Origin: SAR92 clade bacterium
Lineage (GTDB): Bacteria; Pseudomonadota; Gammaproteobacteria; Pseudomonadales; Porticoccaceae
Assembly: GCA_004211905.1 (NCBI GenBank)
Contig: SHBP01000006.1
Coordinates: forward strand, 1-64,000
DNA: 64,000 nucleotides
Reading direction: 5' to 3'
Shown here one piece after another: positions 1 through 64,000 of the stretch. The translations under genes were made by a program, and so were the position numbers. The notes beneath the pieces were generated by a model, which was not told the origin of the DNA, made no database searches, and saw only the letters and a list, made by a program, of their open reading frames with translations. Every line of letters begins with the position of its first letter. Position 1 is the stretch's first letter.

Positions 1-835
1 CGTTTATATGATCTGTGCCAACTCGGCCAGCAAGCGTGTCGGCAATAACAGAGGCCTGTTCAAACATTTCTTTTTGCATGAAATGCCGATAGTCCCCTTT
101 ATCAGCTAAATGATCAGTGTCTTCAAGTAGATGTACTTCACGATCAACAGCTTTGCCTTGCCCATTAATCACTTTATATGACTCGCTGGTGAGCTCGACT
201 ACATCGCCTTCCTCTAAATAGACAAATCGGTCTGTTACTTGGCGTAATGCCATCTGATCAGAAGCAATAAAGTGCTCGTCCATGCCTACGCCCACCACTA
301 ATGGGCTTCCACTGCGAGCTCCAATTAGTAAATCTGGATGATCTTGTGACATAACACCCAATGCATAAGCACCCTCTAACCTAGAGATGGTTTTGGCCAC
401 TGCTTGCCGCAGATCGGTGGCCTCATTCAAGTAACTATGAATCAGGTGCGCAATAACTTCACTGTCAGTATCAGATACGATGGTGTACCCCGCATTTCGC
501 ATTTCTTCTCGCAGCGCGTCATGATTTTCTATAATCCCATTATGAACAACCGATATACCAGCAGACGTGTGAGGGTGAGAATTGACACTACTCGGTTCAC
601 CGTGAGTAGCCCAGCGAGTGTGGGCAATACCGCTATTGCCAACGGCGAAATCTGTTTTACATAAGGCCTTAAGATCTGCAACTTTGCCAAAAGTCTTCCG
701 TGTCTGGAGTATTTGGTCCGCATCTAAAACCGACAGTCCAGCGGAATCATAGCCTCTGTACTCAAGACGATTAAGGCCTTCTATTAAAATCTTGTAAACA
801 TTTCTTTGGCAAACTGCACCAACAATTCCACACAT
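1..835 (-). CDS. glmS: Glucosamine--fructose-6-phosphate aminotransferase (isomerizing), 5' part
   Basis: This is the N-terminal part of GlmS; the rest lies beyond the left edge. The enzyme makes glucosamine-6-phosphate from fructose-6-phosphate and glutamine, the first step towards UDP-GlcNAc for peptidoglycan and LPS. Translation from the ATG at 835 begins MCGIVGAV, with the catalytic Cys2 of class II (Ntn) glutaminases, followed by LEYRGYDSAG, HTRWATHG and HNGIIEN, the standard glutamine-binding motifs. About 278 codons are present, covering the glutaminase domain and the start of the linker. It starts 3 nt after the glmU stop, so the two are probably one transcript. Identification is secure; the C-terminal isomerase half is not visible. 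Confidence 0.95.
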   Translation of the reverse strand, partial: MCGIVGAVCQRNVYKILIEGLNRLEYRGYDSAGLSVLDADQILQTRKTFGKVADLKALCKTDFAVGNSGIAHTRWATHGEPSSVNSHPHTSAGISVVHNGIIENHDALREEMRNAGYTIVSDTDSEVIAHLIHSYLNEATDLRQAVAKTISRLEGAYALGVMSQDHPDLLIGARSGSPLVVGVGMDEHFIASDQMALRQVTDRFVYLEEGDVVELTSESYKVINGQGKAVDREVHLLEDTDHLADKGDYRHFMQKEMFEQASVIADTLAGRVGTDHIN

Positions 836-838
836 AAA

Positions 839-2215
839 TCAGTCTTCCTTTCCTTTTTTAGTGGGCCGTTTCCAGCCATCAATATTGCGCTGCTTGGCGC
901 GACCGACTGCTAAACTATCCTTTGGTACTTTACTAGTAACCGTAGAGCCTGCTGCAACAAAACCGCCTTTATCAACATTTATGGGCGCTACAAGCGTGCT
1001 GTTGGAGCCAATAAATACCTTATCTGCAAGACTGGTTTTGTGCTTGTTCACCCCGTCATAATTGCACGTAATAGTACCAGCACCAATATTAACCTCTTCT
1101 CCTAACTCTGCGTCACCGACATAACTAAGGTGGTTAATTTTGCTGCCCTTGCCGACTAAGGCTTTTTTAGTCTCGACAAAATTTCCGATTTTCGTGTCGC
1201 TAGCTAACTCTGTACCTGGACGAAGTCTTGCAAAAGGCCCAATGACCGCGCGATCGCCAACCACAGAAGATTCTATAATCGTATTCGGTAAAATCTGCAC
1301 ACCATCACCAATAACACTGTCAGTAATATGGCAGTTAGGGCCAATTGTTACGCCACTACCAATAGAGACTTTACCCACAAATACACAGTTGACGTCGATA
1401 AAATTGTCGGTGCCCGCAATCAGCTCGCCGCGCTGATCGAACCTCTCTGGATCCGCCAAGCTAGTACCCGACACCATGAGCGCTTCGGCCAGCTGCTTTT
1501 GATGCGCTCTTTCTAATTGACTAAGTTGCACTCGATTATTCACACCCTCTACCTCGGTGGCTGATTCTGGGTTAATACTGATTATCTCCACGCCGTGCTT
1601 CCTAGCAATGGCAATAAGATCAGTTAGATAATACTCCCCTTGAGCATTATTGTTAGTAATTTTTGGCAGCCATGCTCGGAGATGTTCAGCTTTTAAGGAC
1701 ATTACCCCAGTATTGACCTCAGTAATACTGAGCTCATCGCTAGTGGCGTCTTTCTGCTCAACAATGGCCTCAATGACTCCGCCGCTGCCGCGAACAATCC
1801 GCCCATAACCCTGAGGATCATCCAAATGAATCGTTAGTAATCCCATGGTAGTGGAGGACACCACATCCAATATTTTTTCAATGGTCTTTGCCCGGATTAA
1901 GGGAACATCGCCATATAAAACGATAACGGTAGCGTCATCATCCAGCGTTGGCTCTGCCTGCTGTACTGCATGCCCGGTCCCTAACTGCTCCGCTTGTTGA
2001 ACAAACTGAGTGGTATTATTTTGAAACGCGGCCTCAACCTGTTCTGCTCCATGTCCAGTGACTATAATCTTTTTAGCTTTTCCAAGACTATCTACCGCGT
2101 CCACCACGTGGCCAAGCATTGACCGACCAGCCAGTTTGTGCAGTACCTTCGGCATGGCAGAGCGCATTCGCGTTCCTTTGCCCGCTGCGAGGATTACAAA
2201 ATTAGCTTTATTCAT
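839..2215 (-). CDS. glmU: Bifunctional UDP-GlcNAc pyrophosphorylase / GlcN-1-P acetyltransferase
   Basis: GlmU performs the last two steps of UDP-GlcNAc synthesis in the cytoplasm: acetylation of glucosamine-1-phosphate, then uridylyl transfer from UTP. The 458-residue length fits the family. The N-terminal nucleotidyltransferase motif LAAGKGTRMRS starts near residue 9, followed by PKVLHKLAG. From about residue 255 the sequence shows the hexapeptide periodicity of a left-handed beta-helix (for example IGDGVQILPN, IGPFARLRPG, INIGAGTITCNYDG), which is the acetyltransferase domain. It lies directly upstream of glmS on the minus strand with a 3-nt gap, as in many Gammaproteobacteria, and is separated from the atp operon by a terminator at 2337-2361. 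Confidence 0.97.
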   Translation of the reverse strand: MNKANFVILAAGKGTRMRSAMPKVLHKLAGRSMLGHVVDAVDSLGKAKKIIVTGHGAEQVEAAFQNNTTQFVQQAEQLGTGHAVQQAEPTLDDDATVIVLYGDVPLIRAKTIEKILDVVSSTTMGLLTIHLDDPQGYGRIVRGSGGVIEAIVEQKDATSDELSITEVNTGVMSLKAEHLRAWLPKITNNNAQGEYYLTDLIAIARKHGVEIISINPESATEVEGVNNRVQLSQLERAHQKQLAEALMVSGTSLADPERFDQRGELIAGTDNFIDVNCVFVGKVSIGSGVTIGPNCHITDSVIGDGVQILPNTIIESSVVGDRAVIGPFARLRPGTELASDTKIGNFVETKKALVGKGSKINHLSYVGDAELGEEVNIGAGTITCNYDGVNKHKTSLADKVFIGSNSTLVAPINVDKGGFVAAGSTVTSKVPKDSLAVGRAKQRNIDGWKRPTKKGKED

Positions 2216-2336
2216 TATTCTGGCCTTGGTTCTTCGGTATTTCTATGTTTTACGGTACTTGTTATAAAGCCACAACTCAAGGCTCTTATACCTACATGTT
2301 TATGTACTATTGAATAAAGTGCGGGGGAGACGAAAA

Positions 2337-2361
2337 AAAAGAGCAGTTTGACTGCTCTTTT
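2337..2361 (-). terminator. Rho-independent terminator of the atp operon
   Basis: An 11-bp perfect inverted repeat (AAAAGAGCAGT / ACTGCTCTTTT) with a 3-nt loop lies about 20 nt after the atpC stop. On the minus strand it is followed by a run of T (the A run at 2333-2340 on plus). Because the stem is itself A/T-tailed at both ends it may also work from the other side, but no plus-strand gene leads into it. Confidence 0.85.
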
Positions 2362-2380
2362 GGGTCCGGTAACGCTATTT

Positions 2381-2806
2381 TTATCCGCCAAGTTTCTTTC
2401 GTATCGTCTGCACTGTACGCAGTTGCGCGGTAGCCTCAGCAAGCATTGCCGCAGCTTTAGAGTATTCAATTTCGCCAGTTTGATTAGCTATTGCATTTTC
2501 AGCAGATTTCACTGCTTCCGCTGCTGCTGCTTCATCAATATCTCCTGCTCTAACAGCTGTATCAGCAAGAATCGCTATACTTCCCGGCTGAACCTCTAGG
2601 TATCCGCCAGAGAGATAGTAAACTTCCTCTTCACCCGTCTCTTTAACCAGTCGAACAGGACCAGGGCGCAGATCGCTTAACAATGCCGCATGACCAGGAG
2701 TAATACCAAGCTCTCCTAGAGAACCTGTAGCAACGACCATAGTAACCGCACCCGAAAATAAGGATTCGTCTGCACTTACTATGTCACAATGAACAGTTAT
2801 CGCCAT
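2381..2806 (-). CDS. atpC: F1F0 ATP synthase epsilon subunit
   Basis: Epsilon is part of the F1 central stalk and inhibits ATP hydrolysis. The 141-residue product begins [19 protein letters not shown] and contains [21 protein letters not shown], the typical beta-sandwich of the N-terminal domain, then an Ala-rich helical C-terminal domain (residues ~90-135). It is the last gene of the atp operon and is followed by a clear terminator. Length and position match the family. Confidence 0.96.
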
Positions 2807-2830
2807 TTTTTACAGCCCTTGATCGCTGAT

Positions 2831-4264
<1,434 letters not shown>

Positions 4265-4271
4265 TTAGACT

Positions 4272-5132
4272 TTAAACAGCCGCAGCACCACTTACAATTT
4301 CTGACAGCTCTTGCGTAATCGCTGCCTGGCGCGCTTTGTTATAAAGCAATTGCAATTCATCAATAAGCTCACCGGCATTTTCGGTGGCATTTTTCATAGC
4401 AAGCATACGAGCTGCCTGCTCACAGGCTTTGTTTTCAACAACGCCTTGGTACACTTGAGATTCAATATAACGAATCAATAAACCATCCAGTAATTCTTGA
4501 GCATCTGGCTCATAAATATAGTCCCAGTGATGGGAAAGATTGCCATCCGTGATAGGCGCCAATGGCAAAAGTTGTTCTACGGTGGGCGTCTGAGTCATTG
4601 TGTTAACAAACTCATTACTAACAACAAATAGCTTATCCAGATTGCCTTGGTCAAAGGCATCTAACATAACTTTGACGCCACCAATTAAATCTTGAGCAAC
4701 AGGCTCATCACCGACGTCTTTAATCGCCGCAACCACATTACCGCCAACCGAACCGAAGAAGCTTGCCGCTTTGTTACCAACCACACAGATATCAACTTCT
4801 ACCTCTTGATCAGACCATTCCTTCATTGAACGAAGCGCCGCTTTAAACAAGTTAATATTTAAGCCGCCGCAAAGGCCTCTGTCAGTTGACACAATAATAT
4901 AGCCGACGCGTTTAACTTCTCTTTGCTCAAGATACTGATGCTTATACTCTGATACAGCATTAGCAATATGGCCAACCACATCACGAATACGCGTAGCATA
5001 GGGTTTCCCTAGAGCCATGCGATCTTGGGCGCGCCGCATTTTACTCGCCGCAACCATTTCCATGGCGCTGGTGATTTTTTGCGTACTACCAATACTAGCA
5101 ATTTTGGTTTTTACTTCTTTTCCGATTGCCAT
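4272..5132 (-). CDS. atpG: F1F0 ATP synthase gamma subunit
   Basis: The rotating central stalk subunit of F1. The N-terminal region [36 protein letters not shown] forms the first coiled-coil helix. [11 protein letters not shown] and the C-terminal helix ([38 protein letters not shown]) are family hallmarks. At 286 residues it is of normal length. It is the gene between atpA and atpD in the operon. Confidence 0.97.
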
Positions 5133-5159
5133 CGTATGTGTCTACCTATTTAACCTGAC

Positions 5160-6704
5160 TTACCAAGTTTGAGTTGAAACAAACTTTTCTAATGCCGCTT
5201 TAAATCCAGCTGCAATGTCGTCGTTATAATCACCAGTCTGGTTGATCTGATCCATTAGATCGCTGTGCTCTGCTTTCATATAAGACAGAAGGGCAGACTC
5301 AAAATCACCAATCTTGCTCACTTCAATCTCTTTCAAAAAGCCCTGATCTGCGGCGTAAACCATCACACCCATTTCTGCAATACTCTGCGGTGAGTACTGT
5401 TTTTGCTTCATTAGCTCTGTTACTCGCTCACCATGATCTAACTGTGCTTTAGTTGCGTCATCAAGATCAGATGCGAACTGCGAAAACGCTGCCAATTCAC
5501 GGTACTGGGCCAAGGCTGTACGAATACCGCCCGAAAGCTTTTTGATAATCTTGGTTTGAGCAGCACCACCTACACGGGATACAGAAATACCTGCGTTCAT
5601 GGCCGGGCGAATACCCGCGTTGAACATATCTGCTTCAAGGAAGATCTGGCCATCAGTAATCGAAATAACGTTTGTTGGAACAAAGGCTGAAACGTCTCCT
5701 GCTTGGGTTTCAATAACTGGCAGTGCAGTTAGTGATCCTGTCTGCCCTTTCACTTCGCCGTTGGTGAGCTTCTCAACATAATCGGCATTAACTCGCGCTG
5801 CGCGCTCTAGTAAACGAGAATGGAGATAGAAAACATCACCAGGGTAAGCTTCACGACCTGGAGGACGCTTCAGAAGCAATGAAATTTGACGATATGCCCA
5901 AGCTTGCTTGGTTAAATCATCATAGATGATTAGCGCATCTTGCCCACGATCTCGGTAGTACTCTCCCATCGAACATCCGGCAAATGGTGCCAAAAACTGC
6001 ATTGCCGCTGGATCAGACGCAGTAGCTGCAACCACAATTGTGTGCTCCATTGCACCGTGCTCTTCGAGCTTACGAACCACAGCGGCAACAGAGGCTGCCT
6101 TTTGGCCCACAGCAACATAAATACACTTAATGCCCGAGCCTTTCTGGTTAATGATCGCATCAACAGCAATCGCTGTTTTACCAATCTGGCGATCGCCAAT
6201 AATAAGTTCTCGCTGACCGCGACCAATAGGTACCATTGAGTCAACCGCTTTCAAGCCAATCTGAACAGGCTGATCAACCGACTGACGGTCGATAACCCCT
6301 GGCGCTACTTTCTCTAGCGCATCTGATAGAGCGGCGTTCACCGGACCTTTGCCGTCAATTGGATTTCCAAGAGCATCCACAACGCGACCTTCGAGCTCGG
6401 GGCCCACTGGAACTTCCAGCACACGGCCAGTACATCGCGCTTTTTGGCCTTCTGCCAAGGCTTGATAATCGCCCAAAACCACAGCGCCGACAGAGTCGCG
6501 CTCAAGGTTAAGTGCCATACCGTAAACTCCGCCATCAAACTCGATCATTTCGCCATACATCACATCGGCAAGGCCGTGTATACGAATAATACCGTCTGAA
6601 ACGGAAACAATGGTGCCCTCGTTTTGGGCTTCTGATGAAACATCTAAGTTGTCAATGCGACTCTTAATGATTTCACTAATTTCTGATGGGTTCAGTTGCT
6701 GCAT
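5160..6704 (-). CDS. atpA: F1F0 ATP synthase alpha subunit
   Basis: The regulatory nucleotide-binding subunit of F1. The P-loop GDRQIGKT is at about residues 170-177 (an Ile where Thr is common, which does not affect the GxxxxGKT pattern), preceded by [59 protein letters not shown] is the conserved catalytic-interface segment. Its 514 residues are typical. The start [17 protein letters not shown] matches the family N-terminus. Confidence 0.98.
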
Positions 6705-6720
6705 TCTCAGGCCTCGATCC

Positions 6721-7257
6721 TTAGGAATTAAATGACTCGGCTAATTTGGTCAAACGACCACGAATAGACCCGTCTATAACGGTGTCTCCGGCGCGAATTA
6801 CTGCGCCCCCCAGCAGGCTTTTATCTAAACTAACCTGCATGTTTACTTTGCGCTCTAATTTCTCACTTAGTGCATCGGCCAACATTTTTTGCTGTCCGGC
6901 ATCCAGCACTTGCGCTGAAGCTATGTCCACATCAACCGCCTTCTCTCGGTTAGCTTTCATAATTTCAAACTGCTGAGAAATTTGAGGCAATAAAGTTATG
7001 CGTCTATTTTCTGACAGAATAACAATAAAATTCTGGCAAGCTTCACTTAGGGCATCTCCACATATCTCAATAACAGCTTCAGCTTGTCTTGCTGATGTAG
7101 AGCTTGGAGAGTTTAATAGTCTTATCACCGAAGCTTGCTGAGTTACAGTGGCTGCGGTGGCTAAACTATCAGCCCACCCTTGAAGGTCAGATGCATGAAC
7201 AGCAGATTCAAAAGCTGCTTTTGCATAGGGCCTTGCTAATGTGCTCAATTCTGCCAT
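6721..7257 (-). CDS. atpH: F1F0 ATP synthase delta subunit
   Basis: Delta joins the peripheral stalk to the top of F1. The product of 178 residues starts [19 protein letters not shown], the typical conserved N-terminus, and ends with [32 protein letters not shown], the conserved C-terminal signature. It lies between atpF and atpA with short gaps. Confidence 0.97.
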
Positions 7258-7269
7258 GGTGATCCTCTA

Positions 7270-7740
7270 TTAAAGCTGTGACGCAAGCTTGTCAACAAGC
7301 GCGCGATTTGCCTTCTCATCAATCGACGCCTCTAGAACTTTTTCTGCGCCCGCAAGCGCTAATCCAGCCACCGAAGCGCGAAGCTCTTCTTTTGCTCGAT
7401 TAATCTCTTGTTCAATTTCAGCTTCAGCAGCAACCTTTAATCGATCGCCTTCTGCAGTGGCTTGCTGTTTGGCTTCATCAATTATCTGATTTGCTCGTTT
7501 GTTAGCCTGATCAACGATCCCAGCAGCTTCCTGCTTCGCTTCTTTCATTTGATCAGTCGCCTTGCCTTTAGCAACCTCTAGGTCACGCATAGCTCGGTCT
7601 GCAGCATCAAGTCCGTCAGCAATTTTTTGTTCCCGCTCTTCCATAGCTTGCAAAATAACAGGCCAAACAAACTTCATGCAAAACCAAACAAAAATTGCAA
7701 AGGTCACCATTTGACCAAAAAGCGTTAGATTAATATTCAC
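7270..7740 (-). CDS. atpF: F1F0 ATP synthase subunit b
   Basis: The peripheral stalk subunit: one N-terminal membrane helix (about residues 5-27, with [16 protein letters not shown]) followed by a long charged coiled coil rich in A, E, K and Q. Its 156 residues are exactly the usual size. It starts [21 protein letters not shown], as in relatives. Placed between atpE and atpH. Confidence 0.97.
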
Positions 7741-7785
7741 GCCAATACCTCATCAATAAAGGTCGGATTAAAAATTTGTTGTGTG

Positions 7786-8040
<255 letters not shown>

Positions 8041-8060
8041 TCAATAGTTATAAATAAAAA

Positions 8061-9131
<1,071 letters not shown>

Positions 9132-9193
9132 TTATATCAACTCTTCTAACCCTAAGTTTCGATTACGAACATTTGCTCATAATCGACTTAAAT

Positions 9194-9562
9194 TTATTTC
9201 AACGCCCTTGCTACTAAAGCAAGTTGCAGTGGAATCATGGCAATGAAAGCGCCCATGAAACCAATCATATTTACATCTTCAAACAACACAAAAGTTCCAA
9301 TACACCCAGAAGCTGTCAACACTATTTTGCCCGCCTCACCTCGATACATCGAGTTTAGAACTTTCTGTGCCTGACTCGCTCCAGCGTGTTTAAATGCTTG
9401 ATAAGAAAACCAAAACTGTGGCACCCACTGCGTTAAACCGCCTAGCAAGATCGAATAACCAACCGTAATATCAAACCAAAAAAATCCCGCGCTCACTGAC
9501 AGCAAAAACGATAACTGTATCAGTGAAACTTTTAAAACTGGCGGTTTTGGAATAGTCGTCAT
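9194..9562 (-). CDS. atpI: ATP synthase protein I
   Basis: A small membrane protein of 122 residues at the head of the atp operon, thought to help c-ring assembly. Several hydrophobic spans are visible (LIQLSFLLSVSAGFFWF, VGYSILLGGLTQWVPQFWF, GKIVLTASGCIGTFVLF, MIGFMGAFIAMIPLQLALVARAL). The family is poorly conserved; the call rests on size, topology, the GGLTQWVPQFWFSYQAF segment and position immediately upstream of atpB. Confidence 0.85.
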   Translation of the reverse strand: MTTIPKPPVLKVSLIQLSFLLSVSAGFFWFDITVGYSILLGGLTQWVPQFWFSYQAFKHAGASQAQKVLNSMYRGEAGKIVLTASGCIGTFVLFEDVNMIGFMGAFIAMIPLQLALVARALK

Positions 9563-9628
9563 TAGTCTTTATTGCCACCGTTCTCTAAAGTTATTCCCAT
9601 CCTTGACACTACCTTTAGAGGCGGGGGC

Positions 9629-9657
9629 ATTATAGGGATACTGATGCTTATATTCAA
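9629..9657 (-). promoter_or_regulatory. Sigma-70 promoter of the atp operon
   Basis: On the minus strand TTGAAT and TATAAT are separated by exactly 17 nt, about 65 nt upstream of the atpI start. The -10 is a perfect consensus and the -35 matches four of six positions. No other good promoter was seen in the 148-nt gap to parB. Confidence 0.65.
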
Positions 9658-9710
9658 CTCACGAATTACTGTCTATGCTGGCTATTTAGTTTAGTGATCC
9701 AGAGGTTTAA

Positions 9711-10598
9711 TTATTTGATGTGGGCCAATATCCCCTCTAGCTCATCAACACTGTGATATTTGATGATTAACTTCCCGGATCCTTTTGTGGAGTGTTGAAT
9801 AGTAACCGCAGCACCAACTTTTTGAGACAGGTCTTCTTGGGTTCTTAAAATATCTGCATTGACCGTGTTTTTAACTCCTGATGCCTTGTTTGAGTCAGGG
9901 GTTTGTAGCCTCTTTACCAAAAGCTCGGTTTGTCTCACGGTCATTGCATTCGCAGCCACTTCACGTCCAGCCTTTACTTGCGCGCTGCCGTTAAGTGCCA
10001 ATAAACACTTAGCATGGCCAAGCTCGATCTCACCCAATTCAATTTGCTTCTGTACTGCAGGCTCTAAAGTTGCCAGTCTCATTAAATTGGTAACCGAAGA
10101 CCTAGATTTTCCAACCGCATCGGCAACCTGCTGCTGGGTTAGTTGGAATTCATCTTGCAGGCGAATCAGTGCCAGACTTTCTTCAATGGCATTAAGATCT
10201 TCACGCTGAATATTCTCTATAAGCGCCATAGCAATTGCCGCTTCGTCGCTAATTTCTCTTATTATTGCGGGTATTGAATCTAGCCCTGCTTGCTGGCTGG
10301 CGCGCCAACGGCGTTCACCAGCAATAATTTCATATTTATCTGTATTTATTTTCCTAACAACTATAGGTTGCATGACCCCTTGCTTGGAGATAGAACTTGC
10401 CAGTTCTTTGAGGGCGTCAGCATCCAAGTCTCGGCGAGGTTGGTATTTACCTCTTTGAAGAAACTCTAAAGGCAACTGCTTTAGGCTTCCATCAACTTCT
10501 TTTAGATCTGCTGCCTCCGCAGTTTCTGCCGAACCTTCCTCGGCCAGCCCCAAAAGAGCATCTAGTCCTGTACCTAAACTTTGTCTTTTTGCTGCCAT
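9711..10598 (-). CDS. parB: Chromosome-partitioning protein ParB (Spo0J family)
   Basis: ParB binds parS sites near the origin and, as a CTP-dependent clamp, spreads to form the partition complex. Starting at the ATG at 10598 (MAAKRQSLGTGLDALLG, the usual N-terminus) gives 295 residues. The sequence shows IAGERRWRASQQAG (CTP-binding GERRxRA motif), ALIENIQREDLNAIEE, and a helix-turn-helix in FQLTQQQVADAVGKSRSSVTNLMRLATL. An upstream in-frame ATG at 10640 exists but lies within parA and gives a non-conserved extension. parA stops 1 nt before this start. Two candidate parS sites lie in recF (21866 and 22493). Confidence 0.96.
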   Translation of the reverse strand: MAAKRQSLGTGLDALLGLAEEGSAETAEAADLKEVDGSLKQLPLEFLQRGKYQPRRDLDADALKELASSISKQGVMQPIVVRKINTDKYEIIAGERRWRASQQAGLDSIPAIIREISDEAAIAMALIENIQREDLNAIEESLALIRLQDEFQLTQQQVADAVGKSRSSVTNLMRLATLEPAVQKQIELGEIELGHAKCLLALNGSAQVKAGREVAANAMTVRQTELLVKRLQTPDSNKASGVKNTVNADILRTQEDLSQKVGAAVTIQHSTKGSGKLIIKYHSVDELEGILAHIK

Positions 10599-10599
10599 C

Positions 10600-11394
10600 T
10601 TATTGGGCCTTTGCCATCTCTGTTGGTTGTTGTTTTTCAAGCCTTAGGATTTCTCCAGCCAGTGCCAAGTAAGCCATAGATCCCTTCGAATTGCGATCAT
10701 ACATAAGAGCAGGCAATCCATGGCTAGGTGCCTCCGCTAAGCGAACGTTTCGAGGAATGCTAACTCTGTATACGCGATCTCCAAAATATTTCCTTAGCTG
10801 TGCTGTGACTGCATTAGTAAGACTACTACGTGGATCGTACATCGTTCTTAAAATACCTTGAATATAAAGCTTAGGATTAATTAACTTGGCGATCTGTTTG
10901 ATGGTGTTGTTAAGGTCTGCCAACCCTTCTAGAGCGAAGTACTCACATTGCATTGGGATTATGACTCCCTCACTTGCAACTAGAGCATTAACTGTTAGCA
11001 TATTGAGCGTTGGAGGGCAGTCGATAATAATATAGTCGTAGTTTTCTTCAACCTCACTAAGAGCAACCTTAAGACGAGACTCTCGTCCAATCTCCTTCAT
11101 TAGCTCAACCTCTGCCGCAACCAAATCTCTGTTGGCTGGAAGGACGTCATATTTACCTGAATTTGAGTGCACGGTGGCCTCTGCGGTAGGGTTTTTACCC
11201 GTTAGAACATGGTAAACACTTAGTTCACACGACTGCTTGTTGATACCAGAACCCATAGTGGCATTGCCTTGAGGGTCTAAGTCTATTAAAAGCACTCGCT
11301 TTTTGTAAGCAACCAATGAGGCGGACAAATTCACGCTGGTAGTGGTTTTACCAACGCCGCCCTTTTGGTTTGCAATTGAAATGATTTTAACCAA
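10600..11394 (-). CDS. parA: Chromosome-partitioning ATPase ParA (Soj family)
   Basis: A deviant-Walker ATPase that binds DNA non-specifically and moves ParB-parS complexes. MVKIISIANQKGGVGKTTTSVNLSASL holds the KGGVGKTT motif at about residues 11-18. LLIDLDPQGNATMGSG (Walker A') and YDYIIIDCPPTLNMLTVNAL (Walker B) follow. At 264 residues it is the standard chromosomal Soj size. It is directly upstream of parB and downstream of rsmG, the typical rsmG-parA-parB arrangement. Confidence 0.97.
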   Translation of the reverse strand: MVKIISIANQKGGVGKTTTSVNLSASLVAYKKRVLLIDLDPQGNATMGSGINKQSCELSVYHVLTGKNPTAEATVHSNSGKYDVLPANRDLVAAEVELMKEIGRESRLKVALSEVEENYDYIIIDCPPTLNMLTVNALVASEGVIIPMQCEYFALEGLADLNNTIKQIAKLINPKLYIQGILRTMYDPRSSLTNAVTAQLRKYFGDRVYRVSIPRNVRLAEAPSHGLPALMYDRNSKGSMAYLALAGEILRLEKQQPTEMAKAQ

Positions 11395-11419
11395 GGTTTT
11401 TATCGTCCTAAGTGCTTTT

Positions 11420-12076
11420 TCAGTACCTGACTATTTTTATTAGGTGCCTCGCCCCATCAACTCCAGGAACATTTAGTGGGTGTATCTCATCGACCATATA
11501 GCTTTTCGGCATGTCACTCAACTCTGTTTTATCAATACGGCCCTTCATTGCCAAAAAACTTCCATTTGTTATTAAAAGGTGGTCACAATAGCTAACCATA
11601 TCACTCAATGAACTGAACGCTCTACTTAAAACGTGGTCGTAGCTATGTTTGGGCAAATATTTTTCTGCCCTTGTGTTCACTTCTTGGATGTTACTGAGGT
11701 TTAGTTCTATTTTGGCTTGGAATAAAAACCTGGTTTTTTTCCCATTACTATCAAGAAGGGTAAATTTTTTGTTGGGGTTTATAATGGCTAGAGGTATTCC
11801 TGGTAACCCTGCGCCGGTACCTACATCAATACAGCGTTCTCCAGTGAGCATTGGTGAAACTGCTAGGCTGTCTAACAGGTGAAGCCCAATCATTTCTAGT
11901 GGATCTTTGATAGCAGTTAAATTATAGGCCTGGTTCCACCGATCTAACATCTCAAGATATGTAAGTAGTTGGTCAATCTGTTCGTTTGAGCAACTCAGTC
12001 CAAGTTGATCTACACCACTTTCTAGTGTTAACCGTTTTTGTGTTTTAAGGCCTGTTTGGTAATGTGTTGTTGTCAC
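11420..12076 (-). CDS. rsmG: 16S rRNA (guanine-527-N7)-methyltransferase
   Basis: RsmG (GidB) methylates G527 of 16S rRNA using S-adenosylmethionine. The SAM-binding motif ERCIDVGTGAGLPGIPLAIINP is clear, and the N-terminal helix region contains LEMLDRWNQAYNLTAIKDP, a family signature. The product has 218 residues, normal length. It lies between mnmG and parA as in most Gammaproteobacteria. Confidence 0.96.
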   Translation of the reverse strand: MTTTHYQTGLKTQKRLTLESGVDQLGLSCSNEQIDQLLTYLEMLDRWNQAYNLTAIKDPLEMIGLHLLDSLAVSPMLTGERCIDVGTGAGLPGIPLAIINPNKKFTLLDSNGKKTRFLFQAKIELNLSNIQEVNTRAEKYLPKHSYDHVLSRAFSSLSDMVSYCDHLLITNGSFLAMKGRIDKTELSDMPKSYMVDEIHPLNVPGVDGARHLIKIVRY

Positions 12077-12091
12077 TTTTGAATTAACGCC

Positions 12092-13960
12092 CTATGCCGC
12101 ATTTTTTTTCAACTGAACCAAAAGTAAAGATATTGCTGCTGGGGTAACCCCAGGAACTCTGGCGGCTCTAGCTAAGGTCTTAGGTAAGGCATCGCTTAAT
12201 TTTTGTTTTACTTCGTTGGACAGGCCTTTGATGTTTGAATAGTCAAACCCTTCTGGTATTACGGTGTTTTCATGTCTCTGAAGGCGGTCTATCTCATCTT
12301 GTTGCCTACTAATGTAACCAGAGTATTTTGCGTCAATCTCTACTTGCTGGGCAATCTTTGAGTCTGGTTTTTGTTCCGGCAACAGGTCACCTATAATTTG
12401 GTGATTAAGTTCTGGGCGTTTTAATAGATCAAACAGCGAATATTCGTGAGAAATTCTGTGGTCAATATGCTTAAGCAGCTTTTCTGCCATATCGCTGTTA
12501 GGTTGCACCCAGGTGTTTTTTAGTCTTTGGGTTTCTAATTCAATGCCTTCTTGTTTTTCAGAAAATGCTCGCCACCTGTTGTCGTCGACCAATCCCAAGT
12601 CACGGCCTTTTTCCGTAAGACGGATGTCGGCATTATCTTCTCTTAATAATAATCGGTATTCAGCTCTGCTCGTAAACATTCGGTAGGGTTCGTTAGTGCC
12701 CATACTAATAAGATCGTCCACTAAAACTCCTGCATAAGCAGCGTCTCGTGTGGGGCACCAGTATTCCTTTTCTTGGACTTGTAAGGCTGCATTAGCGCCA
12801 GCTAATAAACCTTGTGCAGCCGCCTCTTCATAACCAGTGGTTCCGTTGATTTGGCCTGCAAAAAACAACCCTTTTATTGATTTAGTTTCCAAAGAATAAT
12901 GGAGATCTTGAGGATTAAAGTAATCGTACTCAATAGCGTACCCTGGTCTTGTAATATGGGCATTTTCAAAACCCTTAATTGACCTAACTAGGTCTAACTG
13001 AATATCAAAAGGAAGACTCGTGGAAATTCCATTAGGATATAATTCATAAGTATCCAGGCCTTCTGGCTCAATAAATATTTGGTGTTGGTCTTTATCCGCA
13101 AACCGAACAACTTTATCTTCAATCGACGGGCAATAGCGCGGCCCTACACCATCAATAACACCGGTATACAAAGGGGATCGATCCATTCCGCTATGAATGA
13201 TTTTATGTGTCTTTTTGTTAGTGTAAGTAATCCAACAACATGTTTGTTGAGGGTGGTCTTCTATATGCCCAAGGTAAGACATTACCGGTTCTGGAGTATC
13301 TCCCCATTGTTCTTGCAGACTAGAAAAATCAACACTTCGAGCATCAATTCTTGGCGGTGTGCCGGTTTTTAAACGTTCTACCCTAAAAGGTAAATCTCTC
13401 AATCTTTTAGCTAGACTCTCGGATGGTGGATCGCCCGCTCTCCCTGCAGCATGATTCTCAAGACCAATATGTACTTTGCCCGCTAAAAAAGTTCCTGCTG
13501 TCACCACTACCGTCTTAGCTTTGAAGTGCAACCCCATTTGAGTGATAACACCTGTTACACGATCCTGTTCAATAATCAAGTCATCCACCGCTTGCTGAAA
13601 AATTAGTAGGTTTTCTTGGCCTTCTAGAATTCCTCTAACAGCAGCTTTATATTTCACCCTATCAGCCTGAACACGTGTAGCTCTCACTGCAGGGCCTTTT
13701 CTAGCATTTAAAACCCTGAACTGGATTCCAGATCGATCAGTAGCTAAAGCCATAGCGCCACCCAGGGCATCAACTTCTTTAACTAAATGGCTTTTGCCAA
13801 TACCCCCAATTGCAGGATTACAGGACATTTGCCCTAACGTTTCAATATTGTGGGTCAATAATAAGGTTTGGCAGCCCATTCTAGCTGCCGCGAGACAAGC
13901 CTCGGTGCCGGCATGTCCGCCGCCAACAACTATGACATCAAAGTGTTTAGTGTATTCCAT
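12092..13960 (-). CDS. mnmG: tRNA uridine-34 5-carboxymethylaminomethyl modification enzyme, FAD subunit
   Basis: MnmG (GidA) works with MnmE to install cmnm5 on the wobble uridine of certain tRNAs, using FAD and folate. The dinucleotide-binding motif [11 protein letters not shown] is near residues 12-21. [33 protein letters not shown] and the C-terminal [36 protein letters not shown] (MnmE/tRNA-binding) are all typical. The 622-residue length is normal. mnmG reads away from the AT-rich gap at 13961-14514. Its partner mnmE is at 17025. Confidence 0.97.
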
Positions 13961-14514
13961 ATCAACGTCTAAAAATAAATGGGTCGTTATTATACGCGTG
14001 GTTTTTCAAAAATATTGCTTTATTATTTAGAATACTTAATACCTTTTAGTTTATGAATAATATATTTATATAATTAGTTAGTTTTTTATTGTTATTGTTA
14101 TTGGTGACCTTGTTAATTGTGGATTGTTTTTTTATTAGTAAGTAAAACAAAGGTTTAGGCTGTTTTTTGGTTTGTATATCCCCTTATTTTAGTGTGTGTT
14201 TTAATCCTGTGTAAGCTTGTTTTATTAAATATAAAAATACCTTGTTTTGTTTTTTTATGTAAACCTTCTTGATTTTGTGGGTAACTTATTTTTTCAATAC
14301 TAGGTTAATAACAATTTGTTCAAGAACTCTGAATATTGCTTTCTTCTTGTGAAGTTACTGTTGATAACTTGTTATTTTCTAAATGATTGGTTTTCAAGTT
14401 AAAAATCACGTGGTTTTCGCTGTTTTATCGAATAAATCATTGAAGTACTGTGTTTATTTCTTTAGAATCGCGCACCCTTACGAGGTAATACACTAATTTT
14501 TTGGATGCAATACC
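13961..14514. other. Candidate oriC: AT-rich divergent intergenic region
   Basis: No gene is visible in these 554 bases between divergent mnmG and rpmH. The 60 bases 14041-14100 contain only 8 G or C, a plausible unwinding element. DnaA-box-like sequences, all in the TGTGGATAA orientation, occur at 14276-14284 (TGTGGGTAA, one mismatch), 14359-14367 (TGTTGATAA, one mismatch) and 14118-14126 (TGTGGATTG, two mismatches); no perfect box was found. Genes to the left read leftward and genes to the right rightward, so an origin here would make transcription co-directional with replication on both sides. The mnmE-dnaA gap (18393-18826) is the competing candidate. Confidence 0.6.
14440..14468 (+). promoter_or_regulatory. 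Sigma-70 promoter of rpmH-rnpA
   Basis: TTGAAG and TAGAAT are separated by 17 nt, about 46 nt before the rpmH start. The strong match and position fit the highly expressed L34 gene. Confidence 0.6.
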
Positions 14515-14649
14515 ATGAAAAGAACATTTCAACCCAGCAACTTAAAGCGAAAGCGCACTCATGGTTTCAGAGCTCGAATGGCTACAGCGGGCGGCAGAGC
14601 AGTGCTCAACCGTCGCAGAGCGAAAGGCCGAAAGCGCCTTTCAGCCTAA
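14515..14649 (+). CDS. rpmH: 50S ribosomal protein L34
   Basis: A 44-residue gene. The product starts [20 protein letters not shown] and continues [24 protein letters not shown], the essentially invariant L34 sequence. GAGG at 14482-14485 is too far to be the ribosome site, and the leader otherwise lacks a strong one. It is the first gene of the rpmH-rnpA-yidD-yidC-mnmE cluster, here transcribed towards dnaA rather than away from it. Confidence 0.98.
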
Positions 14650-14661
14650 GGTTTGGGCTAC

Positions 14662-15036
14662 TTGCCCAGTTTATCTTTCCGTAAAGACAAGCGCCTTCTC
14701 AAGGCTTCTGATTTTCAGCAGGTTTTTGATTTAAACACCTGCAAAATATCCCACTCAAAGCTACTGATCTTAGCAAAGCTCAATGAGGAAAAGGTTTCCC
14801 GCCTCGGTTTGGTTGTCGGTAAAAAAAACATTCCCACTGCTGTGGGGCGAAACTACATCAAAAGAATGGTTAGAGAAACCTTTCGCTTGATGGATTTCCC
14901 TCTGGCTTTAGATGTGATTTTTTTGGCTCGTAAAGGAGCGGATAAATTGGACCACAAAGAGATGAACTTGTTGTTACAACAATCTTGGTGCAGACTGCGT
15001 GATCGTTGTGAAAGTCCAAAGAGAAATAATGCGTAA
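14662..15036 (+). CDS. rnpA: Ribonuclease P protein component
   Basis: RnpA binds the catalytic RNase P RNA and helps cleave tRNA 5' leaders. The conserved core is [19 protein letters not shown] near the N-terminus and the RNR-like motif [16 protein letters not shown]. No ATG is available: the frame opens directly after the rpmH stop and offers TTG at 14653 or 14662. I chose 14662 because TAAGG at 14647-14651 is about 10 nt upstream, whereas it almost touches 14653. That gives 124 residues. It overlaps the start of yidD. Confidence 0.93.
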
Positions 15037-15268
15037 AGTAGCCACCTTATTAATTCGCGGATATCAATTGGCCGTCAGCCCTATGTTAGGGAAAAACTGC
15101 CGTTTTGAGCCGACGTGCTCTTGTTATGCTCATGAAGCGATAGAGCGCTTTGGGGTGTTAAAAGGTGGATACCTTTCAGCAATAAGAATTGCTAAGTGCA
15201 ACCCACTTCATCCTGGTGGTTACGACCCCTTGGTGGACGCAACAAACAATAACAACACATCCAACTAA
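15029..15268 (+). CDS. yidD: Membrane protein insertion efficiency factor YidD
   Basis: A small protein of 79 residues associated with YidC/SecYEG-dependent insertion. The hallmark [35 protein letters not shown] with its three cysteines, and [12 protein letters not shown], are complete. The ATG at 15029 overlaps the rnpA stop by 8 nt; an upstream GTG at 14999 would add 10 non-conserved residues inside rnpA. It is followed by yidC after 21 nt. Confidence 0.96.
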
Positions 15269-15289
15269 AAATACAGGGTCACAAGCAAT

Positions 15290-16975
15290 ATGGACTGGCA
15301 AAGAACACTATTAATTTTCGGGATGGGAATGATTGCCTGGTTGTTGGTTATTCAATGGAACCAGTTCCAGGAAGACCAACCAAAATCAGAATCAAGTTAC
15401 AATCAAGCAGAGGTTGATAGGTCTGAAAATGCAGAGATCGTCGGCCTTCAGGAAAGAGCTTATATAAGCCAAGCGGCAGGCGATTTGCCTCAACTAGAGA
15501 GCATGCCAGCACTTGATGTAGCGCCGACACCTTTACAAAGACAGCTCGTAACGGCCAAAAATGACGTATTAGAGATTACTATTGATACTTTGGGTGGCGA
15601 TATTGTTAATGCCGTCTTGTTGCAACATTTTGACCGAAAAGCAGATGAGGGTGGAAAAGCACTCCCTATTTTGCAGAATACCCGTGAAAATCTCTATGTA
15701 GCTAGAAGCGGTTTGATTGGACCCAACGCAACCGATACAAATGAAGGAAGACCACAGTTTGCCGCAGCCTTTGACAACTATATTTTAAATGCTGATAAAG
15801 AAAAGTTAACCATTGACTTAACCATAAATATTGACGGTGTGAGAATTGTCAAACGTTTTACTCTTAGTCGTGGTTCTTATGATGTCGAAGTGCAATATGT
15901 TATTAACAACGGGTCTAGTTTTGACTGGAGCGGTGTTTTTTATGGTCAAATAAAAAGGGACTCGAAACCTCCTGTTGCGGATATTTCTGGATTTGGCATG
16001 CAGCCTTTTCTTGGAGCTGCAATACAACAACCAGAAAAAAACTATGCCAAGTTTGATTTTACCGATATTGAAGACAAAACAATAAAAACCTCAATAGAGG
16101 GTGGTTGGGTTGCTATGGTACAACATTACTTTGTTAGTGCCTGGGTGCCGCCAGCTAATGAGGTAAATAACTTTATTTTAAGAAAGCAGTCACAAGGGCA
16201 AGATGTTTACTTGATGACATTTACAGGTGCCCCTATTAACGTGCCTGCCGGACAGTCTGGTGAGTATGCTGCAAACTTTTACGTAGGCCCTAAAGACCAG
16301 GTGGCTTTATCAGGCCTAGCTGAGTACCTCGATAGAACGCTAGATTTTGGGTTTTTGTGGATCGTAGCCGAACCAATCTTCAAGGCGATGAAGTTCATCC
16401 ACAGTTTTGTTGGAAATTGGGGGTGGACAATTATAGTGTTAACTCTAGGTATAAAGTTACTTCTTTACCCTTTGTCTGCGGCAAGCCTAAAATCAATGGC
16501 GAAAATGCGAAACTTGCAGCCAGAGATGGCCAGATTAAAAGAGTTGTATGGCGATGATCGACAAAAAATGTCGCAAGAATTAATGGGGTTATACAAAAAG
16601 GAGAAGGTTAATCCCGCTGGGGGGTGTTTTCCTATGTTATTGCAAATGCCAGTATTTATATCGCTTTACTGGGTATTAATGGAGTCAGTTGAAATACGAC
16701 ATGCTCCCTGGATGTTTTGGATTCAAGATTTGTCAGCAAAAGACCCCTTGTTTGTCTTGCCTCTACTAATGGGTGGAAGCATGTTTGTCATGCAAAAGTT
16801 GCAGCCCATGCCTACAGACCCCATGCAGGCAAAAATAATGCAATTTATGCCCATTGGCTTCACATTTATGTTTATGTGGTTTCCTTCGGGGCTGGTTCTC
16901 TATTGGACGGTCAATAATTTATTATCAATGGCGCAACAATGGTTTGTAAACCGCCAGCTCTCGATGAGCAAATAA
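15290..16975 (+). CDS. yidC: Membrane protein insertase YidC
   Basis: YidC inserts and folds inner-membrane proteins alone or with Sec. The 561-residue product has an N-terminal membrane anchor (MDWQRTLLIFGMGMIAWLLVIQW), the large periplasmic beta domain of Gram-negative YidC (about residues 60-345), and the C-terminal insertase core starting near FLWIVAEPIFKAMKFIHSFVGNWGWTIIVLT. PAGGCFPMLLQMPVFISLYWVL is the conserved core helix. A terminator follows at 16981. Confidence 0.97.
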   Translation: MDWQRTLLIFGMGMIAWLLVIQWNQFQEDQPKSESSYNQAEVDRSENAEIVGLQERAYISQAAGDLPQLESMPALDVAPTPLQRQLVTAKNDVLEITIDTLGGDIVNAVLLQHFDRKADEGGKALPILQNTRENLYVARSGLIGPNATDTNEGRPQFAAAFDNYILNADKEKLTIDLTINIDGVRIVKRFTLSRGSYDVEVQYVINNGSSFDWSGVFYGQIKRDSKPPVADISGFGMQPFLGAAIQQPEKNYAKFDFTDIEDKTIKTSIEGGWVAMVQHYFVSAWVPPANEVNNFILRKQSQGQDVYLMTFTGAPINVPAGQSGEYAANFYVGPKDQVALSGLAEYLDRTLDFGFLWIVAEPIFKAMKFIHSFVGNWGWTIIVLTLGIKLLLYPLSAASLKSMAKMRNLQPEMARLKELYGDDRQKMSQELMGLYKKEKVNPAGGCFPMLLQMPVFISLYWVLMESVEIRHAPWMFWIQDLSAKDPLFVLPLLMGGSMFVMQKLQPMPTDPMQAKIMQFMPIGFTFMFMWFPSGLVLYWTVNNLLSMAQQWFVNRQLSMSK

Positions 16976-16980
16976 TTACT

Positions 16981-17005
16981 AAAGGCTCCGTTAGGGGCCT
17001 TTTCT
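16981..17005 (+). terminator. Rho-independent terminator after yidC
   Basis: AAAGGCTCC and GGGGCCTTT form a 9-bp stem (one G-T wobble) around a GTTA loop, followed by TTTCTTTCT. It lies 6 nt past the yidC stop and 20 nt before mnmE, so mnmE may depend partly on readthrough or on its own promoter. Confidence 0.75.
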
Positions 17006-17024
17006 TTCTGGCATACTGAAGCCT

Positions 17025-18392
17025 ATGTTTCAAAATAGTAAAGACACAATTGTTGCTATAGCTACTGCCTCAGGCAAAGGCGGTGTTGGAGTGGTGCGCC
17101 TATCGGGAGAGAGCCTAGAGGATTATATCCAAGGCATTTTAGGCAAAAGAATATCCCCCCGACAAGCAACCTATAGTCAGTTTTTAGATTCTACTGGCGC
17201 CACCATTGATGAAGGTATCGCTCTTTACTTTCCTGCCCCCAATTCCTTTACCGGAGAGAGCGTACTTGAGCTTCAGGGCCATGGAGGTATGGTTATTTTG
17301 GATGCTTTAGTACAGCGTTGTGTCGAACTAGGCTCGCGAATTGCGAGACCCGGAGAGTTTAGCGAAAGAGCTTTTATTAATGACAAAATGGATTTGGCTC
17401 AAGCTGAAGCCGTTGCTGATTTGATTGATGCTACCTCTATTGAGGCAGCACGGTCTGCTGTTCGGTCTATGCAAGGGGAGTTTTCTGCTCTTATTACACA
17501 CCTCGTTGAAGATATGATTCAAATAAGAATCTACGTAGAGGCTGCGATTGATTTTCCTGAAGAAGAAATTGACTTTTTAAAAGACGAATCTTTATTAGCC
17601 CGTTTAGATAAGCTTGCGAATGATCTTTCTTCCGTTTTATCAAAGGCGCAACAAGGCTCTTTACTCAGAGACGGCCTTACCCTGGTCTTGGCGGGCAAAC
17701 CAAACTCTGGCAAGTCTAGTTTGTTAAACGCACTAGCAGGAAATGATGTCGCTATCGTAACTCCTGTTGCTGGAACCACTAGAGATGTTTTACGTGAGAG
17801 GATTATATTAGAGGGGCTACCATTAAACATTATAGATACAGCTGGTTTGCGTGACACTGATAATCAAATTGAGCAAGAGGGCGTAAAACGAGCTTGGAGA
17901 GAAATAGAATTAGCCGATCAAGTGTTGTTTTTGGTCGATTCAACCGAAGAAAAACTCCCAGACCTGAAAAACGTATGGCCAGAGTTTTTTGAGAGATACC
18001 CAGAATCCAAACAGCGGCTTACTTTGCTGCTTAATAAGATTGATATTTCAGGAATTCCGGCGGGTGCTGTTGCAGGACAACAAAACGTTTTTGGGATCTC
18101 TGCAAAAGAACAAACAGGGTTTGATGGGCTAGCGTCTCATTTAAAGGAAAGTGCCGGGTTTTTTGGTGATTCGGGCGGGCTTTTTTCTGCAAGAAGACGA
18201 CACCTCACATCTTTGGAGAAAGCTCTTGAGCTCGTAACTATAGGCGTAGACCAACTCCAGAAAGCTGGCGCTGGCGAGCTGTTAGCTGAAGATCTCCGCC
18301 AAGCACAAAATGAGCTCTCTGAAATTACCGGACAGTTTACCTCAGATGATCTTTTGGGGCGTATTTTCTCATCGTTTTGCATTGGAAAGTGA
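17025..18392 (+). CDS. mnmE: tRNA modification GTPase MnmE
   Basis: MnmE is the potassium-dependent GTPase partner of MnmG in wobble-uridine modification. The N-terminal folate-binding domain begins [23 protein letters not shown]. The G domain has G1 GKPNSGKS (about residues 224-231), G2 GTTRDV, G3 DTAG (IIDTAGLRD) and G4 NKID. The protein ends FCIGK, the catalytic C-terminal FCI/VGK with its cysteine. Its 455 residues are normal. Confidence 0.97.
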
Positions 18393-18826
18393 CCAAAAAA
18401 GCGCGGCCGGTCATGATACGTATGGAAAATTTCCCGCAACTTAAAAAACACTCAAAAAAGGGCGATAAACACTGGATTTAAACTGTATATATACAGGTTA
18501 CTAACAGTTATTGCTCAATAATTAACCTTTAATTGTAATGTAAATGTGAGTAAATTTTTCCTTGTAATTTTTCAAGTTATTGTTTTTAAAGGTCTTTATA
18601 AGTAACCCGCGAGTTTTGCTCTGATTTTATTTTGTGGATAATTCTGTTTTTGTTGTATACACTAAACTTAATTATAAGAAAGAAGACATTGTTAGCTTAT
18701 TTACAATGTTTGTAATTACGCGGGGCGGTATGAGTAGCAAGATAAAAAACAACAACAACCTCTGTTTAGGTGTTTTCTTTGTGACCACCAGTCTTTTATT
18801 TTCTATATCTTTAGAGGTCAACCAGC
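18393..18826. other. mnmE-dnaA intergenic region
   Basis: These 434 bases are AT-rich and hold no convincing gene; the open frame from 18634 has no recognisable content. They contain the dnaA promoter region and a perfect DnaA box (18633-18641), a second box-like TTATTTACA at 18697-18705 (two mismatches), and a short palindrome CTGTATATATACAG at 18483-18496. The region could be a second origin element, as the rpmH-dnaA gap is in Pseudomonas. Confidence 0.5.
18632..18661 (+). promoter_or_regulatory. Putative dnaA promoter overlapped by a DnaA box
   Basis: TTGTGG (18632) and TATACA (18656-18661) are 18 nt apart. The perfect DnaA box TGTGGATAA at 18633-18641 covers the -35 element, the layout expected for autorepression of dnaA. 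The box is certain by sequence; the promoter is a moderate match and leaves a leader of about 160 nt. Confidence 0.45.
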
Positions 18827-20254
18827 GTGCAAACTGATATGGCTTCTCTCGCTTGGTCTCAATGTCAAAACCAACTTCGTAGTGAACTACCTGAGCAGCA
18901 ATTTAATACGTGGATTAGGCCTCTTATTGCCCAGCAAGGGTTAGAAGATGAGGTCCAATTGTTGGCGCCAAATCGATTTATCGAAGACTGGGTTAAAAAT
19001 AAATTTCTTGGTCGAATAGAGGAGCTTTTAGTTCAGCTGGGCGGGCAGGATGTAAATGTAGCGATAGCGGTGACACAAAGCTCAAGCAATGGGGTTAATG
19101 GTGTTGCGAAAACCCGTGGTTCAAGCGGATTTGAGTCTGATCCAGAGGCGGGGTGGGTGGCTCCTGCGGTGGTCAAGCAAGAGCCTCTTGATAGGGGTCC
19201 GGCGATTATTAAGTCAGCCGCAGAAAGTAGCCTAAAGACAAATTTGAATAAGAATTTTACTTTTGACAGTTTTGTAGAGGGCAAGTCAAACCAGCTGGCT
19301 TTTGCTGCAGCGCGACAGGTTGCAGAAAACCCTGGCGGATCATACAACCCGCTGTTTATATACGGAGGGGTTGGTTTAGGTAAAACGCATTTAATGCATG
19401 CTGTTGGGCATGCTATGAAAGAAAAAAACCCAGAGGCAAAAATAGTCTATTTGCACTCAGAAAGATTTGTTGCCGATATGGTTAAAGCTCTACAGCTAAA
19501 AGCGATAGATGAGTTTAAGCAATTTTATCGATCAGTAGATGCCTTGCTGATTGATGACATTCAGTTTTTTGCTGGCAAAGAGCGCTCTCAGGAAGAGTTC
19601 TTCCACACCTACAATGCCTTGCTTGAGGGTGGGCAGCAAATGATACTTACCTGTGATCGCTACCCTAAAGAAATAGACGGTGTTGAAGAGAGGTTGAAAT
19701 CTCGGTTTGGTTGGGGACTAACTGTGGCGGTCGAACCGCCTGAGTTAGAAACGCGAGCAGCCATATTAATTAATAAAGCGCAACAGTCAGGCATGGAGCT
19801 TTCTAAGGACGCTGCATTTTTTATTGCTCAACGTATTCGTTCAAATGTTAGGGAGCTTGAAGGGGCGCTTAAAAGAGTGATGGCTCACGCCCAATTCACT
19901 GGGCGGCCAATAGATATTGATTTAATTAGAGAATCCCTTAAAGACTTGTTGGCACTTCAGGATAAGCTAGTTACCATAGACAATATTCAGAGAGTTGTAG
20001 CGGACTATTATAAACTTAAGATGTCTGACATGTTGTCCAAGCGCAGGAGCCGGTCAGTTGCCAGGCCCAGACAAATGGCAATGTCCATCGCAAAGGAGCT
20101 AACAAGCCATAGTTTACCAGAGATTGGAGAGTCGTTTGGCGGTAGAGATCATACGACAGTGTTGCATGCTTGCCGGAAGGTAAAAGAACTTGAGGCTATG
20201 GATAGAGAGGTGCAAAGAGATTTGAAGAATTTATACCGAGCTCTTTCTACTTAA
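18827..20254 (+). CDS. dnaA: Chromosomal replication initiator protein DnaA
   Basis: DnaA opens oriC. Domain I (residues 1-~85) includes [14 protein letters not shown]; domain II is a variable linker. The AAA+ domain III has Walker [10 protein letters not shown] at 180-188 and [23 protein letters not shown] (Walker B/sensor). Domain IV carries the DnaA signature [30 protein letters not shown]. The GTG at 18827 has AGAGG 9 nt upstream and is preferred over the ATG at 18839. At 475 residues it is within the family range. dnaN follows after 42 nt. Confidence 0.98.
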
Positions 20255-20296
20255 AAACTAACATAAGTAATTGATTGTTGGAGATAGATAAATATT

Positions 20297-21394
20297 ATGA
20301 AATTTAGTTTGTCGCGCGAAGCGCTTTTAAAACCATTGCAGCTTGTTGTTGGTGTTGTTGAGCGACGACAAACGCTACCTATTTTATCAAATGTTTTATT
20401 AAGTCTCGATCAGTCAAGGCTGTCTATGACGGGCACTGATCTAGAGGTTGAAATAGTCGGGGTGACCGATATTGGGTCTGCCGGAGAAGATGGTGATGTG
20501 ACCGTTTCGGCCCGCAAGTTGGTTGATATCTGCCGGTCTCTTCCAGAAGAGGCGCAGATTGATTTTTCAAGCGGTGACGGCAAGGCAACGTTGAAGAGTG
20601 GGCGAAGCAAGTTCACCCTAGCAACACTCCCTGCCAATGAGTTTCCCTCTGTGGATGAAGGAGAGAAAACGGTTGAATTTATGGTGCCGGGATCTGCTCT
20701 TAAAGCGTTAATTGAGGCTACTTCCTTCGCCATGGCGCAACAAGATGTTAGGTATTATTTAAACGGTATGCTTTGGGAGCTAAATAATAACAAGCTTCGT
20801 GCAGTGGCCACAGACGGGCATAGAATGGCCATGTGTGATGGATTATGCGAGGTTGCAGTCGCAGAGCCGGTGACCTCAATCCTGCCTCGCAAGGGAATTA
20901 TTGAGCTCTCCCGGTTGCTTGACGAAGATGAAGTTAAGGTTGCAATGGGATCTAATCATATCCGTGTTACTGGTGGTGACTATTGTTTCACTTCGAAGTT
21001 GGTAGATGGCGCGTACCCCGATTATGATAGGGTGTTGCCCAAAGGTGGAGACAAAACAGTAGTAGCGGATCGGGCAGAGCTGAAGCAGGCATTTGGAAGA
21101 GCGGCTATCCTATCCAATGAAAAGTACCGAGGTGTGCGGATTTTGTTGTCAGAAGGCTCTATTAAGATGGTGGCAAACAATCCAGAGCAAGAAGAAGCAG
21201 AAGAGGAGGTTACCGTTAAGTACTCTGGAGAAGATCTTGAGATAGGGTTTAACGTTAGCTATTTGCTTGATGTACTAAATGTTATTTCTGGTAATGAGGT
21301 CCGTATTACCTTGTCTAACTCAAACAGCAGTGCGTTGGTAGAAGATGCCGCGGATGGCTCGGCCGTCTATGTCGTTATGCCTATGCGGCTGTAA
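20297..21394 (+). CDS. dnaN: DNA polymerase III beta subunit (sliding clamp)
   Basis: The processivity clamp of replication. It starts MKFSLSREALLKPLQLVVGVVERRQTLPILSNVLL and ends AVYVVMPMRL, both classic for DnaN. FTLATLPANEFPSVD and the YLNGMLWEL region are conserved. Its 365 residues are normal. It lies between dnaA and recF in the conserved order. Confidence 0.98.
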   Translation: MKFSLSREALLKPLQLVVGVVERRQTLPILSNVLLSLDQSRLSMTGTDLEVEIVGVTDIGSAGEDGDVTVSARKLVDICRSLPEEAQIDFSSGDGKATLKSGRSKFTLATLPANEFPSVDEGEKTVEFMVPGSALKALIEATSFAMAQQDVRYYLNGMLWELNNNKLRAVATDGHRMAMCDGLCEVAVAEPVTSILPRKGIIELSRLLDEDEVKVAMGSNHIRVTGGDYCFTSKLVDGAYPDYDRVLPKGGDKTVVADRAELKQAFGRAAILSNEKYRGVRILLSEGSIKMVANNPEQEEAEEEVTVKYSGEDLEIGFNVSYLLDVLNVISGNEVRITLSNSNSSALVEDAADGSAVYVVMPMRL

Positions 21395-21403
21395 TGCTAA
21401 ACC

Positions 21404-21423
21404 AGCGAGGCTTGGGCCTCGCT
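21404..21423 (+). terminator. Hairpin between dnaN and recF
   Basis: AGCGAGGC and GCCTCGCT form a perfect 8-bp GC-rich stem with a TTGG loop, 10 nt after the dnaN stop. There is no T tract, so it may be an attenuator or RNA-stability hairpin rather than a full terminator. Confidence 0.4.
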
Positions 21424-21441
21424 ACCCTAGGTTAAGCGCTA

Positions 21442-22530
21442 ATGTATATCCCCCACCTTGAGATCTTTCAGGTCAGAAACCTTCAAAGTCTTAAAATAGA
21501 CTGCCACCCCTTGGCTAATATAATTTATGGCGTCAACGGAAGTGGAAAAACTAGCCTTCTTGAAGCGGTTTACTTGCTAGGACGGGGCCGGTCGTTTAGG
21601 CACAGGGACTTGCGGTTAGTTGTTAATCACCAGGCCGAAGAGCTTGTTGTGTCTGCAAAAATTAAGAAAGGTATGCCTGCCACGGCTCATCAAATTGGGG
21701 TTAAGAGGACATCCTCAGGCAAGTTTGCAGCACGCTTTGACGGGAAGACCTTCCAATCTGCGGTGCAGCTAGCCTCAGTGTTACCTCTGCAATTAATAGA
21801 TGCTCATAGTTTTAATCTTTTAGAGGGCGGCCCATTACAGAGACGGCAGTTTTTAGATTGGGGAGTGTTCCACGTGGAACAAACCTATGGAGATGTTTGG
21901 AAGAGGTTCCAAAAAGTACTAAAACAGCGGAATCAGCTGTTGCGACATGGTAGAATAGACGAAGAATCTTTAAGCGTTTGGACTGCAGAGTTTGTTCCGC
22001 TTAGCGAAGAGGTTTCAAGGTTGAGAGATAAGTATTTAAGTGGCCTTGTAAAGCATGTTAAGGAAGTGGCGAGATTGTTTGATGGGCTGGGTAGTCTTGA
22101 TATTGAATATTACCAAGGCTGGAGTGTTGAGGCTTCGTTAGCTGATGTTATGAGTGCCGATAAGAAGAGGGATTTTTCTGTCGGAACGACGAGCCACGGG
22201 GCACACAAGGCAGACATGAGGATAAAAGTAGACGGCGTTCCTGCCTCAGAGGGGCTGTCTAGAGGACAAACCAAGCTGTTGGTTTACGCCCTAAAGTTGG
22301 CTCAGGCGACTTATTTTAGAGAGGCAACCGGTGATTCGTGTTTATTTTTGCTGGATGACCTCCCTGCGGAGCTGGATGTGCACCATAGGCAGCAGGTGGT
22401 TGCGTGTCTTTATGGGCTTGAGTGCCAGTTTTTTGTCACTGGTGTGGATAGAAGTGATTTTGATGTTTTGGTGAAGGATAGGCCACACCAAATGTTCCAT
22501 GTGGAACATGGTGTGGTGACTGTAGGTTGA
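21442..22530 (+). CDS. recF: DNA replication and repair protein RecF
   Basis: RecF is an SMC-like ATPase that helps load RecA at single-strand gaps. Walker A is IIYGVNGSGKTSLLEAVYLLGRGRSFR near residues 28-50. The ABC-type signature is SRGQTKLLVYALKLAQ and Walker B is LFLLDDLPAELD. Its 362 residues are normal. The coding sequence contains two parS-like 16-mers at 21866 and 22493. gyrB follows after 20 nt. Confidence 0.97.
   Translation: MYIPHLEIFQVRNLQSLKIDCHPLANIIYGVNGSGKTSLLEAVYLLGRGRSFRHRDLRLVVNHQAEELVVSAKIKKGMPATAHQIGVKRTSSGKFAARFDGKTFQSAVQLASVLPLQLIDAHSFNLLEGGPLQRRQFLDWGVFHVEQTYGDVWKRFQKVLKQRNQLLRHGRIDEESLSVWTAEFVPLSEEVSRLRDKYLSGLVKHVKEVARLFDGLGSLDIEYYQGWSVEASLADVMSADKKRDFSVGTTSHGAHKADMRIKVDGVPASEGLSRGQTKLLVYALKLAQATYFREATGDSCLFLLDDLPAELDVHHRQQVVACLYGLECQFFVTGVDRSDFDVLVKDRPHQMFHVEHGVVTVG
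21866..21881. other. parS: parS site 1 (perfect palindrome)
   Basis: TGTTCCACGTGGAACA is a perfect 16-bp palindrome identical to the high-affinity chromosomal parS of Pseudomonas species as I remember it. It lies inside recF, about 11 kb from parAB and about 7.5 kb from the candidate origin, so it is well placed as a ParB nucleation site. Confidence 0.9.
22493..22508. other. parS: parS site 2 (one mismatch)
   Basis: TGTTCCATGTGGAACA differs from the perfect parS palindrome at one central position. It lies at the 3' end of recF, 627 bp from the first site. Two sites this close in one gene are unlikely by chance. Confidence 0.75.
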
Positions 22531-22544
22531 ATAACAGGAAATAA

Positions 22545-24965
<2,421 letters not shown>

Positions 24966-24982
24966 TCTTTATAAGATTTGAT

Positions 24983-25777
24983 TTAGGGCTTTGGTGTATT
25001 ATTGACTAGAGAGGAAGCTATCCAAGACCGCACAGTGTCCGTTAGACTTCGTGCGTTATCCAAAGATGAGTCGATAGCAGGGCCTATGGTTACCTGCACT
25101 GTTCCGGAATATTTTAACCAGGTAGTTGCCGGCCAGTGGGCTCCGGCATTGTGCGATATCGGTAAAATAGGAACGCCAGATAATTTAGCAAGTGCAGCGC
25201 CTCCTGTTTTAAAAGCGCCTAATTGGCCGTCAGGATTGCGAGTCCCTTCTGGGAAAATAACTACCTTCAGTCCTTTAGATAATCGCTCTTGCCCAAGCCT
25301 GAAAACTTGCCGGATGGCACCGGCCGGGTGAGACCGGCGAATTCCAATAGGCGCCATAGTTGCTAGGCTCCAGCCGAAGAAGGGAATCCAAAATAATTCC
25401 CGCTTTAAGACAAAACTTACAGGTCGAAAGAGCCATTGAAAATAAAAAGATTCCCATGCACTTTGGTGATTGCTCAAAATAACGCAGGGCCCGTTCGGAA
25501 CATTCTCTAGGCCTGTTACACTGACTTTAACGCCGCAGATCAGGCGTAGCCATACCATAATGCCTCGATTTCCCTTTGTAGCAACCTTTTGCCGTTCCCC
25601 GAGGGGGAGCCGCCAAATTAGGCATGAAATAACCCCCAGCACTATTACAATAAGCATTAAGCCAAAATAGAACAAAAGGGCACGGAAACCTAGAGCCAGG
25701 TATTGCGCTGTCGTTATCTTCAAGGTTATTTGCTTGTTGCCATCTGGGCGATATCGGCGACGTTTATGCACAAACAC
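24983..25777 (-). CDS. 1-acyl-sn-glycerol-3-phosphate acyltransferase (PlsC family)
   Basis: An inner-membrane acyltransferase that most likely makes phosphatidic acid. The N-terminal hydrophobic segment is LFYFGLMLIVIVLGVISCLIW. The catalytic motif is SNHQSAWESF (HX4E form, common in this subgroup) and block III is VIFPEGTRNPDGQ. The long 5' part from ATG 25777 overlaps the glyS 3' end by 52 nt; a TTG at 25723 would avoid this, so the start is uncertain. It is probably co-transcribed with glyQ-glyS. The same gene neighbours glyS in Pseudomonas. Confidence 0.88.
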   Translation of the reverse strand: MFVHKRRRYRPDGNKQITLKITTAQYLALGFRALLFYFGLMLIVIVLGVISCLIWRLPLGERQKVATKGNRGIMVWLRLICGVKVSVTGLENVPNGPCVILSNHQSAWESFYFQWLFRPVSFVLKRELFWIPFFGWSLATMAPIGIRRSHPAGAIRQVFRLGQERLSKGLKVVIFPEGTRNPDGQLGAFKTGGAALAKLSGVPILPISHNAGAHWPATTWLKYSGTVQVTIGPAIDSSLDNARSLTDTVRSWIASSLVNNTPKP

Positions 25778-27810
25778 CGAAGTCTGTGTAACAAGCTTAG
25801 ACGATTTTCACGAATAGCGAGATCTTCTGACATAACCATTACATCATTAAAAAACGCATCGACAGGATCTCGTAATGTCGCTAGATTTTTTAGCACGGCA
25901 TCGTAATCCCGTTTCTCTATCAAAGGCTGCGAGACATCAGACAGGGTTTTAATTGCATTTGCGAGGTTCTTTTCGCTCCCCTCTTCCAGTAGAGCGAGAT
26001 CCATCTCTGAGGGCTGACGGTTTTTTAGCTGTTTGGATAGTAGATTTGATACGCGCTTATTTGCTGCTGCGAGATCTTGAGCTTCAGGTAGCTTTGAAAA
26101 CGCTGAAATCGCCTTCACTCGGGCGTCGATATCCAGAGGATTTGAAAGATTTAGAGAGGCGACAGAGAGGTAAACTTCGGATTTGAGGCCCTCTTCTTTG
26201 TACCAAGACTTAAACCTATCCAATATGTATGTAAGTACTTGCAAACGTATCTTTTCGAGAGCTTCTTCCTTGAGATCAAACTGGCTCGCGGCAATTAAGA
26301 TTGCCTCGTTCAAATCAAGATCTATTTGACGAGCGATGATTATCCTCAACACTCCCAGACTGGCTCTCCTTAGCGCAAAAGGATCCCTCGACCCTGAAGG
26401 TTGCTGCCCGATGCTAAATATACCCACTAAAGTATCTAATTTATCTGCCAAAGCCAGCGTAGTACCCACCTCTGTTGACGGCACTTGATCTCCTGAAAAC
26501 CGCGGAAGATACTGTTCCAGCTGAGCCTCAGCAACTTGCTTGTCCTCTCCGTCGTTCAGCGCGTAATATCTACCCATAGTGCCTTGTAGGTCTGCAAATT
26601 CCCCAACCATGTCGGAAACTAAATCAGATTTACTTAACTCTGCGGCTCTGTGAGCAAGCGAAGGATCCGCGCCGGTATAATTTGATAGGACTTCGGCGAT
26701 CGCAGCTACGCGAGCTGTTTTGTCAAAGACGGAGCCGAGTTTATCTTGAAATACTACTGTCCTTAGCGCTTCCCGCCTGCGCTCGAGAGACTCTGTGGCG
26801 TCGTTTTCGTAAAAGAACGCGGCATCGGCTAGACGAGGCCGAATTACCCGCTCATTTCCAGCGATTACTTGCTTGGGGTCTTTACTAACAATATTTGCTA
26901 CTGTTATAAAAGCGGGTAGTAGCTCTTTTTTGCTATTTATAACGTGGAAATACTTTTGATGTTCTTTCATCGATGATATTAGAGCTTCTGCGGGTACTGA
27001 TAGAAAGCGTTTCTCAAATCGACCCAATAGTGGGACTGGCCATTCATTGAGAGCGGTGACTTCATTCAACAGTGATTCGTCTATCACAGCCTCCCCCTTA
27101 ATGCTCTTCGCCAAAGAAGAGACCCCCTCGTGAATCAGGCGCTTTCGCTCATCGAATTGCGCGACTACCTTCGCGCTGCGGAGTTGCTTCTCATAGCTCT
27201 TTGGGGATTTAATCAAGATATCACCAGGGCAATGGAACCGATGCCCTTGGCTAACATTGCCAGTCTTTACACCCAGTATTGTTTCTTCACACACATGATC
27301 GCCGAACATAAGCACACCCCAATGTACAGGTCGGACAAACTCATCTTTGCTGCTTCCCCAACGCATTCGCTTTGGAATGGGTAAGCTTGATAAGCACTCG
27401 TTAATTACTAAACCAAACAGCTCGGTAGAGGCTCGTCCAGATTCGGTGTGCCGGATGCAAAGCTTATCTTGGTGACCATCATTCTCGATATATGCGGATA
27501 AATCCGACAAAGCCAAATTGTTCTTACTAGCAAAAGCCTCGGCTGCTTTAGTGGGGGCTCCTGCCTCATCAAAAGCGACCCTTGCTGGAGGCCCCCATGA
27601 CACAATGTCAGAGTCAGGTGTACTGCCGTCTAATCCCTTAATGTATATAGCTAAGCGCCTTGGGGCCGCATAGGACGTGCTACCCTCAAAAGACAAGCCT
27701 TGAGCAATGAAACCATCAAGAATGCTTTCTGTGAATGCGTGCGATAATGATAGAAGAGCCTTTGGGGGCAACTCTTCTGTGCCCAACTCAAATAAGAAAT
27801 CGGATTTCAT
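25726..27810 (-). CDS. glyS: Glycyl-tRNA synthetase beta subunit
   Basis: The large subunit of the tetrameric (alpha2beta2) bacterial glycyl-tRNA synthetase. It starts [19 protein letters not shown], the family hallmark; [22 protein letters not shown] and the [15 protein letters not shown] region are conserved. Its 694 residues match. The start overlaps the glyQ stop by 4 nt (ATGA), indicating translational coupling. Confidence 0.97.
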
Positions 27811-28757
27811 TTATCTTCTCCCGCATGACGAGCAAGGACCTCTTTAGCAATGTCAGGCGATGCCAAGGGGAAGCCGGCAGCCAGTCTGGAGTCGAAGTAT
27901 CCTTGGGCAACTCCCCGTGCAAGAGTTCTTACTCGAAGGATATAGCGTTGCCGCTCGGTTACGGAAATAGCTTTGCGGGCATCTAGTAAATTAAATGTGT
28001 GGGATGCTTTCATCACCATCTCATAGGCTGGAAGGGGAAGGTTACTGTCAATAAGACGGCGGCAATCCTTTTCGTACTGATCAAAAGCGGAAAACAAAAA
28101 ATCGACATCAGCATGCTCAAAATTAAAGGCAGACATCTCAACTTCGTTTTGCAAAAACACGTCACCATAAGTTACATCTCCATCTGGACCATGAGCCCAA
28201 ACAAGGTCGTAGATGCTATCAACTCCCTGCAAGTACATAGCGATACGCTCTAAACCGTAAGTAATCTCTCCAGTAACTGGATAGCACTCGAGACCGCCTA
28301 CCTGCTGGAAATAAGTAAACTGAGAAACTTCCATACCGTTCAGCCAAACTTCCCAGCCCAAACCCCACGCACCAAGAGTTGGCGATTCCCAGTTATCCTC
28401 TACAAACCGAACATCATGAATTAAGGTATCAACCCCAACAGCCTGAAGAGACCCCAAATAAAGAGCTTGAAAATCACTAGGAGAAGGTTTCATGACTACT
28501 TGAAATTGGTAATAGTGCTGCAATCTATTTGGATTTTCCCCATACCGCCCATCAGTAGGCCTTCGAGATGGCTGAACGTAGGCGCTATTCCATACTTCTG
28601 GACCTATAGAGCGCAAAAAAGTTGCAGGATGAAACGTACCAGCGCCTACCTCCATATCAAGTGGCTGCATAATGACACACCCTTTTCCCGCCCAATAATT
28701 CTGAAGAATGGCAATGAGATCTTGAAAAGTATCAGGGGGTGAAGAAAGTTTACTCAC
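27807..28757 (-). CDS. glyQ: Glycyl-tRNA synthetase alpha subunit
   Basis: The catalytic class II subunit that charges tRNA-Gly. [45 protein letters not shown] is the highly conserved N-terminus, and [22 protein letters not shown] and [20 protein letters not shown] follow. Its 316 residues are normal. It is first in the glyQ-glyS-plsC group; a -10-like TATAAT on the minus strand at 28799-28804 lies upstream but has no convincing -35. Confidence 0.98.
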
Positions 28758-28869
28758 TAAAGTTACCCGTAATTAAAAAGTTCCGAAGTCGAAGCTCAAT
28801 TATAAAGGTGCGCAAAGATAAAGATAGAGTTTAACTGAACCAAAAGCATGATTTAGTTAATCGCCTTGA

Positions 28870-28897
28870 TTAACCTTTCGATATACTAGCCTATAAT
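28870..28897 (+). promoter_or_regulatory. Possible sigma-70 promoter for the acyltransferase-ubiC-ubiA group
   Basis: TTAACC and TATAAT are 16 nt apart, about 75 nt before the gene at 28973. The -10 is consensus; the -35 is moderate. Confidence 0.35.
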
Positions 28898-28972
28898 TGC
28901 AAAGCTTTAACGACAGACCCAAGGCTTAGTACACTGTGAGCTTTTAAAAATAACACAAAGGATAGTCTTCTA

Positions 28973-29848
28973 ATGAGGAACATATTAGTCCTCTGGTTGC
29001 TGAAATTAGTTTCCATACTCCCGCTTGGCATTGCTCGTATCAAAGGAGCATGGCTGGGGAGGCTCCTTACTATTATTCGCGCTCAGCCTTCGCGGATAGC
29101 ACGCATCAATTTATCTTTATGTTACCCGCACTTGTCGGACGATGAGGTTAAGTGGATTTGTAATATGCGCATGCGTCATTTAGCACAGGCTGTTTTGGAA
29201 ACGCCCAAGGTCTGGCGAAAAGGCAACCCTTGGGTTTCCAAAAAAGTGGTGGCGGTCAAAGGTCTAGGCCTTTTTGAGCAGGCTATTGCAGATGATCGCG
29301 GTACTATTCTAATTATTCCTCATCAGGGAAATTGGGAGGTTCTCGGCTTGTGGGCTGGAGAGAAAAAAGCAATGACCTCTCTTTATGATCCCCCGAGAAT
29401 GATTGAGTTAGAAACTTGGATTAAAACCTCAAGGGAACAATCCGGAGCGACGCTGGTGCCAACAAATGTGCGCGGCGTTTCTGCGCTAATAAAAGCCTTG
29501 AAGCGTGGTGAAATGACTGGCATTTTACCTGATCAACAGCCCCCCCCTGAAAGCGGAGAGTTTGTACCTTTATTGGGTGTGGAGGTTCGAACCATGACGT
29601 TGATTCATAAACTGTTGCAGCGCTCAGGGAGTCAGGCTTTAATGGCCACAGCACTGCGCGTGCCTGGTGGGTGGGAGTTACATTTTGTTGCACCGGCCCA
29701 AGATATTTACAGCACGGATGAGGTGACCAGTTTATTGGCTTTAAACAAGGGAATTGAAGATATAATAGCTTTGGCGCCGGAGCAGTATCAGTGGGAATAC
29801 AAACGGTTTCGAGAGCGGCCAAAGGGCATGGACCCTATTTATGATTAG
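28973..29848 (+). CDS. Lipid A biosynthesis acyltransferase (LpxL/HtrB family)
   Basis: An inner-membrane acyltransferase that adds a secondary acyl chain to lipid A. It has an N-terminal hydrophobic segment (ILVLWLLKLVSILPLGIARIKG) and the catalytic motif IIPHQGNWEVLG (HX4E). GILPDQQPPPESGEFVPLLGVE is the second conserved block, and YQWEYKRFRERP near the C-terminus is the family end signature. Its 291 residues are typical. Whether it is the LpxL or LpxM type cannot be told from sequence alone. It overlaps ubiC by 8 nt. Confidence 0.9.
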   Translation: MRNILVLWLLKLVSILPLGIARIKGAWLGRLLTIIRAQPSRIARINLSLCYPHLSDDEVKWICNMRMRHLAQAVLETPKVWRKGNPWVSKKVVAVKGLGLFEQAIADDRGTILIIPHQGNWEVLGLWAGEKKAMTSLYDPPRMIELETWIKTSREQSGATLVPTNVRGVSALIKALKRGEMTGILPDQQPPPESGEFVPLLGVEVRTMTLIHKLLQRSGSQALMATALRVPGGWELHFVAPAQDIYSTDEVTSLLALNKGIEDIIALAPEQYQWEYKRFRERPKGMDPIYD

Positions 29849-30470
29849 TAATCACAATTTAACTAGAAACTACTTTAACGCAGGGATAGCTTTGCCTTCT
29901 TCTCAACAAATTAAATCACCAGTCAGCACCGCCTGGCGACCCCTCTCTTCATTTCATGATAATGAGGTACCAGCGCATTGGCACAAATGGCTGTCCGATC
30001 GAGGGTCGCTTACGGAGCGATTGATCGACGCAAGCGACAACCAATTTGCCGTTGAGGTGCTGAGCCAGGTAGAGACATTGCCTGATGAGTCAGAGGCTCG
30101 AGCACTCAATATATCACCCACAAGAGAGGTGCTGATTAGACAGGTTATTCTTAAAGGCAAGGATACCCCTTGGGTTTTTGCCAGAAGCATTTTACCTTTG
30201 ACTACGCTAACTGGGCGATTGGCGGCACTTCGTCATATTGATAGTCAGCCACTAGGCGCGGTGCTGTTTAATGATCCTTCTATGTCTCGTGAGCCAGTAG
30301 CAGCGTCTTATATGATGGCCTCTGATCTGCATGTTCCAGAAAGTATATGTAATCAGATGACTCATTTGTGGGGGCGCAGATCGGTATTCCGTCTTGACAG
30401 CAAGCCTCTGTTAGTTAGTGAAATATTTTTACCGAGTTTTCAGGATTACAATTACCGATTGGAGGAGTAG
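29841..30470 (+). CDS. ubiC: Chorismate lyase
   Basis: UbiC converts chorismate to 4-hydroxybenzoate plus pyruvate, the entry step of ubiquinone synthesis. The family residues are visible in REVLIRQVILKGKDTPWVFARSILP (Arg) and LLVSEIFLPSF (Glu near the C-terminus), with the central PLGAVLF. At 209 residues it is longer than E. coli UbiC (165); the excess is N-terminal, and the true start may lie downstream of 29841 (for example a TTG at 29892). It is immediately followed by ubiA, its pathway partner. Confidence 0.9.
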   Translation: MISNHNLTRNYFNAGIALPSSQQIKSPVSTAWRPLSSFHDNEVPAHWHKWLSDRGSLTERLIDASDNQFAVEVLSQVETLPDESEARALNISPTREVLIRQVILKGKDTPWVFARSILPLTTLTGRLAALRHIDSQPLGAVLFNDPSMSREPVAASYMMASDLHVPESICNQMTHLWGRRSVFRLDSKPLLVSEIFLPSFQDYNYRLEE

Positions 30471-30472
30471 TG

Positions 30473-31378
30473 ATGAACACCTCTGTAGAGCCTAGGGCGG
30501 CGCGAGTAACAAATCCATGGCTTCGGCTAATGCGCATGGATCGTCCCATTGGTATTTATCTTCTTTTGTGGCCGACGTTATGGGCTTTATGGTTTGCTGG
30601 CTCAGGGAATCCTTCAATCGGGACAACGATTATATTTTTGTTGGGTCTAATTGTTATGCGAGCAGCCGGGTGTGTTATTAATGACTATGCGGACCGCCAT
30701 GTTGATGGGAAGGTGGAACGAACTAAAACTCGGCCACTGCCGTCAGGAGAAATAAAACCACAACAAGCGCTCTGGCTGAGCTTCGGGCTTCTATTTGTCG
30801 CGTTATGCCTGGTATTAATGACAAACCAACTAACGATACTTCTTTCGTTTGTCGGGGCGGCAGTTACAGCCATTTACCCGCTTATGAAACGCTTTACAAA
30901 TCTGCCACAGCTTGGTCTTGGGGTCGCCTTTGCCTGGGCTGTCCCTATGGCATTTGCAGCAGAGAGAGCAGCTTTGCCGACGGAACTTTGGCTTATATTT
31001 GCAGCGATTGTGGTTTGGACTATTGCTTTTGATACTTATTACGCAATGGTTGATCGGGAGGACGATTTAGAAATTGGCGTTCAATCCACCGCAGTATTGT
31101 TTGGAAAATATGATCTATTGATGATTGTATTGTTACAGGTCGCTACACTCATCCTTATGGCCATTGTGGGACTAGAGTTTCAAAGGGGACTGGTTTATTT
31201 TCTGAGCCTAGTAGTTGCAGCAGGTTATTTTTACAACCAATTTCGCCGAGCTAGGCAAAGAGATAGAGAGGCATGTTTTGCGGCATTTTTAAACAATCAC
31301 CGCGTGGGAATGGTCATTTTCATTGGTATTGCGGCGGACTATCTTATTGCCCAGCAACCGATGGCAGCATACTTCTAG
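30473..31378 (+). CDS. ubiA: 4-hydroxybenzoate polyprenyltransferase
   Basis: An integral membrane prenyltransferase that attaches the polyprenyl tail to 4-hydroxybenzoate. The first Asp-rich motif is INDYADRHVDGKVERTKTRPL and the second is DTYYAMVDREDD. NPWLRLMRMDRPIGIYLLLWPTLWALWFA is the conserved N-terminus. About eight to nine membrane spans are apparent in 301 residues. GGAGGAG at 30461-30467 supports the ATG at 30473. It ends overlapping the convergent methyltransferase gene by 4 nt. Confidence 0.96.
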   Translation: MNTSVEPRAARVTNPWLRLMRMDRPIGIYLLLWPTLWALWFAGSGNPSIGTTIIFLLGLIVMRAAGCVINDYADRHVDGKVERTKTRPLPSGEIKPQQALWLSFGLLFVALCLVLMTNQLTILLSFVGAAVTAIYPLMKRFTNLPQLGLGVAFAWAVPMAFAAERAALPTELWLIFAAIVVWTIAFDTYYAMVDREDDLEIGVQSTAVLFGKYDLLMIVLLQVATLILMAIVGLEFQRGLVYFLSLVVAAGYFYNQFRRARQRDREACFAAFLNNHRVGMVIFIGIAADYLIAQQPMAAYF

Positions 31379-31968
31379 TGCTTTTGCCAAATAATTAGTT
31401 GGTTATTGGCGGGCAAGTCATTATCTTCTATTAATTCCATGCCGACGGCGGTGGCTAGTTTATTTAAGTCATTAAACTCACGTATTCCTTGGGTCGATTT
31501 TACTGCTCTCAGTTTAGCGTCAAAGGCTCGATTACTTTCAGCGGCAATCAATCCAGAATATTGCATCGGGCCATAAAGGCAAAAGAGACCGCCAGACATT
31601 AAAATCTTAGACACGCCAGAAAACATAAGCTCGATCTCTGACAAGGCCATGATATGGGCAGTATTGGCTGTAAAAACAGCGCCAAATAGACCCTCTGGCC
31701 ATGGCCCCACACCGACATCTAAATCCAAGGGTTGATGAATATTTTCCAGCGAACTGTCTGAGATCCACTGTTTGATCCCTTGGTGGTTTTGAATTCGATC
31801 ACTAGTATGCCACTGCAAGTGTGGCATAGCACGACTAAACCAGACAGCGTGCTGGCCCGTTCCACTACCAATTTCAAACACAGATTGACAGTCAACGAGG
31901 ATACGCTCAAGAACTTGAGATATTGGAGCACGATTATTTTCGCAGGCCTGGGAAAATGGTTTTGTCAT
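31375..31968 (-). CDS. DUF938-family SAM-dependent methyltransferase-like protein
   Basis: A predicted cytoplasmic class I methyltransferase fold of 197 residues. PFSQACENNRAPISQVL at the N-terminus and VFEIGSGTGQHAVWFSRAMPHLQWHTSD (SAM-binding loop) are typical of the DUF938 group; FTANTAHIM and LFCLYGPM also match. The substrate is unknown. It is convergent with ubiA and 39 nt downstream of yaaA on the same strand. Confidence 0.85.
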   Translation of the reverse strand: MTKPFSQACENNRAPISQVLERILVDCQSVFEIGSGTGQHAVWFSRAMPHLQWHTSDRIQNHQGIKQWISDSSLENIHQPLDLDVGVGPWPEGLFGAVFTANTAHIMALSEIELMFSGVSKILMSGGLFCLYGPMQYSGLIAAESNRAFDAKLRAVKSTQGIREFNDLNKLATAVGMELIEDNDLPANNQLIIWQKH

Positions 31969-32007
31969 TTAATTAACATTTGATTTGAGAAAGAAAACTA
32001 GGGCGGC

Positions 32008-32775
32008 TTACCCTCTAGTGAAGACCCACTTATCAGTCTCACTCATAGCATCATTAAACCTATAACCGTCGCTATCGAAAGCTTTAATGCTCTCTACATG
32101 TTTAATTTTATTTTTAATAATAAAACCAGCCATTAATCCCCTTGCTTTTTTTGCGAAGAAACTAATGATCTTATATTTTCCATTTTTGTTATCCATGAAC
32201 ACAGGGGTAACGATTCTACTAGAAATGGTTTTTTCTTTAGCTGCCTTGAAATATTCGTTAGAGGCAAGGTTAAGTAACACTGAATCAGAGGATGAGAGGA
32301 GGGTGTTTAACTCTTTTGTGATAATTCCATCCCAGAATGCGTAAAGGTCGGAACCTCGAGCGTTAGCAAACTTGGTACCCATTTCAAGACGATAAGGCTG
32401 CATCAAATCAAGTGGGCGCAGAACACCGTAGAGGCCAGACAAAATACGCAAATGATCTTGAGCCCAATTAAGATCCTCTGCAGACATAGAGTCTGCAGAT
32501 AGTCCTTGGTATACATCACCTTTGAAGGCAAGCACTGCCGGCTTAGCATTGTCGTTATCGAAGGGCAGCGACCATTCTTGAAAGCGTTCATAGTTTAATG
32601 CACCGAGCTTATCGCTCAGCCCCATCAGAGCGCAGACGTCCTGAGGGGACAGTTTTTTAAGACCCTCAAGCAACTCCTTAGAATGCTCCAAGAAGGCTGG
32701 TTGACTGTACTGGCTGACAGAAAAAGAGCTACTGTAGTCGAGTTTTTTGGCTGGTGAAATCACCGTGAGCATCAT
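32008..32775 (-). CDS. yaaA: Peroxide stress resistance protein YaaA
   Basis: YaaA limits iron-dependent oxidative damage; the E. coli protein is induced by OxyR and binds DNA. The N-terminus MLTVISPAKKLDYSS, then LALMGLSDKLGALNYERFQEW-like, GDVYQGL and RPLDLMQPYRLEMGTK are diagnostic. KKARGLMAGFIIKNKI near the C-terminus completes the family pattern. The length of 255 residues is normal. No regulatory motif was recognised upstream. Confidence 0.96.
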   Translation of the reverse strand: MMLTVISPAKKLDYSSSFSVSQYSQPAFLEHSKELLEGLKKLSPQDVCALMGLSDKLGALNYERFQEWSLPFDNDNAKPAVLAFKGDVYQGLSADSMSAEDLNWAQDHLRILSGLYGVLRPLDLMQPYRLEMGTKFANARGSDLYAFWDGIITKELNTLLSSSDSVLLNLASNEYFKAAKEKTISSRIVTPVFMDNKNGKYKIISFFAKKARGLMAGFIIKNKIKHVESIKAFDSDGYRFNDAMSETDKWVFTRG

Positions 32776-32955
32776 TTTTAGTTACCTAGCAAAGAGCGTG
32801 GACAATTAGGGGTCATTCAATAATATCAACTTTTATTGCAACTGTTTAGAGTAAAAGCCATCAAAACTGGCTACACATCTATTATTCTTTACGGTAATTC
32901 GGCAATATTGGTTGTATAGAAACATACTGTCTATCTGCCGTAAAGAGGGTGTTAT

Positions 32956-34500
32956 ATGCATGTTGAGCGGATCAAAGTGATTTATTTATTACTCCTTACT
33001 ACGCTGTTTATAACAAGCTGTAGTGTTAACCCAGTGACAGGACAAAATGAATTCCTGTTGATGTCTAAACAGCAAGAAATCACTTTGGGTGAAACAAACT
33101 ATAGTCCTTCTCGACAAGCCCAAGGAGGAGATTATTATCTTGACTCTGAACTACAGAACTATGTTGCGGGAGTAGGTAAAAAATTAGCAACATTTAGCGC
33201 CCAGCCAGACTTACCCTTTGAGTTCGTAGTAATCAATAATTCAATTCCCAATGCTTGGGCCCTGCCTGGGGGTAAGATTGCAATTAATCGTGGTCTTTTA
33301 ATGTACCTTGAGGATGAGGCCCAGCTTGCTGCAGTGTTGAGTCACGAAATTGTCCACGCTGCGGCGCGCCACAGCGCGGCACAAATGAGCCGAGGGACAC
33401 TCTTGAGCCTTGGAGTCATGGCTGCTGGAGTGAGTGTCAAAGAGAAGGAGAACGATCAGCTTTATAGCTTGGCATCTCAAGTTGGAGCAGCAGCCTGGTT
33501 GGCAAAATATGGTCGAGATGATGAGCTTGAGGCGGATTACTATGGTATGGAGTATATGGCCCAAGCCGGCTATGACCCAGAGGGCGCTGTGGAATTGCAA
33601 CAAACCTTTGTCTCTCTTAACACAGATAAAGCAACGAGCTTCTTGTCAGGTTTATTTGCTAGTCATCCCCCTTCTATGAGGAGAGTGGAGGCAAACCGCA
33701 TAAAGGCTAAAACTTTGCCGAGTGGCGATCGAGGCAGGACGCGCTTCCAGGCAGCTATTAGGCAACTAAAAGAGGATGAACTGGCTTACAAAGCGGCAGA
33801 AAAAGCCACGGAGGCTTTAGAGAAAAAGGATCCAAGGAGTGCTTTAAGCTCGTTAGACAAGGCGGTTGCCCTTCAGCCAGATGAGTTTTCTTTCTGGGTG
33901 CTACGTGGAACGGCCTGGAAAGCTTTGGATAAAAAAGACAATGCAGATAAGGCTTTTTCTACAGCTATTAGAAAAAACAGGGACCATTTCAGCGGTTATT
34001 TGGAGCGCGGTATTCTGCGACATGAAAACGGGCTTAAAGCGGAAGGGCTTGCTGATATCAAACGTAGCTTCGCATTACTACCTACCCCTGCCGCAAGTTA
34101 CTACCTGGGCAAGGCGGAAATGTCGGCCAAGAACTATGCAAAGGCCGAGGACTACTTTTACCTGGCTGCAAACGCAAGAGGTAATATAGGCGGTTTGTCT
34201 CGGAAGAGCCTTCAGGTAGTGCAACAACAACTTTATCCTGAGCGCTATATAAGTGCAGAGCTCGTTTTTAATCCTGCAGGAGATGTCGTGGTAAGTCTGA
34301 TTAACAATGCAACGGTTTCAATTGCATATATTCAGCTTCAAATCAGGTACGAGGGAGTGTTGAAAACAATTATATGGAAGGACAAGATTCAACCAAAAAC
34401 CCGCGTTATGGTGTCATCCGGAATTGGAGGCATTAAGGCTTTAGCAAGGGGTCAAGAATCTCCCAAGGTCCACATTATTGCTGCTCGAATAGCTGAATAA
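32956..34500 (+). CDS. M48-family metalloprotease with TPR domain, lipoprotein (BepA/LoiP-like)
   Basis: A predicted periplasmic, outer-membrane-associated zinc protease with a role in envelope quality control. The signal peptide ends in a lipobox (FITSC, Cys22). The zinc motif is HEIVH (130-134) with the third ligand Glu192 in DELEADYYGMEYM. Residues from about 275 to 400 form tetratricopeptide-like helices (for example ALSSLDKAVALQPDEFSFWVLRGTAW). BepA of E. coli has the same protease-plus-TPR plan but lacks a lipid anchor; here an extra C-terminal beta-like domain (about 430-514) is present. Its 514 residues are close to BepA (487). Confidence 0.85.
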   Translation: MHVERIKVIYLLLLTTLFITSCSVNPVTGQNEFLLMSKQQEITLGETNYSPSRQAQGGDYYLDSELQNYVAGVGKKLATFSAQPDLPFEFVVINNSIPNAWALPGGKIAINRGLLMYLEDEAQLAAVLSHEIVHAAARHSAAQMSRGTLLSLGVMAAGVSVKEKENDQLYSLASQVGAAAWLAKYGRDDELEADYYGMEYMAQAGYDPEGAVELQQTFVSLNTDKATSFLSGLFASHPPSMRRVEANRIKAKTLPSGDRGRTRFQAAIRQLKEDELAYKAAEKATEALEKKDPRSALSSLDKAVALQPDEFSFWVLRGTAWKALDKKDNADKAFSTAIRKNRDHFSGYLERGILRHENGLKAEGLADIKRSFALLPTPAASYYLGKAEMSAKNYAKAEDYFYLAANARGNIGGLSRKSLQVVQQQLYPERYISAELVFNPAGDVVVSLINNATVSIAYIQLQIRYEGVLKTIIWKDKIQPKTRVMVSSGIGGIKALARGQESPKVHIIAARIAE

Positions 34501-34562
34501 TTTTTCTCTTTAGAGTTAGGGGAAGACTAAAGAAAATACAAGATGCTGTCGATCACTCTGAT

Positions 34563-34805
34563 ATGAAATTGAAACCAAAAAAGGCTACATGCGGTTTTTG
34601 TCTGCGGGTCAGAATATTAGTACTGGGGCTTATATTTTTGTCTGCCGTACCGGCGTTAAATGTTGAGCTAACAATTATACAGGGCGTTTCATTAACGCAA
34701 ATAGCGGCGGACCTAGTGATGGCCTCGCTGGCTATTTTAGTAATCTGGAAGTGCTATAAAGAGTACTGGGAGCCGAGAAATGAAAGGACTATCAAACGGC
34801 CCTAA
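34563..34805 (+). CDS. Small membrane protein of unknown function
   Basis: An 80-residue frame with a basic N-terminus (MKLKPKKATCGFC) and two hydrophobic segments (about residues 18-35 and 45-63), then a charged tail. I do not recognise it. No strong ribosome site is visible before the ATG. Its 3' end overlaps the next small gene by 26 nt, suggesting coupling if both are real. Confidence 0.45.
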   Translation: MKLKPKKATCGFCLRVRILVLGLIFLSAVPALNVELTIIQGVSLTQIAADLVMASLAILVIWKCYKEYWEPRNERTIKRP

Positions 34806-34953
34806 TTGCTTCAGATGCAAATATTTGTTCATCACTCACGATCGTCGCAGACCTTATGGATGCTCTCTCATGGGGTTTAAATCTGTAGGGATGCCAGCAA
34901 AAGAGGTTTTGCGTATTCAGGGGCATGCGTGTCTTGCTTTTTGTGCAAAGTGA
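34780..34953 (+). CDS. Small Cys-rich conserved protein (57 aa)
   Basis: A short frame from ATG 34780 encodes NCFRCKYLFITHDRRRPYGCSLMGFKSVGMP and ends with CLAFCAK. The CxxC, the later Cys in PYGC, the MGFKS block and the final GHACLAF pattern match a small conserved family seen in many Gammaproteobacteria, sometimes mislabelled as uracil-DNA glycosylase. The cysteines suggest metal binding. Function is unknown. Confidence 0.7.
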   Translation: MKGLSNGPNCFRCKYLFITHDRRRPYGCSLMGFKSVGMPAKEVLRIQGHACLAFCAK

Positions 34954-34977
34954 AGTGGTTTTGAAAACACATTCCGA

Positions 34978-35574
34978 TTATAGGGGAGAGGGCTCGTGAA
35001 TCAGCAAAAACGAGGCTTTTACTCTTTTTAGTCGTTTGCAAGAGTACGCTCCATTGTAGGTAGAAATGGCACACCTAAAGGCGTCTCCGTTGCCACGATT
35101 TTTGCTAGACGTCCAAACGCTTGATGATTTTAATGATGGAAAAACGTTGGGGTTAACAGCAGGGCCAACGCAGGTAGAGGAGATAATAGATTTAACTTCC
35201 GACAAGGTTGCCAAACGCCATTGGAGTCCAGAAATTTCAGATAATTCTTGGGCATATGAGACAGCATCATCCCAGTTTAATTTTAAACTATCGCCAGAGC
35301 AGGTGTTCAGTGAAAAATAAGATCCCCCAGGGCATCGATACCAGGTGGTTTTAGTTTTCCAGTCAAAAGCGGTGCCATAGGGCCCGAAGGAAAAAGTACC
35401 AAGGTCATTTTTGTCAATAGCGCTAGAGCATACAGGCTTTTTATCGTAACGATCACATCCGGCTATAAACAAATAGAAAATAGAGACAATTAGGAGCTTC
35501 AAAAGTATTGAAGTATAGGAGCTAAGACGATTGGCGCTCGGCCCGATATTGAGGTGGTTATGTGCTCTCTTCAT
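34978..35574 (-). CDS. DUF1566-like lipoprotein
   Basis: A predicted lipoprotein of 198 residues: the hydrophobic N-terminal segment ILLKLLIVSIFYLFIAGC ends in a lipobox (IAGC). The mature part has LNWDDAVSYAQELSEISGLQWRLATLSEVKSIIS, the characteristic DUF1566/Lcl-like pattern, then SSSVWTSSKNRG. Such domains are found in surface adhesion or fibrinogen-binding-like proteins, but no role can be assigned here. It sits alone between the small-gene pair and the flagellar cluster, transcribed leftward. Confidence 0.7.
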   Translation of the reverse strand: MKRAHNHLNIGPSANRLSSYTSILLKLLIVSIFYLFIAGCDRYDKKPVCSSAIDKNDLGTFSFGPYGTAFDWKTKTTWYRCPGGSYFSLNTCSGDSLKLNWDDAVSYAQELSEISGLQWRLATLSEVKSIISSTCVGPAVNPNVFPSLKSSSVWTSSKNRGNGDAFRCAISTYNGAYSCKRLKRVKASFLLIHEPSPL

Positions 35575-35891
35575 GGTTAATTCTCTAACAGTCTCATCTT
35601 ATGTACTGGCAGCCGCTATACAATTTATATCGACACTAAACCCAAATTATGAATTTTTATTTATGTAAAATTATCTTGTTCTTGGCCTGCGATTAATGCT
35701 CAGGAGGGCGTGCCTTCAGAGGGAGAGCATGCTGAACAATATTAGTGTCTAAACTTCAGGAAACAAGTGTCGATGGACTACGTAACAGCACGTAGATTTT
35801 GGCGAAGATTAGGCACTCTTCTAAATCCATTTGGGCCGCTACGTTTAAAGCTAGATTTTCCGACATAATATTTACGCATTTGGGTGGACAC
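35575..35891. other. Intergenic region before the stator genes
   Basis: These 317 bases separate the divergent DUF1566 gene and the PomA-like gene. No clear sigma-54 (GG-N10-GC) element and only a poor sigma-28-like match near 35666-35692 were found. An in-frame ATG-less extension of the PomA frame runs back to 35799 but looks non-coding. Confidence 0.4.
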
Positions 35892-36656
35892 ATGGATTTT
35901 GCTTCAATCGTTGGCCTGATAGCGGCCATCTTCTTCCTCACCTCTGGGGTAAGTGATCCCAGCTCTCTATACGATGCCAATTCAGTATTTATTGTGGTGG
36001 GCGGCACTGTTTCAATTGTGTTGTACCGCTCAAAATTGTCCGATGCCAAAAGTTTAGGCGCGGTTATTGGGAAAGTGTTTGTCAACAAGACAGAAGAGCC
36101 AGAGGTGTTGATTGACCAGCTGGTAGAGATGGCACAGGTTACGCGAAAAGACGGATTGATAGCGCTTGAGAGATTTGAAATTTCAAATCGTTTCTTGCAG
36201 AAAGGCGTAAGAGCGTTGGTAGACGGGAATAAAGCCGAGATGATTCTGGAGGCCCTTGAAAGAGATAAGGGCTTAATGGCAGCCAGACACGAAACAGGAT
36301 CAGATATGCTTGGCGCTGGAGCAGAGTTGGCTCCAGGAATGGGCATGATTGGTACTCTTATCGGCCTAGTTGGTCTCTTATCTACTCTCGACGATCCGGC
36401 ATCAATTGGCCCAAACATGGCTGTTGCACTGCTCACTACGCTGTACGGATCAGTTTTAGCTAATGTTTTCTTTATACCTATGGGCCAAAAACTGGAGGGG
36501 TATTCTAAACGAGAAGCTAACAATAATGATCTCATTATTGCGGGAATCATGTTCATTAAAAGCGGGAAAAATCCTCGATTGCTTGAGGATACTCTAACGC
36601 CCTTTATGGTGCCCAAGGAAAAACTAAAGCGTGAGGAAGCTCAAGCAGTGGAGTAA
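35892..36656 (+). CDS. pomA: Flagellar stator subunit, MotA/PomA family
   Basis: The A subunit of the ion-driven stator in the inner membrane. Starting at ATG 35892, MDFASIVGLIAAIFFLTSG matches PomA N-termini and gives 254 residues; an upstream in-frame start at 35799 adds non-conserved residues. AAELAPGMGMIGTLIGLVGLLSTL-like and PNMAVALLTTLYGSVLANVFFIPMGQKLE form the third and fourth membrane segments. The sequence resembles sodium-type PomA more than E. coli MotA. Two PomB-like genes follow. Confidence 0.92.
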   Translation: MDFASIVGLIAAIFFLTSGVSDPSSLYDANSVFIVVGGTVSIVLYRSKLSDAKSLGAVIGKVFVNKTEEPEVLIDQLVEMAQVTRKDGLIALERFEISNRFLQKGVRALVDGNKAEMILEALERDKGLMAARHETGSDMLGAGAELAPGMGMIGTLIGLVGLLSTLDDPASIGPNMAVALLTTLYGSVLANVFFIPMGQKLEGYSKREANNNDLIIAGIMFIKSGKNPRLLEDTLTPFMVPKEKLKREEAQAVE

Positions 36657-36718
36657 ACACGCTCCACGGGACAAAACCCCCTGGTTCAAAACAAAGAAAT
36701 TTGCCAAGGAGAGCTTTT

Positions 36719-37831
36719 ATGAGCAAAGACAATTGTCCAAAATGCGAAAACTTAGCGCCTCCTTGGATGGCTACTTTCGCTGATATGGCCATCTTATTAA
36801 TGGCTTTCTTTGCACTACTATATTCTTTTTCAGAGGTAAATATCAGAGATAGGGCTCAGTTTGCTGCGACAATTCGAGCGGCCTTTGGTGTTGATCGAAA
36901 GATTGTCATAGACGATATTCCCACTGCAACAAGCTTAATAGATGAAAGTTTTACTGCCGTTATTGCAGAATCAAAGCCATTGGCAGAATTGTCCAAAGAG
37001 GCAAGAACGCCTGTTCGGCGATACCGAGCAAAGTACACCCAAACAGAGGACGGACTTGCGAAAAGTGAAATAACCCGAGTCAAATTAGAACGAACACTTG
37101 CTGAAGACATAATCAAGGGTGAGGTAGAGGTAAAGGCAGAGGATGAGCTTGTTGTCATAGAACTACGGTCTTTATTTACAACTGGCGGAAAGGGAGAGGA
37201 TTATTCTGCCTTAGAAAATGGGGCTAGAGTGAAACAGAGTGCAATTGATATCGCAGCAAAGGTGTTAGCAGTTAGCTCAGATAATGATGTTCAAATTGAC
37301 TTTCGTGCTCGGGATTATAGCGCGTTTAAATCAGTAGCTGTTCAAAACAATTTTGATCTAGAAAGTCATTATGATCAGATACAGCAAATCCTTCTTGAAC
37401 AAAAGAGCAAAGATAGCCTGAAGGTTTTTTTGAAGGACGATCTTTTGACGATTCGGTTGGCTAGTCAGGATTCTTTCGATTCAGGGCAGGCTGGACTTAA
37501 GCCTAAAGCTAAAATTCTTTTAGACAAGATAGGGGCAATTTTAACTACCTCGAAAGGGACAATAAGAGTCGAAGGCCATACTGATGATATGCCGCTAATG
37601 TTTAGTGAAAGCTTTGTCTCTAACTGGGATCTCTCTGCGGCCCGAGCTTCTTCGGTTGCAGCAGCCTTGATTAATAACTCTGCAATTTCCCAGTCCCGCT
37701 TGGTGATAGCTGGATTTGGCGATTCAAGACCTTTGAAGGGAAACAAAACACCAGAAGGAAGATCGTCGAATCGTCGAATAGAAATAATTGTGAGTGCCGG
37801 GACAAAGAGGGACATCACCCCAAATGGATGA
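36719..37831 (+). CDS. pomB: Flagellar stator subunit, MotB/PomB family, copy 1
   Basis: The B subunit anchors the stator to peptidoglycan. From ATG 36719 (AAGGAGAG just upstream) it has 370 residues. A cytoplasmic tail with CPKC precedes the single membrane helix WMATFADMAILLMAFFALLYSFSE, where Asp22 is the predicted ion-binding residue. AAFGVDRK just after the helix resembles PomB. The C-terminal OmpA/MotB domain has VEGHTDDMPL, NWDLSAARA and GRSSNRRIEIIV. The region between helix and OmpA domain (about residues 45-260) is longer than in typical MotB/PomB (about 310 aa in total). Confidence 0.88.
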   Translation: MSKDNCPKCENLAPPWMATFADMAILLMAFFALLYSFSEVNIRDRAQFAATIRAAFGVDRKIVIDDIPTATSLIDESFTAVIAESKPLAELSKEARTPVRRYRAKYTQTEDGLAKSEITRVKLERTLAEDIIKGEVEVKAEDELVVIELRSLFTTGGKGEDYSALENGARVKQSAIDIAAKVLAVSSDNDVQIDFRARDYSAFKSVAVQNNFDLESHYDQIQQILLEQKSKDSLKVFLKDDLLTIRLASQDSFDSGQAGLKPKAKILLDKIGAILTTSKGTIRVEGHTDDMPLMFSESFVSNWDLSAARASSVAAALINNSAISQSRLVIAGFGDSRPLKGNKTPEGRSSNRRIEIIVSAGTKRDITPNG

Positions 37832-38939
37832 GACGCTTGCGCTGAAAAATAGCAATGAGGACTGCAAACCGTGCCCGAAAGGAGTTCCAATGTGGATGGC
37901 TACTTTTGCAGATATGGCCATTTTATTAATGGCCTTTTTCGTACTATTAATCGCATTTAATAAGACGGAGAAAGGAGGTGCCCAGATGACGGCTGGGCCA
38001 GAGGAAGGTAATTTTGGTGTGCAAAATGAATTGCCGGTTGTCAGTCGCCCCAAAGGTGAAAGCGCTATAGCTAAATCGTTTTCACCAGCTCAAGTTGATA
38101 GGACTTTGGTTAAAATTGTAAGAGAGGTGACTACAGATATCAGGCCCCCCAAAGTTACTCCGTTGACGAGGCTGAATAGAGAGAAGAAGGTTAAGCGCAA
38201 CGCAGAAATGGAAATGCTGGAGAATGCGCTTGCTAAAGAAATTGCTACTAACAGAGTCAGAGTGATTGCGGGTAAATTTAAAATTATTGTTGAAATTCTA
38301 TCTCAGAGTATTGATGGCGAAGACAGACAAGGCGATTACAAGGCTTCTGGCTTTAAAGTGCGAGAGAGGGATCTGCAGATATATGCAAAAGTAGCAGAGG
38401 TTCAAGCCGAAACCGAAGCAGAGTTGGAAATTCAACATGTTAGACAAAAGATGAGAGATGGCGAGCCGGATAGTTCAGGGACACAAGCTTCAATGGAGGA
38501 TCAGTTTGAAATCGTTAAGCAAGCACTTGCTGCTGAGATAAACAGAGGGCAGGCTGAAGTGATTAAAGATGAAGAGAGAATCATAATCCGTCTTGCAGAG
38601 CACGGGTCCTTCCCTAGCGGGAGTGCAATAATCAAGCCTAGCTTTAAGAGAATTTTAAGTAAGCTTGGATTATCGCTACAAGAGGTAAGCGGGGAAATTA
38701 TGGTTGAAGGACATACTGATAGTGTCCCCATGGCGTACAACGAGAGGTTCAGATCTAACTGGGACCTCTCTGCTGCGCGAGCGGCTGCGGTAGTTGATTA
38801 TTTGTTAGGGGTCACACCTCAAGTGCGAGGACGCATTATGGCAAGTGGAATGGCCGATATTAGGCCGCTCATGACCAACGATACGCCTATAGGGAGGTCT
38901 CGTAATCGGCGTATCGAGGTAATTGTGAGCGCTTCCTGA
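37824..38939 (+). CDS. Flagellar stator subunit, MotB/PomB family, copy 2
   Basis: A second, diverged B-type subunit of 371 residues, overlapping the stop of copy 1 by 8 nt. It keeps the tail cysteines (CKPCPKG), the helix WMATFADMAILLMAFFVLLIAF with Asp30, and the OmpA domain (VEGHTDSVPMAYNERFRSNWDLSAARA, GRSRNRRIEVIV). Its linker is as long as in copy 1 but quite different in sequence. Both copies keep every residue needed for ion conduction and peptidoglycan binding, so both may enter stators with the single PomA-like protein. Confidence 0.85.
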   Translation: MDETLALKNSNEDCKPCPKGVPMWMATFADMAILLMAFFVLLIAFNKTEKGGAQMTAGPEEGNFGVQNELPVVSRPKGESAIAKSFSPAQVDRTLVKIVREVTTDIRPPKVTPLTRLNREKKVKRNAEMEMLENALAKEIATNRVRVIAGKFKIIVEILSQSIDGEDRQGDYKASGFKVRERDLQIYAKVAEVQAETEAELEIQHVRQKMRDGEPDSSGTQASMEDQFEIVKQALAAEINRGQAEVIKDEERIIIRLAEHGSFPSGSAIIKPSFKRILSKLGLSLQEVSGEIMVEGHTDSVPMAYNERFRSNWDLSAARAAAVVDYLLGVTPQVRGRIMASGMADIRPLMTNDTPIGRSRNRRIEVIVSAS

Positions 38940-38984
38940 ATTGTAAGTATCCTAGGGATAACTAGGAGAGACCTGGACCTTAAG

Positions 38985-39404
38985 TTATGATGCTATAGCG
39001 CTTGATGGGTTGTTTAAAACACTTGGTAGGAGTTGCCACGCACTATCGATTTCTGAGATGAGCCCTCTAACTTCTTGTATTGCCGCAAGATCATTTTTTA
39101 AACTCGCTTGGAATAAACGCCGTCTAGAATAGTCATAAATCTCCGATAGATTAATAGCAAGCTCTTGGCCTTTGTCAAAATCCAACGAATCTTGCAAGCC
39201 TAATAAAATTTTGCTGGCTCTATTCAGAGAACCAGCTTTTTTTTCAAACGCTTTTCGACGCATGTGCCCCTCCGCCTCCGCCAAGCTTTCTACAAGGGCG
39301 CTAAAAAGCATTTGCGTTAGTTGTATGCTATCTGCGTATGGCGCACCGGCAGTATTATTCACATTGCGGTAGGCGGCAGTACCGCGACTAAGTCTTGCTT
39401 TCAT
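38985..39404 (-). CDS. fliS: Flagellin export chaperone FliS
   Basis: FliS binds the flagellin C-terminus and prevents premature polymerisation. From ATG 39404, MKARLSRGTAAYRNVNN matches FliS N-termini; LTQMLFSALVESLAEAEGHM, ASKILLGLQDSLDFDKGQELAINLSEIYDYSRRRLFQASLKND and EIDSAWQLL are characteristic. An in-frame ATG at 39500 would add a hydrophobic stretch not known in FliS and was not chosen. Flagellin (fliC), flaG and fliD, its usual neighbours, are absent here. Confidence 0.85.
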   Translation of the reverse strand: MKARLSRGTAAYRNVNNTAGAPYADSIQLTQMLFSALVESLAEAEGHMRRKAFEKKAGSLNRASKILLGLQDSLDFDKGQELAINLSEIYDYSRRRLFQASLKNDLAAIQEVRGLISEIDSAWQLLPSVLNNPSSAIAS

Positions 39405-39660
39405 TATAGTAAACACCATTGTAATTAGAGATATAAATATTATCGGCATAATGGTCAGAAATCTTAATGGAAGAGAAAAAGAATACTCACTGTAAGACAC
39501 ATTTTTGGTCCTCCAGTCAGGCTATAACGTGATGAACCACTCGTTATAATTGCTGGTTTTGTCACAAAAATGGATTAAACAGTGTGCATTAGGAATTTCA
39601 GCAAGCAAATCTATTGCTAACTAAGAACAAATTATGCATATTCGCATTTTATGCTGATGG

Positions 39661-40908
39661 TTGTTTTTATCAATAGTAGCAATTAGCGGAGCAATCTATA
39701 GAAGAGAGGCAAGGAAGCCAATACTTTTTAAAAAGGGTACTGAAAAGTTGCCAGAAATAAATACAATTATTGGAATGAGTCCTGAGATCAAAGCTCTTAG
39801 AGAGCTAATTAAAATGCTTGGTCCCAGCGATTCAACAGTTTTGATTCTGGGCGAAAGTGGCACAGGGAAAGAACTGGTTGCCAAAGCACTTCATGAATGC
39901 TCTGGGCGAGCTGCAGGCCCATTTATACCAGTAAACTGTGGCGCGATTCCTAGAGATTTACTTGAAAGTGAACTATTTGGGCACAAGAGAGGCTCTTTCA
40001 CTGGCGCCATATCCGATCGAAAAGGACGTTTTCAACTAGCAGATAAGGGGACATTGTTTCTCGATGAGATTGGAGACATGTCTTTGGATCTCCAAGTTAA
40101 GTTGCTCAGGGTATTACAAGAAAGGAAGGTAGACCCGGTCGGGTCCTTAGGGGCTATTCCAATAGATGTCAGAGTTATTGCTGCAACGCATCAAAATATT
40201 GAATCGCTCATTGATGAAGGACGATTTCGAAAAGACTTATACTACCGATTAAATATCATGCCCATTGAAGTTCGGCCTTTAGCTGAGAGAGCTAAAGATA
40301 TTCCGATGCTTATTGAACACTTCGCCAGACAACAAGCTCAGGGAGCGAAAGCGCCGATTTCGATATCGAGGGCTTCGATGGAGCTCCTGCTAAGTTATGA
40401 TTGGCCTGGAAATGTTAGGGAACTTTCTAACTTGATTGATAGGTATACCACTCTTTATCCTGAGCAGGAGGTTGACCTCCGGTCTGTCCCAGTAAGTATG
40501 GTTCCAGTTGGAGTACGAAAATTAATGGAGCGGAATTGTATAGGGATTGAAAACAGAACTCAGAAAGGGAACATCGTGACAAAGTCATCTGTTCGGAAAC
40601 TAAAATTTGCCGAGGAGGAAAACTTTGGGTTATCGAAAGTTAAAATGAAAGATAAAGCCCTCTCGATTTTGGATAGCCCTATCGATGAAATACAAAGAGT
40701 TATTGCTCTCGCGCAGGGCGAACAAGACTTTCCAGATGAGGGCGTTGAGCTTAAGCAACATCTGCTCGAAATTGAAACCCGCCTTATACAAGAGGCGCTA
40801 AGTAAGGCAAAAGGCAACGTATCCAAAACAGCACGGCTCCTAAGCTTACAACGTACCACGTTAATCGAAAAAATTAATAAGTATGGTATACAACAAGTAG
40901 CCCGTTAA
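39661..40908 (+). CDS. Sigma-54-dependent activator, FleQ/FlrA-like, lacking the N-terminal domain
   Basis: A bacterial enhancer-binding protein expected to start the flagellar cascade. The AAA+ domain begins near residue 35 (IIGMSPEIKALRELI); Walker A is GESGTGKE (64-71), the sigma-54 contact loop is GSFTGA (111-116), and Walker B is GTLFLDEIGDMS. After a long linker there is a Fis-type helix-turn-helix (IQEALSKAKGNVSKTARLLSLQRTTLIEKINKYGI). FleQ/FlrA normally have an extra N-terminal domain of about 120-140 residues; here the frame opens just after a stop and begins at a TTG (39661), so this domain is absent. Total 415 residues. Confidence 0.8.
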   Translation: MFLSIVAISGAIYRREARKPILFKKGTEKLPEINTIIGMSPEIKALRELIKMLGPSDSTVLILGESGTGKELVAKALHECSGRAAGPFIPVNCGAIPRDLLESELFGHKRGSFTGAISDRKGRFQLADKGTLFLDEIGDMSLDLQVKLLRVLQERKVDPVGSLGAIPIDVRVIAATHQNIESLIDEGRFRKDLYYRLNIMPIEVRPLAERAKDIPMLIEHFARQQAQGAKAPISISRASMELLLSYDWPGNVRELSNLIDRYTTLYPEQEVDLRSVPVSMVPVGVRKLMERNCIGIENRTQKGNIVTKSSVRKLKFAEEENFGLSKVKMKDKALSILDSPIDEIQRVIALAQGEQDFPDEGVELKQHLLEIETRLIQEALSKAKGNVSKTARLLSLQRTTLIEKINKYGIQQVAR

Positions 40909-41035
40909 AAGACAGTTTGCTAGCATACATCAGCGCCACTATAGAGTCGTTTTTTTGACCCTTTCTCCATGCCGAATATTTGACACTTCGCATTAAAAAC
41001 TCCATAACCCATTGATTTATATCGATATTAAAAAA

Positions 41036-41050
41036 TGGCACGCTCCTTGC
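41036..41050 (+). promoter_or_regulatory. Sigma-54 promoter before the FleR-like gene
   Basis: TGGCACGCTCCTTGC is a full match to the -24/-12 consensus, with GG and GC separated by 10 nt. It lies about 48 nt before the start of the FleR-like gene and would drive it and fliEFGHIJ. Confidence 0.9.
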
Positions 41051-41097
41051 TATCGTATCTGTAAAGTCAAAGCGGCAACGGTAAAGAGGAAAGCAAA

Positions 41098-42549
41098 GTG
41101 GTTAACTTCACAGAGTCTTCAATATTATGGATTGATGCATCAAGGCGATTAACGTCCACAGAGCTCGCCGAATTTGGTGACCAGGGATTTAAGCTTAAGC
41201 AATTTGGGTTAGGTCAGCTGTCTAGTGCAGAATTATCCTTGGCGGACGTAGTGATTATTAGGCCTATTAATGGTTTGGACGAGCTTGATCAGATAAAGAA
41301 CCTGCTACAACAGTCAGCCCGGACACCGGTAATTGTAGTAAGACTTGGCTTGGATCAGTTTGAGTTAGGGATTGAGGCAATGAAGCGGGGCGTTGGTACA
41401 GTAGTATCAGCCGAAAATATTAATGCTAGCGATTGGCTCAATATCATTGCAGATCTTGATCTACCTAAAAATTATAACCAACCGGCGTATGTGTTTGTAG
41501 ACCCTACTAGCAGAAAATTACTTGCTTTGACTGAGCGTGTTGCGGAAACAGATGTCACGGTGTTACTTGCAGGACCTACTGGATCAGGTAAGGAGGTTCT
41601 GGCACGGATACTACATGAATCATCCCCTAGGCACGCGGCTCCGTTTGTGGCCTTTAATTGTGCAGCAATGTCTGAAAGCCTCATTGAGGACATGCTTTTT
41701 GGTCATGAGAAAGGGTCATTCACTGGAGCCACAAAAGCGCAGCCGGGGTTATTTGAGCAGGCTCAGTCAGGAACCATATTCTTGGACGAAGTGGGTGAGA
41801 TGTCATTTCAATTGCAGGCTAAATTACTCAGAGTTTTACAGGAACGAACTGTTACGCGGCTGGGGGGGCAAAAACCGGTAACCCTAGATCTCAGGGTTAT
41901 TGCGGCAACTAATCGAGACTTAAAAGAGGCTATAGAGGAGCGCGTATTTCGCGAAGACCTATATTTTAGGCTCAGCGCATTCAAGATTACACTGCCGCCA
42001 TTACGAGAGAGACCCTTAGATATCTTGCCGCTAGCTCATCAGTTTTTGGATACTCAGCTCTCCAAAGGGAGCAGAGCAACGATAACGCCAGAGGCTTCAG
42101 AGATGCTGGTCTCTTATAGTTGGCCTGGGAACGTACGCGAACTGCAGAATGTAATAGTCAGAGCTCAAGTTTTGTCTAGCCAAGGGCTAATACAGCCAGA
42201 CCACCTTGTTTTTGATGACATTGCGCGCGAAGACAATGACGACTCGCAATGGCGAGATTATCCAGTTTTTAACAAACCAAAATTGAACCAAGATGTTAAG
42301 GCAGACAAGCTAGCTACGGAAGACGGAGCGTTAAAAGCCAAGGTTAAAGCATCAAATGCTCATCAAGCAGAATCATTATCTAGGGCTATAAAGGCAAGCG
42401 AGCGCGAAATTATTATGAGCGTGCTACATGAATCAAAGAATAGAGAGCAGGCGGCTGAGAAATTAGGGATTAGCCCAAGAACCTTAAGACATAAATTACA
42501 ACGATTTCGTAAAGACGGCATGGCCGTCACTGCAGCATACGTACGATAA
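41098..42549 (+). CDS. Sigma-54-dependent activator, FleR/FlrC-like, with degenerate receiver
   Basis: An enhancer-binding protein of 483 residues expected to switch on the middle flagellar genes. Residues 1-~120 have the receiver fold pattern (SSILWIDAS, DVVIIRPING), but the position of the phospho-accepting Asp is Arg55, and the usual acidic pair and Lys are also incomplete. The AAA+ domain has GPTGSGKE (160-167), GSFTGA (207-212) and GTIFLDEVGEMS. A Fis-type HTH ends the protein (SVLHESKNREQAAEKLGISPRTLRHKLQRF). It starts with GTG at 41098. No histidine kinase (FleS/FlrB) gene is found next to it. Confidence 0.85.
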   Translation: MVNFTESSILWIDASRRLTSTELAEFGDQGFKLKQFGLGQLSSAELSLADVVIIRPINGLDELDQIKNLLQQSARTPVIVVRLGLDQFELGIEAMKRGVGTVVSAENINASDWLNIIADLDLPKNYNQPAYVFVDPTSRKLLALTERVAETDVTVLLAGPTGSGKEVLARILHESSPRHAAPFVAFNCAAMSESLIEDMLFGHEKGSFTGATKAQPGLFEQAQSGTIFLDEVGEMSFQLQAKLLRVLQERTVTRLGGQKPVTLDLRVIAATNRDLKEAIEERVFREDLYFRLSAFKITLPPLRERPLDILPLAHQFLDTQLSKGSRATITPEASEMLVSYSWPGNVRELQNVIVRAQVLSSQGLIQPDHLVFDDIAREDNDDSQWRDYPVFNKPKLNQDVKADKLATEDGALKAKVKASNAHQAESLSRAIKASEREIIMSVLHESKNREQAAEKLGISPRTLRHKLQRFRKDGMAVTAAYVR

Positions 42550-42567
42550 AAGAGAAGGGGAAACCGA

Positions 42568-42915
42568 GTGGTAAATTCAACAAATATACAGGGCGTCGAG
42601 TCAATGTTAAGCCAGATTCGAGAGTATCAGGATCAGGCAGCTCGTGGAGTCAAACTTGAAGGCAATGAGCTGGCAATCACGGAGACTCAAACACAGAGTG
42701 GCTTTGCTAGTTCTATTAAAGGGGCGCTTCAAGAGGTTAATGGATTGCAACAGGTTTCCAAGGCTAACCGAGCTGCTTATGAGCAGGGAGAGGACATCCC
42801 ACTAACTGAGGTTGTCATGAGCATGCAAAAATCCTCATTGGCTTTCGAGGCCACTCTGCAAATAAGAAACAAGGTGCTTAAGGCCTACGAAGATATTATG
42901 AATATGCCCGTATAG
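42568..42915 (+). CDS. fliE: Flagellar hook-basal body protein FliE
   Basis: FliE joins the MS ring to the rod. The C-terminal half (DIPLTEVVMSMQKSSLAFEATLQIRNKVLKAYEDIMNMPV) is the family signature; SSIKGALQEVNGLQQVSKANRAAYEQGE precedes it. It begins with GTG at 42568 after AGAAGGGGA. Its 115 residues are normal. It lies in the run from the FleR-like gene to fliF. Confidence 0.95.
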   Translation: MVNSTNIQGVESMLSQIREYQDQAARGVKLEGNELAITETQTQSGFASSIKGALQEVNGLQQVSKANRAAYEQGEDIPLTEVVMSMQKSSLAFEATLQIRNKVLKAYEDIMNMPV

Positions 42916-42947
42916 AAATTAGGAATAGAAAAGAAGAGATAAGAGAT

Positions 42948-44699
42948 ATGGCCGATTTAGCAGCACCTCAGCAAGATGTAGTATTAAATACAGTCGCACA
43001 GTCACCGGGCGCAGCGCAGCCGCAGAGCATGGTGGCAAAGCAGGCAGGACAAATGGCACAGCAGGCAAATGAGGGTCGGCCTGATGCGGTGATTCGAAAG
43101 GTGATATCTCAGCCAGCGGTTAAGCGAGCTATGCCAGCTATTATTGCATTGATGACAGTTGTGCTATTTGCACTTCTCTATTCTTGGAGCCAAGTTTCTC
43201 CTTACAGGACGGTCTATCCAGGTTTATCAGAGGCAGATCGGCAGACTGCATTTGAGGCACTCTCAAGCGCAGATTTTAAAGCGAAAATAGACATTCAAAC
43301 AGGGGAACTAAAAGTCCCATCTTCTAGATATCATGAGGCTCGAATTTATTTGGCTTCCCGAGGGCTACCAAAAAGCACAGTAGCGGGCAGTATCGGATCA
43401 ATGAGTGAAGAGGCAGCGATGACGACTAGCCAATTTATGGAACAAGTTCGATATATTTCTGCGATTGAAATAGAGCTCGCTGCTAGTGTGGCGAAAATTT
43501 CTACGATTGAGTCAGCGCGGGTTCATCTAGCCTCCCCAAAGCAAAGTGTTTTTGTAAGAAACCGCGAGGCCGCAAAGGCATCAGTGGTTGTCTCGCCCTT
43601 TCCGGGAAGGGTGGTTTCTGAGTCTCAAGTACAGGCAATTATTCATTTGATTGCTTCGAGTGTTCCATATTTAGCAACAGAGAATGTTTCCGTCGTGGAC
43701 CAGCGAGGGCAATTGCTGACTGCTAGCGAAGGCTCGAGCTCTTTATTGATGAGCACTGAACAAATGGCGCATAAGCAAAGTATGGAGGACACCTACCGCA
43801 ATCGAATTGATGCGTTTTTGTCACCAGTTGTCGGGATCGGTAATGTACGCTCGGAAGTTGATGTCCAAATGGATTTTACTGAAATTGAATCAACGTATGA
43901 AGAATATGATGGAAATGACAATGGCCCTCATGCCCGGTCGGAGACTTTAAGTCTGGAGCAAAAAGGGAACTCAAGAGCATCAGGAATCCCTGGCGCTGCC
44001 TCAAATGTAGCGTCTGTGGAAAATGCTGATGAAGGCGCCCCTCTTAGCGATAATACAGTAAGCAGCAAAACAACACGTAACTATGAAATGGATAGGGCAA
44101 TAAGGCACGTTAAGCGCCAAGGGGGAACAGTTAAAAGGATCTCAGTTGCGGTGGTGATAAACCCGCCAGCAGTGGAGCTTTCGGACGGTGACGTTCAAGA
44201 AGACTCTGGCAACAATGCTGGATTTTCAGATGTTGAGATAGAGCGGTTTTCTAACCTAGTCAAAAGCTTAATTGGTTTCGATGCGAATCGAGGAGACGTA
44301 GTTACAATTGTCTCGACTCGCTTTGAACCCCCCGTGGTAATTGAGCCAATATCAGAGCCTTGGTATGAAAATAGCCAGATCACTAGCTTGATCAAAACCT
44401 CCTCTATAGCCATCGCATTTGTTGCTTTATTATTTTTAGTTGTAAAGCCAGCTATTGGCGTTTACTCATCCGCGGCTACTGGCAACGCAGCAATTACTGC
44501 TGCTGAAGCAAGAAATAGCTACGGTATACCTCCCACCCAAGCTTATGGAGAAGGGACACCAAACCAACCAACTGGAATCGGAGAGAGTGCCACTTCTGTA
44601 AACACCTATGATAGTAAGGTTAATGCAGTTAGATCTCTAGTGGCAGAGGACTCTGGTCGAGTTGCTAATGTACTTAAAAAAATGATTCGAAACGGCTAA
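42948..44699 (+). CDS. fliF: Flagellar MS-ring protein FliF
   Basis: FliF forms the MS ring in the inner membrane. Two membrane segments are visible: PAIIALMTVVLFALLYSW near residue 65 and TSSIAIAFVALLFLVVKPAIGVY near residue 490. The ring-building motifs lie between (VYPGLSEADRQTAFEAL, ARIYLASRGLPKS, ELAASVAKISTIESARVHLASPKQSVF). The C-terminal VRSLVAEDSGRVANVLKKMIRNG binds FliG. Its 583 residues are normal. Confidence 0.97.
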   Translation: MADLAAPQQDVVLNTVAQSPGAAQPQSMVAKQAGQMAQQANEGRPDAVIRKVISQPAVKRAMPAIIALMTVVLFALLYSWSQVSPYRTVYPGLSEADRQTAFEALSSADFKAKIDIQTGELKVPSSRYHEARIYLASRGLPKSTVAGSIGSMSEEAAMTTSQFMEQVRYISAIEIELAASVAKISTIESARVHLASPKQSVFVRNREAAKASVVVSPFPGRVVSESQVQAIIHLIASSVPYLATENVSVVDQRGQLLTASEGSSSLLMSTEQMAHKQSMEDTYRNRIDAFLSPVVGIGNVRSEVDVQMDFTEIESTYEEYDGNDNGPHARSETLSLEQKGNSRASGIPGAASNVASVENADEGAPLSDNTVSSKTTRNYEMDRAIRHVKRQGGTVKRISVAVVINPPAVELSDGDVQEDSGNNAGFSDVEIERFSNLVKSLIGFDANRGDVVTIVSTRFEPPVVIEPISEPWYENSQITSLIKTSSIAIAFVALLFLVVKPAIGVYSSAATGNAAITAAEARNSYGIPPTQAYGEGTPNQPTGIGESATSVNTYDSKVNAVRSLVAEDSGRVANVLKKMIRNG

Positions 44700-44718
44700 A
44701 CGCATTTAGGAAATTAAA

Positions 44719-45774
44719 ATGGCAAAGAAACAGCAAGATGCGATTGAAATCGATCCGCAACAAGAGGAGATAGAACAACAGTATAAAACGATGACTGGTA
44801 GCCAGCGCGCTGCGGTCATTATGTTGTTACTTGGTGAGCAACACGCAGCAAATATTATAAAATTTTTAGAGCCCAAAGAGGTAAGTGTCGTTGGGGCTTC
44901 GATGGTCGATGTTTCTGATTTGTCTCAAGGTTTAGTGAATAAAGTACTTGACGATTTCATCGAGATACTTGGGTTGCAGACGAATTTAGGGCTCGGCACC
45001 GCGGATTACGTGCAAAATGTTATTAAGCAAGCTCTGGGGGATGAAAAGGCTGCTACTGTCCTGGGGAAAATAATGCCACCAAGTTCGAGTAAAGGATTAG
45101 AAATTTTACACTGGATGGATGCTCGCTCTATTGCTGAAATCATTAGTGATGAACATCCGCAAATATCAGCCATTATATTATCTGTGCTTGAAGCAGATGT
45201 AGCCGCACAGGTTTTGGGATTTCTGCCAGAACAGCAAAGATCAGAAATTGTACAACGGGTAGCAACCCTAGAGGCTATTCAGCCGGCAGCTATGCGAGAG
45301 CTTGAGGGTCTTTTGACCCAGCAATTTTCAAACACATCCGCACAATCAGCCAATTTTGGCGGCGTTGAGACTGCAGCTACCATCATGAACTTTGCCAGCG
45401 CTGAAGTGGTTTCAGAAGTTATGGATACTATGGCTCTCAAAGATGAAAATTTGGCTACACAAATTCAAGATAAGATGCTGACTTTCGACAACTTAGCCGA
45501 AGTGGATAACAAAGGTATCCAGAAGCTATTAGCGGCGACTGGTAATGAAGTGTTAATGGCCGCAATTAGAGGCGCAGATGAAGCGACCAAAGAAAATTTC
45601 TTAAGCAACATGTCAGAACGTGCCCGACTGCTGTTTTTGGATGATTTGGAGGCTAAAGGCCCAATTCGAATATCCGAAGTGGAGGCAGCTCAGAAAAACA
45701 TTATGCGGATCGCCAGAAAGCTCGCCGATGACGGTGAAATCGTTTTGGTTGGCAAAGGAGACGATTTTGTCTGA
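44719..45774 (+). CDS. fliG: Flagellar motor switch protein FliG
   Basis: FliG connects the C ring to the MS ring and receives torque from the stator. Its 351 residues include GSQRAAVIMLLLGEQHAANI at the N-terminus, EHPQISAIILSVLEADVAAQVLGFLPEQQRSEIVQRVATLE in the middle and the C-terminal torque helix region ERARLLFLDDLEAKGPIRISEVEAAQKNIMRIARKL. The gene overlaps the fliH start by 8 nt. Confidence 0.97.
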   Translation: MAKKQQDAIEIDPQQEEIEQQYKTMTGSQRAAVIMLLLGEQHAANIIKFLEPKEVSVVGASMVDVSDLSQGLVNKVLDDFIEILGLQTNLGLGTADYVQNVIKQALGDEKAATVLGKIMPPSSSKGLEILHWMDARSIAEIISDEHPQISAIILSVLEADVAAQVLGFLPEQQRSEIVQRVATLEAIQPAAMRELEGLLTQQFSNTSAQSANFGGVETAATIMNFASAEVVSEVMDTMALKDENLATQIQDKMLTFDNLAEVDNKGIQKLLAATGNEVLMAAIRGADEATKENFLSNMSERARLLFLDDLEAKGPIRISEVEAAQKNIMRIARKLADDGEIVLVGKGDDFV

Positions 45775-46627
45775 TAAAGAAACATTTGTTAATTGGCGCT
45801 CAAATGACTTTTTAGCAGAAGGCAATATCTCCGCAACATTTTCTGCCTTGCCATGGGTGAGCGGGGGCCCTACCAGAGGAGGGTCCGAGTTTAGAAAATG
45901 GGAACCTCAAAGCTTGGATTCTTTGGAGTCAGCTAAAGAACTGAAAATCGTAACAGAAAAGGAGGCTCTACTAGAGGACGCAGTGCCAGCAAAAAGCCTT
46001 GATAGCGCAGGAGGACTGACGGTATCGAGGGAAGAGCTTAATCAAGCAAATCAGGACTCTTTTGAGAAGGGCTACGCACACGGATTTGAAAAGGCAGAAC
46101 GAAAATGGGAGAGTGCTCGAGAAACGTTCCTAGAAGTCACCCAGGGGATGTATAGAGAGCAAAAGCAGGTAACGACTTTTTTCGAACCCTTGAAAAGACT
46201 GTCCTTACATATAGCGCAGGAATTAGTCAGAGGAGAGCTAAGCATCTCGAGTGATGCTATCGAAAGACTTATAAGAGGTGCACTAGAGGAAATTGAGGAG
46301 AAAGGACCAGCGGCCATAGTCATGGAACTCAACCCACAGGATTTGCATATGATCTGTTCTAATCTTTCTCAGGATTTAGCGCATTTAGATTTTAGGCAAA
46401 ATGATAGCCTCTCGCCGGGCAGTGTTCTGCTAAAACTACATAACGGCGCTGTCGAGGATCTCTTAGAGCATAGATTAGAAGTGCTTTCAGAAGCACTGTT
46501 CGCAACGATTTCTGGTGATGAAGACAATAAACTAAATATCCAAAAGGACGGTGACGAAGAGCCTCTAAATGGACTAAAGACGACAATCGATCCTGAAAAG
46601 TTTCTAGATGAACCAAAAGATGTATGA
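45767..46627 (+). CDS. fliH: Flagellar export ATPase regulator FliH
   Basis: FliH holds the FliI ATPase and delivers it to the export gate. I start it at TTG 45767, which has AGGAG 6 nt upstream and sits at the fliG stop; the open frame runs further back inside fliG but has no FliH character there. The 286-residue product has the glycine-spaced helix typical of FliH/YscL (QDSFEKGYAHGFEKAERKWESARETF) and a C-terminal LSLHIAQELVRGELSISSDAIERLIRGALEEI and LNPQDLHMI. It overlaps fliI by 20 nt. Confidence 0.88.
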   Translation: MSDKETFVNWRSNDFLAEGNISATFSALPWVSGGPTRGGSEFRKWEPQSLDSLESAKELKIVTEKEALLEDAVPAKSLDSAGGLTVSREELNQANQDSFEKGYAHGFEKAERKWESARETFLEVTQGMYREQKQVTTFFEPLKRLSLHIAQELVRGELSISSDAIERLIRGALEEIEEKGPAAIVMELNPQDLHMICSNLSQDLAHLDFRQNDSLSPGSVLLKLHNGAVEDLLEHRLEVLSEALFATISGDEDNKLNIQKDGDEEPLNGLKTTIDPEKFLDEPKDV

Positions 46628-47948
46628 TTTTTCATCTCAAGTAGGACAGTTAATTCCGCATCTGAGAGCCCCTCGGATAAACACTAGTGGGGAAATAGTT
46701 AGGGTAGTTGGTTTGATGTTGGAAGCTAAAGGTATTAACGCACCTTTGGGCGCTCACTGTCAGGTGGAGCATCTAGAATTAGGAACGTTTATAGACGCTC
46801 AAGTAGTAGGGTTTAATGGAGAGGCGCTTTACTTGATGCCATTTACAGAAGTTGCTGGTATCGGCCCAGGAGCCCGAATATGGGTTCGCTCCAATAGCAG
46901 CAAAGGCGGGGTTGGTTCAGGGTTACTTGGTAGAGTTATTGATGCTCAAGGAAGCCCCCTAGATGGCAAGGAAGAAATTAGGTACGACGAGTATAAAAGT
47001 CTAGAAGGGATAGAGATAAATCCAATGGCGCGAGGCCCAATTGATAAGATTCTTGACACTGGTATAAAGGCAATTAATACCTGTTTGACTCTTGGGCAAG
47101 GGCAACGGATCGGATTGATCGCGGGATCAGGGGTAGGGAAAAGCGTGCTTATGGGAATGCTAACGCGAAATACCCAAGCAGATGTTGTTGTAATAGGGCT
47201 GATCGGTGAGCGAGGACGGGAAGTTCAAGAGTTTGTTCATCAAACCCTTGGCGAGCAAGGATTGAAGAAAGCAGTTGTTGTCGCCTCTCCAGCGAATGAG
47301 TCTCCGGTTGTTCGGTTAAAGGCGGCAAGTCTTACCCACTTGATAGCAGAATATTTTAGGGATCAAGGTCAGAATGTCCTCCTGCTTTGTGACAGCTTAA
47401 CCAGAGTAGCTCATGCGCAACGTGAGATTGGGTTAGCAATTGGCGAACCACCTACAGCAAAAGGCTATCCTCCGTCAGTTTTTGCGCTTCTACCCAAGTT
47501 AATCGAAAGAGCGGGAGTAGGGCGTAATAGCGTTGGGGCGATTACGGCTATTTATACGGTTCTTGCAGAGGGCGATGATCGGTCTGACCCAGTGGTTGAC
47601 ATAGCTCGAGCCTCTTTAGACGGGCAAGTAATGTTAGCAAGAGAACTTGCGGATGCGGCACATTATCCAGCGATCGATTTAACAGGCTCAATTTCTCGTA
47701 TTATGAATAGCTTGTTGACGCCAGAGTTACAAAAGAGCGCTAATCGATTGCGAAATCTTTGGGCAATATATCAACAGAATAAAGATCTTATTCAAGTCGG
47801 GGCCTATGAGGTTGGGGTAGATCCAAATATCGATCTAGCGATTCAGTTGAGACCAAAGATAAACGAATTGTTACAACAGAACAGTGAAATAGCGGTTAGC
47901 ATTGACCAAAGCCAAGAATTGCTTCAGCAGCTAATGGAGCAGGCCTAG
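46608..47948 (+). CDS. fliI: Flagellum-specific export ATPase FliI
   Basis: The ATPase of the flagellar type III export apparatus, related to F1 beta. Walker A AGSGVGKS is at about residues 172-179; the Walker B region is VLLLCDSLTRVAHAQREIGLAIGEPPTAKGYPPSVFALLPKLIERAG, the family signature. Its 446 residues are normal. fliJ starts at its stop codon. Confidence 0.98.
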   Translation: MNQKMYDFSSQVGQLIPHLRAPRINTSGEIVRVVGLMLEAKGINAPLGAHCQVEHLELGTFIDAQVVGFNGEALYLMPFTEVAGIGPGARIWVRSNSSKGGVGSGLLGRVIDAQGSPLDGKEEIRYDEYKSLEGIEINPMARGPIDKILDTGIKAINTCLTLGQGQRIGLIAGSGVGKSVLMGMLTRNTQADVVVIGLIGERGREVQEFVHQTLGEQGLKKAVVVASPANESPVVRLKAASLTHLIAEYFRDQGQNVLLLCDSLTRVAHAQREIGLAIGEPPTAKGYPPSVFALLPKLIERAGVGRNSVGAITAIYTVLAEGDDRSDPVVDIARASLDGQVMLARELADAAHYPAIDLTGSISRIMNSLLTPELQKSANRLRNLWAIYQQNKDLIQVGAYEVGVDPNIDLAIQLRPKINELLQQNSEIAVSIDQSQELLQQLMEQA

Positions 47949-48388
47949 TGACTAATATTAATCCGGTTTGGGACGTGCTCGCGTCGCAGGCTAACAGCGC
48001 CGTGCTTAAAGCTGAGGCAAGGTTAGAAAAGTTTGCCAAGCACAAACAGAAGATTGTGGTCAGGCAGGAAAAAATATCAGCGCTATTGGTTGAGTACTCA
48101 AATCATTCTGAGAAAATTCAGAGCAATGGCGGCAGTGGAGAGATTGATAACAGCAGAAAGTTTATTGCTCAGCTGATGGATCTTCAGAATCGAACCCACC
48201 ATGAGTATATCAATGTTGAAGCTGACTATGGCAGGGCAAAAAAGGCTCTAATATTGGCTAATCAAGAAAAGTTGAAAGCGGACTTTTTATCTCAAAGAGA
48301 AAAAGAAATACAACATCAGTTGTTAGTTACGAAAGAAAAGCGAGAGCTCGAACTTCAGGGAATCACCCAATTTAATCTCAAAAGATAA
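47948..48388 (+). CDS. fliJ: Flagellar export chaperone FliJ
   Basis: A 146-residue coiled-coil protein with alternating Leu/Ala and many Lys, Glu and Gln residues, as expected for FliJ, which fits the centre of the FliI hexamer. FliJ sequences are poorly conserved; the call rests on coiled-coil character, length and position directly after fliI, overlapping at GTG 47948. Confidence 0.85.
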   Translation: MTNINPVWDVLASQANSAVLKAEARLEKFAKHKQKIVVRQEKISALLVEYSNHSEKIQSNGGSGEIDNSRKFIAQLMDLQNRTHHEYINVEADYGRAKKALILANQEKLKADFLSQREKEIQHQLLVTKEKRELELQGITQFNLKR

Positions 48389-48405
48389 TCGCCTATAACG
48401 GAGAT

Positions 48406-48420
48406 TGGCATATGTCTTGC
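48406..48420 (+). promoter_or_regulatory. Sigma-54 promoter before fliK
   Basis: TGGCATATGTCTTGC keeps the essential GG and GC with 10-nt spacing and the TGGCA/TTGC core. It is 38 nt before the fliK start and would begin a second transcript, fliK to flhB and beyond. Confidence 0.75.
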
Positions 48421-48457
48421 TTAGATATAAAGATCTTTTAAGAGAGTTGGTTGGAGA

Positions 48458-49810
48458 ATGAAGTTAATGGTTGATTTACCCAGAATAATGCTCAGTCAAA
48501 ATAGCTCAAGCGCCACGCATGAGAGCGAACAAATTGAGGCACAGCGGGACTTAGGCGTTGGTCAAAGTGAAGCATTTAGAGAAATTTTTGAACAAAGTAT
48601 CGCTAAGACTGCTTCTCTAGAAAGCGGCAAAAATAATCCAGAATATGGCGAGATTCTGCCGGAAAACACTCCCGCATTGGTCACAATGGAAAGTAAGAAG
48701 TTACCTGGTGGCATGGTGCTGCTTGTAGGGGGTGACGAACCAAGTAATGAGGTAATAGAAGAATTTGCCCAGTCTCAAGGAATAGAAGCTGAATTGCTTG
48801 TGCTCCTCATGAAAAGCCAACCGTCTGATCCTTATAGGACAGAGTCTGCACTTGTTCTAGCAAAAGAGGATTCTTTGCGGGCTAGTGAAAAGGCGCTTGC
48901 CCAAGAATTTGAGCTAAGTAATGGCCTCGAAGCAATAACAGCACGAGAGCCTTTCTTCAATGTCTCGGGCCAAGAAAAAGTTTTGATTGGTGCCAATTCA
49001 GTCTATGAGGTAAGCGAAAGTCTAACACAGCTCAAAAAACCTCAGTATTTGCAAGCAGCTGATTACGAAAAGCCGAACTCCTTATTGGCTAGTGCACTTA
49101 AAGCCTCGACTACACAAAATAATAGGCTCATAGCTGGGTCAAATAATTTCATTGGGTTAGATTCGGCACATGTAAAAGAAGTGTTTTCGAAAGTGCAGCT
49201 GCCACAAATTTCAAAAAACTTAAGTTTGACTGTAACTCCTGAAACCGCGCTTTTAGTTAGAGAATACAACGATACCCCTCTCGTACAGACTAAAAATACG
49301 GAGACTTTTGTGTCCGTACCAGATGCGACCGGTAAACGTATTTCCATTGAACTTCCCGAAGCTCTATCCATGACCAAACAAGAACAACATTCTTATATGT
49401 CTAGGCGTTTGGCAGAGGCTCTGGGCCAGAGATTAGCTACTCAAGTTTCTAAAGGAGTTTGGCAAGTCGAATTAGATATACATCCTAAAACGTTGGGGCG
49501 TATAGAAATACAGTTAGAGATGAGGGGTGGAGAGTTGGAGGCACAATTTAATGCATCTAAGGCTCTAACGAGAGAACTTCTTCAGGAAGGATTGCCCAGA
49601 TTAAAAGAGGAATTAAGAGAACATGGCATAAAAACTGCTTACCTAGGCTTAGGGAGTGGAAAGCAACGAGAAAATGGCGGAAATCCGACACCCTCAGATA
49701 AAGAAAAGAATGGAGATGAGACTGGGCTGCATGCAAGGGCTGTTGTGTTAGAACCAAAGACAGGGGTGAGGCAACAAACTCTTAGCGATGGCTTAGATGT
49801 AACTATTTAA
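48458..49810 (+). CDS. fliK: Flagellar hook-length control protein FliK
   Basis: FliK measures hook length and switches export specificity via FlhB. The N-terminal 300 residues are low in conservation, as usual. The C-terminal domain is clear: LATQVSKGVWQVELDIHPKTLGRIEIQLEMRGGELEAQFNASKALTRELLQEGLPRLKEELREHGI (about residues 330-395). Its 450 residues fit. It lies directly before fliL. Confidence 0.9.
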   Translation: MKLMVDLPRIMLSQNSSSATHESEQIEAQRDLGVGQSEAFREIFEQSIAKTASLESGKNNPEYGEILPENTPALVTMESKKLPGGMVLLVGGDEPSNEVIEEFAQSQGIEAELLVLLMKSQPSDPYRTESALVLAKEDSLRASEKALAQEFELSNGLEAITAREPFFNVSGQEKVLIGANSVYEVSESLTQLKKPQYLQAADYEKPNSLLASALKASTTQNNRLIAGSNNFIGLDSAHVKEVFSKVQLPQISKNLSLTVTPETALLVREYNDTPLVQTKNTETFVSVPDATGKRISIELPEALSMTKQEQHSYMSRRLAEALGQRLATQVSKGVWQVELDIHPKTLGRIEIQLEMRGGELEAQFNASKALTRELLQEGLPRLKEELREHGIKTAYLGLGSGKQRENGGNPTPSDKEKNGDETGLHARAVVLEPKTGVRQQTLSDGLDVTI

Positions 49811-49862
49811 AGCAATAAGACATCTCACTAAGCAATTTTGATATGAATAAGGAATGCAAATA

Positions 49863-50438
49863 ATGAGTAATGAAGAAACGAGCGAAGATAGCGGGGGATC
49901 GAAAAAAAGACCAATACTTAAGATTGTACTGATTGTATTGTTGGTTTTAATACTGCTGGGAGGAGCGGTACTTGGGACACTATTTGCCGTTGGATTTTTT
50001 GACTCAAAGACTGATGCAGAGAGTGCTATTGCTGCGATGCAAGATGCCGAAAATACTGGTGCTGAAGCAAATGAACAGCAAAGGCAAGATGAGGCTATAA
50101 AAGTTATCGATGACAAAGGGCTAAAGTATCTTGAAATAGAGCCTGAGCTCCTAAGTAATCTCCATAATTCACAAAGAATGATCCAAGTAAAGATTGCAGT
50201 AATGGTAAAACAGAATGAGGACAAAACACTTCTTAGGCTAATAGAGAAGCACGCCTATCCTGTCCGCAGTCAACTTTTAAAAATCCTTTCAGAGAAACGA
50301 GAAGATCAGGTTTCACGTGAAGGGTTTAGAGATAACTTAGCTTTGGAGCTTAAGGATGCAATGAACGATGTCCTAGAGACGCGTATAGGCAATCGAGAGA
50401 TTCAAGAACTATATTTTACCGAGTTTATTGTGCAATAG
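49863..50438 (+). CDS. fliL: Flagellar basal body-associated protein FliL
   Basis: FliL surrounds and supports the stator. The 191-residue product has a short cytoplasmic tail, one membrane segment (ILKIVLIVLLVLILLGGAVLGTLFAVGFF) and a periplasmic domain (YLEIEPELLSNLHNSQRMIQVKIAVMV). AAGG at 49849-49852 is well spaced for ATG 49863 and too close to the ATG at 49854. Position between fliK and fliM supports the call. Confidence 0.92.
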   Translation: MSNEETSEDSGGSKKRPILKIVLIVLLVLILLGGAVLGTLFAVGFFDSKTDAESAIAAMQDAENTGAEANEQQRQDEAIKVIDDKGLKYLEIEPELLSNLHNSQRMIQVKIAVMVKQNEDKTLLRLIEKHAYPVRSQLLKILSEKREDQVSREGFRDNLALELKDAMNDVLETRIGNREIQELYFTEFIVQ

Positions 50439-50479
50439 CTGAGACGATAATTGCTAAAAGGCAACTATGGAGAGCCAAG

Positions 50480-51466
50480 ATGGCGGACAAAGAAAACGTA
50501 TTATCACCAGAAGAGTTAGATGCCCTAGCAGCAGGCGTTAAAGATGGGTCGATTGAGTCAAACACTGGTCTGAACACTCAGCTTAAGGCGGTAAAGCATG
50601 ATCTGGTAAATGAGGAAAGCGCCGGAGGGATGAACACTAGTGCGATAAACCCTATTAATGAACGGTTCCTTATTTTACTTAAGCAGCGTTTGTCGGGGGT
50701 TATAAGAACGCCAGTAAAGGGAGCAGCAGAGGAGGTTAGCATCCAGACTTATGGGGAGTTCATAGGAGGATTAAAAGCCCCCCAAGCAATAAACGTCATT
50801 CGTGCCAGACCCCTTCATGGAGAGGCCTTGGTGATCATTGATCCCAACCTTATTGCTGAATGCTTTAACAGTTTCTTTGGTAGCTCAACGGCATCAGGAG
50901 TATCTGACAGTGGTGATAAAGAATTTACACGAACTGAGCTAAGCATAAATAAAATATTGATGGCGGAGATCTATAATTCTCTGCAAGAAGCCTGGGCTCC
51001 AACTCAGCCCCTCACTTGTAAAGGCGTAGACTTTACAAGTGATCCAAAAAAAGTGAAAACGATGAAGTTCGACGAATTAGTTCTTGTTAGTAGGTTCCAC
51101 CTGTTAGTTGCCGAGGCTGAGAGAACTGTTGAAATTTTATATCCATACTACGCGCTTAAGTCTATTAGAAACTCTTTTCTGAGGCCAACTTCGCACATTG
51201 GCAAAGATGACTTGGCCGCGCGATGGAGTGCAAATCTAAAGTCTGCCGTCATGGATGCAGAACTTGAATTAACGGTGAGTCTGGCTCAAATAAGGACAAC
51301 TTTAAAAGAGTTTGAGTCTCTTCGGCAAGACGATATTGTCTATTTTGCTAAGCCGGCTTTTGCAACAGTGGATGTTGAGAACACAAGAGCTTTTGAGGGA
51401 AATATTGGCACCCAAGGATCAAACATGGCGGTGCAATTGGCGAATTCTTTAGTCAGCTCGAAGTGA
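50480..51466 (+). CDS. fliM: Flagellar motor switch protein FliM
   Basis: FliM is the main C-ring protein and binds CheY-P. The CheY-binding N-terminal motif is LSPEELDALAAGV. GEFIGGLKAPQAINVIRARPLHGEALVIIDPNLIAECFNSFFGSS is the conserved middle, and the C-terminal SPOA-like region follows (LAARWSANLKSAVMDAELELTVSLAQIRTTLKE). Its 328 residues are normal. Confidence 0.97.
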   Translation: MADKENVLSPEELDALAAGVKDGSIESNTGLNTQLKAVKHDLVNEESAGGMNTSAINPINERFLILLKQRLSGVIRTPVKGAAEEVSIQTYGEFIGGLKAPQAINVIRARPLHGEALVIIDPNLIAECFNSFFGSSTASGVSDSGDKEFTRTELSINKILMAEIYNSLQEAWAPTQPLTCKGVDFTSDPKKVKTMKFDELVLVSRFHLLVAEAERTVEILYPYYALKSIRNSFLRPTSHIGKDDLAARWSANLKSAVMDAELELTVSLAQIRTTLKEFESLRQDDIVYFAKPAFATVDVENTRAFEGNIGTQGSNMAVQLANSLVSSK

Positions 51467-51516
51467 AAAAATGAGTTTATGTTTAACGATTGACCAAGCA
51501 GAAAAGCGAGAAAATT

Positions 51517-51858
51517 ATGGAAGACAAAGAAGTAAATTTAGTAGATCAAGCAGACCAAGCAAGCGACTCTGAGTCGTTACTGGAGGAAACGAACAAAAGT
51601 AAAATTGACGCCGATGTACTACAAAATATTGCTGTCACCCTTTCTTTAGAAGTCGGAAGAACGAGCTTAAAGATACGAGACATTATGAGCCTTAGCCAAG
51701 GCAGCGTAGTGGAGTTAAGTAAGCTTGCAGGAGAGCCTCTTGATTTACTAGTTAATAACACGCGGGTTGCTCAGGGAGAGGTTGTTCTGGTTGGCGATCG
51801 TTATGGCGTTAAGTTAACTAACGTAGTGCCGGCATCAGAGCGAGTGAAGAATCTTTAA
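51517..51858 (+). CDS. fliN: Flagellar motor switch protein FliN
   Basis: FliN completes the C ring. After an acidic N-terminus, the SPOA domain is clear: VTLSLEVGRTSLKIRDIMSLSQGSVVELSKLAGEPLDLLVNNTRVAQGEVVLVGDRYGVKLTNVV. I take ATG 51517 (113 residues); a TTG at 51490 would add nine residues. It is followed by fliO after 15 nt. Confidence 0.95.
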   Translation: MEDKEVNLVDQADQASDSESLLEETNKSKIDADVLQNIAVTLSLEVGRTSLKIRDIMSLSQGSVVELSKLAGEPLDLLVNNTRVAQGEVVLVGDRYGVKLTNVVPASERVKNL

Positions 51859-51873
51859 AAGGAGCATACCGAC

Positions 51874-52248
51874 ATGGAGATTATTGGCTTACGAGAAGTT
51901 ATCACAATGATGGGGTCATTTGCAGTAGTAATAGCGCTGCTAGCAGCCACCCTATTTGGTATAAAAAAATATAGCGCAGGGATGGGGTTTTCGGGGGAAC
52001 ACAAGCTAGAGTTACTCGAGATCAAAAATCTTGGTAGCCGCCAAAAATTGTTGCTAATAGGCATCAATGGAGACCAGGTATTAATTGGTGTAACACCTCA
52101 TAGTTTGACGCAGCTAGCAACTTGGAACACAAGCGAACATGTCGTTAAGACCCAGCCAGGCGCTCATGAAAGCAAAATTACTCAAAAAAAGGGACATCAT
52201 GGCATGAGTTTTGGAACGCTATTTAATAAAGCCAAGATAAAGGATTAA
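51874..52248 (+). CDS. fliO: Flagellar export apparatus protein FliO
   Basis: FliO helps assemble the FliP ring. It has one N-terminal membrane segment (VITMMGSFAVVIALLAATLFGI) and the conserved small domain ELLEIKNLGSRQKLLLIGINGDQVLIGVTPHSLTQLATW. The 124-residue length and position between fliN and fliP fit. Confidence 0.93.
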   Translation: MEIIGLREVITMMGSFAVVIALLAATLFGIKKYSAGMGFSGEHKLELLEIKNLGSRQKLLLIGINGDQVLIGVTPHSLTQLATWNTSEHVVKTQPGAHESKITQKKGHHGMSFGTLFNKAKIKD

Positions 52249-52251
52249 TTG

Positions 52252-53085
52252 ATGCTCACAGCAATTAGGCAGGCGCATAAGTTAGATATTAGATTTGATA
52301 CCCCGCAATCGAAATCTTCTGGGCATGTGGCAAAAGGAATGAGGGTACTTGTTGGCGGCATAGCGCTGATAGGTATGATCCTTTCTCTGCCCGCGGATGC
52401 TCAAACAGGGTTACCAATCATAAATATGATTGATGATGGTAGTGGAGAGACTAAATACAGTTTAACGTTACAACTGCTTGCCTTAATGACGTTGCTTACA
52501 CTATTGCCGTCACTCTTGTTGATGATGACCTCTTTTGTCAGGATTATTATAGTAATGTCATTACTTCGGCAAGCTTTGGGAACGGCTCAAACACCGCCAA
52601 ACCAAGTTTTAGTCGGCATATCTCTTTTTCTGACAATATTCATTATGTCCCCCGTTTTGACATCTGTTTATGATCAAGCAATAACGCCTTACTTTGAGGA
52701 AAAAGTTTCCTTTGATACAGCTCTTTTAAAAGCCGAGGAACCTTTTAGAAACTTCATGCTTAATCAAACGCGTGAAGCGGATATTGCTATGTTCGCAGAA
52801 ATCGCAAATAACAAAGATATAACGTCTCCCGCAGATGTGCCTCTTGCAACATTAGTGCCGGCGTTTATTACTTCTGAACTAAAAAGTGCTTTTTCTATAG
52901 GCTTTCTTATCTATATACCCTTTATTGTGATCGATCTAGTGGTTGCAAGTGTTTTGATGTCCATGGGGATGATGATGTTGTCTCCGATGATGATATCAAT
53001 GCCCTTTAAATTAATGCTATTTGTTTTGGTTGACGGCTGGACTTTAATTATGGGCTCCTTAACGGGAAGCTTTGTGATTGGCTAG
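52252..53085 (+). CDS. fliP: Flagellar export gate protein FliP
   Basis: A core export-gate membrane protein. An N-terminal signal peptide is present (GGIALIGMILSLPADAQTG), as usual for FliP. LLALMTLLTLLPSLLLMMTSFVRIIIVMSLLRQALGTAQTPPNQVLVGISLFLTIFIMSP is the family signature, and VASVLMSMGMMMLSP ends the pattern. Its 277 residues are slightly longer than average because of the N-terminus. Confidence 0.97.
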   Translation: MLTAIRQAHKLDIRFDTPQSKSSGHVAKGMRVLVGGIALIGMILSLPADAQTGLPIINMIDDGSGETKYSLTLQLLALMTLLTLLPSLLLMMTSFVRIIIVMSLLRQALGTAQTPPNQVLVGISLFLTIFIMSPVLTSVYDQAITPYFEEKVSFDTALLKAEEPFRNFMLNQTREADIAMFAEIANNKDITSPADVPLATLVPAFITSELKSAFSIGFLIYIPFIVIDLVVASVLMSMGMMMLSPMMISMPFKLMLFVLVDGWTLIMGSLTGSFVIG

Positions 53086-53095
53086 AGGAGATTAT

Positions 53096-53365
53096 ATGGA
53101 AGTGGCGCAAGTAATAGATTTAGGAAGAGAGGCTCTTTGGATAGCGGTCTTAGTGGCGGCACCATTGCTTGGAACAGCGTTAGCAGTTGGTCTTTTAATT
53201 GGGGTATTTCAAGCGGCAACTTCGATACAAGAAATGACATTGAGCTTTATACCAAAGTTGGGCGTTATGGTGGTGGCTCTCGTTATCTTTGGAGGCTGGC
53301 AAATTGCAGTAATGGTCGATTTTTTTAGACGCATCTTCGAGCGGATTCCAATGTTGTTTATGTGA
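53096..53365 (+). CDS. fliQ: Flagellar export gate protein FliQ
   Basis: An 89-residue, two-helix gate protein: EALWIAVLVAAPLLGTALAVGLLIGVFQAATSIQEMTLSFIPKLGVMVVALVIFGGW is diagnostic. ATG 53096 has AGAGGAG at 53084-53090. It overlaps the fliR start at its stop codon. Confidence 0.97.
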   Translation: MEVAQVIDLGREALWIAVLVAAPLLGTALAVGLLIGVFQAATSIQEMTLSFIPKLGVMVVALVIFGGWQIAVMVDFFRRIFERIPMLFM

Positions 53366-54135
53366 TGGAAGTTTTAGTTTCTGAAGTTATTGACTATTTT
53401 TACAGACTACTTTGGCCGATGGTTCGAGTGTCATCTTTTCTGTTAGCAGCGCCTTTCTTTTCTTTACGGGCAGTGACAGTGCGAATACGTGTTTTGTTAG
53501 CGGCTATCTTAACGTGGTTCGTTTTTCCTCTTGCCGATTGGCCGACTGTCGACCCAATTACAGCCTTAGGGCTCAAAGAAATGGTTGTCCAAGTTTTTAT
53601 TGGGGTCTGTATGGGCCTTACATTGCAGATAGTTAATGCTGCACTGATCGTAGGCGGACAAAGCATATCCACCTCTATGGGATTGAGTATGGCCAATATG
53701 ATTGACGCGAATATGGGGAACGTGCCAGTTATCTCGCAGTTTATAGTTGTTTGTTCAACGCTCATATTCCTAGGCCTTGGGGGACATACCATTATTATTT
53801 CTCTGTTACTTGAGAGCTTTAGATTACTTCCAATAGGAGACTTAATTGAAATCCGAGCTTTGGCCGTGTTGGTTATAAAGTGGAGTTCTATGATATTTGT
53901 TGGCGCTGTTTTGCTGGCAATGCCTATGATGGCGTCATTGCTTTTAATCAATATGGGGTTGGGCGTTATTACCAGAGCGGCACCTGCCCTAAATATTTTT
54001 GCTGTGGGGTTTCCCGCAATGATCCTTGCTGGAATGTTGTTGTTGATGATGTCAATGCCAAGTATAGGTTTTCGTATCACATGGCTATGGAAACAAGCAT
54101 TTGATGTGTTAGGTCAAGTAATAGGGGTCATTTAA
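53365..54135 (+). CDS. fliR: Flagellar export gate protein FliR
   Basis: A 256-residue protein with six predicted membrane segments that completes the FliPQR gate. FLLAAPFFSLRAVTVRIRVLLAAILTWFVFP and GGQSISTSMGLSMANMIDANMGN are conserved FliR blocks, as is LGVITRAAPALNIFAVGFPAMILAGMLLLM. It starts at the fliQ stop (ATG 53365) and touches flhB. Confidence 0.97.
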   Translation: MEVLVSEVIDYFYRLLWPMVRVSSFLLAAPFFSLRAVTVRIRVLLAAILTWFVFPLADWPTVDPITALGLKEMVVQVFIGVCMGLTLQIVNAALIVGGQSISTSMGLSMANMIDANMGNVPVISQFIVVCSTLIFLGLGGHTIIISLLLESFRLLPIGDLIEIRALAVLVIKWSSMIFVGAVLLAMPMMASLLLINMGLGVITRAAPALNIFAVGFPAMILAGMLLLMMSMPSIGFRITWLWKQAFDVLGQVIGVI

Positions 54136-55286
54136 TGTCAGATGAGTCGTCAAGCGAAGAACGTACTGAAGAGCCTACGGCCAAGCGACTTGAAAAAGCA
54201 AGGGAGGACGGTCAGGTTGTTCGTTCTCAAGAACTTTCAGTCGCAGCCATGATGATTGGCGCAGCATTGTTTATGTATTTGTTTGGCAGCTATTTTCTCA
54301 TAAGGACTGGAGAAATATTTGCCAGGGGGTTTGTGTTTGACCGTAAGGATGTTTTTGACTCGCATCTATTGCCTACGACGTTTGGGACTCATGCCCTAGA
54401 AAGCATGATAGTTGCGCTACCCCTTTTTGCGCTCACCGTCGTTATTGCAGTCGCTGCTGCTGGATTATTAGGAGGCTATAACTTATCTATAAAAGCGCTC
54501 GCGCCAAAAGCAAGCAAGCTGAATCCTATACATGGATTAAAGCGGATATTCGGGATGAAGGCTTTGGTGGATCTATCTAAAGCTGTGCTCAAGTTTGGGT
54601 TGGTAGGTTCGGTTCTTTATTTTGTAGTTAGTAGCAATTTCGATGCATTAGTTGGTTTGGGCTTTAGCGAGGTGCAAGGAGCAATGTCTGGAGCAGGTGA
54701 GATGATTGCAAATGGAGTCGTGCTAGTAACCTTGACATTAATTGTAGCCGCTGGAATTGACGTACCGTATCAGGTTTATGAGCACAATAAAAAAATGAAA
54801 ATGACTAAGCAAGAGATAAAGGACGAGTTTAAAGACACGGAAGGCCGCCCTGAAGTAAAGGCTCAAATCAGGCGTAAACAAAGAGAAATGGCGATGGCTC
54901 TAATGATCGAAGCGGTAGGTGACGCAGATGTAATTGTTGTTAACCCAGATCATTTTGCTGTGGCGCTTAGCTATGACCCTTCAAGTGCCGGGGCTCCGAT
55001 GTTGGTTGCCAAAGGTGTAGATTTCTTGGCCCAAGGAATTCGAGAGAGAGCTAAAGAGGAGGGGGTCCCAGTGTTTTCTGCTCCTACGTTAGCGCGAGCG
55101 CTTTATTTTACAACAGATATCCAAGAACCCATTCCAGAATCACTATATTACGCAGTTGCTCAGGTTATTGCTTATGTATTTAGTCTAAATAGTTTTAATA
55201 AAGGGGCAACAGAGGCAGATAAGCCGAATCCCGAAGTCCCGTTGGATATGCGATATAACACTGATGGAACATTGCAGCAGCCATAA
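54135..55286 (+). CDS. flhB: Flagellar export specificity switch protein FlhB
   Basis: FlhB closes around the gate and switches substrate class after autocleavage. It starts SDESSSEERTEEPTAKRLEKAREDGQVVRSQELS, typical of FlhB, and has four membrane segments. The autocleavage site NPDH (VIVVNPDHFAVALSYDP) is intact. Its 383 residues are normal. In Pseudomonas-type clusters flhA would follow; here two unusual genes come first. Confidence 0.97.
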   Translation: MSDESSSEERTEEPTAKRLEKAREDGQVVRSQELSVAAMMIGAALFMYLFGSYFLIRTGEIFARGFVFDRKDVFDSHLLPTTFGTHALESMIVALPLFALTVVIAVAAAGLLGGYNLSIKALAPKASKLNPIHGLKRIFGMKALVDLSKAVLKFGLVGSVLYFVVSSNFDALVGLGFSEVQGAMSGAGEMIANGVVLVTLTLIVAAGIDVPYQVYEHNKKMKMTKQEIKDEFKDTEGRPEVKAQIRRKQREMAMALMIEAVGDADVIVVNPDHFAVALSYDPSSAGAPMLVAKGVDFLAQGIRERAKEEGVPVFSAPTLARALYFTTDIQEPIPESLYYAVAQVIAYVFSLNSFNKGATEADKPNPEVPLDMRYNTDGTLQQP

Positions 55287-55309
55287 GCTTTGCCTTAGGA
55301 GGGCAATAA

Positions 55310-56761
55310 ATGACGAACTCAGATACGAGCAAGAATCTTGAACTTGACCAATTCCTTGATCACGGAGATATTTTGTATTCTCGTAAGGATAAAAATAATT
55401 TTCGTCAGTCCCTTGATGCCGTTACGGAACATTCTATGGGGCTTGCTGTTATTGGAGATAATGAAGCTACATTGACCCATTATTCGAGAATTTTTATTTC
55501 CAGATTACGAAAGGAAAGAGAGCTTAATTTGGAAATTTTCCCACCTACTAACACTGAAGAGCTGTTGAAAAAATTTAATCAATTACTGTCGCAAATGACA
55601 ATGGATCAAGCTCGTCAAAACTCCCCAGCACACAAGCCGGTTACACTTATGCTCGTCAATGATGCAAATGTAGTCGAACCTGAGCAGTGGAAATTATTAT
55701 TGCAGCTACTTTCCGATTTTCCTGGAATTAATATTCGTATGGTGTTGTTCATTAACAAGGCTACATGGCCACGGTATGACGAGACATTAATGCTACTTGG
55801 CAGAAATATCTATCGTTGGGATATCAAAATACCTTCTGTTTTGGAAGCCAAAGAATTGGTTGCGGCAGCTCAAGGAACGATATATGAGAGAGAAGCGACA
55901 TTGCTTCTCAGTAATGTCGGGCATCACCGGGTGACTACAGGAACAAAAACACAGGGAGAGCCAGATCAGATGGCCTTTCAGAATCAGCAAACCCAAACAG
56001 ATAAAAAAAACCAGAGAGACGGCTCAAAACAACAGTTTAGTGCAAAAGCTGATGCAGAAGGCATTAAGAAAGATCTAGGTAACTCAGAGAGGCTAGTCAG
56101 AGGTCCTGTTGTGGCAGGCCTAATGTTAGCATTCTTGGTTGTTTCGGTTTTGATCGCGGAATATAGCGATCTGTTAACGAACATTTCTGGCGAGCCAAAG
56201 AAAGAGGAAGTACATAATAAAATGCTCCCGAATTCTCTGTTACCTAAGGATAAAGATAATGAGAAAATAGAGCCTGATGATGTTGGGGGCCTACTCCCCC
56301 AGAATTCCTCTTTAGACGAGCGCTACCGGAGTGTTTTGTCTGATCCAAGACCAAAATCTGAAGCCGCTGTTTTACAAAGCCAAAGAAAAGCGGGGGATCT
56401 ACCTTCAGATTTTGAGATAGAAGAGATAGAAGGTGGAAATAAAGATAAAAAAGGCGAGCAAAACATAACCGGGCAATTGAGAAGCAGGGCTGCGCAGACT
56501 TTTTTCGTGCAGCATATCGTTTTAAACAGTAACGAGAGCATTGGGAGTTATATGGCTGAATTCCCGGCCCTCGCTAATGCGTGGATTTTACCCATTAGTT
56601 CAAAAGGTAACAAAAACTACGGAGTTATTTCGGGACCATTCTCCTCAAGGGACGAAGCTACTGAGTTTGTTGCCGGGCCGGGAGTCCCAGAAGATTTTTT
56701 TCTTTGGGAGGCAGGGCAATTAAGGGAGTGGTGCAAGACAGATCAGAAGTGTGATTTGTAA
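55310..56761 (+). CDS. DamX-like membrane protein with SPOR domain
   Basis: A 483-residue protein 23 nt after flhB. Residues ~15-205 look like an AAA/ExeA-type ATPase domain that has lost its P-loop (GLAVIGDNEATLTHY where a Walker A would be; VTLMLVNDANVV where Walker B would be), as in DamX. A low-complexity Gln/Lys/Asp-rich part leads to one membrane segment (about 266-284, VVAGLMLAFLVVSVLIAEY). After a polar periplasmic linker, residues ~397-455 (TFFVQHIVLNSNES to SSRDEATEFV) fit a SPOR domain, which binds denuded peptidoglycan. DamX normally acts in cell division. Its place in a flagellar operon suggests septum/pole targeting of flagellar parts. Similarity to DamX is by pattern only. Confidence 0.7.
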   Translation: MTNSDTSKNLELDQFLDHGDILYSRKDKNNFRQSLDAVTEHSMGLAVIGDNEATLTHYSRIFISRLRKERELNLEIFPPTNTEELLKKFNQLLSQMTMDQARQNSPAHKPVTLMLVNDANVVEPEQWKLLLQLLSDFPGINIRMVLFINKATWPRYDETLMLLGRNIYRWDIKIPSVLEAKELVAAAQGTIYEREATLLLSNVGHHRVTTGTKTQGEPDQMAFQNQQTQTDKKNQRDGSKQQFSAKADAEGIKKDLGNSERLVRGPVVAGLMLAFLVVSVLIAEYSDLLTNISGEPKKEEVHNKMLPNSLLPKDKDNEKIEPDDVGGLLPQNSSLDERYRSVLSDPRPKSEAAVLQSQRKAGDLPSDFEIEEIEGGNKDKKGEQNITGQLRSRAAQTFFVQHIVLNSNESIGSYMAEFPALANAWILPISSKGNKNYGVISGPFSSRDEATEFVAGPGVPEDFFLWEAGQLREWCKTDQKCDL

Positions 56762-56858
56762 GGTTGATAAATCAGCCCTAAAGATAACCCTTCACCTGCC
56801 GACTCTAACTATAATCAGGCCAAAAGCCTTCTTCAAATATCACGCTTTCGGGGAAATG

Positions 56859-57620
56859 ATGAACGATAAAAAATCTACTAAAAGTGAATCCCTTGATGAA
56901 GATCAAGAACACTTGGCAGAGGCAGAGGCAGAGGCAGAGGCAGAGGCAGAGGCAGAGGCAGAGGCAGAGGCAGAGGCAGCTGAAGTACAAACTGCAGACA
57001 AAGCGCCAGGCTTTGCGAGTAGTCGAATATTGTTCAGCAGTGCCGTTGCTTTTTGTTTAGGGGCGATTCTATTTTTGGCGATGGCTTTGCAAGTATCTAA
57101 CAAGGTTGGGCAAGTCGACGATATGCTCATTGCTCTGACTAAGCGAGCTGTCAATATGAATACTGCGATCTCTTCATTTGAGGAATTAAATCGGACGATT
57201 CAAGAGATGGGTGATATTCAAGAGCAATTCCTGGATCAGCAGAATCTATTGTTAATTGCTGTGAAAGAAATAAAAACCCAGATTCCAGCGGAGGCAGCGC
57301 AGAAGGTTGCTACGCAGAACGCTGCTGTAGGTTTAAAAATTAATCAGCTTGAAGACACCCTGAATAAGCAAAATCTAACTATTGCAAGCGTAACGAAATC
57401 TATGGTGGGGCTGTCTTCTCGTATTGAGAAATTTGAAGAACGTTTGGTTGACGTCAAAAGACTCACTGAGGATGTTGATGCATTAGTTACGTTGGAGCGC
57501 GAAGATTACCTAGAAGTATTAAAACGGCAGGCCATTCTGCAAGAAGCTCAAGGAGGCAAGCAGATTATCAAAGTGCCTAGGGATCCAGACTTGATTTTCT
57601 ATTCTATTAAAACACCGTAG
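56859..57620 (+). CDS. Membrane coiled-coil protein with Ala-Glu repeat, function unknown
   Basis: I do not recognise this protein. From ATG 56859 (GGGGA just upstream; a frame extends back to 56751 inside the previous gene) it has 253 residues. A Lys/Glu-rich start leads into ten Ala-Glu pairs (residues 20-39) encoded by a perfect hexanucleotide repeat. One membrane segment follows (about 58-77, SAVAFCLGAILFLAMALQV). The rest is mostly predicted coiled coil (DDMLIALTKRAVNMNTAISSFEELN, INQLEDTLNKQNLTIASV, GLSSRIEKFEERLVDVKRL). It follows the DamX-like gene by under 100 nt and ends convergently with fliA, overlapping it by 14 nt. A structural partner of the DamX-like protein is a reasonable guess. 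Confidence 0.65.
   Translation: MNDKKSTKSESLDEDQEHLAEAEAEAEAEAEAEAEAEAEAAEVQTADKAPGFASSRILFSSAVAFCLGAILFLAMALQVSNKVGQVDDMLIALTKRAVNMNTAISSFEELNRTIQEMGDIQEQFLDQQNLLLIAVKEIKTQIPAEAAQKVATQNAAVGLKINQLEDTLNKQNLTIASVTKSMVGLSSRIEKFEERLVDVKRLTEDVDALVTLEREDYLEVLKRQAILQEAQGGKQIIKVPRDPDLIFYSIKTP
56915..56979 (+). repeat. Hexanucleotide tandem repeat GGCAGA, ten copies
   Basis: Ten perfect consecutive copies of GGCAGA run from 56915 to 56974, followed by a partial copy (GGCAG). The repeat encodes alternating Ala and Glu. Since the unit is two codons, copy-number changes would alter the length of the Ala-Glu stretch without a frameshift. Confidence 0.95.
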
Positions 57621-58335
57621 GATCGTTGTTAATCAAGTTTTTCCGCAGCTTTTCTGTTATGCCTGATAGCACTTGACTGATACGAGACTCACTAACTTCA
57701 AGCACAGCACCTATCTCTCGCAAATTCATTTCTTCAACATAGTAAAGAGAAACTATTGTTTTCTCACGTTCAGGAAGTTGATTAATAGCTTCTGTGAGGG
57801 AGCCCATTAATTGTTCTTTAAGTAACACTGATTCTGGTTCATTTGAGTTACCTGCCGGTAGGTCTATAGACTCAGGCACTTGCGCTTCTAGGGATATGGT
57901 CTGAAACTGATTAGCATGATTTCGTTCCTTTTGATAAACATCCATATCTTTATCCATGAAATTAGCCAGCTCTGCGTGATTCGGTTCGCGTCCCAGTTCA
58001 GCCGCCAGCTTATGGTGTGCTTCATTATGTTCTCGAATGTTAACCATTGCTGACCGAGGGAGATAAGACATTTTTCGAACTTGATCTAAAATTGCACCAC
58101 GAATACGATTTTTCGCGAAAATCTCAAAATCTACTCCTTTATTTGCGTCAAAGGATTTAGATGCTTCTATTAATCCAATAGTTCCTACCTGTATAAGCTC
58201 ATCGAGCTCCATAAATTTTGGAATTCTCCCTTGCAGATGTAAGGCGACTCGTTTCACCAAGCCAATATTCTTCAACAGAGTTTCGTCAGGTTGATTAATA
58301 CTTTGTATCTCGTTGTAGTCACTAATATTAGACAT
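57607..58335 (-). CDS. fliA: RNA polymerase sigma factor FliA (sigma-28)
   Basis: Sigma-28 directs late flagellar genes. Region 2 is visible as LIQVGTIGLIEASKSFDANKGVDFEIFAKNRIRGAILDQVRKMSYLPRSA, and region 4 as LPEREKTIVSLYYVEEMNLREIGAVLEVSESRISQVLSGITEKLRK. Its 242 residues are normal. It is the last gene of the flhA-flhF-flhG-fliA transcript, 9 nt from flhG. No anti-sigma factor flgM is present here. Confidence 0.97.
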   Translation of the reverse strand: MSNISDYNEIQSINQPDETLLKNIGLVKRVALHLQGRIPKFMELDELIQVGTIGLIEASKSFDANKGVDFEIFAKNRIRGAILDQVRKMSYLPRSAMVNIREHNEAHHKLAAELGREPNHAELANFMDKDMDVYQKERNHANQFQTISLEAQVPESIDLPAGNSNEPESVLLKEQLMGSLTEAINQLPEREKTIVSLYYVEEMNLREIGAVLEVSESRISQVLSGITEKLRKNLINNDPTVF

Positions 58336-58344
58336 GTTGTTATC

Positions 58345-59172
58345 CTACTTATTGGTTATATCTTGTCGCGCAAGGCGCTCTAAAAAGAACTGAAGGCCGC
58401 CACTTATGGAGGTTTTTGCTGTTAGCTTTGCAACTTCTTTTGCAAGTTTTTCAAAGTCTCTCGCCGCTGCACTTGACGGCGAAAACGTAAGCAAAGGTTT
58501 TGATGCTTTTATTGACCTAAGCACCATTTCATCTTCACGGATAGTCCCTAAGTGTCCTACCTCACCGCCTACAAAACGTTGGATTACAGATATAATTCCT
58601 TGGTAGAGGCGATTACCTTCCGCTGACGAAGGCATGCAGTTTGTAATAATTGATATATTATTTAGCTGATAATCTTGGATCATGACTTTAATAGAAGCGT
58701 AGGCGTCTGCAATCGAAGAAGGATCGTCTTTGACGATGACAAAGCGGTGCTGGCAAGCTCCTATAAACGTCATTACAGAGTCAGAGAGCCCTGCGGCAAG
58801 GTCCACAATCAAATAATCTAGATCATCTTCTATCTCTTCAAAGGATTGAATGATACCTGCCGCTTCTGAAATAGAAAGTGAAGCCATATGCTGAATGCCG
58901 CTAGACCCAGGGACTAACTGAACACCCATAGGACCCTCTATGATAATTTCTTGAAGAGTCTTCTCTCCGCTCAAAACATGACTAAAATTGTATTTAGCTC
59001 TGCAGCCAAGTGCTAACTGAGCATTGGCTAGTCCGAGATCTGCATCGAAAACCATTACCTTTTTGCCCTGTGAAGCTAGCGAAACCGCTAAATTTGCGGA
59101 TACCGTTGTTTTTCCTACGCCGCCTTTACCGCTAACAATCCCTATTACTTGTGTTGAATGTAGTTTTCCCAT
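58345..59172 (-). CDS. flhG: Flagellar number regulator FlhG/FleN (MinD-like ATPase)
   Basis: FlhG limits flagellar number and, in Pseudomonas, restrains FleQ. The deviant Walker A is SGKGGVGKTT (about residues 14-23); DADLGLANAQLALG and LIVDLAAGLSDSV are the MinD-type switch motifs, all intact. At 275 residues it is normal. The N-terminus is short and lacks the DQAxxLR helix with which some FlhG proteins activate FlhF GTPase. Next to it lies an FlhF with no GTPase motifs. Confidence 0.93.
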   Translation of the reverse strand: MGKLHSTQVIGIVSGKGGVGKTTVSANLAVSLASQGKKVMVFDADLGLANAQLALGCRAKYNFSHVLSGEKTLQEIIIEGPMGVQLVPGSSGIQHMASLSISEAAGIIQSFEEIEDDLDYLIVDLAAGLSDSVMTFIGACQHRFVIVKDDPSSIADAYASIKVMIQDYQLNNISIITNCMPSSAEGNRLYQGIISVIQRFVGGEVGHLGTIREDEMVLRSIKASKPLLTFSPSSAAARDFEKLAKEVAKLTAKTSISGGLQFFLERLARQDITNK

Positions 59173-59243
59173 AGCTAGTCTCTTATAGTGTTTTAGTTGT
59201 ACAAATATTTTGAAAAATTAGTCGCTACTTTTTTAAAATTAAC

Positions 59244-60479
59244 TTATTTCGGGGCCAGTGGCAGGTTCGACAGGCTGTGCCTTGTTAAATCGGTGCCGTC
59301 GAGACTAAAGGCTTCGACTTCGAGAGAAAAATCTGACGAGGCCACAGAAATAGCGTTACCTGTAGCCATCAGAGCGTTGATTATTGGCCACGGATGAATA
59401 TCGCGGTCAAGCTGATTTAACATTACAGAGTCCCAGCTGATGCGGTCTCGTTTTAGATACCTGTTTACTGAGACTTCAGACGCATCGGCAGGAAGTAAGA
59501 GATGCTTTTTAGCCGTGGGAAATTCTGTGCAGATTTCTGTCAATTGATTTTGTAAATCGATACCTGACGTTTCAATTATAATAAGTTTGGGCTCTTCTAG
59601 CCCTGCAATGACATGCGAGAGGGCACTAGGCGTGCCAGCATGGTAGGTTTTGATTCCTGACTGTAAGCCCAATATCTGAGTTTGAGACCAGCCTTTAGTT
59701 TGCTCTGAGCTATAGTTAATAATACAGATGCCTTGTCCACTGTACTCACGAGATTTTTGCTTAGCTAGTCGCAAGGACATCAAAGCATTTTCTGAGCTAG
59801 AGCGTCCTGCAATAACATGGATTCCCTTCATGTCTTTAATAAGAGGATTGTGCTTGATTGCACTGCCAAGGGACTTAGAAATGAGCTTTATGGCTGAATT
59901 AACTTCGCTTTCGTTGGCTATTAAGTTGCTAACTAGTATCCGTAATGGTGCCGGTATACCAGCGGCATCTAAGGAGCTAATCAGTGAGCCTAATTCAGGG
60001 GTCATTTTGTCAAGGGTTTGGCTGGTCTCCAGTTCCTGCGATATCTTAAGTTCGCGACGCATTGCGCTGAGTTCTTTTTTTACAAGATCAACTAACTCTC
60101 TTGTTTTTAGGTATTCTCTATCTTGTAATGATGAAATATCTTCATCGCAAAGGATGTTATGAGCAGGCATAACAGCGTCCCTAGGACTTCGGGTAGTAGG
60201 CTTTGATTCTAGGACCGCCGGTGAGTTGAAGATTTTTGATTCAATTACCTCATTAAAAGATGGCTCATTGGACTTGGCCGTATTGAAAATTCTTGATTTA
60301 TTCGAGTTTAAGGAGGTGGACGTTTCGTTTGCTTTGGCAGCCACGTCAATAGCCACAATTACTTCAGTCTGCTTTCTAGCTTTTTTGTTAGATATAACTA
60401 ACGCGTCGTTACCATACAGGGCGTGAACTTTTGCCATAGCCTCCTGGGTATCTTTTGCTAATATTCTTTGTAATTCCAT
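59244..60479 (-). CDS. flhF: FlhF-like protein with degenerate GTPase domain
   Basis: FlhF is an SRP-type GTPase that marks the site of polar flagellum assembly. The N-terminal B domain is recognisable (MELQRILAKDTQEAMAKVHALYGNDALVISNKKAR), as is an N-domain-like helical region (about 160-210). The G domain has lost its motifs: where GPTGVGKTTT should stand is AGRSSSENAL (224-233); the DTYR/IGA region is NYSSEQTKGWSQTQ; DTAG is ETSG (303-306); TKLD is NQLD (355-358). Length (411) and position between flhA and flhG fit FlhF. The frame is open and fold-forming hydrophobic strands are kept, so it looks like a pseudo-GTPase rather than a decayed gene. Confidence 0.85.
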   Translation of the reverse strand: MELQRILAKDTQEAMAKVHALYGNDALVISNKKARKQTEVIVAIDVAAKANETSTSLNSNKSRIFNTAKSNEPSFNEVIESKIFNSPAVLESKPTTRSPRDAVMPAHNILCDEDISSLQDREYLKTRELVDLVKKELSAMRRELKISQELETSQTLDKMTPELGSLISSLDAAGIPAPLRILVSNLIANESEVNSAIKLISKSLGSAIKHNPLIKDMKGIHVIAGRSSSENALMSLRLAKQKSREYSGQGICIINYSSEQTKGWSQTQILGLQSGIKTYHAGTPSALSHVIAGLEEPKLIIIETSGIDLQNQLTEICTEFPTAKKHLLLPADASEVSVNRYLKRDRISWDSVMLNQLDRDIHPWPIINALMATGNAISVASSDFSLEVEAFSLDGTDLTRHSLSNLPLAPK

Positions 60480-60495
60480 TGTTTATAACCTCAAT

Positions 60496-62604
60496 CTAAT
60501 TTTTTTGTTCTACATCGATGGTGGCCACTACATTGACCGCCTGATCTTCCGGAATTTCACTATAAGAAAGCACTGTTAGATCACTGATACGGTGTTTAAT
60601 GATTTTTGCTAACCATGGCCGGATTGCCGGAGAAACTACTAAAACAGCGGGATAACCCTGGTTTTCGACTTCTTGAGAATGTGTGCTTAGAGCCTGAAAC
60701 AAGCCCTCCGCCAGCTTTGGTTCAATGACCAAATTCTGAGGGTTGCTACTTTGTTGTATGACGTTGTGTAGCACTTGCTCTAGTGAGGGGTTTAAGGTCA
60801 TTACCGGCAAACTATCGTTCACATCAACAAGGCTTTGCATAATCATACGACCCAGCCGAGGTCGTACAGCGGCGGTTAGCTCATCAGCATCTTGGGTTTG
60901 ACTGCTTTCAGTGGATAACACCTCTATGATTGTTCGCATATCCCTGACTGACACACCATCATCGAGTATGTTTTGAAGAACTCTAGTCACCGTAGCAAGG
61001 GGAAGCTTGCCTGGTACTAGATCCTCTACAAGTTTGGGTGATTTTGCTGCAACTTTATCAAGTAACTGTTGGGTCTCATCATGCCCTAATAGCTCAGGAG
61101 CATTATTTCGCAGTAGGGTATTCAGATGCGTTGCTATTGCTGTTGCTGAGTCTACTACCGTATACCCCAATGTCCGTGCATGATCTCGTTGGGAAGCCTC
61201 TATCCAAAGAGCATCTAGGCCAAATGCGGGCTCTTTCGTTGACTCCCCTTGCAAAACACCATGAACCTGTCCTGGGTTAATGGCCATTTCTTTTCCTATT
61301 CTAATTTCACCTTTGCCACGTACGACGCCATTCATAACGATGTGATAAACATCTGGGGACAGCTCTAAATCATCCCTGACTCTGATAGGTTGTATAAGGA
61401 AGCCTAACTCGGCTGAAAGTTTCTTTCGAATACCTTTCACGCGAGGAAGTAATTGTCCTCCGGTTTCAGGGTTAACTAAGGGTATAAGACCATAACCAAT
61501 ATCCAATCCGACTAGATCTACTTGCTCGACGTCGTCCCAATTAAGCTCCTCTAACACTGGGTCAGCATTCTCCGAGAGTAAGTTAGTGTCTAAATTATCT
61601 GCGGATGACGCTAAGGCATTATTTTGAGACAGCCAAACTGCCAAGGCACCAGAACCAAGACCAAGGCTAAGAAAAACTAAAGTTGGCATTCCAGGAACAA
61701 GTCCCAGGACGATAAGGATTACCCCTCCAATAATCAGCGCGACAGGATTGCCGAGCTGACTTTTTGCCTGCGTTGTCATCGACTCTGCTGTGGTTACCCG
61801 AGTAACGATAATCGCAGTAGCGAAAGAGAGAAGTAATGATGGAATTTGCGCAACGAGGCCATCGCCGATAGTAAGCAGGACATAAATTTCCCCAGCTTGA
61901 GAAAAACTTAGGTTATGCTGTGATAGGCCAATTATGATTCCACCGACAATGTTAATAATAAGAATTAGCAGGCCGGCGATAGCATCGCCACGAACAAATT
62001 TGGACGCACCGTCCATAGAACCGAAAAAGTCCGACTCCTGAGAAATCTCTTCTCTTCTTTTCTTGGCGGTGTCTTGATCAATGACACCTGCATTTAAATC
62101 TGCATCAATCGCCATTTGCTTGCCTGGCATCCCATCGAGAGTAAAGCGAGCAATGACCTCTGAAACTCGGCCAGCTCCTTTCGTAACAACAATAAAATTG
62201 ATAATCATCAGGATTGAAAAAATGATAAAACCAACCAAATAGTTTCCCGCAATTACAAACGCCCCGAAAGCCTCTATCACCTTGCCTGCAGCATCTGGGC
62301 CTTCATGCCCCTTAACCAAAACAAGACGGGTAGAAGCAACGTTCAGCCCTAGACGAAGCATGGTCGCTAACAGTAGAAGAGACGGAAAAGAAGAAAAATC
62401 TAATGGCTTAGAGCTGTTAATGGCAATCATAATTATTACCACACCCACTAAAATATTAAAGGTGAAGAGAAAGTCCAAAAGAAAGGCTGGCAGAGGCAGA
62501 ATCAGCATTGAAATAATGAGTAAAACTAAGAATGGAATTCCCAGGCCAGACAGTTCAATTTTTGACAGATCCTGTCGAATAGTTGACATCGAGGCGTTAG
62601 ACAT
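60496..62604 (-). CDS. flhA: Flagellar export gate protein FlhA
   Basis: The largest export-gate protein, with about eight membrane segments in its N-terminal half and a cytoplasmic chaperone-docking domain. ATMLRLGLNVASTRLVL, RFTLDGMPGKQMAIDADLNAGVIDQDTAKKRREEISQESDFFGSMDGASKFVRGDAIAGLLI is the conserved FHIPEP block. The C-terminal domain has GYTVVDSATAIATHLNTLLRNNAPELLGHDETQQLLD. Its 702 residues are normal. A sigma-54 promoter lies upstream at 62685-62699. Confidence 0.98.
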   Translation of the reverse strand: MSNASMSTIRQDLSKIELSGLGIPFLVLLIISMLILPLPAFLLDFLFTFNILVGVVIIMIAINSSKPLDFSSFPSLLLLATMLRLGLNVASTRLVLVKGHEGPDAAGKVIEAFGAFVIAGNYLVGFIIFSILMIINFIVVTKGAGRVSEVIARFTLDGMPGKQMAIDADLNAGVIDQDTAKKRREEISQESDFFGSMDGASKFVRGDAIAGLLILIINIVGGIIIGLSQHNLSFSQAGEIYVLLTIGDGLVAQIPSLLLSFATAIIVTRVTTAESMTTQAKSQLGNPVALIIGGVILIVLGLVPGMPTLVFLSLGLGSGALAVWLSQNNALASSADNLDTNLLSENADPVLEELNWDDVEQVDLVGLDIGYGLIPLVNPETGGQLLPRVKGIRKKLSAELGFLIQPIRVRDDLELSPDVYHIVMNGVVRGKGEIRIGKEMAINPGQVHGVLQGESTKEPAFGLDALWIEASQRDHARTLGYTVVDSATAIATHLNTLLRNNAPELLGHDETQQLLDKVAAKSPKLVEDLVPGKLPLATVTRVLQNILDDGVSVRDMRTIIEVLSTESSQTQDADELTAAVRPRLGRMIMQSLVDVNDSLPVMTLNPSLEQVLHNVIQQSSNPQNLVIEPKLAEGLFQALSTHSQEVENQGYPAVLVVSPAIRPWLAKIIKHRISDLTVLSYSEIPEDQAVNVVATIDVEQKN

Positions 62605-62684
62605 TAAAAAACCCTATAGTATTCAGCTACTTAAAAAACCATTAAGTGGAGGGGTATTAAATTCCCTCCGGCATTAGCTAGTAA

Positions 62685-62699
62685 GCAATATATATGCCA
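62685..62699 (-). promoter_or_regulatory. Sigma-54 promoter before flhA
   Basis: On the minus strand TGGCATATATATTGC keeps GG and GC at 10-nt spacing. It lies about 80 nt before flhA and probably drives flhA-flhF-flhG-fliA. Confidence 0.75.
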
Positions 62700-62849
62700 G
62701 ATCTTGCGTACAAATGGCTGGGCGAGGATTTCTAATAATTATCAGGTCAGCGTCAAATTTTATTTCTCAAGCCATTTCATTACCTGTCGATATAAATAAA
62801 CAGGCCACCATGACTTCAAGCCAAGTTTTTTAGGGATTTAGGAACAATA

Positions 62850-63362
62850 ATGATCAAGATTAAAAAAATCGAGTTATCTTCAATAATCCAAGGGTTACAG
62901 CAGATTAAGGTTCTAATTTTAGCGGCAATAATTGTTTCGTCTGTTGGCTGCGCAAGCAATAACGCTAAATATAATGAGGCTGTGATTGAGAGTGTCATTG
63001 ATCAGAAGGATGTGATTTTGGCTACTGGGTATGGAGTTATTAGTATTCAAGAGGGAGATAGTCCAGCACACCAGCGACTCTTGTCGATACGGGCATCAAA
63101 GCTTGATGCCTATCGGGCATTAATGGAACAAGTCTATGGTCAGTATTTAGATACTACAACTACTGTAGCTGAAATGGTTGTTCAGAGTGATTCGTTTAGG
63201 TCCCGCGTTCAAGGCATCGTTTATGGCGCTCGTCTTGTGAGTATTACAACAGTTGGGGAGGATACATACGAAACAACACTGTCCCTTGATAATAAAATTG
63301 TGTCTGATTTGCGTAAACTTTACCTTGCTTCAACATCTTCTCCAAAGATGGCGAGAAGTTAA
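62850..63362 (+). CDS. flgP: Flagellar outer-membrane lipoprotein FlgP (LPP20 family)
   Basis: FlgP is part of the H ring or basal disk that stabilises sheathed or high-torque flagella. The signal peptide ends in a lipobox (VSSVGC, Cys34). The domain contains GYGVISIQEGDSPAHQRLLSIRASKLDAYRALMEQVYGQYLDTTTTVAEMVVQSDSFRSRVQGIVYGARLV, typical of FlgP/LPP20. Its 170 residues are normal. The next gene starts at its stop codon (TAATG). Confidence 0.88.
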   Translation: MIKIKKIELSSIIQGLQQIKVLILAAIIVSSVGCASNNAKYNEAVIESVIDQKDVILATGYGVISIQEGDSPAHQRLLSIRASKLDAYRALMEQVYGQYLDTTTTVAEMVVQSDSFRSRVQGIVYGARLVSITTVGEDTYETTLSLDNKIVSDLRKLYLASTSSPKMARS

Positions 63363-64000
63363 TGATTGGGTGCAGATTAAAAAGAGACGTGATAGGAAAT
63401 AGGCGCATTTTTACGAGCATTAAGACTTCCTTCACAAATTTCAGTAGATCGTTGATCTGCATTCTGTTGTTATCTCCTGTTAATACGATAGCGCAAACCC
63501 TAACTCCAGAGCAGACATTAGGATCCCTAAAGCAGGCTTTAGTAGATTACGCGCTAGAAAACGAAATCCACCTTAATTCATCTGCATATTTGGACAATGG
63601 CGTACTCCATGAGTCATCAGTTTTATCAAGCCAGGCTATTTACCGCGGCGTGCCGAATCTCCTAGGCTCAACAGAAAGATCTACATCTCAAAACCAACGG
63701 AACACTCAATCTGGGACAGCTTGTGATGAGCCACCCAGAGCCCTAAGACGGGAAGCCCTCTTTCGTATTGACAAAGACGAGGAGCTCTTTTCTAAACATA
63801 ATTCTCTTGGAGACCATAGTTTCCCTGAGTTGGCTGCATTTATAGGGAAGGTTTTTAGCGACCGCATTAAAGGTTCAAAAACCTGGGTAGTGAAAGAAGA
63901 GAAAGAATATGGGTCCGATTATGAAAATTATTTATTGGGAACATGGGCAGATAGAGCGCCGTATATATTCGAAATAAAGATTCGACCGAGCACTCTAAAA
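63362..64000 (+). CDS. Probable flagellar H-ring protein FlgT, 5' part
   Basis: The frame runs open to the right edge (213 codons seen). It has an N-terminal signal peptide (SLICILLLSPVNTIAQ). SLKQALVDYALENEIHLNSSAYLDNGVLHESSVLSSQAIYRGV resembles the FlgT N-terminal domain, and FPELAAFIGKVFSDRIKGSKTWVV suits the start of the middle domain. Coupling to flgP and the PomA/PomB stator in the same cluster supports FlgT, but the similarity is modest. Confidence 0.55.
   Translation, partial: MIGCRLKRDVIGNRRIFTSIKTSFTNFSRSLICILLLSPVNTIAQTLTPEQTLGSLKQALVDYALENEIHLNSSAYLDNGVLHESSVLSSQAIYRGVPNLLGSTERSTSQNQRNTQSGTACDEPPRALRREALFRIDKDEELFSKHNSLGDHSFPELAAFIGKVFSDRIKGSKTWVVKEEKEYGSDYENYLLGTWADRAPYIFEIKIRPSTLK

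Follow-up and report, generated by a model that had tools for sequence, protein, structure and literature searches.

A natural FlhF orthologue with a rewritten nucleotide pocket, a probable pole-FliG tether in a SAR92 clade lineage

FlhF of Shewanella putrefaciens links FliG, through its N-terminal FliG-interaction domain (FID), to HubP, through its NG domain (PMC11236974). The contact between the NG domain and HubP in Shewanella is unaffected by GDP or GTP, and the region of HubP that binds FlhF excludes the TPR domain (PMC11236974). In Pseudomonas aeruginosa the FliG contact of FlhF is governed by GTP binding (PMC12713375). FlhF of Vibrio (PMC6092412) and of Pseudomonas (PMC12713375) has been reported to require GTP binding in order to function. 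The hydrolysis-dead Vibrio variant R334A works, while other GTPase-motif mutants of the protein lose function and 11 of 12 precipitate (PMC6092412). The role of GTP binding and hydrolysis by FlhF is described as unsettled, with requirements that vary by species (PMC12713375, PMC12826062).

Eukaryotic pseudo-GTPases use the G-protein fold as a binding module without nucleotide turnover; they belong to another branch of the superfamily than FlhF. The literature searched, which takes in few subscription papers, gave no report of an FlhF pseudo-GTPase. We describe an FlhF orthologue that has probably become one and that would act as a constitutive adaptor, tethering FliG to the pole without regard to nucleotide.

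The window, that is the whole stretch of 64,000 nucleotides that was analysed, is part of one contig (C35) of a SAR92 clade genome of 2.28 Mb that is 90.86% complete. The flhF-derived gene (59244..60479, minus strand) encodes 411 residues and is delimited by its open reading frame, an NCBIfam search, an AlphaFold2 model and Foldseek. It is flanked by flhA (60496..62604, minus strand), which scores over its curated cut-off, and by flhG (58345..59172, minus strand), in agreement with the first-pass annotation. The FlhG protein is a MinD-type ATPase with strong ParA/MinD family matches and an intact P-loop, and it has no DQAxxLR helix. The best family for the 411-residue protein is the NCBIfam FlhF family TIGR03499 (66.1 bits, under the cut-off of 174.15, which is passed in 0 of 50 genomes of the genus), and the Pfam SRP54 family does not match it at E<=1. 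By position, architecture and descent the protein is an FlhF orthologue. It shares with S. putrefaciens FlhF (8R9R, 9EN1) the FID-linker-NG architecture, the fold and the place between flhA and flhG.

The AlphaFold2 model, built from 29 sequences, has a mean pLDDT of 78.3; most of the NG domain is near 90 and the linker (residues 49-113) is below 50. The top PDB match of the model in Foldseek is 8r9r, the GDP-bound S. putrefaciens FlhF (E=1.5e-12, TM 0.78 by target length), and SRP GTPases rank after it. Retention of an SRP-type NG fold is thus confidently modelled. The FID (residues 1-46; 60342..60479, minus strand) is recognised from a phmmer match of residues 3-44 to 9en1 (E=0.0014), from the model and from column conservation. 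Residues 1-44 are modelled as a beta-alpha-beta-beta unit, which is the form described for the FID (PMC11236974). The N-terminal FlhF domain noticed in the first-pass annotation is therefore kept.

The nucleotide pocket sets the protein apart from S. putrefaciens FlhF. The loss of GTPase motifs noticed in the first-pass annotation is borne out by alignment, which places all the former motifs on the minus strand. The former G1 motif or P-loop (residues 225-232; 59784..59807) reads GRSSSENA in place of the canonical G-x-x-G-x-G-K-T. In the former G3 (residues 301-306; 59562..59579) D303 has become Glu, so that residues 303-306 read ETSG in place of DTxG, and the former G4 (residues 355-358; 59406..59417) reads NQLD in place of TKxD. 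Asp258 and Arg260, present in relatives, are replaced in the former G2 (residues 256-262; 59694..59714), and like G2 the G5 motif is gone, leaving the protein without the SRP-type GTPase motif set G1/G3/G4/G5. The phosphate-binding lysine, the magnesium-binding aspartate, the Asp/Arg of G2 and the base-recognition motif are thus all replaced in the sequence. We infer that the protein neither binds nor hydrolyses GTP and would be unable to form the GTP-dependent homodimer.

An alignment of 29 FlhF loci of the genus (g1) shows that the P-loop lysine is lost in five of them (the query, G015, G030, G032:C19 and G042) and kept in 24. The idea that relatives share the loss is borne out by these five loci, in which the replacement is of the same kind and so goes beyond chance. 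They form one clade in the FlhF tree (100/100), in a second FlhF tree (97 SH-aLRT) and in a tree of FlhG, FliA and FlhA (100 SH-aLRT). The lysine is also kept in the six sequences from the sister genera g46 and g50, in G071 (g23, another family) and in G032:C151, G032:C179 and G007 of the genus. A draw of 369 genomes from the class gave 25 matches at E<=1e-25, and 24 of 24 non-query FlhF proteins keep the lysine; two of the class sample have G3 variants (DTPG, DSSG) and four have SKxD. A draw of 390 genomes from the order gave 73 matches at E<=1e-20. The lysine is kept in 22 of 22 newly fetched loci (L150-L171), one of which is G071 again, and 43 lower-scoring genomes lie outside the fetched set. 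No sequence read from outside the five-species clade has lost the P-loop lysine or the G3 aspartate.

The comparison genomes are species representatives and several are fragmented; G001 and G047 are fragmentary, a second copy (G044:C55) was left out, and the G030 gene lacks its first part, cut by the contig end. The deep FlhF tree (G007, G071, G032b/c) is not relied on because of its long branches. A search of genome contigs also gave a weak match in one Ignavibacteriae MAG. In G047 (L030), a relative with an intact P-loop, flhF is split into two frames, through decay or an assembly error. G007 (L084), a member of the genus, has a very divergent flhA-flhF-flhG cluster; its FlhF scores 28 bits to the query, keeps the P-loop and has DTAT at G3. 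G032, a MAG rated 5% contaminated, holds three different flhF loci (L071, L072, L086), two of them with an intact P-loop; the contigs that carry these two copies are 5.5 and 4.9 kb long and have their own flhA and flhG.

Nine columns are fixed in the five-species clade for a residue unseen in the 24 relatives. Six of the nine differences are in the pocket (S226R, G230E, K231N, R260Q, D303E and R356Q), an enrichment with a hypergeometric P=1.9e-5 (20 pocket columns among 220 eligible) that serves as a guide, since the G motifs were used to choose the pocket columns once the nine differences had already been listed. Among 42 columns that are invariant in the 24 relatives, 230, 231 and 303 are changed in all five species to one shared residue; column 263 differs in all five as well, and columns 258 and 262 in some of them, with residues that vary. 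W264, Q268, G275, L287, H326, S334, W349, S351 and W364 are unchanged. Outside the pocket, I129 and W153 are changed in every clade member that covers them, and columns 12, 18, 228, 252, 255, 266 and 273 in one or two members. The FID has 32 of 46 columns invariant in the four clade members that cover it, and 11 of 13 FID columns that are invariant in the 24 relatives stay unchanged in the clade. The six pocket replacements, being common to all five species, most simply date from the ancestor of the clade. This pattern does not look like decay and points to a pocket that has been rewritten.

The motifs were not lost together. Canonical FlhF, with TKxD and GQxVPED, is found in genera g4, g5, g7, g48 and g49, which belong to the same family and have a different flagellar cluster. 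In the cluster of the lineage g1/g46/g50/g23, flhB-OrfX-OrfY faces fliA-flhG-flhF-flhA and a gene for an LPP20 lipoprotein lies close by. Every FlhF read from this lineage lacks G5. Nearly all g1 sequences, and those of g50, have a G4 motif that resembles SRLE or SRFD; in g46 it is eroded, and in 8 of 11 g23 sequences it is TKxD- or SKxD-like. The P-loop-intact FlhF proteins of the lineage (the rest of g1, g46, g50 and g23) resemble the query in their cluster, in W264, H326, W349 and W364, in the loss of G5 and in an FlhG without DQAxxLR; they differ in keeping GxxGxGK[ST] and the G3 aspartate. G1, G2 and G3 were lost in the five-species clade, after the erosion of G4 and G5 in the wider lineage. 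The first-pass annotation had treated the motif loss as a single set; the replacements stand, but the change in G4 predates the loss of the P-loop, as eroded G4 motifs occur with a kept P-loop in g1, g46 and g50.

None of the 31 FlhG N-termini read from g1, g46, g50 and g23 shows the DQAxxLR enhancer helix. It is present, exactly or as a near variant, in 20 of 23 FlhG proteins read from the class sample. It is also absent from 5 of 10 FlhG proteins encoded beside a canonical FlhF in the sister genera (one of these genomes, G105, was seen in part), so its absence is not diagnostic. Pseudomonas FleN is likewise reported to be without this helix (PMC12713375). We rejected helix loss as a signature of P-loop loss, since the helix is missing throughout the lineage and also beside the canonical FlhF of some relatives. 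The sequences suggest an order in which the FlhG helix and G5 went first, then G4, and then the P-loop with G3.

Selection was assessed from pairwise Nei-Gojobori dN/dS, which in four loss pairs is 0.122 (G042-G032a), 0.145 (G000-G015, with dS near saturation), 0.219 (G015-G030) and 0.281 (G000-G030, with dS 0.87). These values are well below 1, as had been proposed for a protein under constraint. Seven intact pairs give 0.056-0.186, a range exceeded by two of the four loss pairs (G000-G030 and G015-G030), which we count against the tether reading. The G domain gives 0.11, 0.15 and 0.28 in three loss pairs (0.28 for G000-G030) against 0.02-0.23 in six intact pairs. Scattering the observed differences at random over 2000 genes left 10, 0 and 0 without a stop codon for three loss pairs. 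For the FlhF/FlhA distance ratio the median of 6 loss pairs is 5.09 and that of 135 intact pairs is 4.65; the median FlhF/FlhG ratio is higher in loss pairs (2.94 in 10 pairs, against 2.12 in 152 intact pairs). The frames are open in all five species, that of G030 being cut by the contig end. Judged by these comparisons the flhF gene of the clade is under purifying selection, and the raised dN/dS and FlhF/FlhG ratio make a mild relaxation in part of the clade possible.

Decay offers another explanation, in which the gene is drifting until polar control, or the flagellum as a whole, disappears; many species of the genus have apparently lost the flagellum. The open frames and the dN/dS far below 1 make this unlikely, as do the FlhF/FlhA ratio, which resembles that of intact relatives, and pocket replacements that are fixed rather than scattered. 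The source genome also encodes the rod, hook, L-ring, P-ring, FlgK, a flagellin-domain protein, the motor, FliE, FliF and FlhA. Drift would nevertheless fit the 20 of 50 genus genomes without an FlhF match (E<=0.001), the widespread erosion of G4 and G5, the split gene of G047 and the two loss pairs that exceed the intact dN/dS range. A pocket that binds a different ligand, another nucleotide or an anion, would leave the protein a switch, only not a GTP switch. R226, E230, N231, Q260, E303 and Q356 are invariant in all five species despite an identity of only 45-46% between the query and two of them, and relatives that have the P-loop lysine but have lost G4 and G5 suggest that base specificity was relaxed first. 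We nonetheless hold such a ligand to be improbable, the usual phosphate and magnesium contacts having gone with the P-loop lysine and the G3 aspartate, and no alternative motif being recognised in the pocket.

The gene could also be a specialised paralogue, with a second and intact FlhF in an unassembled part of the genome. Searches of the source genome (90.86% complete) with SRP54 and TIGR03499 gave no second FlhF among the matches listed. SRP54 strongly matches two other genes, which from their sizes are Ffh and FtsY, and weakly matches the P-loop of FlhG. The same holds more widely, as the best matches in the source genome, G015, G030 and G042 are in each case this gene and two others (Ffh and FtsY by size and score pattern), with no further FlhF-like gene. 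The incomplete assembly and the two P-loop-intact genes that G032 has besides the motif-lost one speak for a paralogue; set against this, the motif-lost gene holds the standard place between flhA and flhG, and the extra copies of G032 sit on short contigs with their own flhA and flhG. We regard a hidden second FlhF as very unlikely.

Two unusual genes beside flhF had been proposed to make up for the loss of the GTPase. OrfX (55310..56761, plus strand) follows the gene that we take, from its sequence and place, to be flhB (54135..55286, plus strand), which has homologues at the same place in relatives. OrfX has an AAA+-like N-terminal domain, a hydrophobic segment read as a transmembrane helix by eye and in the model, and a C-terminal SPOR domain. 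Its model has an AAA+-like fold (pLDDT 67), whose matches are weak (E=1.1e-5 for the best). None of the 15 OrfX sequences read of 24 aligned has a Walker A motif. The SPOR domain is over its cut-off by 0.4 bits in the source-genome search and under it in a Pfam scan; of 18 members, 11 have a match with E<=0.01. OrfY (56751..57620, plus strand) is a probable transmembrane protein with a likely coiled region, and precedes fliA (sigma-28; 57607..58335, minus strand), which is over its curated cut-off. The N-terminal part of OrfY is a long Ala-Glu repeat (AEAEAE...) in the source species, and the relatives read differ there. SPOR domains bind septal peptidoglycan, and the layout of OrfX is DamX-like. 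The SPOR domain makes it possible that OrfX marks septal or new poles in this flagellar cluster, which we give as a lead. Both genes accompany P-loop-intact FlhF across g1, g46, g50 and g23 (the very divergent cluster of G007 has no match to either). OrfX thus predates the loss of the P-loop, neither gene tracks it, and the proposal of compensation is not supported.

The contig carries much of a flagellar gene set. Beyond flhA lie genes for FlgA, the rod, hook, L-ring, P-ring, FlgK and a flagellin-domain protein, and on the other side genes for the motor, a sigma-54 activator, FliE and FliF (the MS ring; 42948..44699, plus strand, from family search). These structural and motor genes make a working flagellum plausible. 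One MotA/ExbB-type gene is followed by two consecutive MotB-type genes (36701-37831 and 37794-38939), both with MotB_plug and OmpA domains. The sigma-54 activator (39661..40908, plus strand, from family search) has about 35 residues before its AAA+ domain, and so almost no N-terminal regulatory domain, and sits where the flagellar master regulator is expected. The FleQ N-terminal domain was found neither in the source genome nor in 7 of 7 genomes of g46, g50 and g23; with this activator in the cluster, a FleQ-like partner for FlhG may still exist. FipA (PF10975) was found in 0 of 50 genus genomes and in only 2 of 20 of a further set, which says little, since several genomes with canonical FlhF also lack it. 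A FimV-type C-terminus is present in the source genome over the curated cut-off, in a short protein of 445 residues. Four of the loss species have FimV-type reading frames of 446-659 residues, and the remaining one has a 146-residue fragment. Such frames are about 720-880 residues long in 15 flagellated P-loop-intact relatives, with the exception of G024 (578 residues); several others are fragments.

The first-pass annotation had read the protein as a pseudo-GTPase whose role passed to other genes. The first part agrees with motif loss in a kept fold, purifying selection, a shared loss and no second FlhF among the matches listed in the source genome; the reliance on neighbouring genes is not supported. 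Because the FID and much of the NG domain are constrained, FlhF itself seems to be functional still, with no need of nucleotide. In a constitutive tether the FID would hold FliG and, through FliG, FliF, and the nucleotide-free NG domain would bind a partner at the pole, for example FimV/HubP. The freeing of FliG for completion of the C-ring, and the number of flagella, would be set by FlhG and by competition from FliM/FliN, or by protein levels, and not by GTP hydrolysis. FlhG, whose own P-loop is intact, would be the likeliest agent releasing FliG for FliM/FliN binding.

The same motifs have been broken in engineered Vibrio and Pseudomonas FlhF mutants. The Vibrio mutants mostly lose function or solubility, so a nucleotide-blind FlhF would need compensating changes; in the clade of the query the broken motifs are natural and fixed. 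Two further points count against a tether: the short FimV of the source genome may lack the FlhF-binding region known from Shewanella, and one of the five loss genes comes from G032, which is contaminated and carries P-loop-intact flhF genes.

On balance we lean, by a little, toward a natural and selected FlhF without a nucleotide switch, in which the pocket has been locked, probably filled by side chains, since a single ancestor and in which placement is achieved by a constitutive tether between pole and FliG. The findings suggest that the flagella of the five species are placed without a GTP switch. If the tether is real, placement by FlhF can do without the GTP cycle. A lineage that has kept a selected FlhF architecture and no nucleotide pocket would be a natural experiment that splits the tether role of FlhF from its role as a switch.
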